DNA of 61,508 nucleotides, from NCBI GenBank assembly GCA_017428925.1, contig JAFRPY010000034.1, positions 1-61,508 of the forward strand, written 5' to 3'. This document shows, in pieces, positions 1 through 61,508 of the stretch; the first letter of the stretch is position 1; each line of letters starts with the position of its first letter. The stretch comes from Prevotella sp. (GTDB lineage: Bacteria > Bacteroidota > Bacteroidia > Bacteroidales > Bacteroidaceae). The notes under the pieces were generated by a model. The model was not told the DNA's origin and searched no databases. It was given only the letters and a program-made list of their open reading frames with translations. The translations under genes and the position numbers were made by a program.

Positions 1-412
1 CCTATGATTTGCTGATGAAATCATAGGGTTTTGCTGGGCGGAAATTAAGTAAGAAAGGATCCTTTTCTTAAACAAAAATCTTCAAAAATCTAACACAAAT
101 CTTCCCTTTGTTCATCGGGATTTGCCGCACAAAGACACTAAGTTCTGCGGTATAGAAAAAACTTTGTGCCTTTGTGTCTTCGTGTTCCGTAAAAATTTTT
201 GCAAGATTTTTGTCCATTAAGTCAACAGTTGCTGAATTGTTGTATTTCTTTTATAACTGCCCTTGTCGTATTTTTTCGTAGTAATATCGGATTCTGTCAT
301 GCTTTTCATTGTTTTTTCCTGCAAAGATAAGGTGTTTGCGCCCAGTGAGTTTGGACGGGAAAGCACTTCTCTGTGTGGAAAGTTTAATAAATGGAAAAAC
401 TCGGGGGAAATA
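1..412. other. Gene-free left edge with terminator hairpin and dispersed repeat
   Basis: No convincing gene is seen here. Bases 1-27 form a perfect 10-bp stem with a 7-base loop followed by GTTTT, which probably is the terminator of a gene left of the window. Bases 64-106 carry an AT-rich repeat (CAAAAATCTTCAAAAATCT core) found again near 45003-45038 and, as inverted copies, at 11734-11817. Bases 150-187 hold a run of near-repeats of CTTTGTG. The remainder looks like plain intergenic sequence leading to the exporter promoter. Confidence 0.5.
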
Positions 413-444
413 TTTGGCGTTACCGTTTATTTGTTGTACATTTG
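413..444 (+). promoter_or_regulatory. Bacteroidota-type promoter of the ABC exporter gene
   Basis: A TTTG element (413-416), a 20-base spacer and TACATTTG (437-444) match the Bacteroidota housekeeping consensus TTTG/TAnnTTTG exactly. The ATG used by the exporter lies only 10 bases after the -7 box, so the transcript would be nearly leaderless. This also argues against the longer upstream reading of the frame, which begins before the promoter. Confidence 0.75.
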
Positions 445-454
445 CGACCATATT

Positions 455-2284
455 ATGAAAGAATTTTTTAAAGTGTTGCGGCGATTCGTGCCGCCATACA
501 AGAAATATCTGGTGCTGACGGTGGTGTTTAATATCCTTTCGGCGATATTGAATATTTTCTCGTTTGCCGCCATCATCCCCATCCTGAACATTCTTTTCCA
601 AACGGAAGAAAGCCTGCGCCAGGTGGAGTATATGCCCGTCACGATGGGCAACCTGAAAGAGGCACTGATGAATAACATGAACTACTTCATGCAAGAGTTC
701 ATCCTGGACTGGGGACCCACGATGACGCTGCTGTTCATCGGGTTGTTTCTGGCCTTTGCCACGTTCCTGAAGACGGGTGCCTACTTCCTGTCGTCGGCAT
801 CGATTATCCCGATACGTACGGGTGTGGTTCGCGACATCCGCAACCAGCTCTACGAGAAAATCACGTCGCTGCCCTTAGGGTTCTTCTCCGAGGAGCGCAA
901 GGGCGACATCATTGCCCGCATGAGCGGCGACGTGCAGGAGATAGAGACGTCCATCATGTCGAGTCTTGACATGCTCTTCAAGAATCCTATCCTGATTATC
1001 ATCTATTTTGCCACGCTGCTGTTCATCTCGTGGCAGCTGACGCTGTTCACCATCGTCTTCGTGCCCCTGTTCGGATGGTTCATGGGCTATGTGGGCCGAA
1101 AGCTGAAGCAGAACTCGGTGGTGGCCCAGTCGCTTTGGAGCGACACGATGAGTGTGGTTGAGGAGACACTGGGCGGATTGCGCATCATCAAGGCCTTCAA
1201 CGCTGAGGAGAAGATGAACGCCAAGTTCGCCAAGGTGAACAATGAATACCGCGACAACATCCAGTGGGTGAACACGCGCCAGCAGCTGGCCCACCCGATG
1301 AGTGAGTTCCTGGGAACGGTGATGATTATCATTGTGCTCTGGTTCGGCGGTGTACAGGTGCTGAACAACGCCACGATATCGGGATCCACGTTCATCTACT
1401 ACCTGGTGATTCTCTACAGCATCATCAACCCGCTGAAGGAATTTTCGAAGGCGGGCTATAACATCCCGAAGGGACTGGCCTCGATGGAGCGTGTGGACAA
1501 AATACTGATGGCCGAAAACGACATCAAGGAACCCGAGCACCCGAAACATCTTAAGGATTTCGAGCACCAGATAGAGTTCCGCAACGTGTCGTTCCGCTAC
1601 GGTGAGCAATGGGTGCTGCGCAATGTGAACCTGGTCATCGAGAAGGGAAAGACGATTGCCATCGTCGGTCAGTCGGGGTCAGGAAAGTCGACGCTGGTTG
1701 ACCTGATTCCGCGCTATTACGACGTGCAGGAGGGCGAGGTGCTCATCGACGGCATCAACGTGAAAGACCTGGGTGTGCACGACCTGCGCAAGCTTATCGG
1801 CAACGTGAACCAGGAGGCTATTTTGTTCAACGATACCGTCAGGAACAACATCACCTTCGGTGTGGAGAATGCCACGACGAAGGAGGTGGAGGATGCGGCG
1901 AAAATTGCCAATGCCCACGACTTCGTCAGGGCAATGGAACACGGCTACGACACGAACATCGGCGACCGCGGCGGACGATTGTCGGGCGGTCAGCGCCAGC
2001 GCATTTCCATCGCTCGTGCCATCCTGAAGAATCCACCTATCCTGATTCTCGACGAAGCCACCTCGGCACTCGACACCGAGAGCGAGCGACTGGTGCAGGA
2101 TGCGCTCTTCCGGCTGATGAAGACGCGCACCACCGTGGCCATCGCCCACCGGCTGAGCACCGTGAAGCATGCCGACGAAATCTGCGTCATCCACGAAGGT
2201 CGAATCGTTGAACGTGGCACTCACGACGAGCTCATTGCACTGAACGGCTACTTCAAGAAACTGCACGACATGCAAACGTTGTGA
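455..2284 (+). CDS. MsbA-like ABC transporter, fused permease and ATPase
   Basis: This 609-residue half-transporter probably flips a lipid or lipid-linked glycan across the inner membrane. It has an N-terminal type-I ABC exporter membrane domain (about residues 15-310, several hydrophobic helices). A nucleotide-binding domain follows, with Walker A GQSGSGKST near residue 405, the signature LSGGQRQR near 508 and Walker B LILDEATS near 530. The length is typical for the MsbA/lipid exporter family. The frame stays open upstream to 263, but the promoter at 413-444 places the start at the ATG at 455. It heads a co-directional run with three LTA-synthase-like genes, so an envelope-lipid substrate is inferred; a drug exporter cannot be excluded. 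Confidence 0.88.
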   Translation: MKEFFKVLRRFVPPYKKYLVLTVVFNILSAILNIFSFAAIIPILNILFQTEESLRQVEYMPVTMGNLKEALMNNMNYFMQEFILDWGPTMTLLFIGLFLAFATFLKTGAYFLSSASIIPIRTGVVRDIRNQLYEKITSLPLGFFSEERKGDIIARMSGDVQEIETSIMSSLDMLFKNPILIIIYFATLLFISWQLTLFTIVFVPLFGWFMGYVGRKLKQNSVVAQSLWSDTMSVVEETLGGLRIIKAFNAEEKMNAKFAKVNNEYRDNIQWVNTRQQLAHPMSEFLGTVMIIIVLWFGGVQVLNNATISGSTFIYYLVILYSIINPLKEFSKAGYNIPKGLASMERVDKILMAENDIKEPEHPKHLKDFEHQIEFRNVSFRYGEQWVLRNVNLVIEKGKTIAIVGQSGSGKSTLVDLIPRYYDVQEGEVLIDGINVKDLGVHDLRKLIGNVNQEAILFNDTVRNNITFGVENATTKEVEDAAKIANAHDFVRAMEHGYDTNIGDRGGRLSGGQRQRISIARAILKNPPILILDEATSALDTESERLVQDALFRLMKTRTTVAIAHRLSTVKHADEICVIHEGRIVERGTHDELIALNGYFKKLHDMQTL

Positions 2285-2300
2285 GTTAGGACTCCTAACT
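2284..2300 (+). terminator. Weak hairpin between exporter and first LTA-synthase-like gene
   Basis: AGTTAGG and CCTAACT form a 7-bp stem with a 3-base loop just past the exporter stop, followed by TTAAAAAG rather than a T-run. It is more likely a processing or attenuation element than a full terminator, since the next gene starts at 2310. Confidence 0.3.
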
Positions 2301-2309
2301 TAAAAAGAC

Positions 2310-4139
2310 ATGAAAGGTAGGATAGCATATCTGTTGCGGGTTTTTGGCTGGACGGTCTTGGTTTTCCTGCTGGCCAAATGCGCCTTTATGCTATTTAATC
2401 GCGAGGGTCATCCGTTTACCGTTGCCGATGTGTGGGCGGTCATCACCCACGGCATTTCGCTCGACCTTTCCACCTCGCTTTACATCCTTACTGTTCCTTT
2501 CCTGGCTACCGTGGTCGGTTTGTGGTTGGGCAATATTCCCAAGGCCGCGACGTTGATGCGCTGGCTGATGCGGGTGTGGTTTGTCATCGTGGCTGTTGCC
2601 TTGTCGCTGGCCTTCGTGGCCGATACCAGCCTTTATCCTTTCTGGGGGTTCAAGCTGGAATCTTCGTGCCTGCAATACCTTGAAACGCCGACCGAGGCCA
2701 TGGCCAGCGTTTCTGCCGGCTACATGGTCGTACGGTTCATTGCATGGGCGCTCGTTGCCTACCTGATTTACAGGGGTTATCCCACATTCCACCTGCGCCC
2801 GGCCTCGAAAAAGTTGTTGCGCACCCTCGGCTATCTTTTGCTGCTGCCCGTCATCATCATTGGCATTCGTGGCGGACTGAGCGAGTCGACCACCAACATC
2901 GGACAGGTGTATTTCTCGCAAAACCAGTTCCTGAACCATTCGGCCGTGAACCCTGTGTTTTCGTTCCTCTCGTCGCTGGAAAAGACGGCGAGCGACATTC
3001 CCGACTACCATTTCATGGAGGAAAACGAGCGGGCGGATCTTATGCGCGACATCTATCCAACCGTGAGTGAGCAGCCCGATTCGCTGCTGCGCACCAGCCG
3101 CCCCGACGTCGTCATTATCCTGCTGGAAAGTTGCGGCGGAATTTTTACCGAAGACATCGCCGGGCGCAAGGACATCATGCCGCGCTTCAACAAACTGGTT
3201 GACGAGGGTGTTTATTTCGCGAATTTCTATGCCAACTCGTACCGCACCGACCGCGGCACGCTGTGCACATGGAGCGGCTATCCGTCGTTTCCCCGTTCGT
3301 CGGTGATGAAGATGGCGGCCAAGACGCGCTTCCTGCCCGGTATTGCCAAGTCGCTGGCGGCGGAAGGCTATCAGACCAGCTACATCTATGGCGGCGACAT
3401 CAACTTCACCAATATGCGAAGCTATCTGGTGACCATCGGGTTCGACAGCATTTGCTGGATGAAAAACTATACACGCGATGAACAGCATACGGCCAAATGG
3501 GGCGTCCGCGACGACATCACTTTTGCCACGCTGTACGATCAGATTGTCAGGCCGTCGTCGCCCGGTATCCACCGGCTGATCGGCTATTCTACGCTTTCCA
3601 GTCATGAACCGTGGGACGTGCCTACCCATCGGCTCAGCGAAGAGATTCCCAACGCGTTCAACTACCTGGACGAGTGTATAGGCAACTTTATCGACAAGGT
3701 GAAGCAGACGCCTCAGTGGGATAACCTGCTCGTCGTGATGTTGCCCGACCACGGCTATTCTTATTTCGGGGTAGACGAGACGCATGAGATGCACGACCAC
3801 GTGCCGATGCTGTGGCTGGGAGGTGCAATCAAAGAACCGCGGCGGGTGGAACAGCTCTGCAACCAGACCGACTTGCCCGCCACGTTGCTTGGACAGATGG
3901 GCATTTCCCATGCCGACTACCTGTTCAGTCGCGACGTCATGAGCCGCAACTATACCTATCCTTTTGCCGTGCATACCTATAATAACGGAATCACGATGAT
4001 TGACAGTACCGGCTTTGCCGTCTACGACCTGAACGTCAACCGCGTCATCGTCGACAAGAGTACGGATGCCGAGCGGCTGATTCGCCGTGGGAAGGCCATT
4101 CTTCAGACGGCATCAGAACATATCAGGCAACTAAAATGA
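2310..4139 (+). CDS. LTA-synthase-like membrane phosphotransferase, copy 1
   Basis: This is a 609-residue inner-membrane protein of the alkaline phosphatase/sulfatase superfamily. About five N-terminal transmembrane helices (to about residue 195) are followed by a periplasmic catalytic domain. The conserved VVIILLES strand-Glu, a nucleophile-type YRTDRGT loop (Thr313) and the metal-binding LPDHGYSYFG segment are visible. In Gram-positives this family polymerises glycerol phosphate. In Bacteroidota the acceptor is unknown; transfer of phosphoglycerol or phosphoethanolamine to a lipid or surface glycan is the reasonable inference. It is the first and most divergent of three consecutive paralogues behind an exporter gene. 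Confidence 0.82.
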   Translation: MKGRIAYLLRVFGWTVLVFLLAKCAFMLFNREGHPFTVADVWAVITHGISLDLSTSLYILTVPFLATVVGLWLGNIPKAATLMRWLMRVWFVIVAVALSLAFVADTSLYPFWGFKLESSCLQYLETPTEAMASVSAGYMVVRFIAWALVAYLIYRGYPTFHLRPASKKLLRTLGYLLLLPVIIIGIRGGLSESTTNIGQVYFSQNQFLNHSAVNPVFSFLSSLEKTASDIPDYHFMEENERADLMRDIYPTVSEQPDSLLRTSRPDVVIILLESCGGIFTEDIAGRKDIMPRFNKLVDEGVYFANFYANSYRTDRGTLCTWSGYPSFPRSSVMKMAAKTRFLPGIAKSLAAEGYQTSYIYGGDINFTNMRSYLVTIGFDSICWMKNYTRDEQHTAKWGVRDDITFATLYDQIVRPSSPGIHRLIGYSTLSSHEPWDVPTHRLSEEIPNAFNYLDECIGNFIDKVKQTPQWDNLLVVMLPDHGYSYFGVDETHEMHDHVPMLWLGGAIKEPRRVEQLCNQTDLPATLLGQMGISHADYLFSRDVMSRNYTYPFAVHTYNNGITMIDSTGFAVYDLNVNRVIVDKSTDAERLIRRGKAILQTASEHIRQLK

Positions 4140-4146
4140 TGAAGCC

Positions 4147-6147
4147 ATGCCAAAAATGAATACCCCGAGATTGGGACTCCTCTCGCCGCTGGCAGCGACT
4201 GTTTGCAATCTGCTGCTGCTCTATGTGGTCTATTTCGTGGCCCGTATCTCCTATCTGCTGGTGAACTACAGTTATTTTTCCCAGAACCTGTCGTTCGGCC
4301 ATCTGATGGAGATGCTGGGAGGCGGTCTGGTGTTCGACACATCGGCAATCCTGGTCACCAATATTCCCTACATCGTGCTCATGCTGTTGCCTTGGCATGG
4401 GAAAGAGACAAAGGACTATTATGCCGTGTGCCGATGGGTGTACATGATGATCAACGGGATAGCCTTGGCCGTGAATCTCTGCGACGCGGTGTATTTCCGC
4501 TACACCATGCGGCGCACCACCACCACCGTGTTCAGCGAGTTCTCGAACGAGAGCAACCTCTCGTCGGTATTTTTTACGGAGACCATGCGCCATATTTATC
4601 TGGTTGTCCTTTTCCTGCTGGTCCTGTGGGCGCTCTATCGGCTGTATGTGAACGTTCGTCTGTCTTCAGGCAGGAAATGGTGGCACTACGGTTTGGCGAT
4701 GATTCTCTCGCTGGCGATATTGGCACCGTTTGTGGTGGCCGGCATCCGTGGCGGCTTTACCACTGCCGTGCGGCCGGTGACCATCTCGAATGCCAACCAG
4801 TATGTCGACCGGCCCGTTGAGGCTGCCTTGGTGCTCAACACGCCGTTCTCGCTCTACCGCACCATCGGCAAGGCCGTGTTCAACGTGCCCGACTATTATC
4901 AGGATGCGCAGGAGATGGAGCGCGTGTTCTCGCCGGTTCATGTTCCTGCTGACTCGCTGCCCATGACTCGGAAGAACGTGGTGGTACTCATCGTTGAAAG
5001 TTTCGGGCGGGAGTATATCGGAGCACTCAACAAGACATTGGATAATGGCCGGTATAGCGGCTATACGCCCTGTGTAGACTCGCTCATTGCCAAGAGCGTC
5101 ACGTTCTCGCATAGTTATTGCAACGGGCGCAAGAGTATCGACGGCATGCCCTCGATTCTTTCCAGCATACCGATGTTTGTTGAGCCTTTCTTCCTGACTC
5201 CTGCATCGATGAACGAAGTCGGCGGCATTGCCTCGCTGTTGGCAGCCGAAGGTTATCAGACGGCCTTCTTCCACGGGGCCCAACGCGGTTCGATGGGATT
5301 CCAGGCTTTCTCGCGTGCCACGGGTTTCCAGGAGTATTACGGACGTGAGGACTATAATGCCGACAAGCGTTTTGGCGGTGACAGCGATTTCGACGGCATG
5401 TGGGCCATCTGGGACGAGCCTTTCCTGCAATACTATGCCACGAAGATGTCGGAGATGAAGGAGCCGTTTATGACAGCCGTCTTCACGGCCAGCAGCCATC
5501 ATCCTTACGTCATTCCGGAGAAATACAAGGACGTTTATCCCGAAGAGGGCATTATCATTCATAAGTGCATACGCTATACCGACATGGCCATTGGCCGTTT
5601 CTTTGAGAAGGTCAGCCGCGAACCGTGGTTCAAGAACACCATCTTCGTGCTGACCAGCGACCACACCAATCTTTCGGACCATGCTTTCTACCAGACCGAC
5701 CTCGGCGGTTTCTGCTCGCCAATTGTTATATATGAGCCAGGTAATCCCGACCGCCAGCCGGAGATGCAGGACAAGATTGCCCAGCAGATTGACATTCTGC
5801 CCACGCTGATGGGGATGCTCCATTACCAGAAGCCATATTTCGGCTTTGGCATCGACCTGTTCAACACACATCCGGAAGACACTTGGGCGGTGAACTACCT
5901 GAACGGGATCTACCAGTATGTAAAGCAAGGCCATGTGCTGCAGTTTGATGGGCAGAAGTCCGTTGGGTTATATGCCCTTACAGATTCGCTGATGAAGCAC
6001 AATCTTCTACAAAATTCAAATTCTTCACTCTTCACTCTTCACTCTTCACTTAACCAGATGGAGCGTGAGCTGAAAGCCATCATTCAGCAGTATATGGAAA
6101 GAATGACACAGGACAGGCTCACGGTGAAGACAAATCCTGCAAAATGA
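4147..6147 (+). CDS. LTA-synthase-like membrane phosphotransferase, copy 2
   Basis: This is a 666-residue paralogue of the next gene and a more distant one of the previous gene. It has N-terminal membrane helices and a sulfatase-fold periplasmic domain with VVVLIVES and a TSDHTNLSDH metal site. The nucleophile position reads GRKSIDGMPS, so Ser330 stands where classical LTA synthases have Thr. Near the C-terminus about 14 residues (NSNSSLFTLHSSLN) interrupt an otherwise conserved alignment with copy 3; they are encoded by a CTTCACT tandem repeat (about 6016-6053). The stop codon overlaps the next start by four bases (ATGA), showing translational coupling. The product is probably envelope phosphoglycan or lipid decoration. 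Confidence 0.82.
   Translation: MPKMNTPRLGLLSPLAATVCNLLLLYVVYFVARISYLLVNYSYFSQNLSFGHLMEMLGGGLVFDTSAILVTNIPYIVLMLLPWHGKETKDYYAVCRWVYMMINGIALAVNLCDAVYFRYTMRRTTTTVFSEFSNESNLSSVFFTETMRHIYLVVLFLLVLWALYRLYVNVRLSSGRKWWHYGLAMILSLAILAPFVVAGIRGGFTTAVRPVTISNANQYVDRPVEAALVLNTPFSLYRTIGKAVFNVPDYYQDAQEMERVFSPVHVPADSLPMTRKNVVVLIVESFGREYIGALNKTLDNGRYSGYTPCVDSLIAKSVTFSHSYCNGRKSIDGMPSILSSIPMFVEPFFLTPASMNEVGGIASLLAAEGYQTAFFHGAQRGSMGFQAFSRATGFQEYYGREDYNADKRFGGDSDFDGMWAIWDEPFLQYYATKMSEMKEPFMTAVFTASSHHPYVIPEKYKDVYPEEGIIIHKCIRYTDMAIGRFFEKVSREPWFKNTIFVLTSDHTNLSDHAFYQTDLGGFCSPIVIYEPGNPDRQPEMQDKIAQQIDILPTLMGMLHYQKPYFGFGIDLFNTHPEDTWAVNYLNGIYQYVKQGHVLQFDGQKSVGLYALTDSLMKHNLLQNSNSSLFTLHSSLNQMERELKAIIQQYMERMTQDRLTVKTNPAK
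6012..6053 (+). repeat. CTTCACT tandem repeat inside a coding region
   Basis: Four tandem CTTCACT/CACTCTT units, period 7, lie near the 3' end of LTA-synthase-like copy 2. They encode Ser/Leu/His/Thr-rich residues absent from the neighbouring paralogue. The run keeps the reading frame open. Confidence 0.65.
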
Positions 6148-8099
6148 ACGGAATGATGAAACGGAATAACGGATTTCTGAAGAATAGTCCCTTGGCTGTG
6201 GTATGGAATATATTCATGGTCTACGTCGCCTATGGCATTACGCGGGTGGCGTTCCTGCTGGAAAACCATAGTCTCTACGAACACCTGACCTTCAGTAATC
6301 CGTCGTGGAGCATTGCCGAGGGAGCCTTCTATTTCGACACATCGGCCATTGCCTATACCAACATGCTTTACGTCATGCTGGTCTTCCTGCCATTCCACTT
6401 GAAGGAGAATGCCGGATGGCAGCGGCTGTGCCGTGGACTCTATTTGTTGGTAAACGGTCTATGTGTGGCCATGAATCTGGGGGACTGTGTTTATTTCCAG
6501 TATACGGCTCGCCGCACGACGATTGCTTTCTTCAGCGAGTTCGGAGCCGACGACAAACTGGGCAGCATCGTGGGCTATGAATTCCTGAACCACTGGTATC
6601 TGGTTCTGCTCTTTGTTGCCATCATGTGCTTCCTCGCCTTCTGTTATGTCACGCCGCAGAGGTCTGTCAATCCCCGCCGCCGTTATTATCTGGTGCAGAC
6701 GCTATCGGTGCTGGTGGTAGCTTATCTTTGTTGGGCAGGTATGCGTGGAGGCTGGTGGGACAACCGTCCAATTAAGATCAGTACGGCCAACGAGTACATC
6801 GTCAGGCCTAACGACGCGTCGCTCGTACTGAACACGCCTTTCTCCATGATTCGCACGATAGGCAAGAATGCTTATCATCTGCCCGGCTATTATCGGGATG
6901 CAGACGAGTTGGAACGCGTCTACACGCCCATCCACCATCCGTCCGACAGCATCCAGTCTCAGAAAAAAAACGTGGTCGTCATCTTCCTTGAGAGTTTTGC
7001 GCGTGAATATTTCGGCAGTCTGAACAAGGAGATTCTGCCGGGCTACAAGGGGTATACTGAGTTCCTGGACTCGCTGATTGCACATTCGGTTACTTTCCGC
7101 TATAGCTATGCCAACGGAAGGGCCAGTATCGATGCCATGCCGTCGGCCCTTTCGGGACTGCCCATGTTTGTTGAGTCGTTTGTAGCGGCCTCGCATTCCA
7201 CCAATCATTTGGGGGGCATGGCGGCATGTTTGGACAGTCTGGGCTATGAGACAGCTTTCTTCCACGGTGCCCCGGCATCGAGTCTGGGTTTCCAGGGATT
7301 TACCAAGTCAATCGGTTTCCAGCATTGCTACAGTCAGGAAGACTTTGAGTCGGACAGCCGAACCGAGGGCCGTGCGGCCTACGACAATTGGTGGGGAATA
7401 TGGGATGAGCCCTTCCTGCAGTATTTCCGCATGAAGATGAGTGACATGAAACAGCCGTTCATGACCGCCCTTTTCACCCTGACGAGTCATCATCCGTTTC
7501 ATGTGCCCGAGCAGTATAAGGACATTTTCGTTGAGGAAGAAATGCCCATCCATAAGAGCATCCGCTATGCCGACCATGCCCTGCGCCGTTTCTTCAATGA
7601 AGCCCGTAAGGAACCGTGGTTCCAGAACACCGTTTTTATCCTTACCGGCGACCATACCAACATGAGCAACCACCCGGAGTACAAGAGCGGCATCAACCAG
7701 TTCAGTACTTCCATCATCATCTATGACCCCAGCGGTTCGCTTGAACCCGGCATCCGCGAGGGCATTGCCCAGCAGACGGATATCCTGCCCACGGTGTTGG
7801 GGATGGTAGGCTATCAGCGGCCTTATATGGCTTTTGGCTGTGATTTGCTGAATACGCCGGCTGAGGACACGTGGGCCGTGAACTATCTCGACGGCATCTA
7901 TCAGTTCTGCAAAGGCGACTATGTCATTCAGTTTGACGGTGAAAAGACGATAGGCGTCTATCGGTTGACAGACTATCGGATGCAGAATAACCTGAAGGGA
8001 AAGGTAGCCGGCGAACAGCGTCTGGAACAAGAACTGAAGGCCATCATTCAGCAATACATGGAGCGAATGATAAACAACAGGCTTGTTCCCGAAAAATAA
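6144..8099 (+). CDS. LTA-synthase-like membrane phosphotransferase, copy 3
   Basis: This 651-residue protein closely parallels copy 2 over its full length, including the VVVIFLES strand, the NGRASIDAMPS nucleophile loop (Ser328), the TGDHTNMSNH metal site and the C-terminal ELKAIIQQYMERM helix. It has about five N-terminal membrane helices. It starts on the ATG that overlaps the previous stop by four bases, so the two are co-translated. The stop lies 3 bases from the end of the convergent fucosyltransferase gene. Two nearly parallel enzymes in one operon suggest distinct acceptors or sequential additions; this is inference. Confidence 0.82.
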   Translation: MNGMMKRNNGFLKNSPLAVVWNIFMVYVAYGITRVAFLLENHSLYEHLTFSNPSWSIAEGAFYFDTSAIAYTNMLYVMLVFLPFHLKENAGWQRLCRGLYLLVNGLCVAMNLGDCVYFQYTARRTTIAFFSEFGADDKLGSIVGYEFLNHWYLVLLFVAIMCFLAFCYVTPQRSVNPRRRYYLVQTLSVLVVAYLCWAGMRGGWWDNRPIKISTANEYIVRPNDASLVLNTPFSMIRTIGKNAYHLPGYYRDADELERVYTPIHHPSDSIQSQKKNVVVIFLESFAREYFGSLNKEILPGYKGYTEFLDSLIAHSVTFRYSYANGRASIDAMPSALSGLPMFVESFVAASHSTNHLGGMAACLDSLGYETAFFHGAPASSLGFQGFTKSIGFQHCYSQEDFESDSRTEGRAAYDNWWGIWDEPFLQYFRMKMSDMKQPFMTALFTLTSHHPFHVPEQYKDIFVEEEMPIHKSIRYADHALRRFFNEARKEPWFQNTVFILTGDHTNMSNHPEYKSGINQFSTSIIIYDPSGSLEPGIREGIAQQTDILPTVLGMVGYQRPYMAFGCDLLNTPAEDTWAVNYLDGIYQFCKGDYVIQFDGEKTIGVYRLTDYRMQNNLKGKVAGEQRLEQELKAIIQQYMERMINNRLVPEK

Positions 8100-8102
8100 T
8101 CA

Positions 8103-8912
8103 TTAATAAATGTGCCGGAAAAGTTCGTCGAATCGTCCAAAAGAGTTTTCTGAGAGCGGTTCACTGGGATTCACTATCCAGTAGAGGGGAAGGTCACGGT
8201 ACATGGCAGCTACAAGAGAGAAGGTGCTGGGTGCTCCGATAAGGTAGTCGCAATGGGAGAGCAGACAGAGGTCTTCAGCAGGATTGCCCTCAGGAAAAAC
8301 CACGTCGCAGCCGTCAAGATGCTGTTGGTAATACGATTTGTCGAGTTGCGGATCATTGCCGCAGATATAAACTGTCAGTTTTTCATCTGGATGGAGCAGC
8401 TGGAACTGACGAATCAGCGAGGCATATTGCTCGTCGGAATAGAAGAAGCGGCCGCCATGGAAGGTGGCATAGTCGCCGCGGCGGATATGAATGCCAAGAC
8501 GGAGTCCGCCAGTCGTGCCCATTGCTTCGGAAACCTTTTGTTCAACGGTGTCGTCGAAGGCAAACAGTTGCAGAATCTCTGTCTTGAATTTCAGGAACAG
8601 GTCATGCCATTGTGCGAACCATCCACCTACGAGTATCATCTTCCGCTTCAGCATCTGCTGTTCCTCGTGGCTATAGTCGGCACCTTCTTCATCGAAGCGC
8701 ACGGTTGGAATCAGCCCCAGTTTTGCGGCATATTTGGCAAAGAGATAGGTGGGGAAATTATGATGGGCCGTGTGGCAAATGTGGAACCACGGGTACTTAT
8801 AGGCGAAACGCATGGACATTGTCTTCCGTCCATGCTCCCTGCCCCAGGCATAGACATGACCATACTGTAGGATGTTGTTGGCCATGCGGCCTTTGTCGTG
8901 AACGAAAATCAT
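8103..8912 (-). CDS. GT11-like alpha-1,2-fucosyltransferase family protein
   Basis: This is a 269-residue glycosyltransferase of the fucosyltransferase GT11 type. The N-terminal GRMANNILQYGHVYAWG corresponds to the family's GxxxN..xQ loop, and IHIRRGDY (141-148) is the HxRRxD nucleotide-sugar motif. The C-terminal part has the DYLIGAPSTFSLVAAM signature. It probably transfers fucose (or a related 6-deoxyhexose) to a surface glycan in the cytoplasm. Its ATG overlaps the stop of the upstream acyltransferase by four bases, so the two form one operon. Fucose donor specificity is from family resemblance only. Confidence 0.75.
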   Translation of the reverse strand: MIFVHDKGRMANNILQYGHVYAWGREHGRKTMSMRFAYKYPWFHICHTAHHNFPTYLFAKYAAKLGLIPTVRFDEEGADYSHEEQQMLKRKMILVGGWFAQWHDLFLKFKTEILQLFAFDDTVEQKVSEAMGTTGGLRLGIHIRRGDYATFHGGRFFYSDEQYASLIRQFQLLHPDEKLTVYICGNDPQLDKSYYQQHLDGCDVVFPEGNPAEDLCLLSHCDYLIGAPSTFSLVAAMYRDLPLYWIVNPSEPLSENSFGRFDELFRHIY

Positions 8913-9871
8913 AGCAGTCCTTTTCTTTTTTTGATAACATCGAGCGGTTCCAGACTTACGCGTCCCGTTTCCTCATCATAGCGGATGTTGAATTCCTCGT
9001 GTGTCCGTTTCCAGCGGTTGTGTGTCCACAGCCAGTATTGCGGAGCGCGCCGGATGGATTCTTCGAGCAGACGGAAATAGGCATCTGTCATTTCGTAGTC
9101 CTTCATTTGTTTCGGGTCGAGTGTAATCAGCTTGATTTCTCCTACATAGTAGCCGCGGCGCGGTCTTGTCATGTCCATATAGATCACGGCATGTCCTGCA
9201 CTGCGCACCAGTCGTTCCGTACCGGTCAATACGGGTGTGTCGTGGTTCAGGAAGTCTATCCAGTGGTGGATGTTGTTCCAGAAAGGCACCTGGTCGGCAA
9301 TGTATCCCACCACTATGGGCTGCTGTTGCTTTCGGAAGGTGGCTATTCGTCGCAATGTCTCGGCCATGGGGATGCAGAGGGCTCCCATGCGCTGGCGCAG
9401 TTTCAGGATCATATTGTCGAACTCCTTGTTTTCCAGCGGATGGTATATCTGTCCGCATTTTGCCTTTGGCGTCACCCAGAGCGGGAACGTTGAAACCCAC
9501 TCCCAGTTGCAGTAATGGCCCAGATACATGGCGCACGACTGTCCGTTCTCAATCATCTCGTCTACCACTTCAACTCCTTTGAACACCATGCGGCGCCGGA
9601 GTTCCTTTTTGCTGATGGAAATCAGTTTGATGGTTTCCACAAAATAGTCGCAAAACCAGTGGTAGAAGTCTTTCTCAATTTTGCGCAGTTCTTCGGCGGT
9701 CTTCTCCGGGAAACTGTCAGCCAGATTCTTCCTCACCAGTTTTACCCTGTATTTCACCAGGTAATAGACCACCAGATAGAGAAAGTCGGAGAACAGGTAA
9801 TGAATCCTCATCGGCAACAGCGATAAAAGATACAATATAGCGTATATGCACTTGACCAGAAAACCTTTCAT
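8909..9871 (-). CDS. LpxL/HtrB-type lysophospholipid or lipid A acyltransferase
   Basis: This 320-residue membrane-associated acyltransferase has an N-terminal hydrophobic anchor and the HX4E catalytic signature within GHYCNWEW. It matches the lipid A late-acyltransferase family in length. The frame extends 12 codons upstream, but the ATG at 9871 is preferred because TATCTTTG (a -7 box) sits 5 bases before it at 9877-9884. The product likely adds a secondary acyl chain to lipid A. It is coupled by a 4-base overlap to the fucosyltransferase-like gene, joining lipid A and glycan modification. Confidence 0.8.
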   Translation of the reverse strand: MKGFLVKCIYAILYLLSLLPMRIHYLFSDFLYLVVYYLVKYRVKLVRKNLADSFPEKTAEELRKIEKDFYHWFCDYFVETIKLISISKKELRRRMVFKGVEVVDEMIENGQSCAMYLGHYCNWEWVSTFPLWVTPKAKCGQIYHPLENKEFDNMILKLRQRMGALCIPMAETLRRIATFRKQQQPIVVGYIADQVPFWNNIHHWIDFLNHDTPVLTGTERLVRSAGHAVIYMDMTRPRRGYYVGEIKLITLDPKQMKDYEMTDAYFRLLEESIRRAPQYWLWTHNRWKRTHEEFNIRYDEETGRVSLEPLDVIKKRKGLL

Positions 9872-9876
9872 GAGTG

Positions 9877-9884
9877 CAAAGATA
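9877..9884 (-). promoter_or_regulatory. -7 promoter box of the acyltransferase operon
   Basis: TATCTTTG on the minus strand matches TAnnTTTG and lies 5 bases upstream of the ATG chosen for the acyltransferase. No good TTTG partner is seen at the usual distance, so strength is uncertain. Confidence 0.5.
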
Positions 9885-9969
9885 AGGAAATAAATGAAGA
9901 ATGACACTTGTATTCATGGGATTTTTTATTAATCTGTGTTAATCAGTTCAAACTCTATCTGAAATGTTG

Positions 9970-9977
9970 TACCTTTG
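9970..9977 (+). promoter_or_regulatory. -7 promoter box of the GT2 gene
   Basis: TACCTTTG matches the Bacteroidota -7 box and lies 13 bases before the ATG at 9991. It selects this start over the ATG at 9964, which would lie upstream of the transcript start. Confidence 0.55.
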
Positions 9978-9990
9978 CACATCATTTCAG

Positions 9991-10932
9991 ATGGAAAATC
10001 AAGAATTAATAAGCATAATTGTACCTGTCTACAATGTCATCGAGTATCTCGAAAAATGCGTCAGGTCGGTATTGAACCAGACATTTGCCTCATGGGAGCT
10101 GTTGCTCATTGATGACGAAAGTACCGATGGCTCCAGTCTGTTGTGTGACAAACTGGCCGCCAGTGACTCTCGCATCAGGGTAATTCATGCCGCCCATGGC
10201 GGACCAGGTCCCGCTCGTAACATTGGCCTTGCATCTGCACGTGGGGCGTTTGTCTATTTCATCGACAGTGACGACTGGATAGAGCCTGACACGCTGGAGG
10301 TCATGCTCAGTGCGATGCATGCCAGCGATGCTGATGCCGTAGGGTGTGGTGTCTTCTACGAATATCCCTCTCGCTGCAAGACCATTTCCTATGTTGACTC
10401 GGATTGCGTGTTGACACGCGAAGAATCACTGAAGATGATTATCACCGGGCGACTGCCCAGCTACCTGTGGATGCTGTTGTGGCGCCGCTCGGTTGTTCAG
10501 GAACCCTTTGCCGAACTTCCCTGTTACGAGGACTATGCCACGGGTTACAAATGGTTCTCGCATGTTCGTCGGGTGGTTATGCTCACCGTGGCCAAGTATC
10601 ACTATGTTCAGCGCGAAGGCAGCATCCTGCATACCGCCAGGCGAGACAAATACCTCTTGGATGTTTTCGTCGACCGTCACGATTATATCAAGTCTCATCA
10701 ACTGCTGGACGAGACTGACAACCGTGGCAATACCGTGAGAAACATGTTGAAACTGGCGAAAGACTTCTCCAGGAAACCTGTCAGTTACGAAGAAAAAGTT
10801 CAGTTTGTCAGTAAGATTCGTGGCATTCTGCCCAAATATCTTCCCGTCACTTTCCGTCAGTTAGGGTTGAAACGATGGATACGCCTGAAACTCCTTTTGC
10901 AGTCTGTTCAGGCCTTTGTCCGGTTAGTCTGA
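9991..10932 (+). CDS. Family 2 glycosyltransferase
   Basis: This 313-residue GT-A fold enzyme has the N-terminal SIIVPVYNVIEYLEKC strand, DDESTDGS nucleotide-binding loop and DSDDW (DXD-type metal site) characteristic of GT2 glycosyltransferases. It probably adds a sugar to a capsule, O-antigen or other surface glycan. The start at 9991 is supported by the -7 box at 9970-9977. Its 3' end overlaps the convergent glycosyltransferase gene by 25 bases. The acceptor and donor are not predictable from the sequence. Confidence 0.85.
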   Translation: MENQELISIIVPVYNVIEYLEKCVRSVLNQTFASWELLLIDDESTDGSSLLCDKLAASDSRIRVIHAAHGGPGPARNIGLASARGAFVYFIDSDDWIEPDTLEVMLSAMHASDADAVGCGVFYEYPSRCKTISYVDSDCVLTREESLKMIITGRLPSYLWMLLWRRSVVQEPFAELPCYEDYATGYKWFSHVRRVVMLTVAKYHYVQREGSILHTARRDKYLLDVFVDRHDYIKSHQLLDETDNRGNTVRNMLKLAKDFSRKPVSYEEKVQFVSKIRGILPKYLPVTFRQLGLKRWIRLKLLLQSVQAFVRLV

Positions 10933-11687
10933 CGCTCTTCTATGAGTTTGGTAACGACAACAAACTGATAGTGGGCATCCAGAAGGGCATGGATAAGTCC
11001 CGGCATGCCGTCAAGGAATCCTTTTTTCACGATATAAGACTTGAAGAAACGGAACAAAGGACGGAAGATGAGTGCAAGCAACCCATAGTTTTTATGCCTG
11101 CGGCGTGGCAGTTCATATTCTGAGTAGGTGTCGGTCTTGCGCAGAATGCTGCTAATCGAGTCGTTGGCCAAATGCTCCAGGGCCAGTTCCCGCCTGTTGC
11201 TGGGGATATGTTCCACTTTGCCGTCTACCTCAGGCGAACAATGTATCACGGCAGGCCAGTGGGTATTGTCTTGGCGGAAGAAGCGTAGCACATAGTCGGG
11301 GTAAGCAGAATGCAGGAACCGCCCCATGAAGTAGTTCTTCCGTGGAATGGCGATGCCCGCCAAGTTATCTGAGCGTGTTGTCTGCTCATAAAGAAACTTC
11401 CTGAGTTCAGGCGTCACCACCTCATCAGCATCCACCACCAGCACCCAGGGGTGGGCGGCCTCGTGAATGGCAAATTCTCGGGCGGGTTCCACGATGGTGT
11501 GACCTGCCTTTGGAAACGTCACCACCCGGCACCCGTTTCTCTTCGCAATTTCCAGTGTAGTGTCCGTGCTTTCCATGTCGCAGACGAGCACCTCGTCGAA
11601 ATCCTTCACGGCATCAATCACCCGTTGCAGATGCTGTTCCGCATTGTAGGTGTTGATGACTACCGAAATCCTATTCTCTTCATTCAT
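10908..11687 (-). CDS. WaaE/KdtX-type family 2 glycosyltransferase
   Basis: This 259-residue GT2 enzyme begins ISVVINTYNAEQHL and carries VLVCDMESTDTT and VLVVDADE, the arrangement of the KdtX/WaaE core-glycosyltransferase subgroup. It probably works on LPS core or a related glycan at the inner membrane. A frame extension to 11723 exists, but the ATG at 11687 follows a TATCTTTG box (11693-11700) by 5 bases and is preferred. It is convergent with, and overlaps by 25 bases, the neighbouring GT2 gene. Confidence 0.82.
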   Translation of the reverse strand: MNEENRISVVINTYNAEQHLQRVIDAVKDFDEVLVCDMESTDTTLEIAKRNGCRVVTFPKAGHTIVEPAREFAIHEAAHPWVLVVDADEVVTPELRKFLYEQTTRSDNLAGIAIPRKNYFMGRFLHSAYPDYVLRFFRQDNTHWPAVIHCSPEVDGKVEHIPSNRRELALEHLANDSISSILRKTDTYSEYELPRRRHKNYGLLALIFRPLFRFFKSYIVKKGFLDGMPGLIHALLDAHYQFVVVTKLIEERQTNRTKA

Positions 11688-11692
11688 GGGTA

Positions 11693-11700
11693 CAAAGATA
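11693..11700 (-). promoter_or_regulatory. -7 promoter box of the WaaE-like gene
   Basis: TATCTTTG on the minus strand lies 5 bases before the ATG at 11687. It matches TAnnTTTG and, as for other genes here, implies a near-leaderless mRNA. Confidence 0.5.
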
Positions 11701-11733
11701 TTTAAAATGAATGGAAAAAGCATTGACCTATGG

Positions 11734-11817
11734 ACAAAAATCTACAAAAATCCCACAAAAAAGTTCCTTATGAGGCTTAAAGGGGAATATTTGTGTCAGA
11801 TTTTTGTAGATTTTTGT
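11734..11817. repeat. 19-bp inverted repeat, AT-rich
   Basis: Bases 11734-11752 and 11799-11817 are perfect reverse complements (19 bp), and a second paired block (11754-11759/11790-11795) extends the stem. It sits between the start of the glycosyltransferase gene and the end of the P-type ATPase gene. It may act as the ATPase terminator, though no T-run follows. The arm resembles the repeats at 64-106 and 45003-45038. Confidence 0.65.
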
Positions 11818-11843
11818 TTAAGAAAGTTGGGGTGGTGGGCAGT

Positions 11844-13766
11844 TTACGTCCTCATGGCACGGATGGCATTGAGAACGGCGAGAATCAGCACACCTACATC
11901 GGCAAAGATGGCGAGCCACATGTTGGCAATGCCTAAAGCACCCAACACCAGACAGATGCCCTTGATGCCAAGAGCCATAATGATGTTCTGCCACACGATG
12001 GAGAGCGTCTTGCGCGAGATGCGGATGGCCTTGGCAATCTTCATCGGGTCGTCGTCCATCAGCACGACATCGGCTGCTTCGATAGCGGCATCGCTACCCA
12101 ATCCGCCCATGGCAATGCCCAAGTCGGCACGCGTCAACACAGGTGCATCGTTGATGCCGTCGCCCACGAAAGCCAGCCGTTCGTCCTTTTGCTGTGCAGC
12201 CAGCAGATTGTCGACGATACTCACTTTGTCGGCTGGCAAAAGTTCACTGTACACCTTGTCCACACTGAGGGCAGTAGCCACTTCCTCGGCCACCTTCCGG
12301 TTGTCGCCTGTCAGCATCACCGTGCGGTTCACACCTGCCTCACGCATGGCCCGGATGGCTTCAGCGGCATGGGGCTTCACCACATCGCCCAGAACGATAT
12401 GTCCTAAATATCGTCCTTCGGCAGCCACATGGACCACAGTGCCTGCAGCCTGGCAATGGCAGCATTCCACGCCCTCGCTCTGCATCAATTTCTCATTTCC
12501 CACAACCACGCGCCGGCCATCGACAACCGCCGTGACACCATGGCCGCTCAGTTCCTGAATGTCGGCCACACGGCTATGGTCTATAGGCTGACCGTATGCC
12601 TGCCGCAGACTTTTGCTGATAGGATGCGACGAGGCACACTCGGCCAGCGCAGCCAGTTCCACCAACATTTTCCGCTCTTCCTCGTCGGTCTTGTCGGCAT
12701 CGTCGATATCGTGCATGGCCGTCACCTCGAATACGCCCAGGGTGAGCGTGCCGGTCTTGTCGAGCACCACGGTCTTCACCTTGGTCAGCGTTTCCAACAT
12801 GTTGGCGCCTTTCACCAGCACACCCGCGCGACTGGCACCGCCAATTCCGGCAAAGAACGACAATGGAATGCTGACCACCAGTGCACATGGACAGCTGATG
12901 ACAAGGAAAATCAGCGCGCGGTAAACCCATTGGCTCCACATCGGGTCAGCACCCATGAAGAGCAGGCGTGCCAACGGTGGCAGCAGGGCCAGCGCCAAGG
13001 CAGCATAACAGACGGCAGGGGTATAGACACGGGCAAAGCGCGTGATGAAATCCTCCGAACGTGACTTGTGCGAGGCACTGTCTTCCACCAATTCCAGTAT
13101 TTTCGATACCGTCGACTCTCCGAACTCGCGAGTGGTACGTATTTTAAGTACGCCCGTCATGTTGATGCTTCCGCTGACCACCTCCTCGCCTTCTGCCACA
13201 TCACGGGGCAGCGACTCGCCCGTCAGAGCCGACGTATTTAGCGACGACCTTCCATTTTCCACGATTCCATCGATAGGAATCTTCTCTCCGGGCTGCACCA
13301 CAATCGTCTGTCCCACCTCCACATCGTCGGGGTCTACACGCTCCAACGAGCCGTCCTCCCGCTCAATATTTGCATAGTCTGGACGTATGTCCATCAGTGC
13401 GGCAATGTCTCGGCGACTCTTGCCTACGGCATAGCTCTGGAACAATTCGCCCACTTGATAGAACAGCATCACGGCGATGGCCTCCAGATAGTCGCCACTG
13501 CGCTCATAAAGAGCCAGTGCAAAGGCCCCGAGCGTAGCCACCGCCATCAGGAAGTTCTCGTCGAACACCCGGCTGTTGCGGATGCCCATCAGAGCTTTGC
13601 GCAGGATATCATAGCCGATGATGAGATATACCGCCAGATAATAGAGCAGTCCATGCGCAACACCACCCAACGGCAGGACGCTGATCTCGGGCAGCAGTTT
13701 CAGAAAGGCGGTCAGCATGGCCGCCACCACGATGCGCAGGAGCATTGTCCGCTGTTTCTTGTTCAT
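11844..13766 (-). CDS. Heavy-metal P1B-type ATPase (Zn/Cd/Pb-exporter type)
   Basis: This 640-residue cation pump has the TGES actuator motif (182-185), the membrane metal site CPC (292-294), and the phosphorylated aspartate in DKTGTLT (Asp336). It also has TGDN and GDGIND hinge motifs. It lacks the usual N-terminal HMA domain; that domain is a separate gene immediately upstream (13770-13988, 3-base gap). The CPC site followed by ALVVSIPLSFF suggests the zinc/cadmium/lead export branch rather than copper. It likely exports metal ions across the inner membrane. Confidence 0.9.
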   Translation of the reverse strand: MNKKQRTMLLRIVVAAMLTAFLKLLPEISVLPLGGVAHGLLYYLAVYLIIGYDILRKALMGIRNSRVFDENFLMAVATLGAFALALYERSGDYLEAIAVMLFYQVGELFQSYAVGKSRRDIAALMDIRPDYANIEREDGSLERVDPDDVEVGQTIVVQPGEKIPIDGIVENGRSSLNTSALTGESLPRDVAEGEEVVSGSINMTGVLKIRTTREFGESTVSKILELVEDSASHKSRSEDFITRFARVYTPAVCYAALALALLPPLARLLFMGADPMWSQWVYRALIFLVISCPCALVVSIPLSFFAGIGGASRAGVLVKGANMLETLTKVKTVVLDKTGTLTLGVFEVTAMHDIDDADKTDEEERKMLVELAALAECASSHPISKSLRQAYGQPIDHSRVADIQELSGHGVTAVVDGRRVVVGNEKLMQSEGVECCHCQAAGTVVHVAAEGRYLGHIVLGDVVKPHAAEAIRAMREAGVNRTVMLTGDNRKVAEEVATALSVDKVYSELLPADKVSIVDNLLAAQQKDERLAFVGDGINDAPVLTRADLGIAMGGLGSDAAIEAADVVLMDDDPMKIAKAIRISRKTLSIVWQNIIMALGIKGICLVLGALGIANMWLAIFADVGVLILAVLNAIRAMRT

Positions 13767-13769
13767 GGC

Positions 13770-13988
13770 TCAACCAATGATTTCAAAGTCAGGCTCCACC
13801 TTTTTGGCCACGCGCAACACCTCTTTCATCACGACTTCGGGATTGGCATCGTCTTCAAACTCGATTTTCATTTTCTGAGTCATAAACACCACGTTGGCAT
13901 TTTTCACGCCGGCCACCTTCTTCACTTCTTCTTCCACGAGGTTAGCGCAGTTGGCGCAATCCACCTCAATCTTAAACGACTTTTTCAT
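13770..13988 (-). CDS. HMA-domain metal-binding protein
   Basis: This is a 72-residue stand-alone heavy-metal-associated domain with the metal-binding motif CANC (residues 11-14) and the beta-alpha-beta-beta-alpha-beta pattern of the family. It precedes the P-type ATPase gene by 3 bases in the same operon and probably replaces the ATPase's missing N-terminal domain as a delivery or regulatory partner. The Cys-X2-Cys spacing is seen; the metal is not identifiable. Acidic residues (EFEDDAN) follow the third strand. Confidence 0.85.
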   Translation of the reverse strand: MKKSFKIEVDCANCANLVEEEVKKVAGVKNANVVFMTQKMKIEFEDDANPEVVMKEVLRVAKKVEPDFEIIG

Positions 13989-14028
13989 ATTATTGAGTTG
14001 ATGAGTTATTCATTTCTGATTTCGCTGG

Positions 14029-14063
14029 CAAAATTACGACAAAAGAAATGCAACCCGGTTGCA
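14029..14063 (-). promoter_or_regulatory. Promoter with perfect palindromic operator for the metal-export operon
   Basis: TAATTTTG (14029-14036, minus strand) matches the -7 consensus about 40 bases upstream of the HMA gene. TGCAACC-C-GGTTGCA (14049-14063) is a perfect 7-1-7 palindrome spanning the spacer/-33 zone, where a metal-responsive regulator would be expected to bind. No regulator gene is adjacent. The operator role is inferred. Confidence 0.5.
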
Positions 14064-14179
14064 AAAAGGGGCAGCTGTGATATTTACTGAATCTCTCTTT
14101 ACTCACACTGGCGAGAATAATATCACTGATAATTAAGGATTTAGAGGAGCGATGTCGGAATGGAAAGGAGATAGTCAAA

Positions 14180-14243
14180 GTAATTTAGACTAAATTACTT
14201 ACCAATTTAGACTAAATTACTTTGTAAATTAGACTAAATTACT
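14180..14243. repeat. 22-bp tandem array of AATTTAG-A-CTAAATT palindromes (copy A)
   Basis: Palindromic cores start at 14182, 14204 and 14226, exactly 22 bp apart. The first two are perfect 7-1-7 palindromes; the third has one mismatched arm base. A virtually identical array lies at 18743-18806. It sits downstream of a terminator, between the small-peptide gene and the metal-export operon. Confidence 0.8.
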
Positions 14244-14277
14244 TTGCAAAAGATTATCAATTATTGCGAAACCATAA

Positions 14278-14311
14278 AGGGGGCAGCTATGATTCATCAC
14301 CGCTGCCCCCT
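14278..14311 (-). terminator. Terminator hairpin behind small-peptide gene (copy A)
   Basis: AGGGGGCAGC (14278-14287) and GCTGCCCCCT (14302-14311) make a perfect 10-bp GC-rich stem with a 14-base loop, about 60 bases past the small-peptide stop. Only a weak T-run follows on the minus strand. Confidence 0.65.
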
Positions 14312-14369
14312 CTCTAATATAATGAAAAAACTATACTAATATCAGAAATATTTATCGAGTTGTACTGAA

Positions 14370-14567
14370 TTACTCTTCGTCGTCGCCCCACAGGCTCTGC
14401 TGAGTAGGCAGTGCCTCCTCATCCTCGATGACTGCCGATTCCTTGGCATCCACCTCATGGGCTACGTTACTGTATGTGTCACCTGTGGGACTAGGTTCTT
14501 CCAAAATTGTACCGATGAGGTTAACACTCACTATCGTTGCCTCGGGCTGAATATATATCTTTTTCAT
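14370..14567 (-). CDS. Small acidic companion peptide, 65 aa (copy A)
   Basis: The product is 65 residues, beginning MKKIYIQPEATIVSVN and ending in an acidic SLWGDDEE tail. No signal peptide or membrane helix is evident. A nearly identical 64-residue protein is encoded at 18929-19123. Both lie just downstream of a giant secreted protein gene and before an identical terminator, so co-transcription with the giant gene is likely (60-base gap). The N-terminal MKKxYIxP type of small protein is recurrent in Prevotella, as far as I recall, without known function. A precursor peptide, chaperone or inhibitor are all possible; none is shown. Confidence 0.7.
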   Translation of the reverse strand: MKKIYIQPEATIVSVNLIGTILEEPSPTGDTYSNVAHEVDAKESAVIEDEEALPTQQSLWGDDEE

Positions 14568-14627
14568 CTTTTTGTAATTTTATAAGTTTATGAGTTAATT
14601 TCTCATTTTCTCATTGTCTCATTTTCT

Positions 14628-17600
14628 TCATTTCAAGATAACCTTCTTGCCGTTCTTCACATAGATGCTACCCTTCTGGGGCTGATTCACCTTCATGCCG
14701 CTCAGCGTGTAGTAGCAGTCGTCGTTGTAGGTGCGCACTGTGCTCTCCACACCCTTGAGCGAAGTGGTCTCTGTGCCCTGCTCATCGTCAACGAAGACGA
14801 TGGCGAACATTGTCTTCGCACTGGCACCATTTGACGAGGGCTTCACTTTCTCGGTGAGCAGTGGCAGGAATGCCTTGTTGTTTCCTGGCACTACATTGGC
14901 GGCCACACGGCGGAAACGCTCTACGCCTGTCTCTGTCTTTCCTGTATATACGTTTGTTCCCTTTGAACTGAGCACGTAGTTGGTGTAAACGTCATAGGTC
15001 TGTGGCAATACGTCACTTGTGGGACTTCCAGGTAACCACGACCTCAAGTGGTTCTTGAATCCGTTGGTTTCACTGACATCAAGCACCGTCTTTCCGTTTT
15101 CTACAGTTGACTGGTCGTGCATGTCGGGCACGAAGAGGTGGAAGCCGCCGTCGATGGCACTTACAGCCTTCGAACCGCTTACTGCCGCATCGGTGTTGTA
15201 TATAATGTAGGCGTTATGGTCATAGTTCGTCGCTGAACCAATGAGATAATCCGAAGAAACTGCGGTCAGCGTAATCGTAGGAATGTCGCCGGCCTCGTCG
15301 CCATAGTTGACGCTGGTCACGGTATATGCCTTCAGGCCCGTGCCCGTCATATATCCCATCAGTTCGGGGTCTATCTCCTTGGCGCGGCTCTCAGTGGCAT
15401 AGCCCAGTGCGTTCACGCTCTTGGCATCTTCTGATACGGCAATCTTCTGCACAATGGCATTGCGGAAATAAAGCACCATGTCTGCGCCTGTGCCCTTCAC
15501 GGCATAAACGTACTCTTTACCGCTCAGTGTTTTGGTGTAGGTTAATGCTGTTGATGCATCACCGACAGTAACTGAAGGAGTACCACGATCACTAATCTCC
15601 TTAACCCTTACATAAACGGCAGAAGTGGAGGGAACTTCGGGAATCGTAATTCTCCAGTAATCACCAGATTGCTCATATAAGTGGAGGCCCTCATTAGTGA
15701 TGCGGAGACGTCCGTTTCGCTTAGATTCGTTTTGTCTTGGTGTGATGCCGAGACCGCTGGCCTCTGTCAGAAACTGACCGCCGGCATAGAGCTGAGAACC
15801 CCAAGAATTCATCAGTTCTCCGCTTCCCACATCATCGTTGTTTCTTATTTGTATGCCATAGCCGCCATAAGTGTCGCTATACTGCTTCCAGTATTCCACA
15901 GCATTGTAACCTCCCGTGTTCATAAATTCCGTAAGGCCGCAATTTGTGGTATAAGCACTGCTGCTCGTGATTTCAGTTTGAATCTTGCTCTCATTATAAC
16001 TCAGCATGTCGGTGAAGTCCCAGGTGTAGGGATAGGTCTTCTTCTCTAAATAGCCCACAATGACATTTTGCAGTCCATAGTCGGCCACATAAGCTTCTGT
16101 GCCCTGTTCGATGGTCTCGATGCGCATGCGGAACATGCCTATCTCGCCTGGAGTTGACTTGTAGAAAATGTAGGGATTCACATTGCCGTTGGCTGATACA
16201 ATTGTACCATAGAACAGATGGCTGACATCCGTGCTGACCGTACCAGAGCTGTAGAGCACAACGGGAGTTTTCAATACATCGCCCTTTCCGCGATAGTGCA
16301 ACTGGTAACAAGCATTCTTTGTTGTGTTTGCATCGTCCTTATAGGTGTTAAGGAACTGGTATGTATAAGCATTGTATGCCGTATTTTGATAAGTAGCAGT
16401 AGTTCTTACAGCATCCACCGTGAACTTGTGGTTGCCCTGATAAATCTCGATGGAATAAATCTTCGTCATCGAGCCGCCGTTCATGTAGAACGTCATCGGG
16501 CCGCCGGTGGAAATGAAATGGTAGGCTCCACGGAGATTATAGTCATCATGGTCGCCATTCCAGATTGAACCGCCTGCCTTGTAGGTTTTAGTCGCGTCGA
16601 TGTTTGTGCCGATGGCATCCTGCGCACCAGTGATGTTGAAGAAACATACGTCGCTGCTGCTGCCGTCGCCGCTGCCCATATAGATAATCACGCGGTCGCC
16701 AGCAGCCAGTCCGGGGATGGTGAACGAGCCGCCGGGCAGAATGCCCACATAGCGGTCGGTGTAGGCTGTGGCATTCAAGTCGTTCTCGTTGTAGAGACAT
16801 GCCTTTAGCGTCGGGGTGTTGAAAATCAGTCCCTCGGTCTCCCAGATATAGGCGGCATTGTTGCCGTCCATCAGCTCAACGCTCTGATACATCGGGTCGT
16901 GGGTGCCCACTTGCTGATTGTTAATCACGCGGTAGGTGTATTTCCACTTTCCGGCCGCCGTCTCCCGATAGAGGTCCGACGTGGTGTCAGAATATTTGCC
17001 TATCTTTAACGGGCCTGAGCCGGCATTGGTCGACTTCGATGTGTCGTAGAAGTTCCAAATGTGGCCCTTCGCGGCAGAGTAGGGGATGGTGACCACTAAA
17101 GTTGCATTACCGGCGTCTAATTCCAGATCCATAATGATAACGCCGCCCTTGTCCGCATTGTTGTCATTATATGCTATTCCCGAAATATCGACAGAGCCCG
17201 AAGTTGAGTTACCACTGAAGGAAACACTTATCCCAGATGTCTTGATATTGCTTGAAGCACTTTTTATGTTATAACTATCCAATCGGGTTGCACCTTTCAC
17301 AGCCACGCTTCCACTCGTGGCACCATTTGCCAGTACAACGCTCTGATTCATGTAGAACTCGTTGGTAAAGGTGAAGTCGTGGAGACCGAAGTAGTTGTAC
17401 GACCTGTTGGTTGGGTCGTCGCAGACATAATAGGTCTTTCCTTTTTCAAGTGTTGCCCAACTGTTAGTGGGAAGCATTATGGTTCCGCTGGTTGAACTAC
17501 TTGCTATTTGAGTATATGTCCCAGTTGACTCGTCAACTTCATACAAATATATTGAGCCACCACTCAGAAAACCATTCATCTGAAGTTTTCCTCGTGCTGA

Positions 17601-18545
17601 AGGCATGAACTTATAGAAAGTCCCTTGATAGGGTAAGTTGGGAGTTCCATCAAACCACACATGCCAAAAGCCGTTCCAGTCAGATGTGTAGGCGACATAA
17701 TAGTCACCTGAACCGCCAAGAGGCTCTGCCAATGGAGCATTAAGGTTGCTTCCGAACTGAACGTCCATGAAGGGAACCGAAATCATATTATCCTCCATAC
17801 GGCCTTCGCCAGTAAAGGTAAAGGTCGTGCTGCTGGTATTGTTGTTGGTGTCCGGGGTGGTGACTACCGTATATGTAGCCACGGTCTGTAGCGTCTTGAT
17901 TTCGATGGTCTGGATGTAGGTATGTGCATCATTCGCCTTTATAATCATGTCGCCGTTCTGCGAAATAGTTATTTCCTGTCCGGACGGTATAGGAGAAAAT
18001 TTATGAGTATTATTATCGTTAGTGTCGACATAGTAACCATGAGCACCGCTACTGTATGTAATCGGAGTGGCTGCATCAGATGTATATGTTATCGTTACCT
18101 TGTCGCCTGCATGAAGGTTGCAGATGGCTAAATCTGGGGTATAATCAGTACCTGTACAATATAGACCTGAACTCGTCAGATACCATCCTCTGTCGTAGCC
18201 AGTACCTTGCCCCGTATATCTGAATGCAAACCTGCTGATGTCTTCTGTAATTTCTGTATTGTTCTCAGTATATACTAATTTGTCTGCATATAGACCGACA
18301 ACTGTAGTGTTGACTTTAATACCACTATAAGATGTTGACGACATGGTGAGTGTTCCATTGTTGGCACCCGCAGTACCAAAATGATAGGTGACCGTGTCGT
18401 AAGTGTATGCAGCCCATCCCTTTTGCGGCATGAGCAAACTTAACAGGAGAAGCAACAGGGTTGCGGAGACTTGTTTTGTTGAGGAGCCTTTTCTCCCCAC
18501 AATACGCTTTGTGGAGGAGGTGCCCCACGCGAATAGTTTTTTCAT
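14628..18545 (-). CDS. Giant secreted repeat protein with C-terminal sorting-type tail (copy A)
   Basis: The product is 1305 residues from the ATG at 18545; the frame is open to 18650, but the downstream Met gives a signal peptide (basic n-region, SATLLLLLLSLLMPQKGWA). The body is Thr/Ser/Tyr/Asn-rich beta-type sequence with YPYTWDFTD-like modules. No catalytic motif is seen. The end reads YYTLSGMKVNQ ... SIYVKNGKKVILK, the tail type shared by eight proteins here and reminiscent of type IX secretion signals. Its last ~250 residues closely match the 1640-residue paralogue encoded at 19176-24098. It is likely surface-exposed or released, possibly binding glycans or host factors. Confidence 0.78.
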   Translation of the reverse strand: MKKLFAWGTSSTKRIVGRKGSSTKQVSATLLLLLLSLLMPQKGWAAYTYDTVTYHFGTAGANNGTLTMSSTSYSGIKVNTTVVGLYADKLVYTENNTEITEDISRFAFRYTGQGTGYDRGWYLTSSGLYCTGTDYTPDLAICNLHAGDKVTITYTSDAATPITYSSGAHGYYVDTNDNNTHKFSPIPSGQEITISQNGDMIIKANDAHTYIQTIEIKTLQTVATYTVVTTPDTNNNTSSTTFTFTGEGRMEDNMISVPFMDVQFGSNLNAPLAEPLGGSGDYYVAYTSDWNGFWHVWFDGTPNLPYQGTFYKFMPSARGKLQMNGFLSGGSIYLYEVDESTGTYTQIASSSTSGTIMLPTNSWATLEKGKTYYVCDDPTNRSYNYFGLHDFTFTNEFYMNQSVVLANGATSGSVAVKGATRLDSYNIKSASSNIKTSGISVSFSGNSTSGSVDISGIAYNDNNADKGGVIIMDLELDAGNATLVVTIPYSAAKGHIWNFYDTSKSTNAGSGPLKIGKYSDTTSDLYRETAAGKWKYTYRVINNQQVGTHDPMYQSVELMDGNNAAYIWETEGLIFNTPTLKACLYNENDLNATAYTDRYVGILPGGSFTIPGLAAGDRVIIYMGSGDGSSSDVCFFNITGAQDAIGTNIDATKTYKAGGSIWNGDHDDYNLRGAYHFISTGGPMTFYMNGGSMTKIYSIEIYQGNHKFTVDAVRTTATYQNTAYNAYTYQFLNTYKDDANTTKNACYQLHYRGKGDVLKTPVVLYSSGTVSTDVSHLFYGTIVSANGNVNPYIFYKSTPGEIGMFRMRIETIEQGTEAYVADYGLQNVIVGYLEKKTYPYTWDFTDMLSYNESKIQTEITSSSAYTTNCGLTEFMNTGGYNAVEYWKQYSDTYGGYGIQIRNNDDVGSGELMNSWGSQLYAGGQFLTEASGLGITPRQNESKRNGRLRITNEGLHLYEQSGDYWRITIPEVPSTSAVYVRVKEISDRGTPSVTVGDASTALTYTKTLSGKEYVYAVKGTGADMVLYFRNAIVQKIAVSEDAKSVNALGYATESRAKEIDPELMGYMTGTGLKAYTVTSVNYGDEAGDIPTITLTAVSSDYLIGSATNYDHNAYIIYNTDAAVSGSKAVSAIDGGFHLFVPDMHDQSTVENGKTVLDVSETNGFKNHLRSWLPGSPTSDVLPQTYDVYTNYVLSSKGTNVYTGKTETGVERFRRVAANVVPGNNKAFLPLLTEKVKPSSNGASAKTMFAIVFVDDEQGTETTSLKGVESTVRTYNDDCYYTLSGMKVNQPQKGSIYVKNGKKVILK

Positions 18546-18742
18546 TTTGTAATGTATTTTATTGTTATAGTTTTTTCCAACAGACAACGTGCTGAAGATT
18601 TCGGGCGCAAAATTACAAAAATCTTCACCTACTTGACTGCATATCATCATAATCGCCCCGTTATTTCACCATTATTAAAAAAAAAAAACGGTTGTTAAGG
18701 ATTTGGTGGGCGATAGCGGAATGGAAAGGAAAGAAGATAGTC

Positions 18743-18806
18743 AAAGTAATTTAGACTAAATTACTTACCAATTTAGACTAAATTACTTTGTAAATTAGAC
18801 TAAATT
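18743..18806. repeat. 22-bp tandem array of AATTTAG-A-CTAAATT palindromes (copy B)
   Basis: Three palindromic units with 22-bp period, practically identical to 14180-14243. The duplication covers the surrounding ~220 bp, including the terminator and the 3' end of the small-peptide gene. Confidence 0.8.
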
Positions 18807-18843
18807 ACTTTGCAAAAGATTATCAATTATTGCAAGACCATAA

Positions 18844-18877
18844 AGGGGGCAGCTATGATTCATCACCGCTGCCCCCT
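18844..18877 (-). terminator. Terminator hairpin behind small-peptide gene (copy B)
   Basis: The same 10-bp AGGGGGCAGC/GCTGCCCCCT stem and loop as at 14278-14311, located about 50 bases past the stop of the second small-peptide gene. It separates this module from the upstream region of giant protein copy A. Confidence 0.65.
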
Positions 18878-18928
18878 CTGATATAATGAAAAAACTATAC
18901 TAATATCAGAAATGATTATCGAGCTGAA

Positions 18929-19123
18929 TTACTCTTCGTCGTCCCACAGACTCGGCTGAGTAGGCAGAACCTCCTCATCCTCAATGGCTGCCGACTCCTT
19001 GGCGTCCACCTCATGGGCTACGTTACTGTATGTGTCACCTGTGGGACTAGGTTCTTCCAAAACTGTACCGATGAGGTTAACACTCACTATCGTTGCCTCG
19101 GGCTGAATATATGTCTTTTTCAT
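18929..19123 (-). CDS. Small acidic companion peptide, 64 aa (copy B)
   Basis: The 64-residue product begins MKKTYIQPEATIVSVN and ends PSLWDDEE. It differs from copy A at only about ten positions, including one deletion (SLWGDDEE to SLWDDEE) and K/T and I/V exchanges, so the coding frame has been kept since duplication. It follows giant protein gene copy B by 52 bases. There is no signal peptide. Function is unknown; conservation of the pair favours a role tied to the giant protein. Confidence 0.7.
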   Translation of the reverse strand: MKKTYIQPEATIVSVNLIGTVLEEPSPTGDTYSNVAHEVDAKESAAIEDEEVLPTQPSLWDDEE

Positions 19124-19175
19124 CTTTTTGTAAGTTTATAAGTTTATGAGTTAATTTCTCATTGTCTCATTTTCT

Positions 19176-22100
19176 TCATTTCAAAACGACCTTCTTGCCA
19201 TTTTTCACATAGATGCTGCCCTGCTGGGGCTGGCTCACCTTCATGCCGCTCAGCGTGTAGTAGCAGTCGTCGTTGTAGGTGCGCACTGTGCTCTCCACTC
19301 CATTGAGCGAAGTCGTCTCGGTGCCCTGTTCCTCGTCAACGAAGACGATGGCGAACATGGACTTGGCACCGGCAACGGTACCGGTCGAGGGCTTCACTTT
19401 CGCGGTGAGCAGTGGCAGGTATGCCTTGTTGTTTCCAGCCACCACATTGGCGGCCACGCGGCGGAAACGCTCCACGCCGGTCTCTGTCTTTCCTGTAGCT
19501 ATGTTTGTTCCCTTTGAACTGAGCACGTAGGTGGTGTATTCCTTCTCACCCTCTGAGCCGCCTGTAGCAGTAACAACACCTTCTGTTTCGGTGTATGCGT
19601 AAGTCTGAGACATCACGTCGGTCTTTGGATTTGCCGGCAGCCATGACCTGAGCCCATTTCCAGAAACGCTGAGTGCAGTTTTCTTTGCACCTGTTGCTGT
19701 TGACATGTCGTGCATGTCGGGCACGAAGATGTGGAAACCGCCACCCACAGCGTTCACGGCCTTCGAGTCGTTCGCTGCCGCATCAGTATTATATATAATG
19801 TATGCGTTATGGTCGTGGTGTGTGGCAGCACCTATGACGTTGGTCGACGGAACGGCCATCAGCGTGATCGTAGGAATGTCGCCAGCCTTTTCGCCATAGT
19901 CAACGCTGTAAACGGTATAAGCCTTCAGGCCTGTGCCCGTCATATAGCCCATCAGCGCGGGGTCGATCTCGGTTGCACGGCTCTCCGTGGCATAGCCGAG
20001 GCTGTTCACGGTCTTGGCAAATTCAGAGACAGCGATCTTGTTGACTTCGCAGCCCTTGAAATGGAGTGTCACGTCGGCGGTAGAGGCATTGGCGGGCATC
20101 ATCATGCCAAAAGCGTAGCCGTTGAGTTGTGGTAGCGTTTGCTCTTCGCCGTTGCCGATGGAATATGTTGGCCACTGGGCATTGCTGCCAGGTGTGGCAT
20201 GTACATAAATGGCCTGGCCTGCTGCCACCTTGGGGATGACGAAGCTGAAATCGTCACTGACGCCCAGGCCGCCGTCTTCTGCATTTGCGGTGCCGTTGAT
20301 GGTCATCGACTTGTTGGCTGTCTCGTTGTGGATGATGCCGATACCGCCTGTCTCGTCGAACATCGTAGTGCCGCCATAGAGTTGGCCGCCCGGTGCGAAG
20401 ATATAGCCATCGTATTCGTCGGAATTGGTGCGCAGACCATATTCGTTCCATACTTTCAGGTCGGTATCGGTGACAATCCGTTCGTTACCGCTTGCGTCAA
20501 TACCGTTGGGTGCCTCCGTTGTTCCTGTAGCGACATATTTCTTCAGGTCGGTGAAGTCCCATGTGTAAGGATAGGTCTTCGTCTCGCGATAGCCCACGGG
20601 AACCATGCTGTAGGCATAGTCGGTGACGTAGGTGTCGTATTGGCCAATGGTTTTCACGCCTATCTTTGCCTTGAAGACACCAAACTTTGCTGTTGCTGGA
20701 GTCGTTGGCTGTGTCGTGAGACCATAATCATACCAATTATCGTTTTTATTAGATGATCTTACATCAAGGTCCGCGTTTGTCAGGTTGCCTGTCTTTGCCT
20801 CCTCGGCATGGTAGCCGAAAGGCTCGTTCAGTCCATTGTAATGGGCATGCAGCAGCACATCGTCGTTGGTATTGGCTCCCTGGGTGTTAAGAATGTAATA
20901 CTTGTTGTCATCATCGGGGTCGCCCAATACTTCGTTCTCGGTAATGATATCCTCGTTGCTGTTCTTGGCGTTGCGATAAATCTCGATGGTGTATAGTTTC
21001 AGGAGCTGGCCGTCGGTCACCTCGACAGTGGCGTCACCGGCTGCCTTTGCAACGAAATGATACTCTCCGCGTGGAACGTAGTGGTTGTTGGCATCCTTGA
21101 CGTCACCCGTAACGGGAGCGGAACCGCCGATAACATAATTGCCCGTAATCTCGGTTTGGCCAGTGGCATCATATAAGTTGGTGAAACGGAGCGTGGTGGT
21201 CTCGGAGGCACTCGACAGGTTGCCGTAGGTTCCCATCTTCATGACGATTCGGTCGCCGGCATCAAGGAGCGGGATGGTGAACCTGCCGCCCTTCATCAGT
21301 CCGATATAACGGTCCTTGAATGCTGAGGTTGGCAAATCGTTCTCATTGTAGATACCCATCATGTTGGCATTGGTAAAGAACACCAGTCCGGCCGTCTCGT
21401 GAAGCATGTCGGCATTGTCGCCCGCCATGTCGTAAACGCTCTTGAAGATGCGCTCCTTCTTGGCCTCGTTCGTTTCCATAATGTTTACGTAGGTGTCCAC
21501 CCAGTCGGCGGTCAGTCCGTCGGCCTTGTTCACCTCTTTGTACAGTTGCGATGCTTGGAACCAATTGGTGTCGGGATATTTTGCCGTGTAGCCGTTGTAT
21601 TTGCCAATGGCCAGTATGCCGTCGGTGCCTTCGCCGCCGTCGTAGAAGTCCCATTTCTTCACCTGGGTGCTTACAGCCGTGCCGTCAGGATTCTTGTTGG
21701 CTGCATCGTAGGCCACGGTGAGCACGAATGCGGCTTCACCGGCAGCGCAGTTGATATGTACTACCACGGCACCGCCCTCGTTCACGTTTGTACCGTCCTT
21801 GAATGTTATATCCTTAATGGTAAGGTACTGAGTGTCACTGCCGCCATTGGTTATTTCGGCTACAGCACTTTTAATGTTGCCAACGCACTTCACCAGAGGA
21901 ATCTGTTCTTTGTTCTCTTCCATCGTTTTGTATCTGCTATCCGTAGGATCGCTGCTTATCTCGCCCACAGTGGCCGTACCGCCGTAAATCGTTGCGGCAT
22001 TAGTCGCAGTCTGTGTGCCATTTGCAACCACTTTATACAACGGCTCAACGCGGAACTCAGGAATAAAGGTGTATGAAATAAGTCGGATGACAGGATGCTC

Positions 22101-24098
22101 GTGAGCGATATTCGTAGGCAGCGAGCACAGGTAATAGACGCCGTCCTTCTCCACGTCAACCGTGAAACGATAGAAGTTTGAGCCGTTCGTCCTGGCACCG
22201 TCAATTAAATTGTTTTCTTTCGTCACAGTAGGTTGATCTCCGGTTCCTGGGTATGTGCCGTCGGCTGTCTTCTTGTACCAGAATGCTGGCGTTTCCTGAG
22301 AGCCCTCGCAATAGAACTCCATAATCAGTCTTCCCTTTACTTCGGGGAAGAAATAGTAGTAGGAACCGTAGAGGGGATAAATGGTGTTGAACCAGTCGCC
22401 AGTGCTACCATTATAGCCGTTATTCATTTGGTAGTCGTTAGTTCCAACACTTTGTGTCTGACTGGCCGTGAACACCGACCATTCCTTTCCTGCAAGGCGG
22501 TCTTTCACCTGTGCAGCCGTAAATACGTGATAGGGAGCCTGAAGTTTTGCACCGTCAGGGTCAAAATTATTGCTCTCATCAATGATACATGAGGCACCAT
22601 AATAAGTGTTGCCGTCGCCCGGATTTCCGAGGTTTCTCACAAAAGTCATGTCATTCTCTGCACCGAAACGCATGGTGATATAGGGAACGGCTCCGCGCTT
22701 ATCTTCCAGCACGCCAGGACCTGTCAGTCTATATGTGTAACCCGGAGTTCCCTCATACGGAGTAACGGTCGCTGTAGCCTTTTGGTAGTTGGCATGGATG
22801 ATGGTGACAGAACGGATCAGCGTGTGACTGGGAATATTGATAGATACGTCGCCATCGCTTGACATCGTATAATAATTTGTGCCATAAATGGCATTGCTGC
22901 CAGAATAAGAGTCGGCAGGTGTCAACCCATTCACGCTTCCCGATACCAGGAATGGTGCGGCACTTGTTCTCGGTTCACGGTAGTATTCAATGTTGAACTG
23001 GTCGCCTGCTTTCAGGTGGTGAATCCAGAAACAGGTAGCATCGTCAGACTTGTTGTAAAGTCCGACACCCTCGTATGAACCGCTTCCATTGTTGTCGATG
23101 TCCCAACATTCGCTGCGGTTCACGCTGAAGCGCAACTCGCGGTCGAGCCATGAATAGTAAGTGGTCTTAGGCGCCTGAAGAGGATTCTGTCCTGTCCAGC
23201 CCTTTTTAACCTCTATAGATTCGAGGAACGGGCCGTTGTTATCATTGAACAGGGTTGACGACCATGTGATGGTTTTTGAATCAATAGGAGCACCTGTTAT
23301 TTTGATAAGTTTCATCTGGCTTACAAACAGGGCGGGAGTCAGTGTGTGACCAATGTTAGTACCAGAAGGCAAGCCATAGCCCATGCTGATGGTTACTTTT
23401 GCGGGACCGGTTCCACCCTGTTCTGTACTTAGGATAGAAAACTCGATGGTGTGGGTGGTCCATCCGCTTGAGCCAGCACCCATCCACTCCGTACTGTTGT
23501 CTGTAACTGTTGCGCCACCATCAATCTGGACATAGAAAAGGTTATCGTAGGTATGAGACTGTGTTTCGCTGTTTACGTTTTGCACATCGTAAGTCAGCCT
23601 GTAGGTGCCCTCGGTGAGATTGGTTGACGTCTGCTGGGATATTTGTGCTTGACTGTTTTCCCATCGTGCCTCAATACCGAAACAGTATTCCGTCGCCTTG
23701 TGGTAAGTGTCTGTTGTTGACGTGAATGTCCTGAGGTTGTTGTCATTACTCGAGCCAAGCGTGTAAGAGCATGTGCCGATATTGCCATTGGTGGTGACAC
23801 TGAAACCAGAATTGTCCCCTGTAGTCCATCCGCTAAGACTTGAGAAGTCGATGTTGCTTAAATAGTCGTTTGCATTGAAAGTGGGGTCAGTGTAACGGTA
23901 GTACTCATGCATACCGAACCAGTGCTTTTCCTTGATTACTGGTTCCCATGCCTTCACCACTTGTGGCAAAAGCGAGAACAAGAGCGACAACAATAAGGTT
24001 GTGGAAATTTGTTTTGCTGAGAATGATGTATTCCCTGCAACATTACTTTTGAGGGTTTTGGAGGAAATTACCCCCCCCACTAATAGTTTTTTCATCAT
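19176..24098 (-). CDS. Giant secreted repeat protein with C-terminal sorting-type tail (copy B)
   Basis: The product is 1640 residues with a long basic n-region followed by a hydrophobic signal segment (TTLLLSLLFSLLPQVVKAW). It shares modules with copy A: WDFYDGG/KIGKY blocks, a YNENDLPTSAFKDRYIG segment, YPYTWDFTDL, and a long C-terminal block ending YYTLSGMKVSQPQQ ... IYVKNGKKVVLK. It carries about 330 extra residues, mainly N-terminal. No enzyme motif is seen. TACCTTTG (24158-24165) lies about 60 bases upstream. It is likely an exported surface protein or adhesin-like protein. Confidence 0.78.
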   Translation of the reverse strand: MMKKLLVGGVISSKTLKSNVAGNTSFSAKQISTTLLLSLLFSLLPQVVKAWEPVIKEKHWFGMHEYYRYTDPTFNANDYLSNIDFSSLSGWTTGDNSGFSVTTNGNIGTCSYTLGSSNDNNLRTFTSTTDTYHKATEYCFGIEARWENSQAQISQQTSTNLTEGTYRLTYDVQNVNSETQSHTYDNLFYVQIDGGATVTDNSTEWMGAGSSGWTTHTIEFSILSTEQGGTGPAKVTISMGYGLPSGTNIGHTLTPALFVSQMKLIKITGAPIDSKTITWSSTLFNDNNGPFLESIEVKKGWTGQNPLQAPKTTYYSWLDRELRFSVNRSECWDIDNNGSGSYEGVGLYNKSDDATCFWIHHLKAGDQFNIEYYREPRTSAAPFLVSGSVNGLTPADSYSGSNAIYGTNYYTMSSDGDVSINIPSHTLIRSVTIIHANYQKATATVTPYEGTPGYTYRLTGPGVLEDKRGAVPYITMRFGAENDMTFVRNLGNPGDGNTYYGASCIIDESNNFDPDGAKLQAPYHVFTAAQVKDRLAGKEWSVFTASQTQSVGTNDYQMNNGYNGSTGDWFNTIYPLYGSYYYFFPEVKGRLIMEFYCEGSQETPAFWYKKTADGTYPGTGDQPTVTKENNLIDGARTNGSNFYRFTVDVEKDGVYYLCSLPTNIAHEHPVIRLISYTFIPEFRVEPLYKVVANGTQTATNAATIYGGTATVGEISSDPTDSRYKTMEENKEQIPLVKCVGNIKSAVAEITNGGSDTQYLTIKDITFKDGTNVNEGGAVVVHINCAAGEAAFVLTVAYDAANKNPDGTAVSTQVKKWDFYDGGEGTDGILAIGKYNGYTAKYPDTNWFQASQLYKEVNKADGLTADWVDTYVNIMETNEAKKERIFKSVYDMAGDNADMLHETAGLVFFTNANMMGIYNENDLPTSAFKDRYIGLMKGGRFTIPLLDAGDRIVMKMGTYGNLSSASETTTLRFTNLYDATGQTEITGNYVIGGSAPVTGDVKDANNHYVPRGEYHFVAKAAGDATVEVTDGQLLKLYTIEIYRNAKNSNEDIITENEVLGDPDDDNKYYILNTQGANTNDDVLLHAHYNGLNEPFGYHAEEAKTGNLTNADLDVRSSNKNDNWYDYGLTTQPTTPATAKFGVFKAKIGVKTIGQYDTYVTDYAYSMVPVGYRETKTYPYTWDFTDLKKYVATGTTEAPNGIDASGNERIVTDTDLKVWNEYGLRTNSDEYDGYIFAPGGQLYGGTTMFDETGGIGIIHNETANKSMTINGTANAEDGGLGVSDDFSFVIPKVAAGQAIYVHATPGSNAQWPTYSIGNGEEQTLPQLNGYAFGMMMPANASTADVTLHFKGCEVNKIAVSEFAKTVNSLGYATESRATEIDPALMGYMTGTGLKAYTVYSVDYGEKAGDIPTITLMAVPSTNVIGAATHHDHNAYIIYNTDAAANDSKAVNAVGGGFHIFVPDMHDMSTATGAKKTALSVSGNGLRSWLPANPKTDVMSQTYAYTETEGVVTATGGSEGEKEYTTYVLSSKGTNIATGKTETGVERFRRVAANVVAGNNKAYLPLLTAKVKPSTGTVAGAKSMFAIVFVDEEQGTETTSLNGVESTVRTYNDDCYYTLSGMKVSQPQQGSIYVKNGKKVVLK

Positions 24099-24157
24099 AA
24101 TTGTTAAATCTGAAATTATTTTTTGTTATTATAGTTCGTGAATAATCTAATCGGCCG

Positions 24158-24165
24158 CAAAGGTA
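24158..24165 (-). promoter_or_regulatory. -7 promoter box of giant protein gene copy B
   Basis: TACCTTTG on the minus strand matches TAnnTTTG about 60 bases upstream of the start codon, giving a ~50-base leader. A convincing -33 partner is not seen. Confidence 0.5.
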
Positions 24166-24341
24166 ATATTAATTGTAAAACGTACATTAATTCGGGCGTT
24201 TTCATTTTGTTGCTATATGTAACATTCCGCTAAAATGACACACTGCCGCTCGAATTTGATACTTTCCGACATGTTTTTGTGTTTTTCGCCTGCTTTTCTT
24301 TTATTTTTGCATAAATAATAGGTTTTATTCAAAATTATGCT

Positions 24342-24349
24342 TATCTTTG
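24342..24349 (+). promoter_or_regulatory. -7 promoter box of the helicase-associated-domain gene
   Basis: TATCTTTG lies 48 bases before the ATG at 24398; a second match (TATTTTTG) is at 24302-24309. The boxes support a start at 24398 rather than the upstream in-frame ATG at 24347, which overlaps the box. Confidence 0.45.
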
Positions 24350-24397
24350 CACATCTATCAGGGAAATCATAAAACAATTGTAGAAAAAGTCGGCATT

Positions 24398-24628
24398 ATG
24401 AAGCATGAGGAACGTTGGCAGAGGCATTACGATGAGGTCATGCTGTTCATGGAGCAGAACCATCGTTGCCCTTCAAGACACAGAATGGAGGATCGCAAGA
24501 TGCTCAATTGGTTGAAATACAACAGGAAACAGATCTCGAAAGGTCTGTTTCCTGAAAATAGGGTTGAGCGTTTTAACAAACTGCTCGAAACAGCCAGGAA
24601 ATATCACAGGCTGAATCAGTATGGATAG
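24398..24628 (+). CDS. Stand-alone helicase-associated (HA) domain protein
   Basis: This is a 76-residue basic protein whose pattern W..HYDEVMLFMEQNHRCPSR ... D.KMLNWLKYNRKQ ... R...FNKLL resembles the helicase-associated domain, a small helical, probably nucleic-acid-binding module normally found in arrays behind helicases. Here it stands alone, divergent from giant protein gene copy B. A role in nucleic-acid binding is inferred from the family only. It is followed within a few bases by a GC-rich palindromic repeat. Confidence 0.65.
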   Translation: MKHEERWQRHYDEVMLFMEQNHRCPSRHRMEDRKMLNWLKYNRKQISKGLFPENRVERFNKLLETARKYHRLNQYG

Positions 24629-24631
24629 AAG

Positions 24632-24668
24632 AGACCCACCCCCGACCCCTCCCGAGGGGAGGGGGGAG
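24632..24668. repeat. GC-rich palindromic repeat (CCCCTCCC/GGGAGGGG family)
   Basis: An ACCCACCCCCGACCCC arm is followed by CTCCCGAGGGGAGG. It lies between the stops of the HA-domain gene and the convergent GH5 gene. The same family recurs at 29056-29088, 39727-39776, 52261-52453, 54763-54876 and 55060-55167. Confidence 0.75.
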
Positions 24669-24700
24669 ATTCGATTAATTCGATTAATTCGTTGTTTTTA

Positions 24701-25837
24701 TTATTCCGTCAGCAGGTCGACAAGTCCCTTGTCCTTGAAGGCGTGCTTCTTCTGGTCCCAGAATCCGAAGTCGGCATCGTAGCACCATGTGGTCCAGGCG
24801 ATGTTGTTCTCCTTGAAAACGGTAAGCATGTCCTTGGTCCACTTGTAGGCCAGTTCGCGGTCGACAGGCTCATATACGCCCCATTCACCGCAGAACAGCT
24901 GCAGGTTATACTTCTTGGCAGCCTCGATGGCATCCTTGAAGTCGGCACGGATTCGGTCGATATTCCACTCCTCTGTGGTGAATTTGTTTTCGTCGATGAC
25001 CGCCTTGACGGAGTCGCTGGCAGCCTCGTAGTCTTCCTTCGACACGAGCACACCGGGATAGTTCACCTTGCCGGTATACTTGCCGATGGGTGTCCACCAT
25101 GCACCATAATGGGTGAGAATCATCGGGTTGTAATAGTGGAACGAGAGGATGATGTTCTTGTCGTTCTCGGGCACCTTCAGGTACTTGATGGTACCGTAAC
25201 TCTGCCACATATTTGAGCCAATGACGAGGGTGCGCTGGGGCTCACGCTCGCGCAGGGCCTTGTGAACCTTGGCAATGAGCTGGTTCCACTGCTCGTGGTC
25301 TTCGGCAACAGGCTCGTTCATGAATTCGTATGCCACGGAGTCAACGCTGTAACCTTTCAGCACATCCGACAGCTGATACCACATGTTGATGAGGTCTTGC
25401 TGTGACTTCTCAGAGGTGAACAGCGTATTGGCATCGCTGCTTCCTTCGTTGACGGCATTGAAATAGTGGGAGCGGATGATGTGCAGGTCGACGATGGTAC
25501 GCAGATGATGCTTTTCGGCCCAGTTGATGGCATTGGTCATCAATTCCCAAGCCTCGGGCAGCTTGTTGCCCTCTTCATCCCAGAACTGCACCTCGTCGAT
25601 CGGCAGGCGCACGAAGTCGAAGCCCAGTGAATCCAAACGAGCGAAGTCGTCTTCCTGGATATGCAAGCGACGTGCCTCGCCACGGTCTTCGTTGTTCTGT
25701 GACAGCCAGTGGCTGATGTTGGTACCGCGTTGGATGCGGAAATTGTTGACTTCTGCGTCTTCACTCTTGTTCGTGCATGCTGTCAGCGCCAGCACTGCCA
25801 TGGCAACGACTGCCAAAGAATAAACGATTTTCTTCAT
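24701..25837 (-). CDS. GH5 family glycoside hydrolase lipoprotein (endoglucanase-like)
   Basis: This 378-residue lipoprotein has a signal peptide ending in the lipobox LTAC (Cys21), so it is probably anchored in the outer membrane or periplasm. The TIM-barrel core shows the GH5 marks: RLPID, VDLH, the acid/base Glu175 in EFMNEPV and the nucleophile Glu318 in FCGEWGVY. It is likely to cleave beta-1,4-linked glucans or mannans. The frame opens at 25888, but the ATG at 25837 gives the signal peptide and lies downstream of TATATTTG (25886-25893). It is monocistronic, with no SusC/D pair nearby. Confidence 0.88.
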   Translation of the reverse strand: MKKIVYSLAVVAMAVLALTACTNKSEDAEVNNFRIQRGTNISHWLSQNNEDRGEARRLHIQEDDFARLDSLGFDFVRLPIDEVQFWDEEGNKLPEAWELMTNAINWAEKHHLRTIVDLHIIRSHYFNAVNEGSSDANTLFTSEKSQQDLINMWYQLSDVLKGYSVDSVAYEFMNEPVAEDHEQWNQLIAKVHKALREREPQRTLVIGSNMWQSYGTIKYLKVPENDKNIILSFHYYNPMILTHYGAWWTPIGKYTGKVNYPGVLVSKEDYEAASDSVKAVIDENKFTTEEWNIDRIRADFKDAIEAAKKYNLQLFCGEWGVYEPVDRELAYKWTKDMLTVFKENNIAWTTWCYDADFGFWDQKKHAFKDKGLVDLLTE

Positions 25838-25885
25838 AGTTTTATGAGTTTTTATAAGTTGATAAGTTTCATAGTTTTGATTTTG

Positions 25886-25893
25886 CAAATATA
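25886..25893 (-). promoter_or_regulatory. -7 promoter box of the GH5 gene
   Basis: TATATTTG on the minus strand is 48 bases upstream of the ATG. A TTTG lies 23 bases further up (25917-25920), slightly beyond the usual spacing. Confidence 0.5.
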
Positions 25894-25944
25894 AACAGAA
25901 AATCCGAGATTATCAGCAAATTATGAAAAAATTTTTGCTTTTTT

Positions 25945-25969
25945 GGTCGCTGCGCTCGAAATTATTTTT
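25945..25969. repeat. Partial copy of the GGTCGC..CTCGAAATTA repeat end
   Basis: The GGTCGCTGCGCTCGAAATTA stretch, followed by a T-run, resembles both ends of the inverted-repeat element at 54895-55055. It lies in the divergent promoter region of the GH5 and aroQ genes. Confidence 0.45.
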
Positions 25970-26023
25970 TTTTATGACGGAATTTTCGTAACTTCGCCGC
26001 CGATACAAATGATTGCAGACAAT

Positions 26024-26440
26024 ATGAAGATTTTAATTCTCAACGGACCTAACCTGAACTTGTTAGGAACACGCGAACCAGGTATCTACGGCAGCAGCTC
26101 GTTCGACACCTATCTGCCTGATTTACAGAAACGTTTCCCCCAAGTTGAGATTTCCTATTTCCAGAGTAATATCGAGGGGGAGATGATTAACAAAATGCAG
26201 GAAGTGGGATTCACGTTCGACGGCATCGTACTCAATGCTGGTGCCTACACGCACACCAGCGTGGCACTTCACGACTGCATCCGCTCGCTGAAATGCCCAG
26301 TCATAGAGGTGCATATCAGCAATGTGCATGCCCGCGAAGAGTTCCGCCACAAGTCGATGATCAGCAGCGCCTGCAAAGGAGTGATTGCCGGGTTCGGACT
26401 GGACAGCTACCGACTGGCTATTGAGGCGATGGTTAAATGA
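26024..26440 (+). CDS. aroQ: Type II 3-dehydroquinate dehydratase
   Basis: This 138-residue enzyme catalyses the third step of the shikimate pathway (3-dehydroquinate to 3-dehydroshikimate) in the cytoplasm. It has the family signature ILNGPNLNLLGTREPGIYG at the N-terminus with the catalytic Tyr, the NAGAYTHTSVALHD block and EVHISNVHAREEFR with the catalytic His/Arg. The length is normal. The ATG at 26024 is preferred over upstream in-frame codons because translation from there begins exactly at the conserved MKILILNGPN. TAACTTCG (25989-25996) is a near -7 box. Confidence 0.93.
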   Translation: MKILILNGPNLNLLGTREPGIYGSSSFDTYLPDLQKRFPQVEISYFQSNIEGEMINKMQEVGFTFDGIVLNAGAYTHTSVALHDCIRSLKCPVIEVHISNVHAREEFRHKSMISSACKGVIAGFGLDSYRLAIEAMVK

Positions 26441-26451
26441 AGAATTTTCGT

Positions 26452-26484
26452 TATGACGGGATGACGTTATGACGGGATGACGAC
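26452..26484. repeat. Period-8 ATGACGnn repeat downstream of aroQ
   Basis: Alternating ATGACGGG and ATGACGTT units fill the gap between aroQ and the O-methyltransferase gene. A longer degenerate run of the same type follows the methyltransferase at 27125-27223. Confidence 0.6.
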
Positions 26485-26500
26485 TTAATTTAAGAAAATT

Positions 26501-27130
26501 TTGACCATCGACGACTATATCCTTGCCCATTCGGAACCTGAACCGGAATATCTGTACCGGCTCTGGAGAGCCACCAACGTTCACCTGTTGCGCGGACGCA
26601 TGGCCAGTGGTCATCTGCAGGGACGGCTGCTGAAGATGCTTGTACAGATGATCAAACCAAAAAACATTCTGGAAGTGGGGACTTTCAGCGGCTATTCGGC
26701 TATCTGCATGGCTGAAGGACTGGAGGAAGGAGGAAAGGTGTGGACATACGAAATCAACGATGAAATGGAGGATTTTACACGGCCATGGATAGAAAATTCG
26801 CCCGTTAGCGACCGAATCAACTTCATTATCGGTGATGCCATTACAGAAGCCCCAAAACTGGGAATACAATTCGACTTGGCTTTCATCGACGGCGACAAGC
26901 GCACTTATCTGGAAACCTACGAGATGGTGTTGCGGGTGATGCGTCCCGGAGGTTTTATCATGGCCGACAACACTCTGTGGGACGGTCATGTCCTGGAACA
27001 GCCGAAATCGGACGACCGCCAAACTCAGGGAATTGAGTCGTTTAACGACCTCCTCATGAAAGACAACCGCGTGGAACAGGTTGTGCTGCCGCTGCGCGAC
27101 GGATTGACGGTGATAAGGGTGAAGCCATGA
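26501..27130 (+). CDS. Class I SAM-dependent O-methyltransferase (COMT-like)
   Basis: This 209-residue methyltransferase has the SAM-binding loop ILEVGTFSGYSA, FIDGDKRTY and MADNTLWDG typical of the cation-dependent caffeoyl-CoA/catechol O-methyltransferase family (the Asp, Asp, Asn ligands are visible). The substrate is unknown. Translation must start at TTG 26501 or later, because an in-frame TAA lies four codons upstream and no ATG occurs before the conserved N-terminus (TIDDYILAHSE). Both flanking gaps consist of ATGACGnn repeats. Confidence 0.85.
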   Translation: MTIDDYILAHSEPEPEYLYRLWRATNVHLLRGRMASGHLQGRLLKMLVQMIKPKNILEVGTFSGYSAICMAEGLEEGGKVWTYEINDEMEDFTRPWIENSPVSDRINFIIGDAITEAPKLGIQFDLAFIDGDKRTYLETYEMVLRVMRPGGFIMADNTLWDGHVLEQPKSDDRQTQGIESFNDLLMKDNRVEQVVLPLRDGLTVIRVKP

Positions 27131-27223
27131 TGGGATGGCGGGATGGCGTTATGACGGGGCGGGATGTCGTCATGGCGGGGCGGGATGTCGTCATGACGTT
27201 ATGACGGGATGACGTTATAACGA
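27125..27223. repeat. Degenerate ATGACG/GGGATG repeat upstream of the patatin gene
   Basis: A run of GGGATGNCGTTATGACGGGGCGGGATGTCGTCATG-like units with a basic 8-base step, related to 26452-26484. It ends 13 bases before the patatin start codon and leaves little room for a normal promoter. Confidence 0.55.
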
Positions 27224-27235
27224 AAAGTTAAATTA

Positions 27236-28099
27236 ATGATGGAAAAAAACGGACTGGTATTGGAAGGTGGCGCCATGCGGGGATTCTTCTCTGCGGGCGT
27301 GATGGACGTGATGATGGAGAACGGCGTTGAATTCGATGGAATCATCGGGGTCAGTGCCGGTGCTGCTTTTGGGTGTAACTATAAAAGCAGACAGCCCGGA
27401 CGCGCCATCCGCTACAACATGAAATACGCCAAGGACTGGCGCTATTGCTCGGTGCGCTCACTGATCGTAACAGGCGACATCTTCGGCGGAGAATTCGACT
27501 ATCACTACCTGCCCACCCATCTGGACATCTTTGATACAAAAGCCTTTGAGGAGAATCCTGTGGAGTTCTATGCCGTCTGCACCGACGTGGAAACGGGAAA
27601 GCCCGTCTATAAGAAACTCGACAAATGCTCCTACGAATGCTATGAATGGATAAGGGCCTCGGCATCTATGCCTTTGGCCTCAAAAATTGTGGAAATAGGA
27701 AACCGGAAACTGCTCGACGGCGGCATCAGTGACAGCATCCCGCTGAGCTATTTCCAAAGTATCGGCTATGGAAGGAACATCGTGGTGACCACTCAACCCC
27801 AAGAATACGTGAAAGGGAAGAACTGGCTGATGCCCCTAATTCGCTATTCAATGCGAAAATTCCCCCATTTCATCGAGGCTTGCGCGAACCGCCACCTGAT
27901 GTACAACCAACAGCTGGCCTATCTGAAAGAAGAAGAAAAAAAAGGAACGACGCTGGTTATCCGACCGGATTCGAAACTGGAAATTGGCCATATTTCGCAC
28001 AATCCCGACGAAATGAAAGCGACCTACGAAATTGGCCGGAAAGCTGCGGAACAACGTCTCGGCGAGATTCTCGATTTCATTGCCGCCGGGAAGGAGTGA
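27236..28099 (+). CDS. Patatin-like phospholipase family protein
   Basis: This 287-residue patatin-fold hydrolase carries the oxyanion hole GGAMRG, nucleophile elbow GVSAG and catalytic Asp in LLDGGISDS, so the Ser-Asp dyad is intact. There is no signal peptide; a cytoplasmic or membrane-peripheral (lyso)phospholipase or acyl hydrolase is expected. Two adjacent ATG codons (27236 and 27239) could start it. Family-level function is secure, the substrate is not. Confidence 0.87.
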   Translation: MMEKNGLVLEGGAMRGFFSAGVMDVMMENGVEFDGIIGVSAGAAFGCNYKSRQPGRAIRYNMKYAKDWRYCSVRSLIVTGDIFGGEFDYHYLPTHLDIFDTKAFEENPVEFYAVCTDVETGKPVYKKLDKCSYECYEWIRASASMPLASKIVEIGNRKLLDGGISDSIPLSYFQSIGYGRNIVVTTQPQEYVKGKNWLMPLIRYSMRKFPHFIEACANRHLMYNQQLAYLKEEEKKGTTLVIRPDSKLEIGHISHNPDEMKATYEIGRKAAEQRLGEILDFIAAGKE

Positions 28100-28165
28100 C
28101 AAGACAATTGTGACGCCTCGGTGAAAAAAATATCGGCCAACGATGGTTCTTTTGAAAAAAAGATA

Positions 28166-28173
28166 TATCTTTG
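28166..28173 (+). promoter_or_regulatory. -7 promoter box of rnr
   Basis: TATCTTTG lies 29 bases before the RNase R ATG at 28203. No clear TTTG at -33. Confidence 0.5.
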
Positions 28174-28202
28174 TGGAGTGTAATTACTAAAAATCCAAGA
28201 CT

Positions 28203-30425
28203 ATGGCAAAAGGAAAGAACAAAGGCAAACGCCTCAACAAAAAGCAACTGACGGAAATGTTGAAGACTTTCTTCACGCAACATCCCAATGAAACTTATTC
28301 GTATAAGCAACTCTTCAAGAGTCTCAATATTGAACAGCATCCCGTGAAAATGCTTGCCATAGACATCATGGAAGACATGACCTGGGACGACTTCCTGGCC
28401 AAGGAAGGTGAAGGACAATACCGCCTTAACCTTCAAGGACAGGTCACCGAAGGCACGTTCATCCGCAAGCCCAATGGCAAGAACTCGTTCATTCCCGACG
28501 GTTCCGACAAGCCCATCTTTGTGGCTGAGCGCAATTCGCTGTTTGCACTAAACGGCGACCGCGTGCGGGTAACGATGTTGGCGCGCCGTGAGAAACACAT
28601 CAAGGAAGCCATGGTCACCGAGATACTGAAGCGCGCCCACGACCAGTTTGTGGGAATCCTGAAGGTGGAAAAGAACTATGCCTTCCTCATCAGCGACTCA
28701 AAAATCTTCGTTCACGACATTTTCATCCCCAAACGTAAGCTGAAGAACGGAAAGACAGGCGACAAGGCCGTGGTGAAAATCATTGAGTGGCCGTCGAAAG
28801 ATTCGAAGAACATTGTGGGCGAAGTGGTGGACATCTTAGGAAAGACTGGCGACAACAATACGGAGATGCACGCCATCCTGGCTCAATATGGTCTGCCCTA
28901 CAAATATCCCCAAAACGTTGAGGAAGCCGCAAACAAGATTGACCCGGGCATCACGCCCGAAGAGATTGCCCGCCGCGAGGACTTCCGCGACGTGTGCACC
29001 TTCACCATCGACCCGAAGGATGCCAAAGACTTCGACGATGCCCTGAGCATAAGAAGCCTACCCCCAGCCCCTCCCAAAGGGAAGGGAGCAACACTTTACG
29101 AAGTGGGCGTACATATTGCCGACGTATCGCACTATGTGAAAGAAGGCTCTGTAATTGACAAGGAGGCCGTAAAACGAGCCACAAGCGTCTATCTCGTTGA
29201 CCGTACCATCCCCATGCTCCCCGAGCGGCTCTGTAACTTCATCTGCTCGCTACGCCCCGACGAGGAGAAACTCTGCTACAGTGTGGTCTTCAAACTGGAC
29301 AGCGAGGCGAACATCAAGGACTGGCGACTGGTGCATACCGTCATCAAGAGCAACCGCCGGTTTGCCTATGAAGAAGTTCAGGAGATATTGGAGAAAAACG
29401 GTGTGAAAGACGGAACGGGCGAACCTGCTCCCTACAAGAAAGAATATTCGGGTGAGCTTGCCCGCGAAATCATCATCCTCGACGCACTGGCCAAACAACT
29501 GCGCAAGCGGCGTTTTGAGAATGGTTCGGTGAAGTTCGACCGTGAAGAACTGCATTTCGACATCGACGAAAAGGGCAAGCCCACGCGCTGCTACTACAAG
29601 AAATCGAAGGATGCCAACAAACTGATAGAAGAGTTCATGCTGCTGGCCAACCGCACGGTTGCCGAGTGGATAGGGACAGAGAAAAAGAAGGGACAGAAGC
29701 CGAAGACCTTCGTCTACCGTATCCACGACCAGCCCGACCCCACGAAACTGGAAAACCTGCGACAGTTTGCCGCCAAATTCGGCTATAGGATAAAGACCTC
29801 GGGCACTAAAGGTGCCATCTCGCGTTCGCTTAACAAACTGATGGACGAGAGCAACGGCCGTCGGGAACAGAAAGCCATAGAGATGGTGGCCCTGCGCGCC
29901 ATGATGAAAGCAAAATACTCGACGCAGAACATCGGCCACTACGGACTGGCCTTCGACTACTACACCCACTTCACCTCGCCCATCCGCCGCTATCCCGACA
30001 CGATGGTTCACCGCTTGCTCACGAGGTATCAGGACGGTGGCCGCTCGGCCAACCGCGACCACTACGAAGAACTCAGCGAGCATTCAAGCGACATGGAGCA
30101 GATAGCCCAGCAGGCTGAGCGCGATAGCATCAAGTACAAGATGGTGGAGTTTATGAGTGAAAAGATCGGCATGGAGTATGACGCCCATATCTCGGGCATC
30201 ACCAGCTTTGGCATCTACGCCGAGATTGACGAGAATCACTGCGAAGGCATGATTGCCATACACGATCTGGACGACGACTACTACGAGTTCGACGAAAGGA
30301 ACTATGTGCTCGTAGGCCGCCGCCATCACCACCAATACCAGCTGGGTGACCCCATCCGCATCAAAGTGGCACGTGCCAACATCGAAAGGCGACAGCTCGA
30401 CTTTGAAGTGATAAGTGATAAATGA
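28203..30425 (+). CDS. rnr: Ribonuclease R
   Basis: This 740-residue 3'-5' exoribonuclease degrades structured RNA in the cytoplasm. In order it shows a basic N-terminal winged-helix segment, cold-shock-type OB domains, the RNB catalytic domain with the DPKDAKDFDDA aspartate cluster (about residue 270) and VGVHIADVSHYV, the HYGLAFDYYTHFTSPIRRYPD motif, and a C-terminal S1 domain. Between the aspartate cluster and VGVHIADV, about nine extra residues (LPPAPPKGKGA) are encoded by a copy of the GC-rich palindromic repeat (29056-29088) without breaking the frame. A strong terminator follows at 30432-30471. Confidence 0.93.
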   Translation: MAKGKNKGKRLNKKQLTEMLKTFFTQHPNETYSYKQLFKSLNIEQHPVKMLAIDIMEDMTWDDFLAKEGEGQYRLNLQGQVTEGTFIRKPNGKNSFIPDGSDKPIFVAERNSLFALNGDRVRVTMLARREKHIKEAMVTEILKRAHDQFVGILKVEKNYAFLISDSKIFVHDIFIPKRKLKNGKTGDKAVVKIIEWPSKDSKNIVGEVVDILGKTGDNNTEMHAILAQYGLPYKYPQNVEEAANKIDPGITPEEIARREDFRDVCTFTIDPKDAKDFDDALSIRSLPPAPPKGKGATLYEVGVHIADVSHYVKEGSVIDKEAVKRATSVYLVDRTIPMLPERLCNFICSLRPDEEKLCYSVVFKLDSEANIKDWRLVHTVIKSNRRFAYEEVQEILEKNGVKDGTGEPAPYKKEYSGELAREIIILDALAKQLRKRRFENGSVKFDREELHFDIDEKGKPTRCYYKKSKDANKLIEEFMLLANRTVAEWIGTEKKKGQKPKTFVYRIHDQPDPTKLENLRQFAAKFGYRIKTSGTKGAISRSLNKLMDESNGRREQKAIEMVALRAMMKAKYSTQNIGHYGLAFDYYTHFTSPIRRYPDTMVHRLLTRYQDGGRSANRDHYEELSEHSSDMEQIAQQAERDSIKYKMVEFMSEKIGMEYDAHISGITSFGIYAEIDENHCEGMIAIHDLDDDYYEFDERNYVLVGRRHHHQYQLGDPIRIKVARANIERRQLDFEVISDK
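29056..29088. repeat. GC-rich palindromic repeat inside rnr
   Basis: The CCTACCCCCAGCCCCTCCC arm plus AAAGGGAAGGG matches the intergenic repeat family and is read in frame within the RNB domain as Pro/Gly/Lys-rich residues. Confidence 0.7.
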
Positions 30426-30431
30426 TAAATG

Positions 30432-30471
30432 AAAGTGCCGTTCCCCAACGATTGAGGAACGGCACTTTTTT
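30432..30471 (+). terminator. Strong intrinsic terminator of rnr
   Basis: A perfect 13-bp stem (30432-30444 with 30456-30468), an 11-base loop and a run of six T. The A-run on the other side makes it bidirectional, so it also ends the convergent 6.6-kb surface-protein gene. Confidence 0.9.
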
Positions 30472-30496
30472 GAGAGAGTTTATATGTCTTCAGGTA

Positions 30497-33400
30497 TTAT
30501 CTTTTGGTCACGGTCTTGCGTACGGTGCCATCCTTGCCACGGACGACATTCACACCTTGGCTGCGATGGTTCAGCTTGCGGCCTTGCAGATCGTAAAGTC
30601 CATCCACATTGGCATCCTCGGCATTGAACTGGCTAATGCCTGTAGCCTCGGCAACCGAAACGGGAATCTTCACGAATTGAGTCTTACCCTTCTGTGTGCT
30701 GCTCACCACAACGGTGAACTGCTCGTCCTCGGTGCCCTCGATGGTCAACGTGCCAGTGGCTGCATCGAGTGTTACCGTTGCTTTGATGTCACTGGGAAGT
30801 TCGTCGGCCAGTGCATATACCACGGTTCCTGAAGCGTCGAGTGTGAACAGTTCGGCCAGTGCAATCTCCGCCTTCTCATCAACATTCTGCTCGGGGGCTT
30901 CCTTCTCCGGGCGTGTCCCGTTGAAGTTGTCTATACAGAAGTAGGCAGGAGTGGTCATTCCATATTCGTTTTTACGCGAACTGGTGACGAAGAACTGCAG
31001 CGTTTTCACTGTTCCCAGAGATGAAAGGTCAACCCACTGCCAGGTGTTAAGGTAGTAGCGGTCCTCGGGATTCTCTGCCTGATAATCGGCCAGGTAGACA
31101 TCCACCGAGTTACCGTTGTCAGCGGTAATCGTCAGTTTGCACCAGTCGCCCTTGTCGAAGGCATCGCTACCCGTCTCGGCATTCTTGGTCATATCGTCCT
31201 TCACGGTGTAGGCATACACATTCCAGGCATCGTTGGTGACGAACATACCGTGCAGCTCATCGCCCTCAGGATTATTGAGCACCGTAATCTTTCCACCCTG
31301 CGGATAGGCCACGAGATAATTCTCTGAGCCGTCGTAACCTCCGCCAGCGGCATTGTTCCACTGCTGCGTCACATAGTCTTTTCCGTCGTAGTACGTCGAG
31401 GTACTGTTCGTATAGCCGAAGTTGTACCAGAAACTCCATTCGGGCATATAGCCATTGTCGAACTTATAGCTTCCGCTGACGAACGTGCTGTTGCCGCCTT
31501 CGGGTAAACCCATCCAGAATCCGTCCTCAGGATCCACATAGAGTGTCTCGAAGGTGGCGGTGACAGCCTCGCCCGTTACGATGGCACGTACGGTGGCCGT
31601 GTCGGCCTTTCCAGCATTGTCGGTGACGAGGAAGATGTAGTCGGTGCATTCCGTCGGAGTAGTCTTCACGGTGAAGAGGTCTTCAGGAACATCGTCGAAT
31701 GTCTCTGTCTTCAGCACATTATGCTTCTGGTCCATCCAGGTGAGCACGTATGGAGCGGTGGTCTCGTCGACGGTCACCATAGCCATCAGCGAAACTTCTG
31801 TTCCCGATGCAACGGTTTCCTCGGTGTCCGAGTTGTTGATGAAGGCCATAGCTTCAGGCTTCTGGGTTTCAGGTGGAGTAACTTCCATCAGGAAGGATTC
31901 CGTCTGCTTAGGTTCACCTACCACGCCACGAAGACTTACGGGCAGGAAATAGACCACATACTGCTGTTCATTTTCCAGATTATCGATTTCGATAAGTGTT
32001 TCAGCATTGGCGTTAATGTCTTGACTCGTTTCGCTGGCCTGCAGCTCTTCGGCAGTCGGAGCGGTATCGTCGGCTTTCTTGACAATGTAGAACACAGTAG
32101 CTGCCAAGTCGGTCTTCACGGCCACCGAGGCCTTGCCGTCGAGGTGAGTTTTCACCTGCGGATAGCCGTCGGCCATCACAGGAGCATCGAAAGCGTTCGG
32201 ATCGTATTCGTATGCGCCGATAGTGATGTTCTCAGCAGGACGTTCCTTGCCATTGATGTCGGTAGTTACATAAGTGAGAGCCTTTGCCGTGAGCAGGTCG
32301 CCGTCGAGGTCATTGGCTGGTTCCAGAACGTTTTCGCTGAGGAAGCCGACCTGTTTGTTCACGCAGGACGTTGCGCCCGTTTTCTCCACGAAAGTGGCAA
32401 AGTCGCCCGTTGTACTCGAAGCAGCACGGAAGAAGGTTTCTCCAGAGGTATAGATGACATTGTTCTGGAAGTTAAACTTGTCTGTTCCAAGATTGTTGTC
32501 ATTATAGAGGTTGACGGCAAAACCGCCGGTCTCGTTCTGGATGATGTTGTTCACGATGATGTTGTTGCCGTAGCCATCGTCCAGTTTCGATGAAGCCCAG
32601 AACGCTGCTCCGCCAGTCTCGCCCTTCATGCGTATGGTGTTGTAGGCAACATTGGTGTTCTTCACCTTGGATCCATTGAACTTGAATGCACTATAGCTTG
32701 CGTTGAGCGAAGTCAGGTTGATGACATTGTTTGCTATCAGTACAGGAGCATCGGCAGTACCCTCCATCTGGCGCAAGTTCATCACGGCGCAGTATGTTGT
32801 AGGTGCCACGTTAAAGATGTTGCCCGTAATCTCTGTTGCCTCACTGTATTCATCGCGCAATTGCATGTCAAGGATTCCCACGCTGATTTTTGTTTCTACG
32901 TCAGCATCAATGGTTATGGTGTTGTTGCGTATCTTGACACCCAGTTCATCCATTACATAGAGGGCTTTCTGACCATTGTTCTTGAAGGTGTTCCCCTCAA
33001 TAACGCCACCTACTTCCTTGGGCAGTGATACATTACTTGTTCCGCCCATGCTGACACCCATCTTGCCACCTTCGAGCAGACAGTTCTTGACGGTGAGATA
33101 GTCGTTGTTCTTGTTCTCCTCGTCAATGATGGTGTGACCTACAAGGCATACATCCTCACCTGTAGCTGTGCAGACAGGAGCATGCAGATAGCAGTTGTCG
33201 ATGGTAGCGTGACGGCTCTCGTCCTTCACCATCACCACGGCCTTATATGCCTTTTCGGTGGTGTAGATCTCGAGATTCTTCAGTGTGACGTAGTTGGCTT
33301 CATAGAGTGTCACCACGCCATAGTCCTTCTTATGCTGATCGTCACTGTATCCGCCAGTGGTGTAGTTGTTGTGATAGATCTTCACATCGCGCTCGCCGCT

Positions 33401-36400
33401 CTCGCTTTCGAGAGTCAGCGTATTGACGGCACCCATGCCCTTGATATAAGGAATGCGCACCTTCTCGTTATACTCACCGGCCTTGATCTTCAGTGTCACG
33501 GGACCTTCCATGCCGAGCACGCCGATATCGTCGATGGCACCCTGAATAGTGGCATAGTCGCCACCCTGTCCAACGGTATAGGTTCCGCTCTTGCCGCTTG
33601 CCACAGTGATGGTGGCAGTTGCAGGATTCTCAACCGAGATGGTCTGTCCGCCGACAGTGATTCCGTTGAGCGTTGCCGTTGCCGTCTGTCCTACAGCTGC
33701 GTCGCTTTTCACGTCGTAGGTAAGCCAGAAATAATAGGTTCCCGTCTTTGTGATGGAGTAGCTCCCGCTGAATGCCTCGTTGGCAGAGAAGGTCGTTGTC
33801 GTTCCTGTTTGATAGATATGGTAGTTGTCAACGGCCTCGCCGTCGGTACCGGCAATGTCGAAGGCGGTCACCGTTGCTGGTTTCAGGTCACCCTGAGCCT
33901 CAACCATTATCTTGAGCATCTTGGTGTCGGTCTGTCCCTTCAGCACTTCGTTGACACTGATGTCTTCGGTTGTCACGCTGGTAACCACCACGTCGGTCTT
34001 CTTGTAACCCTCAACCAGCATGGCGAAATTAGGTTTGGTGTAACTGCCCTTGCCAATATATTTGATGGTTATCTTACCGCCATTGACATCGGCATCAGAG
34101 ATGATAGGCTCGAACTTAGCGGAAGAACCTGAAAGGTCAATAATTTGGTTTTCATCAAGTGCTTCACCGCCCTTATAGATGTAGAGGTGTGCCGTATAGG
34201 CAAAGCTGATGCCTTTGTCGGTGAGTTTTATGCAGTCGGCATCGCCTGTCGGGGCGAAAGTGATGGTCGCTGTCACGCCATCGGCGCCGTCACCTTCAGG
34301 TCCGCCGTCGTCATAGAGGTTGATGGTTTGCCCCAATCCGAGTTCTACAATGCCATGATTGCCTTCGGTCATCATTATCTGGTTCTTCAAAATACGCTGA
34401 CCGTCGGGATCGCCCTTATCCATCTGCTTGTCTTCGCCGCTAATCTTCACGCTGACGATGGCTGCATCAACAGAAGTGTCTTCCTCGGCATCACTGCTGA
34501 TGTCGAAATTCACATAGAAAATGTTGTCGCCTTCGGCCAGTTCCAGCGCAGTCGTTGGGATGAGGGTAAGGGTAGCCGTTGACTTGTCGACTTCGGCAAC
34601 GGCAATAGGAGTTGCATCAGCTGACGGTGCATCGTCCTGACTGCCCACATAGTAGAGATAAGCCTTGTCTAATCGGCTCTGCGTTTCCTTCAGGTTGAGT
34701 GTCACGCCGTCGAGAGTCAGTTTACTTTGGTCACCGGTTGTGTTCACATTGAACGACAGCATCTGCTCGTTCTTTCCGCCAATGCTGGCCACTTCGGTAG
34801 ATGCCTGCGAAACGATGGTCGAGTTGTAAACCATCGGCTGGGGCAGGTATTCGCTGACAATGGCCGTCCAACCGTTGCTGCTGGTATAGCTTTGATTGGC
34901 ATTGAACACCACGGTCAAGGCGCCATCGGCAGCCGTTGAGCGAATCACCTTTCCAGGACCGTTGCTGTAGTCGTTTTTCTCGGTTGCCTTCCACAAAATC
35001 TCACCGCTGGTTCCCGTTCCGTTATAGATAGTGAACTTGGCCGACGATGAAGTGTTGTATGAATAGTAGTACAAGTCGAACGCTGAGAAGTCTATCTGGC
35101 ACACCATTCCCTCGTGCTTCGGAATGAACACGTTTACACGGTCGTCGGTGCCGGCCTCGTAGTAGCTGGAATATTCGCTCTTGGGTTTTGTGCGGAAAGT
35201 AAGCTCACCATTGACATTCTTCGTCACGCTGCCCATGTCGCTATAAGAATACACTACGTTGTTCACCAACCGTTCTGCCACAACGGCATCGCTGGCGGCC
35301 AAAACCGATGTTTCATTCGTAAAGGTTGCACTCACAAACTGGACGGCAACCTTGTTGCCATTCTGTGCATCCTCGCTGACATCGTAAGTCAGCCAAAAGT
35401 AATTGTCGCCCTCGGCGAGAACCACTTCCTTACCGGTGGTCTGTATCTCGAAGGCATCTGCAGTAATATCTACTTCGCCGACCTTGTTTCCCTCAGCTGT
35501 AGAAACCTCACTGCTGTTTCCTGTGAAATAAAGCGTTGCATGTGTCGCGTTGGCACTGGTACCTTTGGCAGAGAACGTAAACTTGCTGGCCACGAGTGCC
35601 GGTTCGGTCTCTGCAGTCTTGACATTCAGTTTCATCATGGCCTGGTTCTTGTCACCGGCACAAACCGTTTCGGTGCTTGCAGCACTGGTTTCAACGCTGT
35701 TGGCAACCATCGGCTGTGGAGTGAAGAGCGAAACCTCGGCCTCGAAACCGTCAGCTGCCACGTCGTTGCTTGCATCGCTGAACAGCACCACGGTCAGCGA
35801 ACCGTCGTCGGCCGTTGAGCGTACCTTAGCCGTCTCGCCTTTCTGCAAGGTCTTTAGCAGGTTTGCCTCGCTCACCGTCTGTCCTTTATAGATGCGCAGT
35901 TCCTGGTTATAGTAACTGCCGTGCCAGATGCTGTTATTGGTGAAGTCGACCATCACTTTCTTGCCTTCAACGCCTGAAAGGAAGGTCACCTGACCATTGG
36001 TCTTCGACACGATGCCGCCGTCTTTTCCGCCTTCGTCATAGAACTGCAGCGGTGTCTCGCCTACGGTAATGGTCTGCGGAGTGGATGTCATGATGACGAT
36101 GGCGGGATTTTCTACGGCAATGCTGGTGGCAGCGGTAAACGGCGTCACTCCGTCGGGCTGTCCTTCGGTCGTTATCTTCGTAACATCGAGCTGCACCTTG
36201 GCACCTACGGCGGCTGTTCCCAAGATGTCGCCCCGGATGAAGAAATTGTTGGTGCCGTCGCTGAGCGGCTGGCTCAGTACGAATTTATAGCCACTGCCAT
36301 CTTCCGAAACCGTGGCACTCACGGCTGTATCGCCAAAATAAAGTTTCAGGGCCGTGGGATCAACCATACCCTCGTTCTGCGGAAGGTTGAATGAGATGGA

Positions 36401-37090
36401 GGTTACCTTGTCGGGATTCATCACGCCCGTCGTCGTCACAAAAGCAGTGGCAAGGTCTACATCCTGTTTCTTGCTAATAGTTGCGCTGACGTTGTCGTAA
36501 CTCGAACCGGCACCCGTCACCGTCTGATTCTCCAGTTTCACCACCTTCACTTTGGCTACCCATCCAGAGCATTTGTTGGAATTGCGGTGCATGAGGCCAA
36601 CAGAAAGGGCTCCGTCGGCAGTGTTTGACGTATAAACAGCGGGCAGAGAAGGTTTGTTGCTGTTGTTTATCTTCTCGGCAATGAGTGTTCCTGTCATTCC
36701 GGAAAAACTGGAAGAACTCGTCACTTCGCTTGCAGCAGTTGCAAACTGGAAAGTGTCGTCAGCATCAGCAATGCCGTCATAGAGGTTTAGATAGAGGAAA
36801 TAACTTGCGCCGTATTGGTTCAAGTCGATTTCCTCGAATGTGATTTGTACTGACTTTCCACTCTCAGCGGGTTTGAACACTGTGAGCGACTGGCAGTTGT
36901 AACTGTTGTTGTCAACAATGTTCTCCGTCCCCCAAGGGTCGTAGAAAGTAATAACTTCATCGGAAGCAACTTCAATAGTCTGCTTCCCGAACTGCAACTG
37001 ATTTACGTCACGGTCGGCCATCGCCCCGAGGGGCACGCCGAAAAGCATGACAAGCAAGAGCACTTGCAGATGTAATAATTGTTGTTTCAT
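30497..37090 (-). CDS. Giant secreted beta-helix/DUF4465-like protein under a cobalamin riboswitch
   Basis: The product is 2197 residues from the ATG at 37090, which opens a signal peptide (QVLLLVMLFGVPLGAMA). It contains alternating CUB-like segments (ITVGETPLQFYDEGG type) and repeated ~100-residue beta domains ending NYFWLTYDVS. A right-handed beta-helix follows (about residues 1170-1630, starting TVGQGGDYATIQGAIDDIG), then Ig-like sequence, a DUF4465-like domain (about 1840-2060) and a degenerate C-terminal tail starting GLYDLQGRKLN. It lies behind a cobalamin riboswitch and a signal-peptide remnant ORF. The frame is open to an ATG at 37156 that overlaps that ORF's stop (TAATG). It is likely a surface protein expressed when B12 is scarce; direct B12 binding is unproven. 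Confidence 0.8.
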   Translation of the reverse strand: MKQQLLHLQVLLLVMLFGVPLGAMADRDVNQLQFGKQTIEVASDEVITFYDPWGTENIVDNNSYNCQSLTVFKPAESGKSVQITFEEIDLNQYGASYFLYLNLYDGIADADDTFQFATAASEVTSSSSFSGMTGTLIAEKINNSNKPSLPAVYTSNTADGALSVGLMHRNSNKCSGWVAKVKVVKLENQTVTGAGSSYDNVSATISKKQDVDLATAFVTTTGVMNPDKVTSISFNLPQNEGMVDPTALKLYFGDTAVSATVSEDGSGYKFVLSQPLSDGTNNFFIRGDILGTAAVGAKVQLDVTKITTEGQPDGVTPFTAATSIAVENPAIVIMTSTPQTITVGETPLQFYDEGGKDGGIVSKTNGQVTFLSGVEGKKVMVDFTNNSIWHGSYYNQELRIYKGQTVSEANLLKTLQKGETAKVRSTADDGSLTVVLFSDASNDVAADGFEAEVSLFTPQPMVANSVETSAASTETVCAGDKNQAMMKLNVKTAETEPALVASKFTFSAKGTSANATHATLYFTGNSSEVSTAEGNKVGEVDITADAFEIQTTGKEVVLAEGDNYFWLTYDVSEDAQNGNKVAVQFVSATFTNETSVLAASDAVVAERLVNNVVYSYSDMGSVTKNVNGELTFRTKPKSEYSSYYEAGTDDRVNVFIPKHEGMVCQIDFSAFDLYYYSYNTSSSAKFTIYNGTGTSGEILWKATEKNDYSNGPGKVIRSTAADGALTVVFNANQSYTSSNGWTAIVSEYLPQPMVYNSTIVSQASTEVASIGGKNEQMLSFNVNTTGDQSKLTLDGVTLNLKETQSRLDKAYLYYVGSQDDAPSADATPIAVAEVDKSTATLTLIPTTALELAEGDNIFYVNFDISSDAEEDTSVDAAIVSVKISGEDKQMDKGDPDGQRILKNQIMMTEGNHGIVELGLGQTINLYDDGGPEGDGADGVTATITFAPTGDADCIKLTDKGISFAYTAHLYIYKGGEALDENQIIDLSGSSAKFEPIISDADVNGGKITIKYIGKGSYTKPNFAMLVEGYKKTDVVVTSVTTEDISVNEVLKGQTDTKMLKIMVEAQGDLKPATVTAFDIAGTDGEAVDNYHIYQTGTTTTFSANEAFSGSYSITKTGTYYFWLTYDVKSDAAVGQTATATLNGITVGGQTISVENPATATITVASGKSGTYTVGQGGDYATIQGAIDDIGVLGMEGPVTLKIKAGEYNEKVRIPYIKGMGAVNTLTLESESGERDVKIYHNNYTTGGYSDDQHKKDYGVVTLYEANYVTLKNLEIYTTEKAYKAVVMVKDESRHATIDNCYLHAPVCTATGEDVCLVGHTIIDEENKNNDYLTVKNCLLEGGKMGVSMGGTSNVSLPKEVGGVIEGNTFKNNGQKALYVMDELGVKIRNNTITIDADVETKISVGILDMQLRDEYSEATEITGNIFNVAPTTYCAVMNLRQMEGTADAPVLIANNVINLTSLNASYSAFKFNGSKVKNTNVAYNTIRMKGETGGAAFWASSKLDDGYGNNIIVNNIIQNETGGFAVNLYNDNNLGTDKFNFQNNVIYTSGETFFRAASSTTGDFATFVEKTGATSCVNKQVGFLSENVLEPANDLDGDLLTAKALTYVTTDINGKERPAENITIGAYEYDPNAFDAPVMADGYPQVKTHLDGKASVAVKTDLAATVFYIVKKADDTAPTAEELQASETSQDINANAETLIEIDNLENEQQYVVYFLPVSLRGVVGEPKQTESFLMEVTPPETQKPEAMAFINNSDTEETVASGTEVSLMAMVTVDETTAPYVLTWMDQKHNVLKTETFDDVPEDLFTVKTTPTECTDYIFLVTDNAGKADTATVRAIVTGEAVTATFETLYVDPEDGFWMGLPEGGNSTFVSGSYKFDNGYMPEWSFWYNFGYTNSTSTYYDGKDYVTQQWNNAAGGGYDGSENYLVAYPQGGKITVLNNPEGDELHGMFVTNDAWNVYAYTVKDDMTKNAETGSDAFDKGDWCKLTITADNGNSVDVYLADYQAENPEDRYYLNTWQWVDLSSLGTVKTLQFFVTSSRKNEYGMTTPAYFCIDNFNGTRPEKEAPEQNVDEKAEIALAELFTLDASGTVVYALADELPSDIKATVTLDAATGTLTIEGTEDEQFTVVVSSTQKGKTQFVKIPVSVAEATGISQFNAEDANVDGLYDLQGRKLNHRSQGVNVVRGKDGTVRKTVTKR

Positions 37091-37155
37091 AAGCTGTTGG
37101 TATTTATAACGATAATAATCTTTTAAAAAGGGCACACACCCATTGACAGCCAACA

Positions 37156-37260
37156 TTATTGGCTGTGAACAGCATCATCGGTCAACTGCTGAGCCTGAAG
37201 CGGCAATACACCAACGAATGCTATAAGGCACGTCAATGCCCTGATAGCTGGCTTTTTCAT
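37156..37260 (-). pseudogene. 34-codon signal-peptide remnant of the B12-locus surface protein
   Basis: This small ORF encodes MKKPAIRALTCLIAF ... QAQQLTDDAVHSQ, a complete signal peptide plus about ten residues. It matches the N-terminus of the protein encoded at 47021-48109 (MKRPAIAALTCLIAF ... QAQQMTDDADHSP) in protein and in DNA. It ends in TAA overlapping an ATG (TAATG) of the next frame. It sits between a cobalamin riboswitch and the 2197-residue gene. It is most simply the 5' stump of a lost second copy; alternatively it now works as a coupled leader peptide. Confidence 0.75.
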
Positions 37261-37320
37261 CGCATAAGCATTAAATCATCTTCCACCGTCTTCCGCGAGA
37301 CGGGAAAGAACAATAGTGAG

Positions 37321-37478
37321 AGGCAGGTCTTCTGACTTGTTGCCGATGCAAACGTCTTCCCGAAAAAGGTTCAGTGACGCGTTTGTTTGCACCATGAAGG
37401 GCAACTCACAGCTGCGGGACAGTCCAGGATTCGCACCTGATTCCCATTTTAATCGCCTGTGCAGCGAACCAATCACGT
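37321..37478 (-). promoter_or_regulatory. Cobalamin riboswitch (copy 1)
   Basis: On the minus strand the element runs from TGATTGGTTCGC (near 37477) through GGGAATCAGGTGCGAATCC, CTGTCCCGCAGCTGT and ends in the B12 box AAGTCAGAAGACCTGCC (37322-37338). The order and motifs match cobalamin riboswitches and the second copy at 54541-54690. It should repress the downstream remnant ORF and giant surface-protein gene when adenosylcobalamin is plentiful. TACCTTTG at 37488-37495 is a suitable -7 box. Confidence 0.93.
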
Positions 37479-37487
37479 TTCAGGGAG

Positions 37488-37495
37488 CAAAGGTA
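37488..37495 (-). promoter_or_regulatory. -7 promoter box upstream of cobalamin riboswitch 1
   Basis: TACCTTTG on the minus strand, about 10 bases before the riboswitch 5' end. A TTTG is 23 bases upstream, inside one of two 19-bp direct repeats (37504-37522 and 37566-37584, one mismatch). Confidence 0.55.
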
Positions 37496-37503
37496 TAAAA
37501 TTT

Positions 37504-37584
37504 TTGATTAAGTGAGCGCAAAAAAAATGAATAAATTATGCCGAGCGTGAAAAATATCCCAATTATTGATTAAGAGAGCGCAAA
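37504..37584. repeat. Pair of 19-bp direct repeats upstream of the riboswitch promoter
   Basis: TTGATTAAG[T/A]GAGCGCAAA occurs at 37504-37522 and 37566-37584. The repeats bracket an AT-rich stretch between the defence locus and the riboswitch promoter and may mark a recombination junction or a regulator site. Confidence 0.55.
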
Positions 37585-37601
37585 CACATTTCAAATTAGC
37601 G

Positions 37602-38810
37602 TCAGATTCTCTCCAAAATCAAGCCCAAGTGATACTCCACGATTCCATTGTTATAGGTAGTATCCGTCACTTGCACCAAAGCACTTTCCCTGTCTTTATG
37701 ATAGCCGACAAATAAACGCAAGGCATCATAGCGGCGCAAATAGCGTTTCCCGTCAGACTCGTCTATATAGGTATATTTGTTGAGTGTTGTTTGCTTCAGT
37801 TCCCGATACTCTATCTTCTTTTCTCCATTCATGATTTCGTCGAAATAGACTTTCTTGATGTTGAGCGTCAGCACCTTCATACCTGTTGTGTCAAAGGTGG
37901 ATTTATTTTTGACTACTCGTTTTTCCAAGCACTCCAGCTGAGGATTGTAGGTGAAGCCAACGATTGTTCCATCCATGATCTTCTTGATGATAACATCTAC
38001 CACTGGCAAGGGAACGACAAACCACTCTTGTGGCTGATGCTCTTTGCCTTGTTCGTCAAAGACGGTGACTTGAAACTGCACAGACATGAGAAGCTGATGT
38101 ACCAAGTCCTCAAACATCTGTGAGTTCATGTTCACAACTTTATATGTAGCTACAATCTTGACAGGAGCCATCAAGTAGGTAGGATCGTTTTCTGCATTTG
38201 CGATACGTTGTTCAACGCTGTTTGTCGTAAAACCAATCTTATACAGATTCTTTTCTTGTTTGATGACAGGATTGTCTGAAAGCGAAGAGAGCACGTAAAT
38301 ATATCCCGTCACCTTATCTTCTGTCGTAATATCCGAATTATTGAAGAACTGTGCGTCCACCTCTTCCTGCAGTTCCGATATGGCATAACCATCGCCCACC
38401 ACGTTCTTGCGTAGCGTTTGCAAAAGGATGTCTGATTCTGTGCCATTTTCATAGATGCAGCGCGTTCTGGCATCAGGGAGCGAGTTGCTGCTCTTTTTCA
38501 ATTTTCCTATCTGCTCCAGCAACAGCATCTGCCCGCCTACGAAATAGTATCTTCCAGCGGTGAGTGTTGCCGTCTTGTTGATTTTCACCAGCGACCGTCT
38601 GCCTTCCTTCAGCTCCTGATGAACTTTTGCAAACAGAGGCTTATAGTCATCAAAGTTCTCACACAACTTATGCTGAGCCACATAGTCGGCCTTCTTTTTG
38701 GCAATGATTCTTCGCATATCCTGAGGAATGTCGAAAAGACTCTCTTCCTCTTTGCTCATCTTTAACAACGGGTCGTCGAAGAGGGCTTCCAGTTCCTTAT
38801 CTATATCCAT
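37602..38810 (-). CDS. GIY-YIG nuclease (T5orf172 type) fused to an ASCH domain
   Basis: This is a 402-residue protein. Residues ~165-270 contain the GIY-YIG fold of the T5orf172/MUG113 group: GYIYVL, then LYKIGFTTNSVEQRI, with a later Glu (FEDLVH). The C-terminus is an ASCH domain (NGEKKIEYREL, a GxKxxExR-type motif), thought to bind RNA or modified nucleotides. It starts 10 bases inside the preceding 77-codon ORF. In homologues I recall, both parts form one longer protein. With the helicase and methyltransferase genes upstream it probably supplies the DNA-cleaving activity of a defence system; this is inference. Confidence 0.75.
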   Translation of the reverse strand: MDIDKELEALFDDPLLKMSKEEESLFDIPQDMRRIIAKKKADYVAQHKLCENFDDYKPLFAKVHQELKEGRRSLVKINKTATLTAGRYYFVGGQMLLLEQIGKLKKSSNSLPDARTRCIYENGTESDILLQTLRKNVVGDGYAISELQEEVDAQFFNNSDITTEDKVTGYIYVLSSLSDNPVIKQEKNLYKIGFTTNSVEQRIANAENDPTYLMAPVKIVATYKVVNMNSQMFEDLVHQLLMSVQFQVTVFDEQGKEHQPQEWFVVPLPVVDVIIKKIMDGTIVGFTYNPQLECLEKRVVKNKSTFDTTGMKVLTLNIKKVYFDEIMNGEKKIEYRELKQTTLNKYTYIDESDGKRYLRRYDALRLFVGYHKDRESALVQVTDTTYNNGIVEYHLGLILERI

Positions 38811-39034
38811 ATCTCAAACCCTTTTTCACGCAGTTTTGTCATAGCCGCAAACATCAGTTTTTCTTTCAGGTCGCCGTTTTTCTGCGGTTCCCTTCCATTC
38901 TTGGCTATCCAGTTGTTCACTTCCGCCAGTTTCTGCTGCATCCTGTCGTTGGCGGTAGGTGCCGCTATCTTTGGACGCACGCCGTCCAACAGCGGGTCCT
39001 CAAATAACTCTAATAACTCTTTTGGCCATTCCAT
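38801..39034 (-). CDS. N-terminal fragment/partner of the GIY-YIG protein, 77 aa
   Basis: The 77-residue product begins PKELLELFEDPLLDG and contains WIAKNGREPQKNGDL. The GIY-YIG protein behind it begins with a related motif (DKELEALFDDPLL), and I recall full-length GIY-YIG relatives with an NGREPEPN-like segment at their N-terminus. So this is either a naturally split N-domain or the result of a frameshift. It lies 3 bases after the helicase stop and overlaps the next start by 10 bases. Confidence 0.6.
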   Translation of the reverse strand: MEWPKELLELFEDPLLDGVRPKIAAPTANDRMQQKLAEVNNWIAKNGREPQKNGDLKEKLMFAAMTKLREKGFEIWI

Positions 39035-39037
39035 ACA

Positions 39038-41050
39038 CTATCCCTCATATTCCAGTCCACTCAGTTTCCTTTGTTTCAGATTCTTAATCTTCTGAAAAGC
39101 AATAGCCAGTTCCCTCACCTTGGGGTCAGGGTCATCCACAGAAGGCACTTTGCCATTATGTTCTGCGACCCATTCTTTCAGAGGTCCCTTGAAGAGCATG
39201 ATGGCATGTTCCAACGTCATGTCATACTTCTGTTCCGCAATGGTGTCTTGGATAATCTTCAGCGTATTGGCATCAACAGATTTCGAGATCACCTCATAGG
39301 CACGCTGGAAGGGATTGACTGTATCTATCAGATTGATGCTCAATTTGTCTATATTGATAAACCTGTTGGCAATCTTAATCAGCCTGTTACCCTCGCTGGG
39401 TCTGTCGTCCTCGTTTGTGATGGTTGAAATGGGATTACCTTTCTCGTCCACGATGTCATTTCCTTTGATAATCGTATCGAGCAACACACGCTGGCGCACC
39501 TCTTCCACCTCACCTTCATTCAGTTCCGGATAGCGCTCACGTATCACCTTGGGTATCAGGTGCTGCGTAATCGTCTCTGCCGTCGTAGAGCCGCTGAGTG
39601 CTTTCACCACCATGTCGTCTTGCAGAATGGCTGCTTTCAGGTCGTCGAGCTGACTTTCCACGATGGTTTGTGTCTTTATGCTCGACAGCGGTTTCAGACC
39701 TTCCACCACAAGAGTCCTGACCGCACTCTCCCCTCCTTCGGAGGGGTCGGGGGAGGCTTTAAACTTCCAACTTGGAGCCATCACCTGTTCCATCAGCAGC
39801 GAGGCTGTAATCGCTTTCAGAAAGTCGTTTACGGCCACCTTCACCTCTGCCTGCTCAGCCTCTGGCATCGCAATCATATTTACAAAGCGGGCAGTTTCCT
39901 TACCCTCGCAGTCGCGCGTACATCTTCCTATTATCTGAATCACCTCTGTCAGCGAACCACGCACGCCAATGGTCAGGCACATCTCGCACCATTGCCAGTC
40001 GAAGCCTTCCTTTGCCGTTCCAAGAGCGATGATGATGTCCATATCGTCGCGGCTTTTCATCTTCTGCAGATAGTCCTGCACCATGTTGCGCTCTTTCTGT
40101 TCATCCTCCACGAGGTCGGCCACTTTCAGCATTCGCCCGTCATCCGTCCTGACATAATAGATGCCTGTATTGTAGTCTTTATGGTCTATGGTGCCTATCA
40201 CCTTCATGATTTCTGCCGTTTCCTGATACTTGCCCAAGCCAGTAGAGGCCCGCTGATTCACGCTGGGTATGTGGATGATGGTCTTTTTCCTTGTATCAAG
40301 CACTTCGCCTATATGGTCCAAATATGAGCCATGATAGAAGTGGTAGCCCAACACGAGATTCTTCAGATACTTATAGCCATTCAGCTGCTGGTAATAGTTA
40401 TAGGTGATGGGACAGAATCTGGCTTCATCTTCTGCCCTGAGCACAGGGATGCCGTCGCCACGGAAGTAACTGCCCGTCATGGCTACGATATGACCTGTAG
40501 AGTTATTCATCACGCGGCGTACAACATCGCCTAAGTTCGAGTTGGCATCGGCACTTGTGTGGTGGAATTCGTCTATGGCCAGAAGCGTATCATTGAAGCT
40601 GTCGTCAGGCAGTTCCTTCATACCGTTGCGCAAAGTGGCATGAGCGCAAACCAGCACTTTAGCGTTATTCTGCCGAAAGAACTCTATGAATCTTCCTTTC
40701 TTGTCCTGCTCGTTCTTCACGTCTGTCAGGTTGAAGTAAGGAGCCACCTTCCAGTCGGCAAAAAAGCCTCCACTCGTCAGATTGGTATTCTTGAACGAGC
40801 GGCCGATGCTCTTTTCCGGTACAGCCACCACCACCTTCTTCACGCCTTGATGCTCCAGCTTGTCGAGTGCGATAAACATCAGCGCACGACTCTTGCCTGA
40901 GGCTGGTGGAGCCTTGATGAGCAGGAATCTTTGGTCGCGCTTCTCGTAGGCCAGGGCCTGCATCTCTCTCATGCCTAATTCGTTGGTGGCCGTTGCCTGG
41001 CCTGTTTGCAGGTAGTGGATATCAACTATTTTGTTACTTTTTTGTTCCAT
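39038..41050 (-). CDS. SF2 DEAD/DEAH-box helicase of a defence locus
   Basis: This 670-residue helicase/translocase has Walker A APPASGKSR (about residues 46-54), Walker B LAIDEFHH (about 155-162), motif III AMTGSYFRG and motif VI QIIGRCTRD. Start at ATG 41050 (the frame extends to 41092). About 20 residues (near SWKFKASPDPSEGGESAVRT) are encoded by a GC-rich palindromic repeat at 39727-39776, in frame, in the linker after the helicase core. It belongs with the methyltransferase upstream and the GIY-YIG genes downstream; it probably translocates on DNA for restriction. An antisense toxin-antitoxin pair separates it from the methyltransferase. Confidence 0.82.
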   Translation of the reverse strand: MEQKSNKIVDIHYLQTGQATATNELGMREMQALAYEKRDQRFLLIKAPPASGKSRALMFIALDKLEHQGVKKVVVAVPEKSIGRSFKNTNLTSGGFFADWKVAPYFNLTDVKNEQDKKGRFIEFFRQNNAKVLVCAHATLRNGMKELPDDSFNDTLLAIDEFHHTSADANSNLGDVVRRVMNNSTGHIVAMTGSYFRGDGIPVLRAEDEARFCPITYNYYQQLNGYKYLKNLVLGYHFYHGSYLDHIGEVLDTRKKTIIHIPSVNQRASTGLGKYQETAEIMKVIGTIDHKDYNTGIYYVRTDDGRMLKVADLVEDEQKERNMVQDYLQKMKSRDDMDIIIALGTAKEGFDWQWCEMCLTIGVRGSLTEVIQIIGRCTRDCEGKETARFVNMIAMPEAEQAEVKVAVNDFLKAITASLLMEQVMAPSWKFKASPDPSEGGESAVRTLVVEGLKPLSSIKTQTIVESQLDDLKAAILQDDMVVKALSGSTTAETITQHLIPKVIRERYPELNEGEVEEVRQRVLLDTIIKGNDIVDEKGNPISTITNEDDRPSEGNRLIKIANRFINIDKLSINLIDTVNPFQRAYEVISKSVDANTLKIIQDTIAEQKYDMTLEHAIMLFKGPLKEWVAEHNGKVPSVDDPDPKVRELAIAFQKIKNLKQRKLSGLEYEG
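39727..39776. repeat. GC-rich palindromic repeat inside the helicase gene
   Basis: CTCCCCTCCTTCGGAGGGG plus a trailing GGAGGCTTTAAACTTCCAAC segment. The same trailing segment is found with the intergenic copy at 54786-54806, so the whole ~50 bp is repeat-derived but remains an open reading frame. Confidence 0.7.
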
Positions 41051-41055
41051 ATATA

Positions 41056-41086
41056 TTTGTTGTTTCAGATTTAATTCGTAACTTTG
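41056..41086 (+). promoter_or_regulatory. Promoter of the toxin-antitoxin pair
   Basis: TTTG (41056-41059), a 19-base spacer and TAACTTTG (41079-41086) fit the Bacteroidota consensus perfectly. It ends 25 bases before the antitoxin ATG and overlaps the 5' region of the divergent helicase gene. Confidence 0.75.
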
Positions 41087-41111
41087 CGGCATATAAATAA
41101 TTAATTGCTAT

Positions 41112-41339
41112 ATGACTTCATTTGCATTGAACAATCTGTGGACATACCTGCAGGGACTATCACTCTCGCAGAGTGATCGCGAATGGTTGGCAAACAAACT
41201 TATCCTGCCTGTCGAGAAACCTGACAATCCTGATGAGCGCCTTAAAGCCTTCCTGTCTAATATTAGCGGAGAATGGGAAGGTGAAGGTTCAGATTTGCGC
41301 CAGAGTGCTGATATGGTTCGTAATATTGAAACTTGGTAA
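41112..41339 (+). CDS. Putative antitoxin paired with a PIN toxin, 75 aa
   Basis: This 75-residue protein begins TSFALNNLWTYLQGLSLSQSDREWLANKLI and has an acidic C-terminal half. Its position, two bases ahead of a PIN-domain gene under a perfect promoter, fits an antitoxin. It does not look like a standard ribbon-helix-helix VapB; the helical, acidic character resembles small Bacteroidota antitoxins with no clear fold. The assignment is by context. Confidence 0.7.
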   Translation: MTSFALNNLWTYLQGLSLSQSDREWLANKLILPVEKPDNPDERLKAFLSNISGEWEGEGSDLRQSADMVRNIETW

Positions 41340-41341
41340 GT

Positions 41342-41746
41342 ATGCTTACACGCGGGATTTACCTTCTTGACACAGATACGTGTGTCGCGCTTCTCAAGAA
41401 AAATAGTCGTGTTCTTCAACATCTTGAAGAAGTTGGAGTTGACAATTGCAAGATTTCTGACATTACTCTTGCCGAATTGTATTTTGGTGCATTTAAGTCT
41501 GGCAAGCAAAAGCATTTCAATGACGTGAGTCAAATTGCAATGCTTTTTGAATCCTATCATGTCATGTGTCTCAAGAAATACGGAGAGATACGCTGGCAGT
41601 TGGAAAGCAGAGGCTTGAAGATTGGAGATATGGATATGTTTATTGCCGCCACAGCCATCGAGGAAGAACTTATTCTTGTTACAGGAAATCTTGCCCACTT
41701 CAGGCGCATTCCGGGACTGAAGACAGAAAACTGGATGGAAAAATAA
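41342..41746 (+). CDS. VapC-like PIN-domain toxin
   Basis: This 134-residue PIN-domain ribonuclease has the acidic residues of the family: LLDTDTCVALL, TLAELYFG, GDMDMFIAATA and VTGNLAHFRRIPGL. VapC-type toxins cleave tRNA or rRNA; the antitoxin gene lies two bases upstream. ATG 41342 is preferred over TTG 41333. The gene ends 8 bases before the stop of the convergent methyltransferase gene, so the pair is packed antisense between two genes of the defence locus. Confidence 0.85.
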   Translation: MLTRGIYLLDTDTCVALLKKNSRVLQHLEEVGVDNCKISDITLAELYFGAFKSGKQKHFNDVSQIAMLFESYHVMCLKKYGEIRWQLESRGLKIGDMDMFIAATAIEEELILVTGNLAHFRRIPGLKTENWMEK

Positions 41747-41754
41747 TCTGATAT

Positions 41755-44502
41755 TCATTTCTTTATCATCTTTTCGTATAGTTTGAACAGGCATTCCAGT
41801 CGGGCTTCGTCTGATGCGAAGGGATAGCCGGGATAGCAGCTCTCCACGATGTCGTCCAGCTTTTCGTGAGCCTCGCGCAAGTCCTGTGGCATCTTGTCGG
41901 GGTCGTAAAGGTCGGCCAACGTCTTGTCGGGGTAGTACTCGCGGGTCACTAATACTTCCTCTGCCGCCGCTTCTATCTCCGCTTTCTTCTCAGCAGAGAT
42001 TTTGGGGAAGGGGAAGGTGTTGTAGCAGAGAGTTGGTGAATATCTGTATCGCATTTCAAGTCTTCCACATGTTGTTTTCATCCATACCATATGAATGTAT
42101 GAAGAGATTATACCAAAAGTAAAAGAATTAGCATCGTATATCGCAAATGCAGCATTTGAAATGACAATATCTTTGTCAAGCAAACCTGCGGGGACATATT
42201 GACGCCTTTCTGATGAAACTCCTGGTACAATAATTGAATCTGTTTCTTTATATTGCGGTTGTCTGAAGAGATAAGGATATTTGGCGTATTCTTTAGTAGT
42301 CGCTGTATCACTCTTTAATCGAATCCGCGAAACACCCTCGAAACGTTTATTTAGTTCTGGGATATCCTTATACTGACGATATTGAGTAGCATTCATCCAT
42401 AAACAAAATCTCTTTTTCCCATTGAGAAAATCATCAGACCCCATATAACCTTTGATGACACTTGCCAAAAAAGGATACTTGGTAAGTAGCTCGTCTTTCT
42501 CATTCTGTTCCATCAATAAATAACCTCCATCGGTAGGCATGCTTCCTTTTATCATTTCAGGCAATTCGGAGATAGGCATCGATGTTCTACCTATTATTAT
42601 ATTAGGTGCATTCAGCAGATAAGGACTTATATTAGTGCATTGGATGATTGAAGTGTCTGAATATATGGTGCGTTTTGCAAATCCCTTCTTACAGACCCCT
42701 ATAATAACGACAATGACAGCAGCATTATACTTCGCATTGTTATTCCATTTAAACGATTGATAAGCAAAGTCTATTTCCAAATTCAGTTTGAAAATATTAG
42801 GCCAAAGCAACGCAACTTGTTCTCCTTGTGTAATAGAGTTTGTGCATACGAAGGCATACTTGGCTTGAGTGCTTTTAATATACTTTGCAGCGATATAGAA
42901 CCAGCATGCAATATAGTCGAGGTTCTTGTAATTCTCGAAACCTCCACAAACGATTTCCATGTCTTTCTTCTGACCTTTATCCTGCATGCTACTCCCCAAA
43001 TACGGCGGATTACCAAACACAAAGACCTCTTCCTCTGGGGTATGCGGACAAACCTCGTTCCAATCTATTCGGCAAGCATTGCCACAAACTATTTGGGTGA
43101 TGTTCTTCAGAGGCAGGGCTTTGGTGTTGACCCCAAACTGCGAGTTGAGCTTGGTGTTCATCTGGTGCTCGGCGAGCCAGAGGCTGAGCATGGCCACTTC
43201 GTGCGGGAAGTCGAGCAGCTCGATGCCGTAGAACTGGCTGAGACTGATGACGCTATTATCCACGAATAGGATTTCGCCCTCGGGCGTACACTTGCGCTCC
43301 AGGGTGAGGATGTCCATTTCGAGGAAACGCAACGACTTGTAGGTGATAATCAGGAAGTTGCCGCTACCACAGGCAGGATCGAAAAACTTCATGCGGCTCA
43401 TGCGCCGAAGCAGAGCCTCGCACTTGCGCTTCACGGCCTTGCACTCATCATAGAACTGCCTGTAGCTCAACGCCCCGATGTCGCGCAGCTGGCGCTTCTG
43501 TTCGTAAAATTCGTTTAATTCGTTGTAGCTTTTTCGCAGTTCGTCCATGAAGAGCGGATTGATGACCTTCATAATGTTGGGTACGCTGGTATAGTGCATG
43601 CCCTGATTGGCGCGTACCTCCGGATTCACCACCGCCTGGATCATGCTTCCGAAGATGTCGGGATTGATGTCCTTCCAGTCCAGTTCGCCGCACTCGATGA
43701 TGATCCGTCGGGCCTTGGCTCCCATCCGTGGTATCTGGATATGCTTGGAAAACAGACCGCCATTGACATATGGGAACTGCTTGACAATGCTGGGAATATC
43801 GCTATGGCGGAGCGAGAGGTCCATCACGTTGAACGACTCATCGAGATACTGAGAGAGGTCGGAGCCGTCTTCCTTGGTGAAACGCTGGATGCTGCTGGTA
43901 AACAGATTGTCCTCAAAGATGCCCGTGTCCTCGGCAAAGAAGCAGAACAGCAGGCGGCTGATAAAGATGTTCAGGTCGTGCAGGTCGTCGTCTGAACGGA
44001 ACTCATTGTAGCTACGCAGTTCGTCGTGCAACTTCGCCAGTTTCTCTGCGGCTTTGATGTCGGCCGGACTCTCCTCTACATAATGCACCCGCTCCACATC
44101 CATCAGCGGATAGAAGAAAGCAAAATCTGAGGGAAGCCGTTCCAGTTGATTTTCATAGGTGTCTTTCTCGCGCAGGTCGTAGGCCAGTACTGTTTTGCCA
44201 TCGCTCACGGCTATAATCTTTGGGGCAGCCTTGACAATTTGCGGATTGATCTTTAGGAGTTCCAGTTGTTCCGTCAATCCAAACATGCTGACGGGTTGAT
44301 AACAAAAAAGTCCCTTGATGAGCAGACCATCAAAGGTTTTCAAAACGCCTTTACCTTCTTTGTATCTCTCTATATCGCGCTCACTCTTACCAAAGCACCA
44401 GAGTAGTTTATATCCTACTTCGTCTGCTTGGATACCTTTGCCAAAACTATCGCCTAAGCGTTGTTCTATCTCGCGATAACCTAATTGCAGTTTCTTTGCC
44501 AA
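41755..44502 (-). CDS. MmeI-like class I SAM-dependent DNA adenine methyltransferase
   Basis: This 915-residue protein has MmeI-family length. SAM motif I FDPACGSGNFL (about residue 370), the helical segment DFPHEVAMLSLWLAEHQMN, and catalytic FGNPPYLGSS (about residue 495) identify an N6-adenine methyltransferase, followed by a target-recognition region and the conserved end PDKTLADLYDPDKMP. The N-terminal region where MmeI enzymes carry a D...ExK nuclease shows no such motif (GVLKTFDGLLIKG instead). Translation must start at TTG 44502 because TGA is in frame five codons upstream. With the helicase and GIY-YIG genes it suggests an RM-like system with a separate nuclease. Confidence 0.8.
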   Translation of the reverse strand: MAKKLQLGYREIEQRLGDSFGKGIQADEVGYKLLWCFGKSERDIERYKEGKGVLKTFDGLLIKGLFCYQPVSMFGLTEQLELLKINPQIVKAAPKIIAVSDGKTVLAYDLREKDTYENQLERLPSDFAFFYPLMDVERVHYVEESPADIKAAEKLAKLHDELRSYNEFRSDDDLHDLNIFISRLLFCFFAEDTGIFEDNLFTSSIQRFTKEDGSDLSQYLDESFNVMDLSLRHSDIPSIVKQFPYVNGGLFSKHIQIPRMGAKARRIIIECGELDWKDINPDIFGSMIQAVVNPEVRANQGMHYTSVPNIMKVINPLFMDELRKSYNELNEFYEQKRQLRDIGALSYRQFYDECKAVKRKCEALLRRMSRMKFFDPACGSGNFLIITYKSLRFLEMDILTLERKCTPEGEILFVDNSVISLSQFYGIELLDFPHEVAMLSLWLAEHQMNTKLNSQFGVNTKALPLKNITQIVCGNACRIDWNEVCPHTPEEEVFVFGNPPYLGSSMQDKGQKKDMEIVCGGFENYKNLDYIACWFYIAAKYIKSTQAKYAFVCTNSITQGEQVALLWPNIFKLNLEIDFAYQSFKWNNNAKYNAAVIVVIIGVCKKGFAKRTIYSDTSIIQCTNISPYLLNAPNIIIGRTSMPISELPEMIKGSMPTDGGYLLMEQNEKDELLTKYPFLASVIKGYMGSDDFLNGKKRFCLWMNATQYRQYKDIPELNKRFEGVSRIRLKSDTATTKEYAKYPYLFRQPQYKETDSIIVPGVSSERRQYVPAGLLDKDIVISNAAFAIYDANSFTFGIISSYIHMVWMKTTCGRLEMRYRYSPTLCYNTFPFPKISAEKKAEIEAAAEEVLVTREYYPDKTLADLYDPDKMPQDLREAHEKLDDIVESCYPGYPFASDEARLECLFKLYEKMIKK

Positions 44503-44572
44503 TGTGCCCCTAAGATGTCATCCGCCAGGCACCCAAAGTCGGACAGGTTTTTAGTCGTCAGCGGCTACATAC

Positions 44573-44898
44573 AAAAAACGTGGGTGCTTAACTTCTGCCT
44601 GTTCGTCGTTCGAGGCCTACCACAGCCTATGAGGAAAACAGACAGAGTAAACACCCACGTAGGAGGATATAGTACACCCGTAAAGTGTGCATAGAGGCAA
44701 CACGTACCTCCTGCACACTACGGAGAGTATATACTACGCCCCGTGGCAGTCACCCTTGCATTGTTCTTGTCCTCAGTTCGATTGTGGTAGTTTCGAAACG
44801 ACCAAAAACAAAGCGTAAAGTAACGCCTTTCAATATGTAGTGCTCCACCCGGCGGCTCAACTCTTCTCATAGAGCATCCCAGCCCTACGGGCGGATAG
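44573..44898 (-). ncRNA. Structured noncoding RNA of unknown class
   Basis: No ORF fits here. On the minus strand TATTTTTG (44905-44912) is a -7 box, placing a 5' end near 44898. The transcript would contain a CCCG/CGGG hairpin near its 5' end and a long interrupted central hairpin (44670-44736; GTGTGCA/TGCACAC, CCGTA/TACGG and TAGTA/TACTA helices). It ends in a terminator stem (CACCCACG/CGTGGGTG plus an inner AACAG-C/TGCCTGTT helix) with six T at 44573-44578. The size (~325 nt) and layout suggest an abundant structured RNA. A 6S-like or Bacteroidales-1-type RNA is a candidate to test; I do not recognise tmRNA, RNase P or SRP signatures. Confidence 0.6.
44579..44659 (-). terminator. Terminator stem of the noncoding RNA
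   Basis: 44579-44603 pairs with 44637-44659 in an interrupted stem of about 20 bp, with a T-run on the minus strand at 44578-44573. The methyltransferase start codon lies only 70 bases beyond, so its expression needs read-through or an unseen promoter. Confidence 0.6.
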
Positions 44899-45002
44899 CA
44901 TCTGCAAAAATACGAAAATAATTGGTTATTTAAATATAATAAGGTAGAATTTAAAATTATTTAAATCGTTGGGGGATGTAGTAACTATTCTGCACCCTCT
45001 CA

Positions 45003-45038
45003 CTTTCTTCAACAAAAATCTTCAAAAATCTAACACGA
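45003..45038. repeat. Copy of the CAAAAATCTTCAAAAATCT repeat
   Basis: Almost the same stretch as 64-106, including the preceding CTTTCTT and following AACAC. Intergenic, between the noncoding RNA and the nested palindrome. Confidence 0.6.
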
Positions 45039-45124
45039 ACCGGTTAGCGTTATGGTTATCGTTATCGTTAAAACAATGGGCCGTGTTGGGTTGTGTTACT
45101 TTGTATTCTTAACTGAAATATGTT

Positions 45125-45572
45125 GAAAAATAGGTTTTAACTACACTATCCGATTAAACGCGTTTGTAGTCAATAAGTTAGCTAGTGTAGTTAAACTACA
45201 TTTAACTACATGCTAACTACACACTAACTACACTACGGCTAGATTTGGCATCCACGACATGCTGATTTGAATTCTCGCTAACGTCAGTTCCCGTCAGTTC
45301 CGAACTTGGGAACTGACAGTTCCGCCTATCGGAACTGACAGTTTCTCGTATCGGAACTGGCAGTTTCCAATATCGGAACTAATTCGGAACTGCCTGAAAA
45401 ACAATTGATAAGAACGATAATTCGTGTGGAAAGCCCTGTTTGGCCGAGGTCCGCCGAATGGGCATGTAGTTTCGATGTAGTTAGCATGTAGTTAAATGTA
45501 GTTTAACTACACGGGTTAACTATCAGCATATCAGCGGCTTGAAATGGTTAGTGTAGTTAATACCTATTTTTG
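45125..45572. repeat. Nested palindromic element with 11/22-bp phased repeats
   Basis: The outer arms 45125-45148 and 45549-45572 are reverse complements at 22 of 24 positions. The inner arms 45185-45221 and 45476-45512 are perfect 37-bp reverse complements. Within the inner arm TAACTACA-type units repeat every 11 bp (about 45192, 45203, 45214, 45225). Between the arms, GGAACTG-A-CAGTTCC palindromes start at 45309, 45331, 45353 and (partial) 45375, exactly 22 bp apart. The unit length is not a multiple of three and no ORF is present. It may be a MITE-like element or a multi-site protein-binding array. Confidence 0.8.
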
Positions 45573-45604
45573 AGGAAATTTCTCAGAAAGGTATTTTTTA
45601 TTGC

Positions 45605-45614
45605 ACATGTACAT
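45605..45614. repeat. Target-site duplication, left
   Basis: ACATGTACAT abuts the left inverted repeat of the insertion sequence and is repeated exactly at 46935-46944. Confidence 0.9.
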
Positions 45615-46934
45615 CAGGGCAGACGCTCAATAGTTATTACAAATTGTATTTTGTAAAATATTATAGATGTATTTATAGATATTTCTAATTATGTATATAT
45701 CTGATATACATTATATTATGTTAACTATTACTATTTGTGTGTATCAAATATTTTTATTATCTTTGTACTTTATAATCATCATTATTAAAGTACAATGGAT
45801 ATACTGACTTTTAGCAAGCGCGTTCCCGACTGCAGGAACGAGAAGAACAGGCTCTATGACGCCTCTGAACTGGTGTTTATTTCTGTGGTTGCCGTACTCT
45901 GCGGTTCAGAGACGTGGAATGAGATAGAGGAGTTCTGCGAATACAACTTCAAGTATTTCAAGGACCGGCTTCCTAGTCTCCGCGGAGTACCTTCGCATGA
46001 CACGCTTAACCGTTTCTTCTCCGTGCTTGACCCGTCATGGTTTGAAAAGGTGTTCCGTGATTGGGTAAAAGACATCTGTGACCGGATATCAGGCGTGGTT
46101 GCCATCGACGGCAAGGCTGTCTGCAGGAATCCCTCAGACACGTCCAACAGTGTGAGGAACCGTCTGTACATGGTGAGTGCATGGTCTGAGGCCAATGGCA
46201 TCTGTCTTGGGCAGGAGAAGGTCGGCGTCAAATCAAATGAGATAACGGCCATTCCCAAGCTCATCGAAGCATTGGACCTGAGGGGATGCATCGTAACGAT
46301 AGATGCCATCGGCTGCCAGAAATCCATAGCCGAAGACATTGTGAAAGCAGGTGCAGATTACGTGCTGTGTGCAAAGAAGAACCAGAAGCATCTTAGGGAC
46401 TTGGTTGCATTCAATGTAGACGAGAGCAAGAAGGAGATTGAGGGCTATTGCAAATGGTGTGAGCATAGTAATGACGGGCATGGCAGGCACGAATGGCGCG
46501 AGTGCGTATGCACGGATTTTGAGAAGCTGGCAAAATTCTTTCTCAAAGGATGGACAGGGGTACGCACATTAGCTAGGGTAACAACAAAAAGGCAGATTGG
46601 CGACGGTCCCGTTTCCGAAGAAACCAGGTATTACATCACATCTCTGCCTGATGATCCAGAGCAGATTCTTAAATCTGTAAGGGCACACTGGTCCATTGAG
46701 AACCAGCTGCACTGGAGGATGGACGTGGCCTTCAGGGAAGACTATACAAGAAAGACAGACAATGCCGCCATAAATTTCTCCGCATTAGGAAAAATGGCGC
46801 TGATGATGCTCAAAGCATGGGACAAGAAGGTTGGCATTGCTAGCAAGAGGAAATTTTGCAGTTGGGACGAGAATACAAGAGACAAGGTATTGGGAATCAA
46901 AAAAACATGTTAATATTATTGAGCGTCTGCCCTG
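45615..46934 (+). mobile_element. Intact ISAs1-family insertion sequence, 1320 bp
   Basis: The 18-bp ends CAGGGCAGACGCTCAATA (45615-45632) and its exact reverse complement (46917-46934) enclose one transposase gene. A 10-bp duplication (ACATGTACAT) flanks both sides, so insertion looks recent. It landed 30 bp from the nested palindrome, between it and the terminator of the B12-region operon. Confidence 0.93.
45795..46913 (+). CDS. ISAs1-family transposase
   Basis: This 372-residue DDE transposase of the ISAs1 (H-repeat) family has an N-terminal DDE_Tnp_1-associated region (LYDASELVFISVVAVLCGSE), VVAIDGKAVC, IVTIDAIGCQKSIAE and the C-terminal SIENQLHWRMDVAFREDYTR block with the catalytic Glu. 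It is full length and fits the IS ends, so it is probably active. The Asp residues of VVAIDGK and TIDAIG are seen. Confidence 0.93.
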   Translation: MDILTFSKRVPDCRNEKNRLYDASELVFISVVAVLCGSETWNEIEEFCEYNFKYFKDRLPSLRGVPSHDTLNRFFSVLDPSWFEKVFRDWVKDICDRISGVVAIDGKAVCRNPSDTSNSVRNRLYMVSAWSEANGICLGQEKVGVKSNEITAIPKLIEALDLRGCIVTIDAIGCQKSIAEDIVKAGADYVLCAKKNQKHLRDLVAFNVDESKKEIEGYCKWCEHSNDGHGRHEWRECVCTDFEKLAKFFLKGWTGVRTLARVTTKRQIGDGPVSEETRYYITSLPDDPEQILKSVRAHWSIENQLHWRMDVAFREDYTRKTDNAAINFSALGKMALMMLKAWDKKVGIASKRKFCSWDENTRDKVLGIKKTC

Positions 46935-46944
46935 ACATGTACAT
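46935..46944. repeat. Target-site duplication, right
   Basis: Exact copy of ACATGTACAT from 45605-45614, directly outside the right inverted repeat. Confidence 0.9.
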
Positions 46945-46958
46945 AGAAGAGGCTATAC

Positions 46959-46994
46959 AAAAAAAACTTATCCCCCACATGGGTGGAGGATAAG
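46959..46994 (-). terminator. Intrinsic terminator of the B12-region surface-protein operon
   Basis: CTTATCCTCCAC/GTGGGGGATAAG (minus strand; one G-T pair) forms a 12-bp stem followed by eight T (A at 46959-46966). It lies 27 bases past the stop of the gene ending at 47021. Confidence 0.85.
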
Positions 46995-47020
46995 CTTTGA
47001 GGGTAGCTTTTGCTCTATTC

Positions 47021-48109
47021 TCACTTATTCACAAATTGCTTTCCGTTCTTGATGCAAATGCCACGATAGGCGCGCGAGACGCGCTGGCCCTGTAAGTTGT
47101 AGAGAGCGCTCTGCTGTGCTGACTGCACCGGACTCACGATTGCCGTGGCCGTGCGGATGGCATCGAGCGAAGCTTCCAGATGCAGGTCGTGGGCTCCTGC
47201 CACTTCGGTGGATGTCTCGCCCAACTGGGGAACGGTCTGGTTCATGCCGTTATAAATACGAATAAAGTCGATGAAATCGAGGTTTTTGGGCTGTCGGTTC
47301 TCATCCACGGCCCAACTGATGTCGATTGAGCATCCTTCTTCGTCGCTATTGGGAAGATTGTCGGCATAGCCATAGCGCAGGAACAACAGCACCCACTGTT
47401 TCTTGTATTTCCCCTGTTCGAAGTACCAGGCATTCTGCGGCAGACGGGTACCGCTGAAGGTCAGGTTGTCGTCGAGCCAGCCTGGATAATACTCCTGGGT
47501 GTGCTGAAACGCATCCATGCGCTTGATAACACCCGATTCGCCACGGTTGTCGGTCCAGGGAATCTCCTTCATGGGATTCCTGCGGTAGGTGATGCTGTAG
47601 GCATAATCCACCTTCCCCACACTGTCCACATCGGCCGAGCCGCTGATCTCGTACCAGGGGTCGTCGGGCACGCCGTTATGGTTCTCATCTTTCGAGACCA
47701 TGATGATGCCCGGCTCGCTACTGCCGCCGAGGATATCCGGGAACATCGCGCTCTGTATGGCGTTGCCAAGAATGTAGAAGTCGCGCTGCCCGCTGATGTT
47801 GGCAATGCTGTGGTCGAAATGGAAAGTGACGTAGCCGCCATAGCCGCCCAGCGTGATCATGCTATGATCTTGGTCGGCATAGTCGCCTGCAATGGCCTCC
47901 GTACACTTGGCAGCCATCCTGGCTGCATCGTCGCCCGGCTCCCACACCGGCAGGTCGTTAACAAACTGTCCAGGAGCGGGCACATACTCGTCAACTGCCA
48001 ACAGATAGGGGCTGTGGTCAGCGTCGTCGGTCATCTGCTGCGCCTGAATCGGCAAGACAGCCGCGAATGCTATAAGGCACGTCAATGCCGCAATAGCTGG
48101 TCTTTTCAT
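47021..48109 (-). CDS. Secreted surface protein of the B12 region, 362 aa
   Basis: The product is 362 residues with a signal peptide (AALTCLIAFAAVLPIQAQ) and a compact beta-rich body (SPYLLAVDEYVPAPGQFVNDLPVWEPGD, TLGGYGGYVTFHFDHSIANISG, KDENHNGVPDDPWYEISGS) resembling cell-surface proteins that accompany btuB/btuG genes. The tail ALYNLQGQRVSRAYRGICIKNGKQFVNK is of the sorting type. The copy of its 5' end behind a cobalamin riboswitch at 37156-37260 ties the family to B12. It is last in a three-gene unit (27 bases behind the hydrolase) and is followed by a terminator. Confidence 0.72.
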   Translation of the reverse strand: MKRPAIAALTCLIAFAAVLPIQAQQMTDDADHSPYLLAVDEYVPAPGQFVNDLPVWEPGDDAARMAAKCTEAIAGDYADQDHSMITLGGYGGYVTFHFDHSIANISGQRDFYILGNAIQSAMFPDILGGSSEPGIIMVSKDENHNGVPDDPWYEISGSADVDSVGKVDYAYSITYRRNPMKEIPWTDNRGESGVIKRMDAFQHTQEYYPGWLDDNLTFSGTRLPQNAWYFEQGKYKKQWVLLFLRYGYADNLPNSDEEGCSIDISWAVDENRQPKNLDFIDFIRIYNGMNQTVPQLGETSTEVAGAHDLHLEASLDAIRTATAIVSPVQSAQQSALYNLQGQRVSRAYRGICIKNGKQFVNK

Positions 48110-48136
48110 GTCGTTTTCTTTAAGATATCTATCGGT

Positions 48137-49843
48137 TTACCATCCCCACTGACTGTAGTTGACGTCGATGCCGCCGAGCAGAAGCCAGTTGGCCAGCGTC
48201 TGCTCATACTGGCGCATCAGATAGACGGGAACCTCCACATTGTCGGGCAGCGTATTGACGGGAGCCGCCGAAGCGGGACTGTCGGAAGTGAGATAGTTGT
48301 AGACAGCCAGGACGTCGGCCAGCGTGATGCCTGAATCGTCGAGCATCTCGTAGGCATCTTCGATCGTCAGGTCCACCTTGGCCAGAGCGTCGGAGATTTT
48401 CGCGATGACTTCGAAGAAACTGGCACGCCGCGGCGCACCCAGCTGGCGCACGCTGCCCTTCGGGTCAAGACTGCCGTCGCTGAAGCCACTGTTCATGTCC
48501 TCCACAAAGCTGGGCGCGCTCTTCGCGCTCATGTTCTTCACCAGTGCACGCAGGTCGAGGCCCCACCCTTCGATATACTTGATAACCTTCATCAGGTTCA
48601 TATCGTGCACCACATCGTGGAAGTAGCGGTTCTGCTCGCCCTCATAGTAGACCACGGGCCAATACTGGATGGCGGCCATGGTCTGCACAAACCATACGGC
48701 AGCAGAAATCTGATGATTCAGCTTGAACACCAGCATATTGGTCTGCAGCGACGACTTGCCGGGCACCAGACTGGGCTTGAAGTTCTTGTCCTTCATCCAT
48801 GAAATCATGGCACGGCTGCTCTGTACGGGCACAAAGTTGTCGTGGCGGCTGTGCTCGATGAAATAGTTCTGCGTCGGGTCGGGTTCCCAGCCGCTGGCAA
48901 TCTTGAGTTCGGACAGTTTGGCAGACAGCGCCTTGGCCTGGTCGCTGTTCAGATTCATATAGGCAGGCTGCAGCAACTGATGGAGTGAGTTGATGGAAAC
49001 GTCGCTGTTCTGGGTGAGCACCGACTTGTCTTTCTTCACGACGTATTCCTTCGCGTTTGAGGCCACCGGCTCCTTGAACAGGTCGCTGTAGTTGATGCCC
49101 AGATGGTAGTTCTCGTTGACGGAGATGAGGAAGGTGGCCACGTCTTTCCAACTGTCGCACACATCCATCTTCACAAACTCTCTGTAGGCCTGCTCGCAGT
49201 CAAGCATGGCGCCGCCGCAGAAACTCTTGTCGAAGGTGATGCCCTTGTCCTTATACTCCATGTCGCGCAGCTTGGCTATGTACATTGTTTCTGTTCCGCC
49301 CTGCGAATAACCTATGTTGAACTGGAACTTGCCCAGCGGGACATTCTTGTCGGTAAGCATCTGGCGGGCAGCCACCAGTCCGTCGAGCGAGTTGCGTGCA
49401 TTGGTATCGCCGCAGAGATAAGACACCTTGCGGTCGATGCTGGAGCCATAGCCGATGTAGTCGCTCGAAACGACGATATAGTTGGGCTTCAGCGGACTGG
49501 CCAGAATGCCCGACTGCACTTCGATTCCGCCTTGTGAGGGAGCCTGCGAGGGATTACCGATGGTGAAGTGGTTGTACAGGATAATGCCGTCGCAGGGCAC
49601 ACTGCCGTCCATCACGTCCGACGGAATCAGCACTACGCCGCTGACGGTGGCGTCCTTGCCTTCGCCGTCCTTCGAGGGATACTCATATATTATAAAGTGT
49701 ACGGGGCGCGAACCCAGCGATACGCCTTCTATCTTGGCCTTCACTGTGGTGTCGGTCTCATGCAGAATCTTGTAGGTGCTCTGTGCACTTGCAGTCGTCA
49801 GCATGGCGACCACAGCAATAAGGGTGAGTGTTATCTTCTTCAT
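48137..49843 (-). CDS. Secreted alpha/beta-hydrolase (lipase-like)
   Basis: This 568-residue exported protein (signal MKKITLTLIAVVAMLTTASAQ) has an alpha/beta-hydrolase core: GYGSSIDRKVSYL, nucleophile elbow GYSQGGTE and a later HSRHDNFVPV segment that could hold the catalytic His/Asp. It resembles the secretory-lipase group. The C-terminal ~120 residues have no recognised domain. The start is 16 bases after the stop of the phosphatase-like gene, so the two are co-transcribed. It may cleave esters or process an exported substrate; no link to B12 is evident beyond position. Confidence 0.75.
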   Translation of the reverse strand: MKKITLTLIAVVAMLTTASAQSTYKILHETDTTVKAKIEGVSLGSRPVHFIIYEYPSKDGEGKDATVSGVVLIPSDVMDGSVPCDGIILYNHFTIGNPSQAPSQGGIEVQSGILASPLKPNYIVVSSDYIGYGSSIDRKVSYLCGDTNARNSLDGLVAARQMLTDKNVPLGKFQFNIGYSQGGTETMYIAKLRDMEYKDKGITFDKSFCGGAMLDCEQAYREFVKMDVCDSWKDVATFLISVNENYHLGINYSDLFKEPVASNAKEYVVKKDKSVLTQNSDVSINSLHQLLQPAYMNLNSDQAKALSAKLSELKIASGWEPDPTQNYFIEHSRHDNFVPVQSSRAMISWMKDKNFKPSLVPGKSSLQTNMLVFKLNHQISAAVWFVQTMAAIQYWPVVYYEGEQNRYFHDVVHDMNLMKVIKYIEGWGLDLRALVKNMSAKSAPSFVEDMNSGFSDGSLDPKGSVRQLGAPRRASFFEVIAKISDALAKVDLTIEDAYEMLDDSGITLADVLAVYNYLTSDSPASAAPVNTLPDNVEVPVYLMRQYEQTLANWLLLGGIDVNYSQWGW

Positions 49844-49859
49844 TGTATGAGTGCATTAA

Positions 49860-51014
49860 TTATTTGATGATACGTTTGCGGATGCCCTTGGCCGTCTGCT
49901 CGATGTAGATGCCACTGGCGGGCTGGCTGACGCGCTGACCGTTGATGTTGTAATACTCCGCGTTACCTTCGGCCTGCGCATCATTACTAATGGTCAGGAT
50001 ACCAGTAGACTTCCTGTCCGTCAGTTGGAACGTTGCAGCCACGGGGAAGTGGTCACCCAGCGCCTTGCCATTATACATGAAGCCGTCTATGTCGCGACTA
50101 TACGACAGGGGTTTGAGGCTCATGCTGGCCGATGTTGGATTTATGTAGAGAATCTTGTCGAGCGACTCGCCGCCGTGCTCTTCTTCCCGGTCGTCGCGCA
50201 CGCGGTTGTCCTCCTGATAGTCGGGGAACTTGCCTTTGTTCTGCAATTCCACCCACACGTCGGCTATCGTGGCCTTGCCCGAGGCGTTGATGGCATCAAT
50301 GAAATCCTCCTTCGCCTTGTCGCGATAATAGAATGTGTTGAAGTCGCCCAAGACGATGACAGGGCGGTCGTCCAGTCGGTTCATGATATCGTCGCGCAAC
50401 TGCTTCCGCTGGTTCTGGCGGGCGGCGCGGTCAGGGCCGGCCTTGCCTTCCTCCGTGTCGAGATTGTCCTCGGCATCCATGTGCAAGTCGTAGACCACTA
50501 TCTGTTTCCCGTTTGCCAGCGTCACCTCATAGCGGCGGAAACCCTTGGTGGCCAGCAGGTCGTTGCAGTGGCTGAACTTTCCGAATCCGTCGGCCCATGC
50601 CGTGCGCTGACCGGCCGACACGTTGTGGATCTTCTTCCAGCAGGCCATCAGTCCGTCGCACTCGAAACGCTGGTTCTGCAGGTGCAGGAAGTCTATCTTA
50701 TGGCCGTCGAGCCCGATGTTGCCGCTCCATGTGTCAAACCGATAGTTATCCTCCATCACGATAGACAGTTCCTCGTGATAGTTGAAATCCTCCTGCAGGA
50801 ACATCAGGTCGTAGTCCTTATTCATCAAGTACTTGCCAATGCGCACCGTGCCTGGGCTGCCAGGTCCTTCGGCATTGACGTTGAACACCAGAATCTTCTG
50901 GGGCAGTCCGTCGATGTTCAGCGTGGCAATGCTGAATTGCTCCGTCTGCTGGGCCTGCCCCGAAACAGCCATGCCAAGTGCCACGACTGCCGAGAGAATG
51001 TGTTTTTTAAACAT
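49860..51014 (-). CDS. Secreted endonuclease/exonuclease/phosphatase-family protein
   Basis: This 384-residue exported protein has a signal peptide (KKHILSAVVALGMAVSGQAQ). The EEP fold shows ATLNIDGLP, FLQEDFNYHE, YDLHMDAEDN, VLGDFNTFYY and ALGDHFPVAATF, which hold the metal ligands and catalytic His/Asp, so it is probably active on phosphodiesters (nucleic acid, lipid or sugar phosphate). The tail EYYNINGQRVSQPASGIYI is of the sorting type. ATG 51014 is preferred over upstream codons; TATCTTTG at 51064-51071 is its likely promoter, downstream of the btuG terminator. It heads a three-gene unit. Confidence 0.82.
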   Translation of the reverse strand: MFKKHILSAVVALGMAVSGQAQQTEQFSIATLNIDGLPQKILVFNVNAEGPGSPGTVRIGKYLMNKDYDLMFLQEDFNYHEELSIVMEDNYRFDTWSGNIGLDGHKIDFLHLQNQRFECDGLMACWKKIHNVSAGQRTAWADGFGKFSHCNDLLATKGFRRYEVTLANGKQIVVYDLHMDAEDNLDTEEGKAGPDRAARQNQRKQLRDDIMNRLDDRPVIVLGDFNTFYYRDKAKEDFIDAINASGKATIADVWVELQNKGKFPDYQEDNRVRDDREEEHGGESLDKILYINPTSASMSLKPLSYSRDIDGFMYNGKALGDHFPVAATFQLTDRKSTGILTISNDAQAEGNAEYYNINGQRVSQPASGIYIEQTAKGIRKRIIK

Positions 51015-51063
51015 ACTTATCAATACGAATTGTTTAGTTACCAGATAGTTAAATATCTGCGTG

Positions 51064-51071
51064 CAAAGATA
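51064..51071 (-). promoter_or_regulatory. -7 promoter box of the phosphatase-hydrolase-surface protein unit
   Basis: TATCTTTG on the minus strand lies 50 bases before the ATG at 51014 and just past the terminator of the btuB-btuG unit, so these three genes are probably not under direct riboswitch control. Confidence 0.55.
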
Positions 51072-51106
51072 ATAATAAATTCGCAAAGCTGTTTCTGCAA
51101 AATGTT

Positions 51107-51131
51107 AAAAAGCGGGAATCCCCTGCTTTTC
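51107..51131 (-). terminator. Intrinsic terminator of the btuB-btuG unit
   Basis: AAAGCAGGG/CCCGCTTT (minus strand) forms a stem with one bulged A and a 4-base loop, followed by T5 (A at 51107-51111), 26 bases past the btuG-like stop. Confidence 0.7.
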
Positions 51132-51156
51132 CCTACAACATAGACGGCACAACTCC

Positions 51157-52389
51157 CTAAAACGAAGTCTCCACGAAAACGGCATGGGCGGGAATGTCGC
51201 CGGTGCGGACGCTCCAGTCGAATGTTCCGTCGGCCTTGAAGTGGAAGAGTTCGCCGCTCGACACATAGTTCTTGGCATCCATCACATAGAAATCCTTGTC
51301 CACGGGATGAACCATCAGTCCGTAGGGCATACGGATGGTTGCTACCTCAGCAGAATTGCTCAACTTGTCGGCCACCTGTCGGTGGGTTCTCACGTTGATG
51401 ATGCCATAGCTCAGGGTGTTGCGCTGCAACTCGTTGCTCCATTGGGTTCCTATAAAATACAGGGAGTCACCCACGATGCTCAGTTCGCTGATAGCTACGT
51501 CAAGAGAATCGCCAACAGTCATATAGCCATCGCTTGATGCTTGTAAACAAAACGTCTTGGCAGCTTTTCCCGCATAGTCGCCGCGCGAGGTCACCCACAG
51601 CTGACCATATCGGTCGGCCCGGCAGCGGTGCAGGTTGACTCCCACGTCAATCGTGCGCTCCACCTTAAAAGTCGCTAGGTCGATGACGCTTACCCTGTGG
51701 TCATAGTCGGGAGCCATATAACCGCCACTGTTCGCCACATAGAGTTTTCCGTCAACGATGGCCATCTCCTCCGGCTGATAGCCCACGTCCACCTGTCCCA
51801 CAATCTGCAAACTGAGCGTATCTACCTTATACACGCGCCCCAGTTGAAGGTCGTCGCTCATCACCGGTCCGGCAAAACTGCTCACGTAGGCAAATCCCTT
51901 ATGGAATGCCAGATAGCGGCAGTTGGGGATATCAACCTGTCCGATGCGTCGGGCATCACGGGCGGTAGCCACCTCCACCTTGTTCGAACAGTTGATGACC
52001 ATCCACAATCGCGACCCGTATATCTTAATATCGTTACCCACATCGCCCAACTCCTTTACCGTCGTCGGATTCTGGGCAGAATAGATATTGCGGTGATATT
52101 GTGCGGTGGTCAGGTCCAGAAAGTCGAGTGTGCACTTGTTGCTTCCCATATTTCCCTCGCAAAGCACATACATTCCAGTAGTGCTACCCGAGGTAACAGC
52201 CTCAGCCCCCGTCTCGTATGTCGTTGCATAGATAATCGGGTCGTCGGTGCGGCAGGAGAGAAGACCCCCTCCCACTCCCCCTATAAGGGGGAGAGTTATT
52301 AGTCTCAGCATATGGAGACCCACCCCTGCCCTCCCTATGAGGGAGGGGGCAAATACTTTTCGCGCGTATCGTAGAAACTTATCACTCAT
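51157..52389 (-). CDS. BtuG-like surface lipoprotein (YncE-type beta-propeller)
   Basis: The product is a lipoprotein with a seven-blade YncE-like propeller (TGMYVLCEGNMGSNKC, VKELGDVGNDIKIYGSRLWMVI, QPEEMAIVDGKLYVANSG, VERTIDVGVNLHRC). The family includes BtuG, which captures B12 at the cell surface for BtuB. It lies behind the TonB receptor gene of a cobalamin riboswitch. The signal peptide is MLRLITLPLIGGVGGGLLSC if translation starts at ATG 52311; ATG 52389 gives a 26-residue longer N-terminus. The hydrophobic part is encoded by a GC-rich palindromic repeat (52261-52294). C20 of the short form is the lipid anchor. Confidence 0.82.
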   Translation of the reverse strand: MSDKFLRYARKVFAPSLIGRAGVGLHMLRLITLPLIGGVGGGLLSCRTDDPIIYATTYETGAEAVTSGSTTGMYVLCEGNMGSNKCTLDFLDLTTAQYHRNIYSAQNPTTVKELGDVGNDIKIYGSRLWMVINCSNKVEVATARDARRIGQVDIPNCRYLAFHKGFAYVSSFAGPVMSDDLQLGRVYKVDTLSLQIVGQVDVGYQPEEMAIVDGKLYVANSGGYMAPDYDHRVSVIDLATFKVERTIDVGVNLHRCRADRYGQLWVTSRGDYAGKAAKTFCLQASSDGYMTVGDSLDVAISELSIVGDSLYFIGTQWSNELQRNTLSYGIINVRTHRQVADKLSNSAEVATIRMPYGLMVHPVDKDFYVMDAKNYVSSGELFHFKADGTFDWSVRTGDIPAHAVFVETSF

Positions 52390-52453
52390 CACTTTTATTT
52401 ATCATTTAACACTAATCACCCCCTCCCTATAGGGAGGGCGGGGGGTGGGTCTT
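52261..52453. repeat. Three GC-rich palindromic repeats at the btuB-btuG junction
   Basis: Copies at 52261-52294, 52315-52350 and 52419-52453 (CCCCTCCC.../GGGGGAG type with CTATAAGG, CTATGAGG and CTATAGGG loops). The first lies in the btuG-like signal-peptide coding region, the second between its two candidate start codons, the third between the btuB and btuG genes. Confidence 0.8.
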
Positions 52454-52465
52454 CTTCTTTTTTAT

Positions 52466-54487
52466 TTATATATCCCACTCCACCGTCACTCCATAGTTCC
52501 GCTTCGGCATCGGGTAGTTCAGGATGACGTCGTAGTCTTGCGAAAACAGGTTGTTCACTTCGACGAGCACCTTCAGCCGGTTGCGCCCTATCTGGAACTG
52601 GCGACTCAGCGACAGGTCGCTGGTGTACCACGGCTGCATGTAGTTATACACGATGTTCTCCTGCTGGTTGTAGCGCTCGCCGGCATACAGGAAGCTGTAG
52701 TTCAGGTCCCAGTCGCGATAGCTGATACCCAGAATGGCCGAGCCGCTATGCCAGGGGATATAGGGAATCTGGTCGCGATAGTAGGAGGTGGAAGGGTCGG
52801 TCACGTCGCGCGCATCCTGATAGGTGTATTGCACGCGCCCCGACAGCTGCAGTCCGTTCACCGGCTCAATGGCCAGTTCGCCCTCCACGTCGATGCCCTT
52901 GATGTGAACCTTGCCCAGATTGAGCATTGTCCAACGGAACTGCTGTCCCTTGGGATAGGCCACAATCTTATCGTGCACGGTGTTATAGTAGGCATCCGTC
53001 TGCCAGCGCACATGGCGCAGCAGTCCGTCGGTCCAATCTTTTTCCACCACGAAGCCTACGTTGTATTGCAAGGCCGACTCGGGCTGCAGCGAGGCATTGC
53101 CCAGATCGGTATAGTAGAGGTCGTTGAACGTAGGCATGCGATAGCTCTTCTTGGCAAAGGCGCGGAGCGAGAGCAGTTTGCTCCTCAGCGGATAGGCATT
53201 CACGAAGACGGCTGGCGTCAGCGCCCGTTGCGAGGTATGCACCGTTGCCGTGCGCTCGTGACGGGTGTCACCGATGAACTGTGCCATCAGCGAGCCCTGG
53301 ATGTTGAACCACGGATGGTTGTAGGCCGTGGCCACCGAGGCATAATGTCCCACGCGGTGCGGACTGACAAACGCCCGCATATCGGCATCCAGTTTGTTCC
53401 ACTTCAGGTCGTAGGCCAGCGATGCACTCCAGCAGGGCAGTATCTCATAGACGTTAGAACTCGACACGAAGAATTCCTGCTGGCGGTAGGTGTTGTCCAC
53501 GCGCAGCGTTGTCGTGTCGCGGTTCACGTAGTGGGTGTTATAGTAAGCATATTTTGCCAGCAGCCGCGTACTGAAACGCTGTCCCACGCTCTTGTTCAGA
53601 TAGGCCTGCAGGAACGTGTTGTGGTCGTCCTGACGCTCGCCGCGCCGCCACACATTGTTCACGATGGCACCGGGGATGCCACGCTCAGAATGATACGTGT
53701 AGGCCTTCAGGTTCCAGCCGCCGTCGTCAATCAGTCCATACACATTGGCCTCGGCGCGCATCGCCCACACGTCGCCGTTATGCCGTGTGGCCGTGGTATC
53801 GTATGCCACGGTGCCGTCCTGGTTCAGGCGTCGGTAGCGGAAATCGTATTTACCGCTCGACGAGATAAACTCCGCATTCACCGACGAACTCACCATTCGC
53901 GACAGCCGCTGCTCCCAGAGCGTGGAAAGACGGAAATGGTCGCTCGAGGCGTATTTCGTCTTTACCTTCAGGTTCCAGTCGCGCCCCTCGGTAAACTTCG
54001 GCCGGCGTGTCTTGATATACACCGAACCGGCATTGCCGAACTCCGAAGCCGGCTGGAAGATGGCACTCTTCTGTCCGTTGTAGAGCGTTATCTCATCCAC
54101 ATTGTCCATCGAGAACTGCCCCAGGTCCACCTGTCCGTTCTGCGCATTACCCAGCTGGATGCCATCGTAGAAGATGCCCACATGGTTGCTGCCCATCGAG
54201 CGGATGTTCACCGTCTTGATGCCCCCCACTCCGCCATAGTCCTTCAGCTGCAGACCGGCAAAATAGCGCAGGGCGTCGGCAATGTTATGCGCATTCAGGC
54301 GTTCCAGTTCCTTCCCTTTCATGGTGTGCGAGGGAATCACCTCGCGGTAAGTAAGGTTCTGGGTAATAACCACCTCGCCGACATGCTGGATGCTGTCGAA
54401 TGCCGTCTTGCGGCCAGACTTCGGCTGTGCTGCCGCAAAGACTACCACAAAGCACATCAGTGCAGAAATGGCAATGCCTCTCATCAT
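52466..54487 (-). CDS. btuB: TonB-dependent outer-membrane cobalamin receptor, BtuB-like
   Basis: The product is 673 residues from ATG 54487 (54523 possible) with a signal peptide (GIAISALMCFVVVFAAAQ). A TonB-box-like GEVVITQ precedes the plug domain (ALRYFAGLQLKDYGGVGGIKTVNIRS ... GIFYDGIQLGN), followed by a beta-barrel ending KRNYGVTVEWDI. It is preceded directly by a cobalamin riboswitch and followed by the btuG-like gene, so it most likely imports vitamin B12. No SusD-type partner is present. The frame reads upstream through the riboswitch to 54670, but that portion is RNA, not protein. Confidence 0.9.
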   Translation of the reverse strand: MMRGIAISALMCFVVVFAAAQPKSGRKTAFDSIQHVGEVVITQNLTYREVIPSHTMKGKELERLNAHNIADALRYFAGLQLKDYGGVGGIKTVNIRSMGSNHVGIFYDGIQLGNAQNGQVDLGQFSMDNVDEITLYNGQKSAIFQPASEFGNAGSVYIKTRRPKFTEGRDWNLKVKTKYASSDHFRLSTLWEQRLSRMVSSSVNAEFISSSGKYDFRYRRLNQDGTVAYDTTATRHNGDVWAMRAEANVYGLIDDGGWNLKAYTYHSERGIPGAIVNNVWRRGERQDDHNTFLQAYLNKSVGQRFSTRLLAKYAYYNTHYVNRDTTTLRVDNTYRQQEFFVSSSNVYEILPCWSASLAYDLKWNKLDADMRAFVSPHRVGHYASVATAYNHPWFNIQGSLMAQFIGDTRHERTATVHTSQRALTPAVFVNAYPLRSKLLSLRAFAKKSYRMPTFNDLYYTDLGNASLQPESALQYNVGFVVEKDWTDGLLRHVRWQTDAYYNTVHDKIVAYPKGQQFRWTMLNLGKVHIKGIDVEGELAIEPVNGLQLSGRVQYTYQDARDVTDPSTSYYRDQIPYIPWHSGSAILGISYRDWDLNYSFLYAGERYNQQENIVYNYMQPWYTSDLSLSRQFQIGRNRLKVLVEVNNLFSQDYDVILNYPMPKRNYGVTVEWDI

Positions 54488-54540
54488 ACTTAGTGTCAGC
54501 AAGCGCCTATCCTCGAAGCGCATGGTGAATAAAAGCCGAC

Positions 54541-54690
54541 GGCAGGTCTTCTGACTTACTCCCCTCTGAAGGCGCCTTCCCGTCGGACGGACAGTGGCAT
54601 CCTTGCCTTCACACAATGGGGACTTACAGCTGCGGGACAGTCTGGGATTCTCACCCAATTCCCTTTTCATCGCAGTATGCGAACCAATCA
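54541..54690 (-). promoter_or_regulatory. Cobalamin riboswitch (copy 2), upstream of btuB
   Basis: On the minus strand: TGATTGGTTCGC (near 54690), AAAAGGGAATTGGGTGAGAATCC, CTGTCCCGCAGCTGT, GGATGCCACTG and the B12 box AAGTCAGAAGACCTGCC (54541-54557). All core elements match cobalamin riboswitches and copy 1 at 37321-37478. It should switch btuB-btuG off when cobalamin is abundant. Confidence 0.95.
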
Positions 54691-54696
54691 GCGCTG

Positions 54697-54704
54697 CAAA
54701 GATA
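54697..54704 (-). promoter_or_regulatory. -7 promoter box upstream of cobalamin riboswitch 2
   Basis: TATCTTTG on the minus strand directly ahead of the riboswitch. It implies a transcript start within a few bases of the aptamer. Confidence 0.6.
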
Positions 54705-54762
54705 CGAAGAAACGAGCGAAGTGCATAACTTTTTATTGAAAAAAGTTGTTACAGAGTCATCA

Positions 54763-54876
54763 AACCCCCTCCAACCTCCCCGAGGGGAGGCTATTAAACT
54801 CCCAACCCTATAGGGAGGGGCTAACATCTCTATCTGCTCCCCTCCCATCGTAGGGGAGGGGCAGGGGTGGGGTCAG
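54763..54876. repeat. GC-rich palindromic repeats upstream of btuB
   Basis: Two or three joined copies (54763-54788, 54802-54820, 54838-54876) including a GGGAGGCTATTAAACTCCC segment resembling the helicase-gene copy at 39727-39776. No gene lies between 54705 and 55244. Confidence 0.75.
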
Positions 54877-54894
54877 TATTCAGGATGGCTGTAC

Positions 54895-55055
54895 ATGGTC
54901 GGGCTTCGCCCTCGAAATTAAATTTAAAATTCATCATGTAAAGGGAGTACCCTTTTAGGGCAGAATTGAAAATCGGCGGCCGTTGGTTCTCGCCGAGGCG
55001 ACTTCAGAATAATTATAAATATAATTTTAAAAATAATTTCGAGCGAAGCGACCAT
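54895..55055. repeat. MITE-like inverted-repeat element
   Basis: The left end (54895-54931) and right end (55023-55055) are imperfect reverse complements with shared ATGGTCG...CTCGAAATTA and AATTTTAAA parts, enclosing ~90 bp without an ORF. An isolated end-like copy is at 25945-25969. GC-rich repeats flank it on both sides. Confidence 0.6.
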
Positions 55056-55059
55056 ACAG

Positions 55060-55167
55060 ACCCCACCCCTAACCCCTCCCCTTGAGGGGCGGGGAGTACA
55101 AAAGCCTCCCCTCGGGGAAAGGCTACGGGTAGGCGAGCTTGCTCGGGAATGGCTTTGGAGGGGGTCT
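55060..55167. repeat. GC-rich palindromic repeats and GAGCTTGCTC hairpin
   Basis: ACCCCACCCCTAACCCCTCCC with CTTGAGGGGCGGGGAG, then CCTCCCCTCGGGG and further G-rich sequence. A small GCGAGCTTGCTCG palindrome is at 55133-55145. No coding potential is seen. Confidence 0.7.
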
Positions 55168-55210
55168 AAAAAATGGAGGCACCCCGCTGTTGGGATGCCT
55201 CCACTTTTTT
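55168..55210 (-). terminator. Intrinsic terminator of the truncated beta-helix gene
   Basis: TGGAGGC...GCCTCCA with inner CCCC/GGG pairs forms a strong stem, flanked by six A and six T, so it works in both directions. It lies 34 bases past the stop at 55245. Confidence 0.88.
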
Positions 55211-55244
55211 ATGAATCAGAATCTTGCGATTCCTGATCAGGAGA

Positions 55245-56300
55245 TTACTTGCGGATAATCTTCTTGCCGTTCTTGATAACGATGCCCTTGGCATGGCTGC
55301 TGACACGCTGGCCGCCCATGTTGTAGACAGGAGCGTCGTCGGTTTCATTGGCCTCAATGCCGCGGATGCCTGTTGCGGTCTCCATGGCCTCGAGCAGGCC
55401 GTTCAGGGCGTCGAACAGATCCTCAGAGCTGTCGCCCTCGAGCGCCTCGTTGGCCTTGTCGAGTGCATTCTGAACTGCTGGGTCGCTGGCCATTGCCTGT
55501 GCCTCAGGAATCAGCTCGTTGATGGCCTTGCGCAGGTAAGCCTTCTGGGCCTTGTCAATCTCGTCGGCATAGTTCTTGATGTGCTTCGGCTGGTTGCTGT
55601 AGTCCTCGCGTACCACATCCTGCGTGTCGTACAGGCGCTGTATCTCGGCGGCAAGCTCGTCGGCGGGATCGGCACCGGCCAGGATGTCCTCACTCTCTGC
55701 CAGCTCGTAATCCATCAGAGCGGTTGTGTAGTCAATCTCGGCCTGCTTCAGTTCCTCGAGCATCTTGTCAAGCTTCTTCTGGCTTGTGCCGCCCTCGGCC
55801 TTCTCTTCGGCATCACGGATGGCGTCTACAAGAGCCTTGCCCTCAGTCTCGGGACTCTCCTCGTTGTTCTCGTCGTAGTAGTTCATCGAGTACTTCAAGA
55901 GTTTCTTGGCCTCCTTAATCTCGGCCAGCAGGTTGGCGGCGTCGCCCGGGGTGCCTACATACTCTACGAGCCAGCGCGGGTCGCCGGTCTCAAGCTCAGC
56001 CTGCTCGGTGCTCTCACCCACGGTGAAGTCGCCGTTGGCGGCATCTGCAAACTCGGGATCAGAGGTCAGGCTGTTCTTCACGATGTCCTCGCCAGCCTTC
56101 TGTCCGGCCTTCGTAGTCTCGGCCTCGCTGCCGTCGGCACCGTTTGCGAAGAAGGTGTTACCCTCGACATCCCATACGGGGTTGGGGCTGGTCTGGCCGT
56201 TGTTGAAGCCTACTACCACCTGGTTCGCCTTACCGCAGTCTACGAAGATGTTGTTCTTGATCGTATAGACGTTCTGGGCAGTGCCGTTCTGCAGGATCAC
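55245..56300 (-). pseudogene. 5'-truncated paralogue of the beta-helix surface protein
   Basis: The ~351-residue open frame begins abruptly at VILQNGTAQNVYTIKNNIFVDCG, which aligns with the middle of the protein encoded at 59318-61508 (KQNGTAQNIYTIKNNIFVDCG). The signal peptide and beta-helix start are missing. It has only a GTG codon as possible start. It retains the end of the beta-helix, the FIVAR-like helical region and a tail (APVYNMGGQRVSSHAKGIVIKNGKKIIRK), but lacks the DUF4465-like domain. Upstream is TATCTTTG (56404-56411) and an ATG in another frame that stops after 26 codons. It is probably a remnant rather than a working gene. Confidence 0.7.
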
Positions 56301-56403
56301 GGGGACTCTGTGTTCACATGTCCAGACACCACATGGCAGATGCCAGTGCCGCTTTTCTCTCGCTTTCGTCGGGGCATAGAATGCTTGTTTACGTTATATA
56401 GCG

Positions 56404-56411
56404 CAAAGATA
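56404..56411 (-). promoter_or_regulatory. -7 promoter box upstream of the truncated beta-helix gene
   Basis: TATCTTTG on the minus strand. It may be the original promoter of the gene, brought close by an internal deletion. Confidence 0.4.
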
Positions 56412-56500
56412 CTCATTGTTCTTGTTACCACCAAATATTTTTCATGAAAATGAGTCAAAGAGTCCCCGCTCACCACTTCTGAGGGTGTGGGAAACTCCAG

Positions 56501-57388
56501 TTATTGTAAGAAAACCTTTTTGTTTCCTTGAATGTATATACCTTTTAGCAGATTCTGGAAACTTTTCATCCCTGTGTTAACACCATCCAAAGTATAGATA
56601 TTGTTCGTATTGCTGTCTTTCTCGATTTTATCTACAGAAGATGGCATGCCTCCACCTGTAGGATATTCATCAATTGGTGTGATCTGCTTGAACCAGCACC
56701 AAGGCGTAATGGACTTATACTGTTCAATCATATTTGAATCTACACTAAGATTACAGTCAATAAAGTTATTTTCATCTATAGAAAAAACATTTTCTGGACA
56801 TGATAATAAAAAGTTGCCCAGATACAGACTAAAGGATTCCAATCCTGTACAACCTGCAAACGCTTTTTCTTCGATTATAGGTGTAGCAAAATTATCTGGA
56901 ATGAATCTATACTTTTTCAAAGACTTACAGTTCTCAAATGCAGAAGCATGGATTTCGTAAACAGAGTAATTTTCTGGATTACATCCACTCAAAGAGACAC
57001 AATCCTTGAAAGCCTCTTTACCTATAATATATTGGCGTTCCAGATAAACGACAGCCAGCTCCTTACAGTTTTGAAAGGCATGATCTCCGATTTTGTAAAC
57101 TTTGTATGTCTTTCCTTCATGTTCAACTGTTTCCGGCACTATGATGGCACCCTTATAATCTGAATTGCAATTATTGTAGAGAATTTCATCTCCTTGCTGT
57201 TCGCACTCAGAATATGTCACTTCACATAGAGGAAGATCATCCATGCTTCCTTCAATCACATTGAAGTACAATTTGTATTCTCTCTGTTCCCCAGCATTAA
57301 CTGTCGTAAAGAAGTCATAGGCTAAAGCTTCTTGGCGATTTACAAGCATCGCAACCAAGAAAAGAGAAATAATAATACACTTTTTCAT
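56501..57388 (-). CDS. BspA-like leucine-rich repeat secreted protein
   Basis: This 295-residue exported protein (signal KKCIIISLFLVAMLVNRQEALA) has several LRR_5/BspA-type repeats: KIGDHAFQNCKELAVVYLE, IIGKEAFKDCVSLSG, EIHASAFENCKSLKKY and IIEEKAFAGCTGLESF. Such proteins are surface or secreted and often bind host proteins or other bacteria. The tail NIYTLDGVNTGMKSFQ ... GIYIQGNKKVFLQ is a variant of the sorting-type tail. It follows a 37-codon secreted-peptide ORF by 27 bases and is probably co-transcribed with it. Confidence 0.85.
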   Translation of the reverse strand: MKKCIIISLFLVAMLVNRQEALAYDFFTTVNAGEQREYKLYFNVIEGSMDDLPLCEVTYSECEQQGDEILYNNCNSDYKGAIIVPETVEHEGKTYKVYKIGDHAFQNCKELAVVYLERQYIIGKEAFKDCVSLSGCNPENYSVYEIHASAFENCKSLKKYRFIPDNFATPIIEEKAFAGCTGLESFSLYLGNFLLSCPENVFSIDENNFIDCNLSVDSNMIEQYKSITPWCWFKQITPIDEYPTGGGMPSSVDKIEKDSNTNNIYTLDGVNTGMKSFQNLLKGIYIQGNKKVFLQ

Positions 57389-57415
57389 AATATAGTATTT
57401 TAAAAGAATTTAACA

Positions 57416-57529
57416 TTAAAGGCCTTGCCATTCTGGCACGTCTTGTTGATGCATTGCAATGTAGTTCGCTTGAGCGAGACATACATTGAGCGAACAAAGA
57501 CAAATAAGAATAATTAAAGTTCTTTTCAT
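57416..57529 (-). CDS. 37-aa secreted peptide upstream of the BspA-like gene
   Basis: This small ORF encodes a signal peptide (KRTLIILICLCSLNVCLAQ) plus 18 residues (ANYIAMHQQDVPEWQGL) and stops. It has a perfect promoter (57552-57582) 22 bases upstream. It could be a genuine small secreted peptide, a leader, or the 5' stump of a broken gene, like the remnant at 37156-37260. No paralogue is seen in the window. Confidence 0.5.
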   Translation of the reverse strand: MKRTLIILICLCSLNVCLAQANYIAMHQQDVPEWQGL

Positions 57530-57551
57530 AAATATGATTATTGGTTCTTTG

Positions 57552-57582
57552 CAAATTTAGTAAAAACAAACAAACTGACAAA
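57552..57582 (-). promoter_or_regulatory. Promoter of the small peptide/BspA-like unit
   Basis: On the minus strand TTTG (57579-57582), a 19-base spacer and TAAATTTG (57552-57559) match the consensus exactly. Confidence 0.72.
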
Positions 57583-57646
57583 GAATTCTATTTTGCAAAA
57601 ACTTTGCAAATTCTAAAGGTCTGAAAAACAGGGTGTTAAATAAGGC

Positions 57647-58234
57647 TTAAAGAGATGAAATGAATTTGTCCCATTCTTTTGATCCTCCTTTTTTCCCAAA
57701 GACTTTCTCGTAGGAACGGCTTCTTATTGTGGATACAGCAGCCGCTGATTTGTTTAGTAGGTGTGCAATTGTGGTGGGTTCAAAGCCTGCTTTTATCAAT
57801 AGCGACACACGATACTCTTGTTCTTTCAGCTGGCATAAATTGATTAGTTTTTCCCGAAAACCGGGATATTCCCTGTTGATTAAATTGTCCAAATCTTTCC
57901 AGTTGTTTGTCTGAACTTTCACATGGTTGTTGATAATCGCGACAAATTTACTATAGGTCAGTGAATTTTGGACGGCCAGTTCTGCCGCATTATGTTCTAT
58001 CAATCCAATTTTTGCTATTTCGTTTGAAGAGAGTATTCGTTCCTTTTCACGCTGTAGGTTGCTGGAAAAGCCGTTCAATAAAATGGGTTTCTTTTGGATG
58101 CTAACATCTTTATATCGAACGTTAGATACTTTCTGAAGATACTCGTTGCTTGAAACCTCCTTATATTTCCGGATAGTTTTGCATGAAGTTAAAACAAGTA
58201 TACAAAGGAATAACAAAACAATTAATTTATTCAT
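57647..58234 (-). CDS. Lipoprotein- or anchor-type protein with C-terminal LuxR-like HTH
   Basis: This 195-residue protein has an N-terminal hydrophobic segment LIVLLFLCILVLTSC that reads as a lipobox (Cys18). A middle region with coiled-coil-like sequence is followed by a C-terminal helix-turn-helix (YRVSLLIKAGFEPTTIAHLLNKSAAAVSTIRSRSY ... GSKEWDKFISSL). That HTH is usual at the C-terminus of Bacteroidota membrane sensor-regulators (TPR-transmembrane-coiled coil-HTH). Here the sensor part is missing, so it is either a short regulator anchored by this segment or the stump of a larger one. A DNA-binding domain on a true lipoprotein would be misplaced. Confidence 0.6.
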   Translation of the reverse strand: MNKLIVLLFLCILVLTSCKTIRKYKEVSSNEYLQKVSNVRYKDVSIQKKPILLNGFSSNLQREKERILSSNEIAKIGLIEHNAAELAVQNSLTYSKFVAIINNHVKVQTNNWKDLDNLINREYPGFREKLINLCQLKEQEYRVSLLIKAGFEPTTIAHLLNKSAAAVSTIRSRSYEKVFGKKGGSKEWDKFISSL

Positions 58235-58299
58235 ATCTGTACTTATAAATCAATATAATAACGGTTAAGTAGAAAGAAAATTATACTGGTTTTTGATTA

Positions 58300-58533
58300 T
58301 TAATAATTCCATAAACTGATGGGATTACGAAAGCCGCTATACATGTATAGGTGATTATTTATTCTATAATCTGTAAAATCTGGCGTTGGCACTATCGTAT
58401 GGTGAACTAGATTTTGTGTTAAGGCCTGTACTATTTTCCCACTATAACCAATACGACATATTTGAATCATGGGGTCGGTTCTCCTGATCATATTCAGGAG
58501 TTCGACATCTTTATACTTTATTACTTGCTTCAT
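58300..58533 (-). CDS. Hypothetical 77-aa protein, doubtful
   Basis: An open frame beginning MKQVIKYKDVELLNMIRRTDPMIQ with no recognised domain, signal or promoter. Part of it (the RRTDPMI codons) lies in a ~25-bp motif that occurs again at 59175-59203 and, inverted and degenerate, at 58558-58583, which suggests repeat-derived sequence rather than a gene. Confidence 0.25.
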   Translation of the reverse strand: MKQVIKYKDVELLNMIRRTDPMIQICRIGYSGKIVQALTQNLVHHTIVPTPDFTDYRINNHLYMYSGFRNPISLWNY

Positions 58534-58614
58534 TCGGATTTTGCATTAATTTGAAAAATGATTACTAGAATCGACCCCACGACCCGAATAAAAAACCATG
58601 ATCAGTCCCCGTGA

Positions 58615-59115
58615 TCAGAACTGATTCTTAAATGTTACTATTATTGTGTCTTTTATAACCTGTTCACCTTCATATAAAATATAATGGGAAGGAAGAAAAT
58701 ATAAAAACACAGAATCTATATCAACTGAAGACCGACTTACCATTTCAACGCTTTGAGATAGGTATCTACTGGATTTTCCAAACAAAGTATAAAATTTGTG
58801 GCTTGTAACAGGTATACCAACAATTTTACTTGGGTAGATCTCAATCTCAGGTGAGGAGGCTACGATTTTCAAACTGTCGGGGAAGACCGTAAACTTCTTT
58901 CCTTCCAATGTGGTGCTTATTCTTATTCGGTAATTAGCAGGTGAGATTCTGTCCCAACAGCACTCTATTGTAGCAGAACTCTTACCCTTATGAAACTGTT
59001 TACAGATGTTCCCGTCAAGCAGCATCCAATTCATCTTGAAAACATCGAAACTACATAGAAGCAAGACCATAACGGCTGCAAATAATATCACTTTCTTAAT
59101 GTATGTCGTTTCCAT
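58615..59115 (-). CDS. Hypothetical membrane-anchored or secreted protein, 166 aa
   Basis: From ATG 59115 the product has an N-terminal hydrophobic segment (KKVILFAAVMVLLLCSFDVF) followed by an extracytoplasmic beta-rich region with conserved-looking ATIECCWDRISPANYRIRISTTLEGK. I do not recognise a family. The Cys and hydrophobic segment could be a signal anchor. It stands alone between repeat-containing gaps. Confidence 0.5.
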   Translation of the reverse strand: METTYIKKVILFAAVMVLLLCSFDVFKMNWMLLDGNICKQFHKGKSSATIECCWDRISPANYRIRISTTLEGKKFTVFPDSLKIVASSPEIEIYPSKIVGIPVTSHKFYTLFGKSSRYLSQSVEMVSRSSVDIDSVFLYFLPSHYILYEGEQVIKDTIIVTFKNQF

Positions 59116-59317
59116 TTTGTATAAATTTATAATCCTAACGCGCATTACCACCATTTATTGTTGGGCAAATCAAAGAATCATGGTGTCGGTTCTAATGATC
59201 ATTTTGCAACTTCTGAATTACTCCAACTGAAACGCGGGAAATCAAAGTGGGGACAGGCTTTGATTGAATACGAGGAATTCATATCAAACAACCTGTCCCC
59301 ACGATTGTGTTCAGAAA

Positions 59318-61508
59318 TTACTTCAGGATGTACTTCTTTCCGTTCTTGACGACAATACCCTTGACGGTCTTGCCATTCACGCGCTGGCCTGCAAGATTGT
59401 AGACAGGAGTATCAGCGGTGCTTTCGTTAACGGCAACGCCATTGATGGCAGAAGGAATGTTTCCTTCGGGCTGCTGCTCGATGCCGTTGGCACCAAAGTC
59501 GTCGAGGCAGAAGTAGCCGGGCGTGTTCATACCCCAGGTGCCCTTGTCGCTGCTGTCCAGAATGAACTTCACAGACTTTACCTTGCCCAGATCGATGAGG
59601 TCGACAAAGCGCCAGTCGTTGACGATGTAGTGCTTGCTGCTGTCTTCATCGCGGAAGTCGGCCAGATAGAATTCCTTGGTGCCCGTCGGGTTATCATCGG
59701 CGTCATAGCCTGTGATGGTCAGCTTGAACCAGTCGCCCTGGGCGAACTTCTTGGCGTAGGCATCGCCGTTGAGCATCGAGGTGTAGGCGTATGAACTGTT
59801 GGTGATATAGAATCCGGGAATCACTGTACCCTCGTCGTTGTCCATGTAGGTAATCGCACCACCCTGTGGGAAGGCTACGCCGAACGTGGCTGACTCACGA
59901 CCGCCGCCTGTAACGGCATGGAACTGGTCGGCCAGGCTTTCGTAGCTGCTCGACGTCTGGTTGCTATAGGCGAAGTTGCCCCAGTAGCCACCCCAGTCGG
60001 GACTGTAATAGTTGTCGAACTGGAAGGATCCGCTCTGGAAGGTGTTATAGCAAAGGCCGATCTCATCTTCGTCGCGCTCTTCTTCGTAAATACCCTGCCA
60101 GAAGCTCTCGGCGTCGAGTGTCAGGTCTTCGAAGGTGGCAACGTTGCCATCGAGAGGTGTGATAGCCAGTATCGCTTTGTCGACAGCGCTCTGCAGGTTG
60201 GTCAAAGCATCGAACAGGTCTTCGGAACTGTCGCCTTCGAGGGCCTTGTTGGCAGCGGCGATGGCTTTGCTGACTTCCGGGTTGTCGGCAAAGGCCTGTG
60301 CCTTGGGCAACAGCTCGTTGAGGGCGTTGCGGAGGTAGGCTTTCTGGGCCTTGTCGAGTTCGTCGGCATAGTTCTTGATGTTCTTAGGCTTGTTCCAGTA
60401 GTCAGCGCGGACAATATCCTGGGTGTCATACAGGCGCTGGAGCTCAGCGGCAAGTTCGTCCTCGGGATCGGCAACGGCAAGAATTTCTTGCGACTCGTCG
60501 AGTTCGTACTCCATCAGTGCGTCGGCATAGTCGATTTCGGCCTGCTTCAGGGATTCGAGCGTCTTGTCGAGTTTCTTCTGGCTGCTGCCGCTGCTGACCT
60601 GTTCCTCTGCATCGCGGATGGCGTCGACGAGGGCCTTGGCTTCTGTCTCAGGAGATTCGGCGTTGTGCTCGTCGTAGTAGCTCATCGAGTACTTCAACAA
60701 CTTCTTGGCCTCTTCGATCTCGGCCAAAAGTGCGGTGGCATCGCCTTCACCGGCTGCGTATGGAACGAGCCAGCGCGGGTCGCCGGTCTTAAGTTCGGCC
60801 TGATCGGTGGCTGCGCCGATGGTGAAGTCACCATTGGCAGCATCGGTGAACTCGGGATCAGAGGTCAGGCTGTTCTTCACGATGTCCTCGCCGTCCTTCT
60901 TGCCGGCCTTCGAGGTCTCAGCCTCACTGACGTCTGCACCGCTCCAGAAGAAGGTGTTGCCGTCGACATCCCATACAGGTGTTGCACTGTTCTGCCCCTT
61001 GTTGAAGCCAACAACCACCTGGGCTGACTTGCCGCAATCAACGAAGATGTTGTTCTTTATCGTATAGATGTTCTGCGCTGTTCCGTTCTGCTTCAGGTCG
61101 TTGAAGTTCTTGCCGTTGGCAATGTTCACAATCGTAGAGTTCTGGAAATCGAACTCCTGCAGCCAATCGCCGTTGATGTTCTTCGGGCGGCTGCCGTACT
61201 GGGCGAAGAAGCCCGTGTTCTTGCCGGCCGACCAGATGGTGGAGTTCTTCACGATTACCTTGCCGGCATAGCCCTTGCCGTTGAAGTCGAGGACGTTCTT
61301 GCCAGCGGCGGGCATCTCTACCACGCTGTTCTCGATGGTGACGGTCTCAACCAGTGACTTCTGGGCATCCTTGACCAAGGCATCCTTCAGACCATTGATG
61401 GTGACGTCCTTAATGGTGACGTTATCAACCAGGAAGTGGTCGCTGGGCGTTCCGTCGCTCTTCAGTGCGAAGGTGGTGCCGCCGTTGAGGGTGATTAGCG
61501 GAGTGCTC
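59318..61508 (-). CDS. Beta-helix/FIVAR-like/DUF4465-like surface protein, 5' end beyond window
   Basis: About 730 residues are visible and the frame is open to the window edge, so the N-terminus is missing. In order: a parallel beta-helix of the DUF4957/DUF5123 pectate-lyase-like type (VDNVTIKDVTINGLKDALVKD ... TIKNNIFVDCG), a helical ~200-residue FIVAR-like region (LLKYSMSYYDEHNAESPETE ... EGDSSEDLFDAL), a DUF4465-like domain (SFQFDNYYSPDWGGYWGNFAY ... TPGYFCLDDFG) and the tail PVYNLAGQRVNGKTVKGIVVKNGKKYILK. It is probably surface-exposed and glycan- or ligand-binding. A truncated paralogue is at 55245-56300. Confidence 0.82.
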   Translation of the reverse strand, partial: STPLITLNGGTTFALKSDGTPSDHFLVDNVTIKDVTINGLKDALVKDAQKSLVETVTIENSVVEMPAAGKNVLDFNGKGYAGKVIVKNSTIWSAGKNTGFFAQYGSRPKNINGDWLQEFDFQNSTIVNIANGKNFNDLKQNGTAQNIYTIKNNIFVDCGKSAQVVVGFNKGQNSATPVWDVDGNTFFWSGADVSEAETSKAGKKDGEDIVKNSLTSDPEFTDAANGDFTIGAATDQAELKTGDPRWLVPYAAGEGDATALLAEIEEAKKLLKYSMSYYDEHNAESPETEAKALVDAIRDAEEQVSSGSSQKKLDKTLESLKQAEIDYADALMEYELDESQEILAVADPEDELAAELQRLYDTQDIVRADYWNKPKNIKNYADELDKAQKAYLRNALNELLPKAQAFADNPEVSKAIAAANKALEGDSSEDLFDALTNLQSAVDKAILAITPLDGNVATFEDLTLDAESFWQGIYEEERDEDEIGLCYNTFQSGSFQFDNYYSPDWGGYWGNFAYSNQTSSSYESLADQFHAVTGGGRESATFGVAFPQGGAITYMDNDEGTVIPGFYITNSSYAYTSMLNGDAYAKKFAQGDWFKLTITGYDADDNPTGTKEFYLADFRDEDSSKHYIVNDWRFVDLIDLGKVKSVKFILDSSDKGTWGMNTPGYFCLDDFGANGIEQQPEGNIPSAINGVAVNESTADTPVYNLAGQRVNGKTVKGIVVKNGKKYILK

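Follow-up and report, generated by a model that had tools for sequence, protein, structure and literature searches.

Background

The closest described counterpart of the locus reported here is the dnmA(yeeA)-yeeB-yeeC cluster of Bacillus subtilis. Morgan et al. 2009 is reportedly the work that both dnmA papers cite for the cluster, for the loss of its nuclease motif and for the hypothesis that it is a restriction-modification (R-M) system. In their sections on the cluster, these papers note the missing motif and set out a Type I-like R-M hypothesis, state that adenine methylation by DnmA has been shown in B. subtilis, and mention homologues in defence islands and in Vibrio crassostreae (PMC7261158, PMC9973331).

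We examined a window of 61,508 nucleotides, the whole stretch of Prevotella sp. DNA that was analysed, in which an initial annotation had proposed a new, unnamed defence system. Because the dnmA-yeeB-yeeC cluster, with its Type I-like hypothesis, is already in the literature (sections cited above of PMC7261158 and PMC9973331), we regard the locus, judged by its composition, as a member of the known DnmA(YeeA)-YeeB-YeeC kind and not as a new system. By description, the two share a nuclease-less MmeI-type methyltransferase, an SF2 helicase at position +1 and a T5orf172/GIY-YIG protein at position +2; unlike the B. subtilis cluster, the window's locus has a 77-aa gene before the GIY-YIG gene, an ASCH-like tail and a VapBC pair between methyltransferase and helicase. 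The B. subtilis genome, included as a control, matches PF20473 and PF10544.

Composition of the locus

The four grouped minus-strand genes of the initial annotation, here called MT, HEL, N77 and GIY, correspond to the open reading frames listed in Table 1. Their order fits the cluster: HEL is next downstream of MT (with VapBC intervening on the other strand), and GIY follows HEL, preceded by N77. The plus-strand pair had been overlooked. An ISAs1 transposase gene lies upstream.

Table 1. Features of the locus, in coordinates of the window
Feature	Position	Strand	Description
MT	41755-44502	-	915 aa, TTG start; MmeI-family adenine methyltransferase, DnmA/YeeA type, without N-terminal D...ExK motif
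TRD of MT, hypervariable among relatives	41998..42609	-	MT residues 632-835
Putative VapB-like antitoxin	41112-41339	+	75 aa, antisense to operon; no Pfam match
VapC/PIN-domain toxin	41333-41746	+	137 aa, cargo between MT and HEL
HEL	39038-41092	-	684 aa; SF2 (ResIII/DEAD) helicase, YeeB type
N77	38801-39034	-	77 aa; stand-alone form of an N-terminal domain that, in certain other phyla, is part of GIY-YIG proteins
GIY	37602-38810	-	402 aa; T5orf172/GIY-YIG, YeeC type; domain = residues 169-278
ASCH-like C-terminal tail of GIY, optional	37605..37880	-	about residues 311-402

MT matches the Pfam families MmeI_N, MmeI_hel, MmeI_Mtase (7e-102), MmeI_TRD and MmeI_C. It also aligns with the MmeI structure 5hr4 over two segments that lie within residues 93-913; its TTG start is backed by relatives with a Met at the same position. 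The initial annotation was right that this MmeI-type enzyme lacks a nuclease: the D...ExK motif was not found in MT by alignment with relatives or by profile alignment, and in the latter the segment LFCYQPVS aligns about where intact enzymes carry the LIExKS strand. A residual nuclease in the N-terminus of MT is ruled out by alignment.

Presence of the motif follows the neighbouring genes. It was kept in none of the 52 MTs with an adjacent HEL, 51 of which also have GIY. It was present in 22 of the 23 MTs with neither HEL nor GIY in the fetched DNA, an absence that is supported only for the 16 motif-bearing MTs with at least 2.6 kb of downstream DNA each, the other six (L128, L129, L141, L146, L147 and L148) having less than 1 kb. 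The lone exception among the 75 MTs is L133, which is short at the N-terminus (777 aa) and lacks the motif although neither a helicase nor GIY accompanies it. The helicase-bearing MTs were mostly found via HEL, and five (the window's MT, L094, L124, L125 and L126) also came from the MT-family search. Duplicate copies L084-L090 were dropped from alignments or motif counts, and L091 and L092 were also dropped from the counts of nuclease motif versus helicase and of MT, HEL and GIY motifs. The same genome encodes an intact MmeI-type enzyme with the nuclease motif (L080/L144), 35% identical to MT.

PADLOC gave REase_MTase_IIG as its best model for MT, a name that implies a nuclease, which is absent here. 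Its matches to HEL (best 1e-8) and GIY (best 7.6e-6) were weak.

Conservation of the proteins

MT motif I is present in 48 of 48 proteins and motif IV in 47 of 48. The TRD has a mean identity of 42.1%, compared with 72.3-88.1% in the other MT segments and 80.9% in HEL. Loci L034 and L035, for example, share 98% identity in HEL and 94% in GIY, and 41% in the TRD. Along MT, identity falls to 29-44% at residues 601-800; residues 321-360 and 521-600 are also variable, but less so (58-60%).

HEL matches Pfam ResIII and DEAD; its motifs I, II and VI are present in 66/66 proteins, and its dN/dS is 0.02-0.14 in 14 pairs. For GIY, which matches T5orf172 (2.6e-14), the GIY-YIG residues G169, Y172, G193, R202 and E234 are invariant in all 54 aligned rows, and dN/dS is 0.03-0.29 in the 10 computable pairs. 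A regular expression for the Arg missed 4 of 64 GIY proteins, three of which sit in the 54-row alignment with the Arg invariant. Judged by these ratios, HEL and GIY are keeping their motifs under purifying selection. The genome also encodes a protein that fuses GIY to a helicase (C111, L156), which was rejected as a close relative: its helicase part has no BLASTP similarity to HEL (E 0.53) and its GIY part is weakly similar to GIY (E 0.002), so that on this comparison we class it as an analogue and not as a member.

Pfam gave nothing convincing for N77 (best E 0.032). In hhalign, N77 matches an N-terminal region that five other GIY proteins carry in fused form (98.2%, E 3e-14); it is thus the free-standing form of a domain that elsewhere belongs to GIY itself. 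A tblastn search did not find N77 in L094, L124 and L125, which are more distant loci; a separate N77 gene is therefore not universal.

The ASCH domain, which had been presented as a possible sensor of a modified base or RNA, fared less well. In the window's GIY it is sub-threshold (15.0 bits against a Pfam cut-off of 21.2), but of 43 aligned relatives 24 reach E<=0.1 against it, the best at 5.6e-5. The ASCH-like tail occurs in 42 of 54 scorable Bacteroidales-type loci and is missing in 12 (L053, whose GIY match stops at residue 172, was left out); it is missing in all seven aligned plasmid relatives. On this distribution the tail is an optional accessory and not a core part, and we demoted it as a general modified-base sensor of the system.

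Distribution of the operon

Neighbourhood conservation bore out the proposed association, since MT, HEL and GIY co-occur in many genomes. The complete set of four, counting loci in which a contig end leaves just part of MT, was present in 48 of the 57 Bacteroidales-type loci found with HEL. Cultured carriers include Prevotella sp. P2-180 (L052) and Bacteroides graminisolvens DSM 19988 (L058). In seven of the others, which lack an MT match, the contig ends within 2.1 kb upstream; in one without GIY it ends 251 bp downstream; and the last, L060, is a degenerate HEL-GIY fusion. The MT match in L057 ends at residue 726, and by these alignments some Bacteroidales-type copies (L053, L057 and L060) are damaged. 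In other phyla, plasmids of Arthrobacter, Rhodococcus, Klebsiella and Pantoea carry MT-HEL-GIY in the same order. Phage carriage was rejected: 3 of 50,697 phage records had a helicase match, and in none did it extend over 80% of the query. The gene set is widespread but little-understood.

A cargo slot between MT and HEL

In 33 of 50 loci a gap of 0.2-3.3 kb separates MT from HEL, evidence against a single, tightly coupled transcript in those loci; in the other 17 the two genes lie within 104 bp. An insertion was found at this junction in 32 of 49 loci, compared with 1 of 111 other junctions (the junction count leaves out L060, and the tree leaves out both L060 and L071). In the window the insertion fits VapBC, in which a small antitoxin gene immediately precedes the gene of a PIN-domain toxin. 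The PIN ORF matches Pfam PIN (1.4e-9) and NCBIfam VapC (9e-31, under that model's cut-off); the 75-aa ORF is a putative antitoxin, by position and by conservation in L029, where a 60%-identical homologue adjoins a VapC homologue. Scans for cargo families took in 54 of the 198 junction ORFs that are 45 aa or longer, plus 2 from the window, and a cargo family was assigned to each locus from ORF clusters, identities and family scans; PADLOC gave scattered single matches on the same 56 ORFs. By these counts and assignments, the junction of MT and HEL repeatedly serves as an insertion slot, often for toxin-antitoxin-type genes. We found no earlier description of it in the open-access literature searched.

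We put forward only tentatively, as a somewhat doubtful idea, that in Bacteroidales R-M loci the junction is a dedicated slot for interchangeable modules of toxin-antitoxin or abortive-infection type, coupled in function to the R-M complex. Complete toxin-antitoxin pairs there would be a back-up that fires on inhibition or loss of R-M, much like PrrC-EcoprrI in modular form. The recurrent slot offers a natural series for testing the coupling of immunity and suicide modules.

Discussion

The initial annotation divided methylation, translocation and cleavage among separate proteins, and this is still the simplest reading of a co-occurring nuclease-less MT, helicase and GIY-YIG protein, with the individual roles inferred from sequence. 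We think it fairly probable that the locus is a split Type I-like R-M system, in which MT marks host DNA while the separate helicase and GIY-YIG nuclease act on unmarked DNA. The MmeI-family MT would be methyltransferase and specificity subunit in one: its TRD would find an asymmetric site, and an adenine on host DNA would be methylated. Its N-terminal region, freed by nuclease loss, may dock the restriction subunits. On meeting an unmodified site, MT would recruit the YeeB-type helicase, which would move along the DNA, and the GIY-YIG protein, partnered by the small N77 domain, would make the cut; the contacts among the four proteins are hypothetical. HEL and GIY would serve any MT specificity, so that the TRD would be free to diversify while they stay constant. 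If this split model is true, one helicase-GIY pair serves many specificities via the MT recognition domain. VapBC sits between modification and restriction genes, in a slot that often takes genes of the toxin-antitoxin or abortive-infection type. It is at least cargo; beyond that it may help to stabilise the locus, and possibly it provides a second layer of defence.

The cited sections of the two papers do not settle whether DnmA-YeeB-YeeC works as an R-M system or is a relic (PMC7261158, PMC9973331). As concluded there for B. subtilis, MT may be an orphan kept for epigenetic regulation, with HEL and GIY no longer restricting: deleting the genes left transformation and three phages unaffected, and the authors speak of a relic (PMC7261158, PMC9973331), a result that counts against the split model. 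The few damaged Bacteroidales-type copies would fit decay as well. In V. crassostreae, deletion of dnmA or yeeB raised sensitivity to some phage subclades and not to others, according to another study as relayed in PMC9973331. For the Bacteroidales loci we consider a relic unlikely, since it would be expected to erode both HEL and GIY, which retain their motifs under purifying selection, and since the TRD diversifies as in active R-M systems. With motifs kept, purifying selection and diversified TRDs, these loci look active, and may be better subjects than B. subtilis.

A modification-dependent (Type IV-like) attack or a BREX-like replication block, in which HEL, GIY and an ASCH-like reader hit foreign modified bases and MT only protects self, would account for the tail where it occurs, for the weak resemblance of HEL to PbeA, DrmD and the phosphorothioation-system restriction protein, and for the absence of motif depletion from phage genomes reported in the relevant part of PMC9973331. 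However, a tail missing from 12 loci and seven plasmid relatives cannot be a general sensor, and the invariant GIY-YIG residues argue for cleavage; we judge this account quite unlikely. Very unlikely, in our estimate, is a selfish module, with operon and VapBC mainly an addiction cassette on mobile DNA that kills after loss of MT or antitoxin. Occurrence on plasmids (263 of 72,556 plasmid records match HEL), the toxin-antitoxin-type cargo in the operon and the upstream ISAs1 transposase gene are consistent with it, but the 17 loci with closely spaced MT and HEL leave no space for cargo between them, B. subtilis survives the loss of MT by the account in PMC7261158, and addiction alone hardly explains TRD diversification.

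Comparison with known systems

DISARM class 1 and BREX likewise combine a large adenine methyltransferase with a helicase. The DrmMI and PglX matches to MT are weak and the DrmD match to HEL very weak; among the seven locus proteins scanned, DrmA, DrmB, DrmC, PglZ and BrxC-type partners had no match, and membership was rejected on that ground. With MmeI and the Type IIL (IIG) enzymes MT shares all five MmeI Pfam domains, including the MTase, TRD and C-terminal ones; there the nuclease is in the same polypeptide, whereas here the D...ExK motif is absent and helicase and GIY-YIG nuclease are separate. Type I R-M systems likewise have modification with specificity, translocation and cleavage as cooperating parts, an arrangement inferred for this locus. 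The locus proteins contain no domains of a separate HsdS or of an HsdR with nuclease and motor: in contrast to Type I, specificity would reside inside MT and not in HsdS, the GIY-YIG nuclease is separate from the motor, and the embedded genes include toxin-antitoxin pairs. EcoprrI with PrrC, described as a guarded-toxin case in the cited portion of PMC3710099, resembles the present locus in having toxin-type genes among the R-M genes.

Locus organization

The initial annotation described four grouped minus-strand genes, and open reading frames for all of them were found: a methyltransferase (MT), a helicase (HEL), a 77-aa protein (N77) and a GIY-YIG protein (GIY). It had missed a 75-aa ORF and a PIN/VapC ORF on the opposite strand of the MT-HEL interval. 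Because homologues of both (60% and 34% identity) adjoin each other 3' of GIY in a related locus, L029, we read them as a VapBC toxin-antitoxin (TA) pair. The PADLOC REase_MTase_IIG model PDLC03598 scores 1005 bits on the nuclease-less MT, so automatic annotation may label it a self-contained Type IIG enzyme.

Features of the locus and its flanks in the window
Feature	Position	Strand	Description
GIY	37602-38810	-	402 aa; T5orf172 (Pfam)
N77	38801-39034	-	77 aa
HEL	39038-41092	-	684 aa; ResIII/DEAD (Pfam)
MT	41755-44502	-	915 aa; five MmeI domains (Pfam)
Apparent truncated gene-start copy	~37160-37270		apparent copy of start of gene 47021-48109
Cobalamin riboswitch	37305-37488	-	Rfam RF00174
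Cobalamin riboswitch	54524-54704	-	Rfam RF00174
Transposase gene	45795-46913	+	ISAs1 family; upstream of MT

The short gene-start copy, recognized by eye, lies beside the first riboswitch, which suggests that the R-M island may sit between duplicated riboswitch-linked pieces. On another contig of the same genome (L155, G000:C62, 3909-8194), a Type I-like N6-MTase that carries an HSDR_N_2 domain accompanies a Methylase_S gene on the minus strand, and a stand-alone 165-aa T5orf172 protein is encoded directly upstream of them.

Distribution and conservation

A HEL search of genome contigs yielded 57 loci (records of Prevotella/Prevotellaceae, Bacteroidaceae, Parabacteroides, Paludibacter, Candidatus Minthosoma, Bacteroidales or Bacteroidia), 48 of which hold MT, HEL, N77 and GIY together. 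Seven loci have no MT match, with a contig end at most 2.1 kb upstream of HEL, and one lacks GIY, its contig stopping 251 bp downstream. L060 is a degenerate copy without N77, in which a truncated HEL is fused in-frame to GIY (9998-12427, 823 aa) beside an MT remnant; it comes from the same assembly (CAMVIM01) as another copy, L046. Among the 50 MT-matching loci, the match reaches both protein ends in 42 (including L060, with a gap), is cut at the contig start in 7, and ends at residue 726 in L057. In a set of 100 genomes to which the window's own belongs, 14 had a HEL match, one of these marginal (E 3.7e-4), which points to a patchy distribution like that of mobile defence genes. Plasmids gave HEL matches in 263 of 72,556 records, 152 covering at least 80% of the query; of seven plasmid loci inspected, complete MT, HEL and GIY genes lie next to one another in five (L072, L074, L076, L077 and L078), and MT is split or truncated in the other two (L073 and L075).

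Over 35 MTs, the target recognition domain (TRD) averages 42.1% identity, while the other segments average 78.6, 85.1, 83.6, 72.3 and 88.1%; the corresponding means are 80.9% for HEL (35 proteins), 76.1% for GIY (27 proteins) and 62.3% for N77. The loci L034 and L035 are 98% identical in HEL and 94% in GIY, but 41% in the TRD. One would predict this pattern were specificity to reside in MT, with HEL and GIY generic. Motif I is found in 48/48 MTs and motif IV in 47/48, and the HEL motifs are kept in 66/66. G169, Y172, G193, R202 and E234 of GIY, which we take to be catalytic, are invariant in 54 aligned proteins. The dN/dS ratios are 0.02-0.14 for HEL (14 pairs) and 0.03-0.29 for GIY (10 computable pairs), with high dS in several pairs. 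We take these patterns as indications that the system may be active.

Loss of the MT nuclease

The solved MmeI structure aligns to MT in two stretches that fall between residues 93 and 913. In 75 MTs, the region ahead of the catalytic domain was searched for the nuclease motif, D-x(8-10)-(hydrophobic)-ExK. None of the 51 accompanied by HEL and GIY has it, and it is also missing from one MT with HEL whose contig stops before GIY. It occurs in 22 of 23 MTs without HEL/GIY, and the remaining one is an N-terminally short ORF; for 6 of the 22 the downstream DNA is too short to exclude a helicase. Helicase-bearing MTs were mostly sampled via HEL; the comparison independent of that sampling sets 16 motif-bearing, helicase-free MTs against the window, L094, L124, L125 and L126, which were retrieved by MT family too; these five lack the motif and have both a helicase and GIY. 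An intact MmeI-type paralogue with D...ExK in the window's own genome (L080/L144, G000:C18) is a useful internal control.

A profile alignment of 52 DnmA-like against 21 intact N-termini extends over the entire region; in it, LFCYQPVS falls at about the position of the LIExKS strand of intact enzymes. Motif search and alignment agree with the original reading of an MmeI-type enzyme lacking a visible N-terminal nuclease, and the loss of D...ExK therefore belongs to the lineage and not merely to the window's copy.

N77 and the ASCH-like tail

N77 resembles the fused N-terminus of five GIY proteins from Arthrobacter, Rhodococcus, Klebsiella and Pantoea (hhalign 98.2%, E 3e-14). It also matches a 95-aa protein that Acinetobacter and Proteus encode separately at the corresponding position (98.2%, 5e-14). 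Against the Bacteroidales GIY N-terminus only a 19-column stretch aligns (85%, hhalign), and tblastn did not find N77 in L094, L124 or L125. Since an N77-like domain is fused to GIY elsewhere, N77 presumably acts together with GIY.

The description of GIY as a GIY-YIG-ASCH protein held for T5orf172; ASCH is below the Pfam cut-off in the window's protein and matches at E<=0.1 in 24 of 43 relatives (best 5.6e-5). Forty-two loci have an ASCH-like tail. Twelve loci whose GIY frame is closed lack it, among them L060 with its fused frame; L047, because of a contig end, and L053, where the GIY match ends at residue 172, were unscorable. All seven aligned plasmid relatives lack it. The tail is an accessory feature.

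A cargo slot between MT and HEL

The aspect most worth following is the MT-HEL interval, which is at most 30 bp in 16 of 50 loci, 104 bp in one and more than 150 bp in 33. Once ends are adjusted for the query and L060 is excluded, junctions exceed 150 bp in 32/49 MT-HEL, 1/56 HEL-N77 and 0/55 N77-GIY cases (MT-HEL versus the others, Fisher 4e-20, among loci that are related). On the HEL tree (50 loci, window included), accounting for cargo type takes at least 20 changes, and for presence/absence 11.

Classes assigned from clusters and Pfam for 32 loci were polyvalent-protein kinase (10), DUF6169 (6), YoeB toxin (6), unclassified (4), and one each of PIN, ParE-like (under cut-off), nucleotidyltransferase-HepT pair, HEPN, Schlafen AlbA_2 and AAA_11 helicase. 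Recognisable TA toxins account for 9 of these 32 junctions, and the window is one further case; we know of no TA family to which the two largest classes, the kinase and DUF6169, could be assigned. L124, outside the 32, has KilA-N, Abi_C and RhuM genes in the slot. The YoeB and PIN cargo and the window's VapBC are antisense to the operon; the kinase cargo and 5 of 6 DUF6169 genes are in sense. The slot may reflect functional coupling or may simply be a place where insertions are tolerated. PMC3506569 and PMC3710099 proposed immunity-suicide coupling and the presence of toxin genes within R-M loci.

Comparison with known systems

The window's genome contains an R-M-like locus unrelated to this system (L156, G000:C111, 1437-7135). 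An Eco57I-type MTase occupying two overlapping frames comes first, followed by a Zeta toxin gene and then by an 836-aa T5orf172 (GIY-YIG)-ResIII helicase fusion whose helicase part has no similarity to HEL. By its gene order it is an analogue, with a toxin likewise placed between modification and restriction genes.

The published cluster of the same composition is DnmA(YeeA)-YeeB-YeeC of B. subtilis, whose genome matches both Pfam families (PF20473 and PF10544; control); we liken the window proteins to it at family level. A deletion study of dnmA or yeeB in V. crassostreae is reportedly that of Piel et al. 2022. PMC7261158, citing Morgan et al. 2009, places DnmA among MmeI homologues without the endonuclease motif, with yeeB/yeeC-like genes flanking; it reports no transformation restriction by the cluster and notes that a role in Type I-like R-M had been suggested. 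In PMC9973331, three phages were unaffected in B. subtilis, YeeB and YeeC homologues occupy positions 1 and 2 after DnmA in various species, and deletion of dnmA or yeeB in V. crassostreae (its ref. 35) led to higher sensitivity to some phage subclades.
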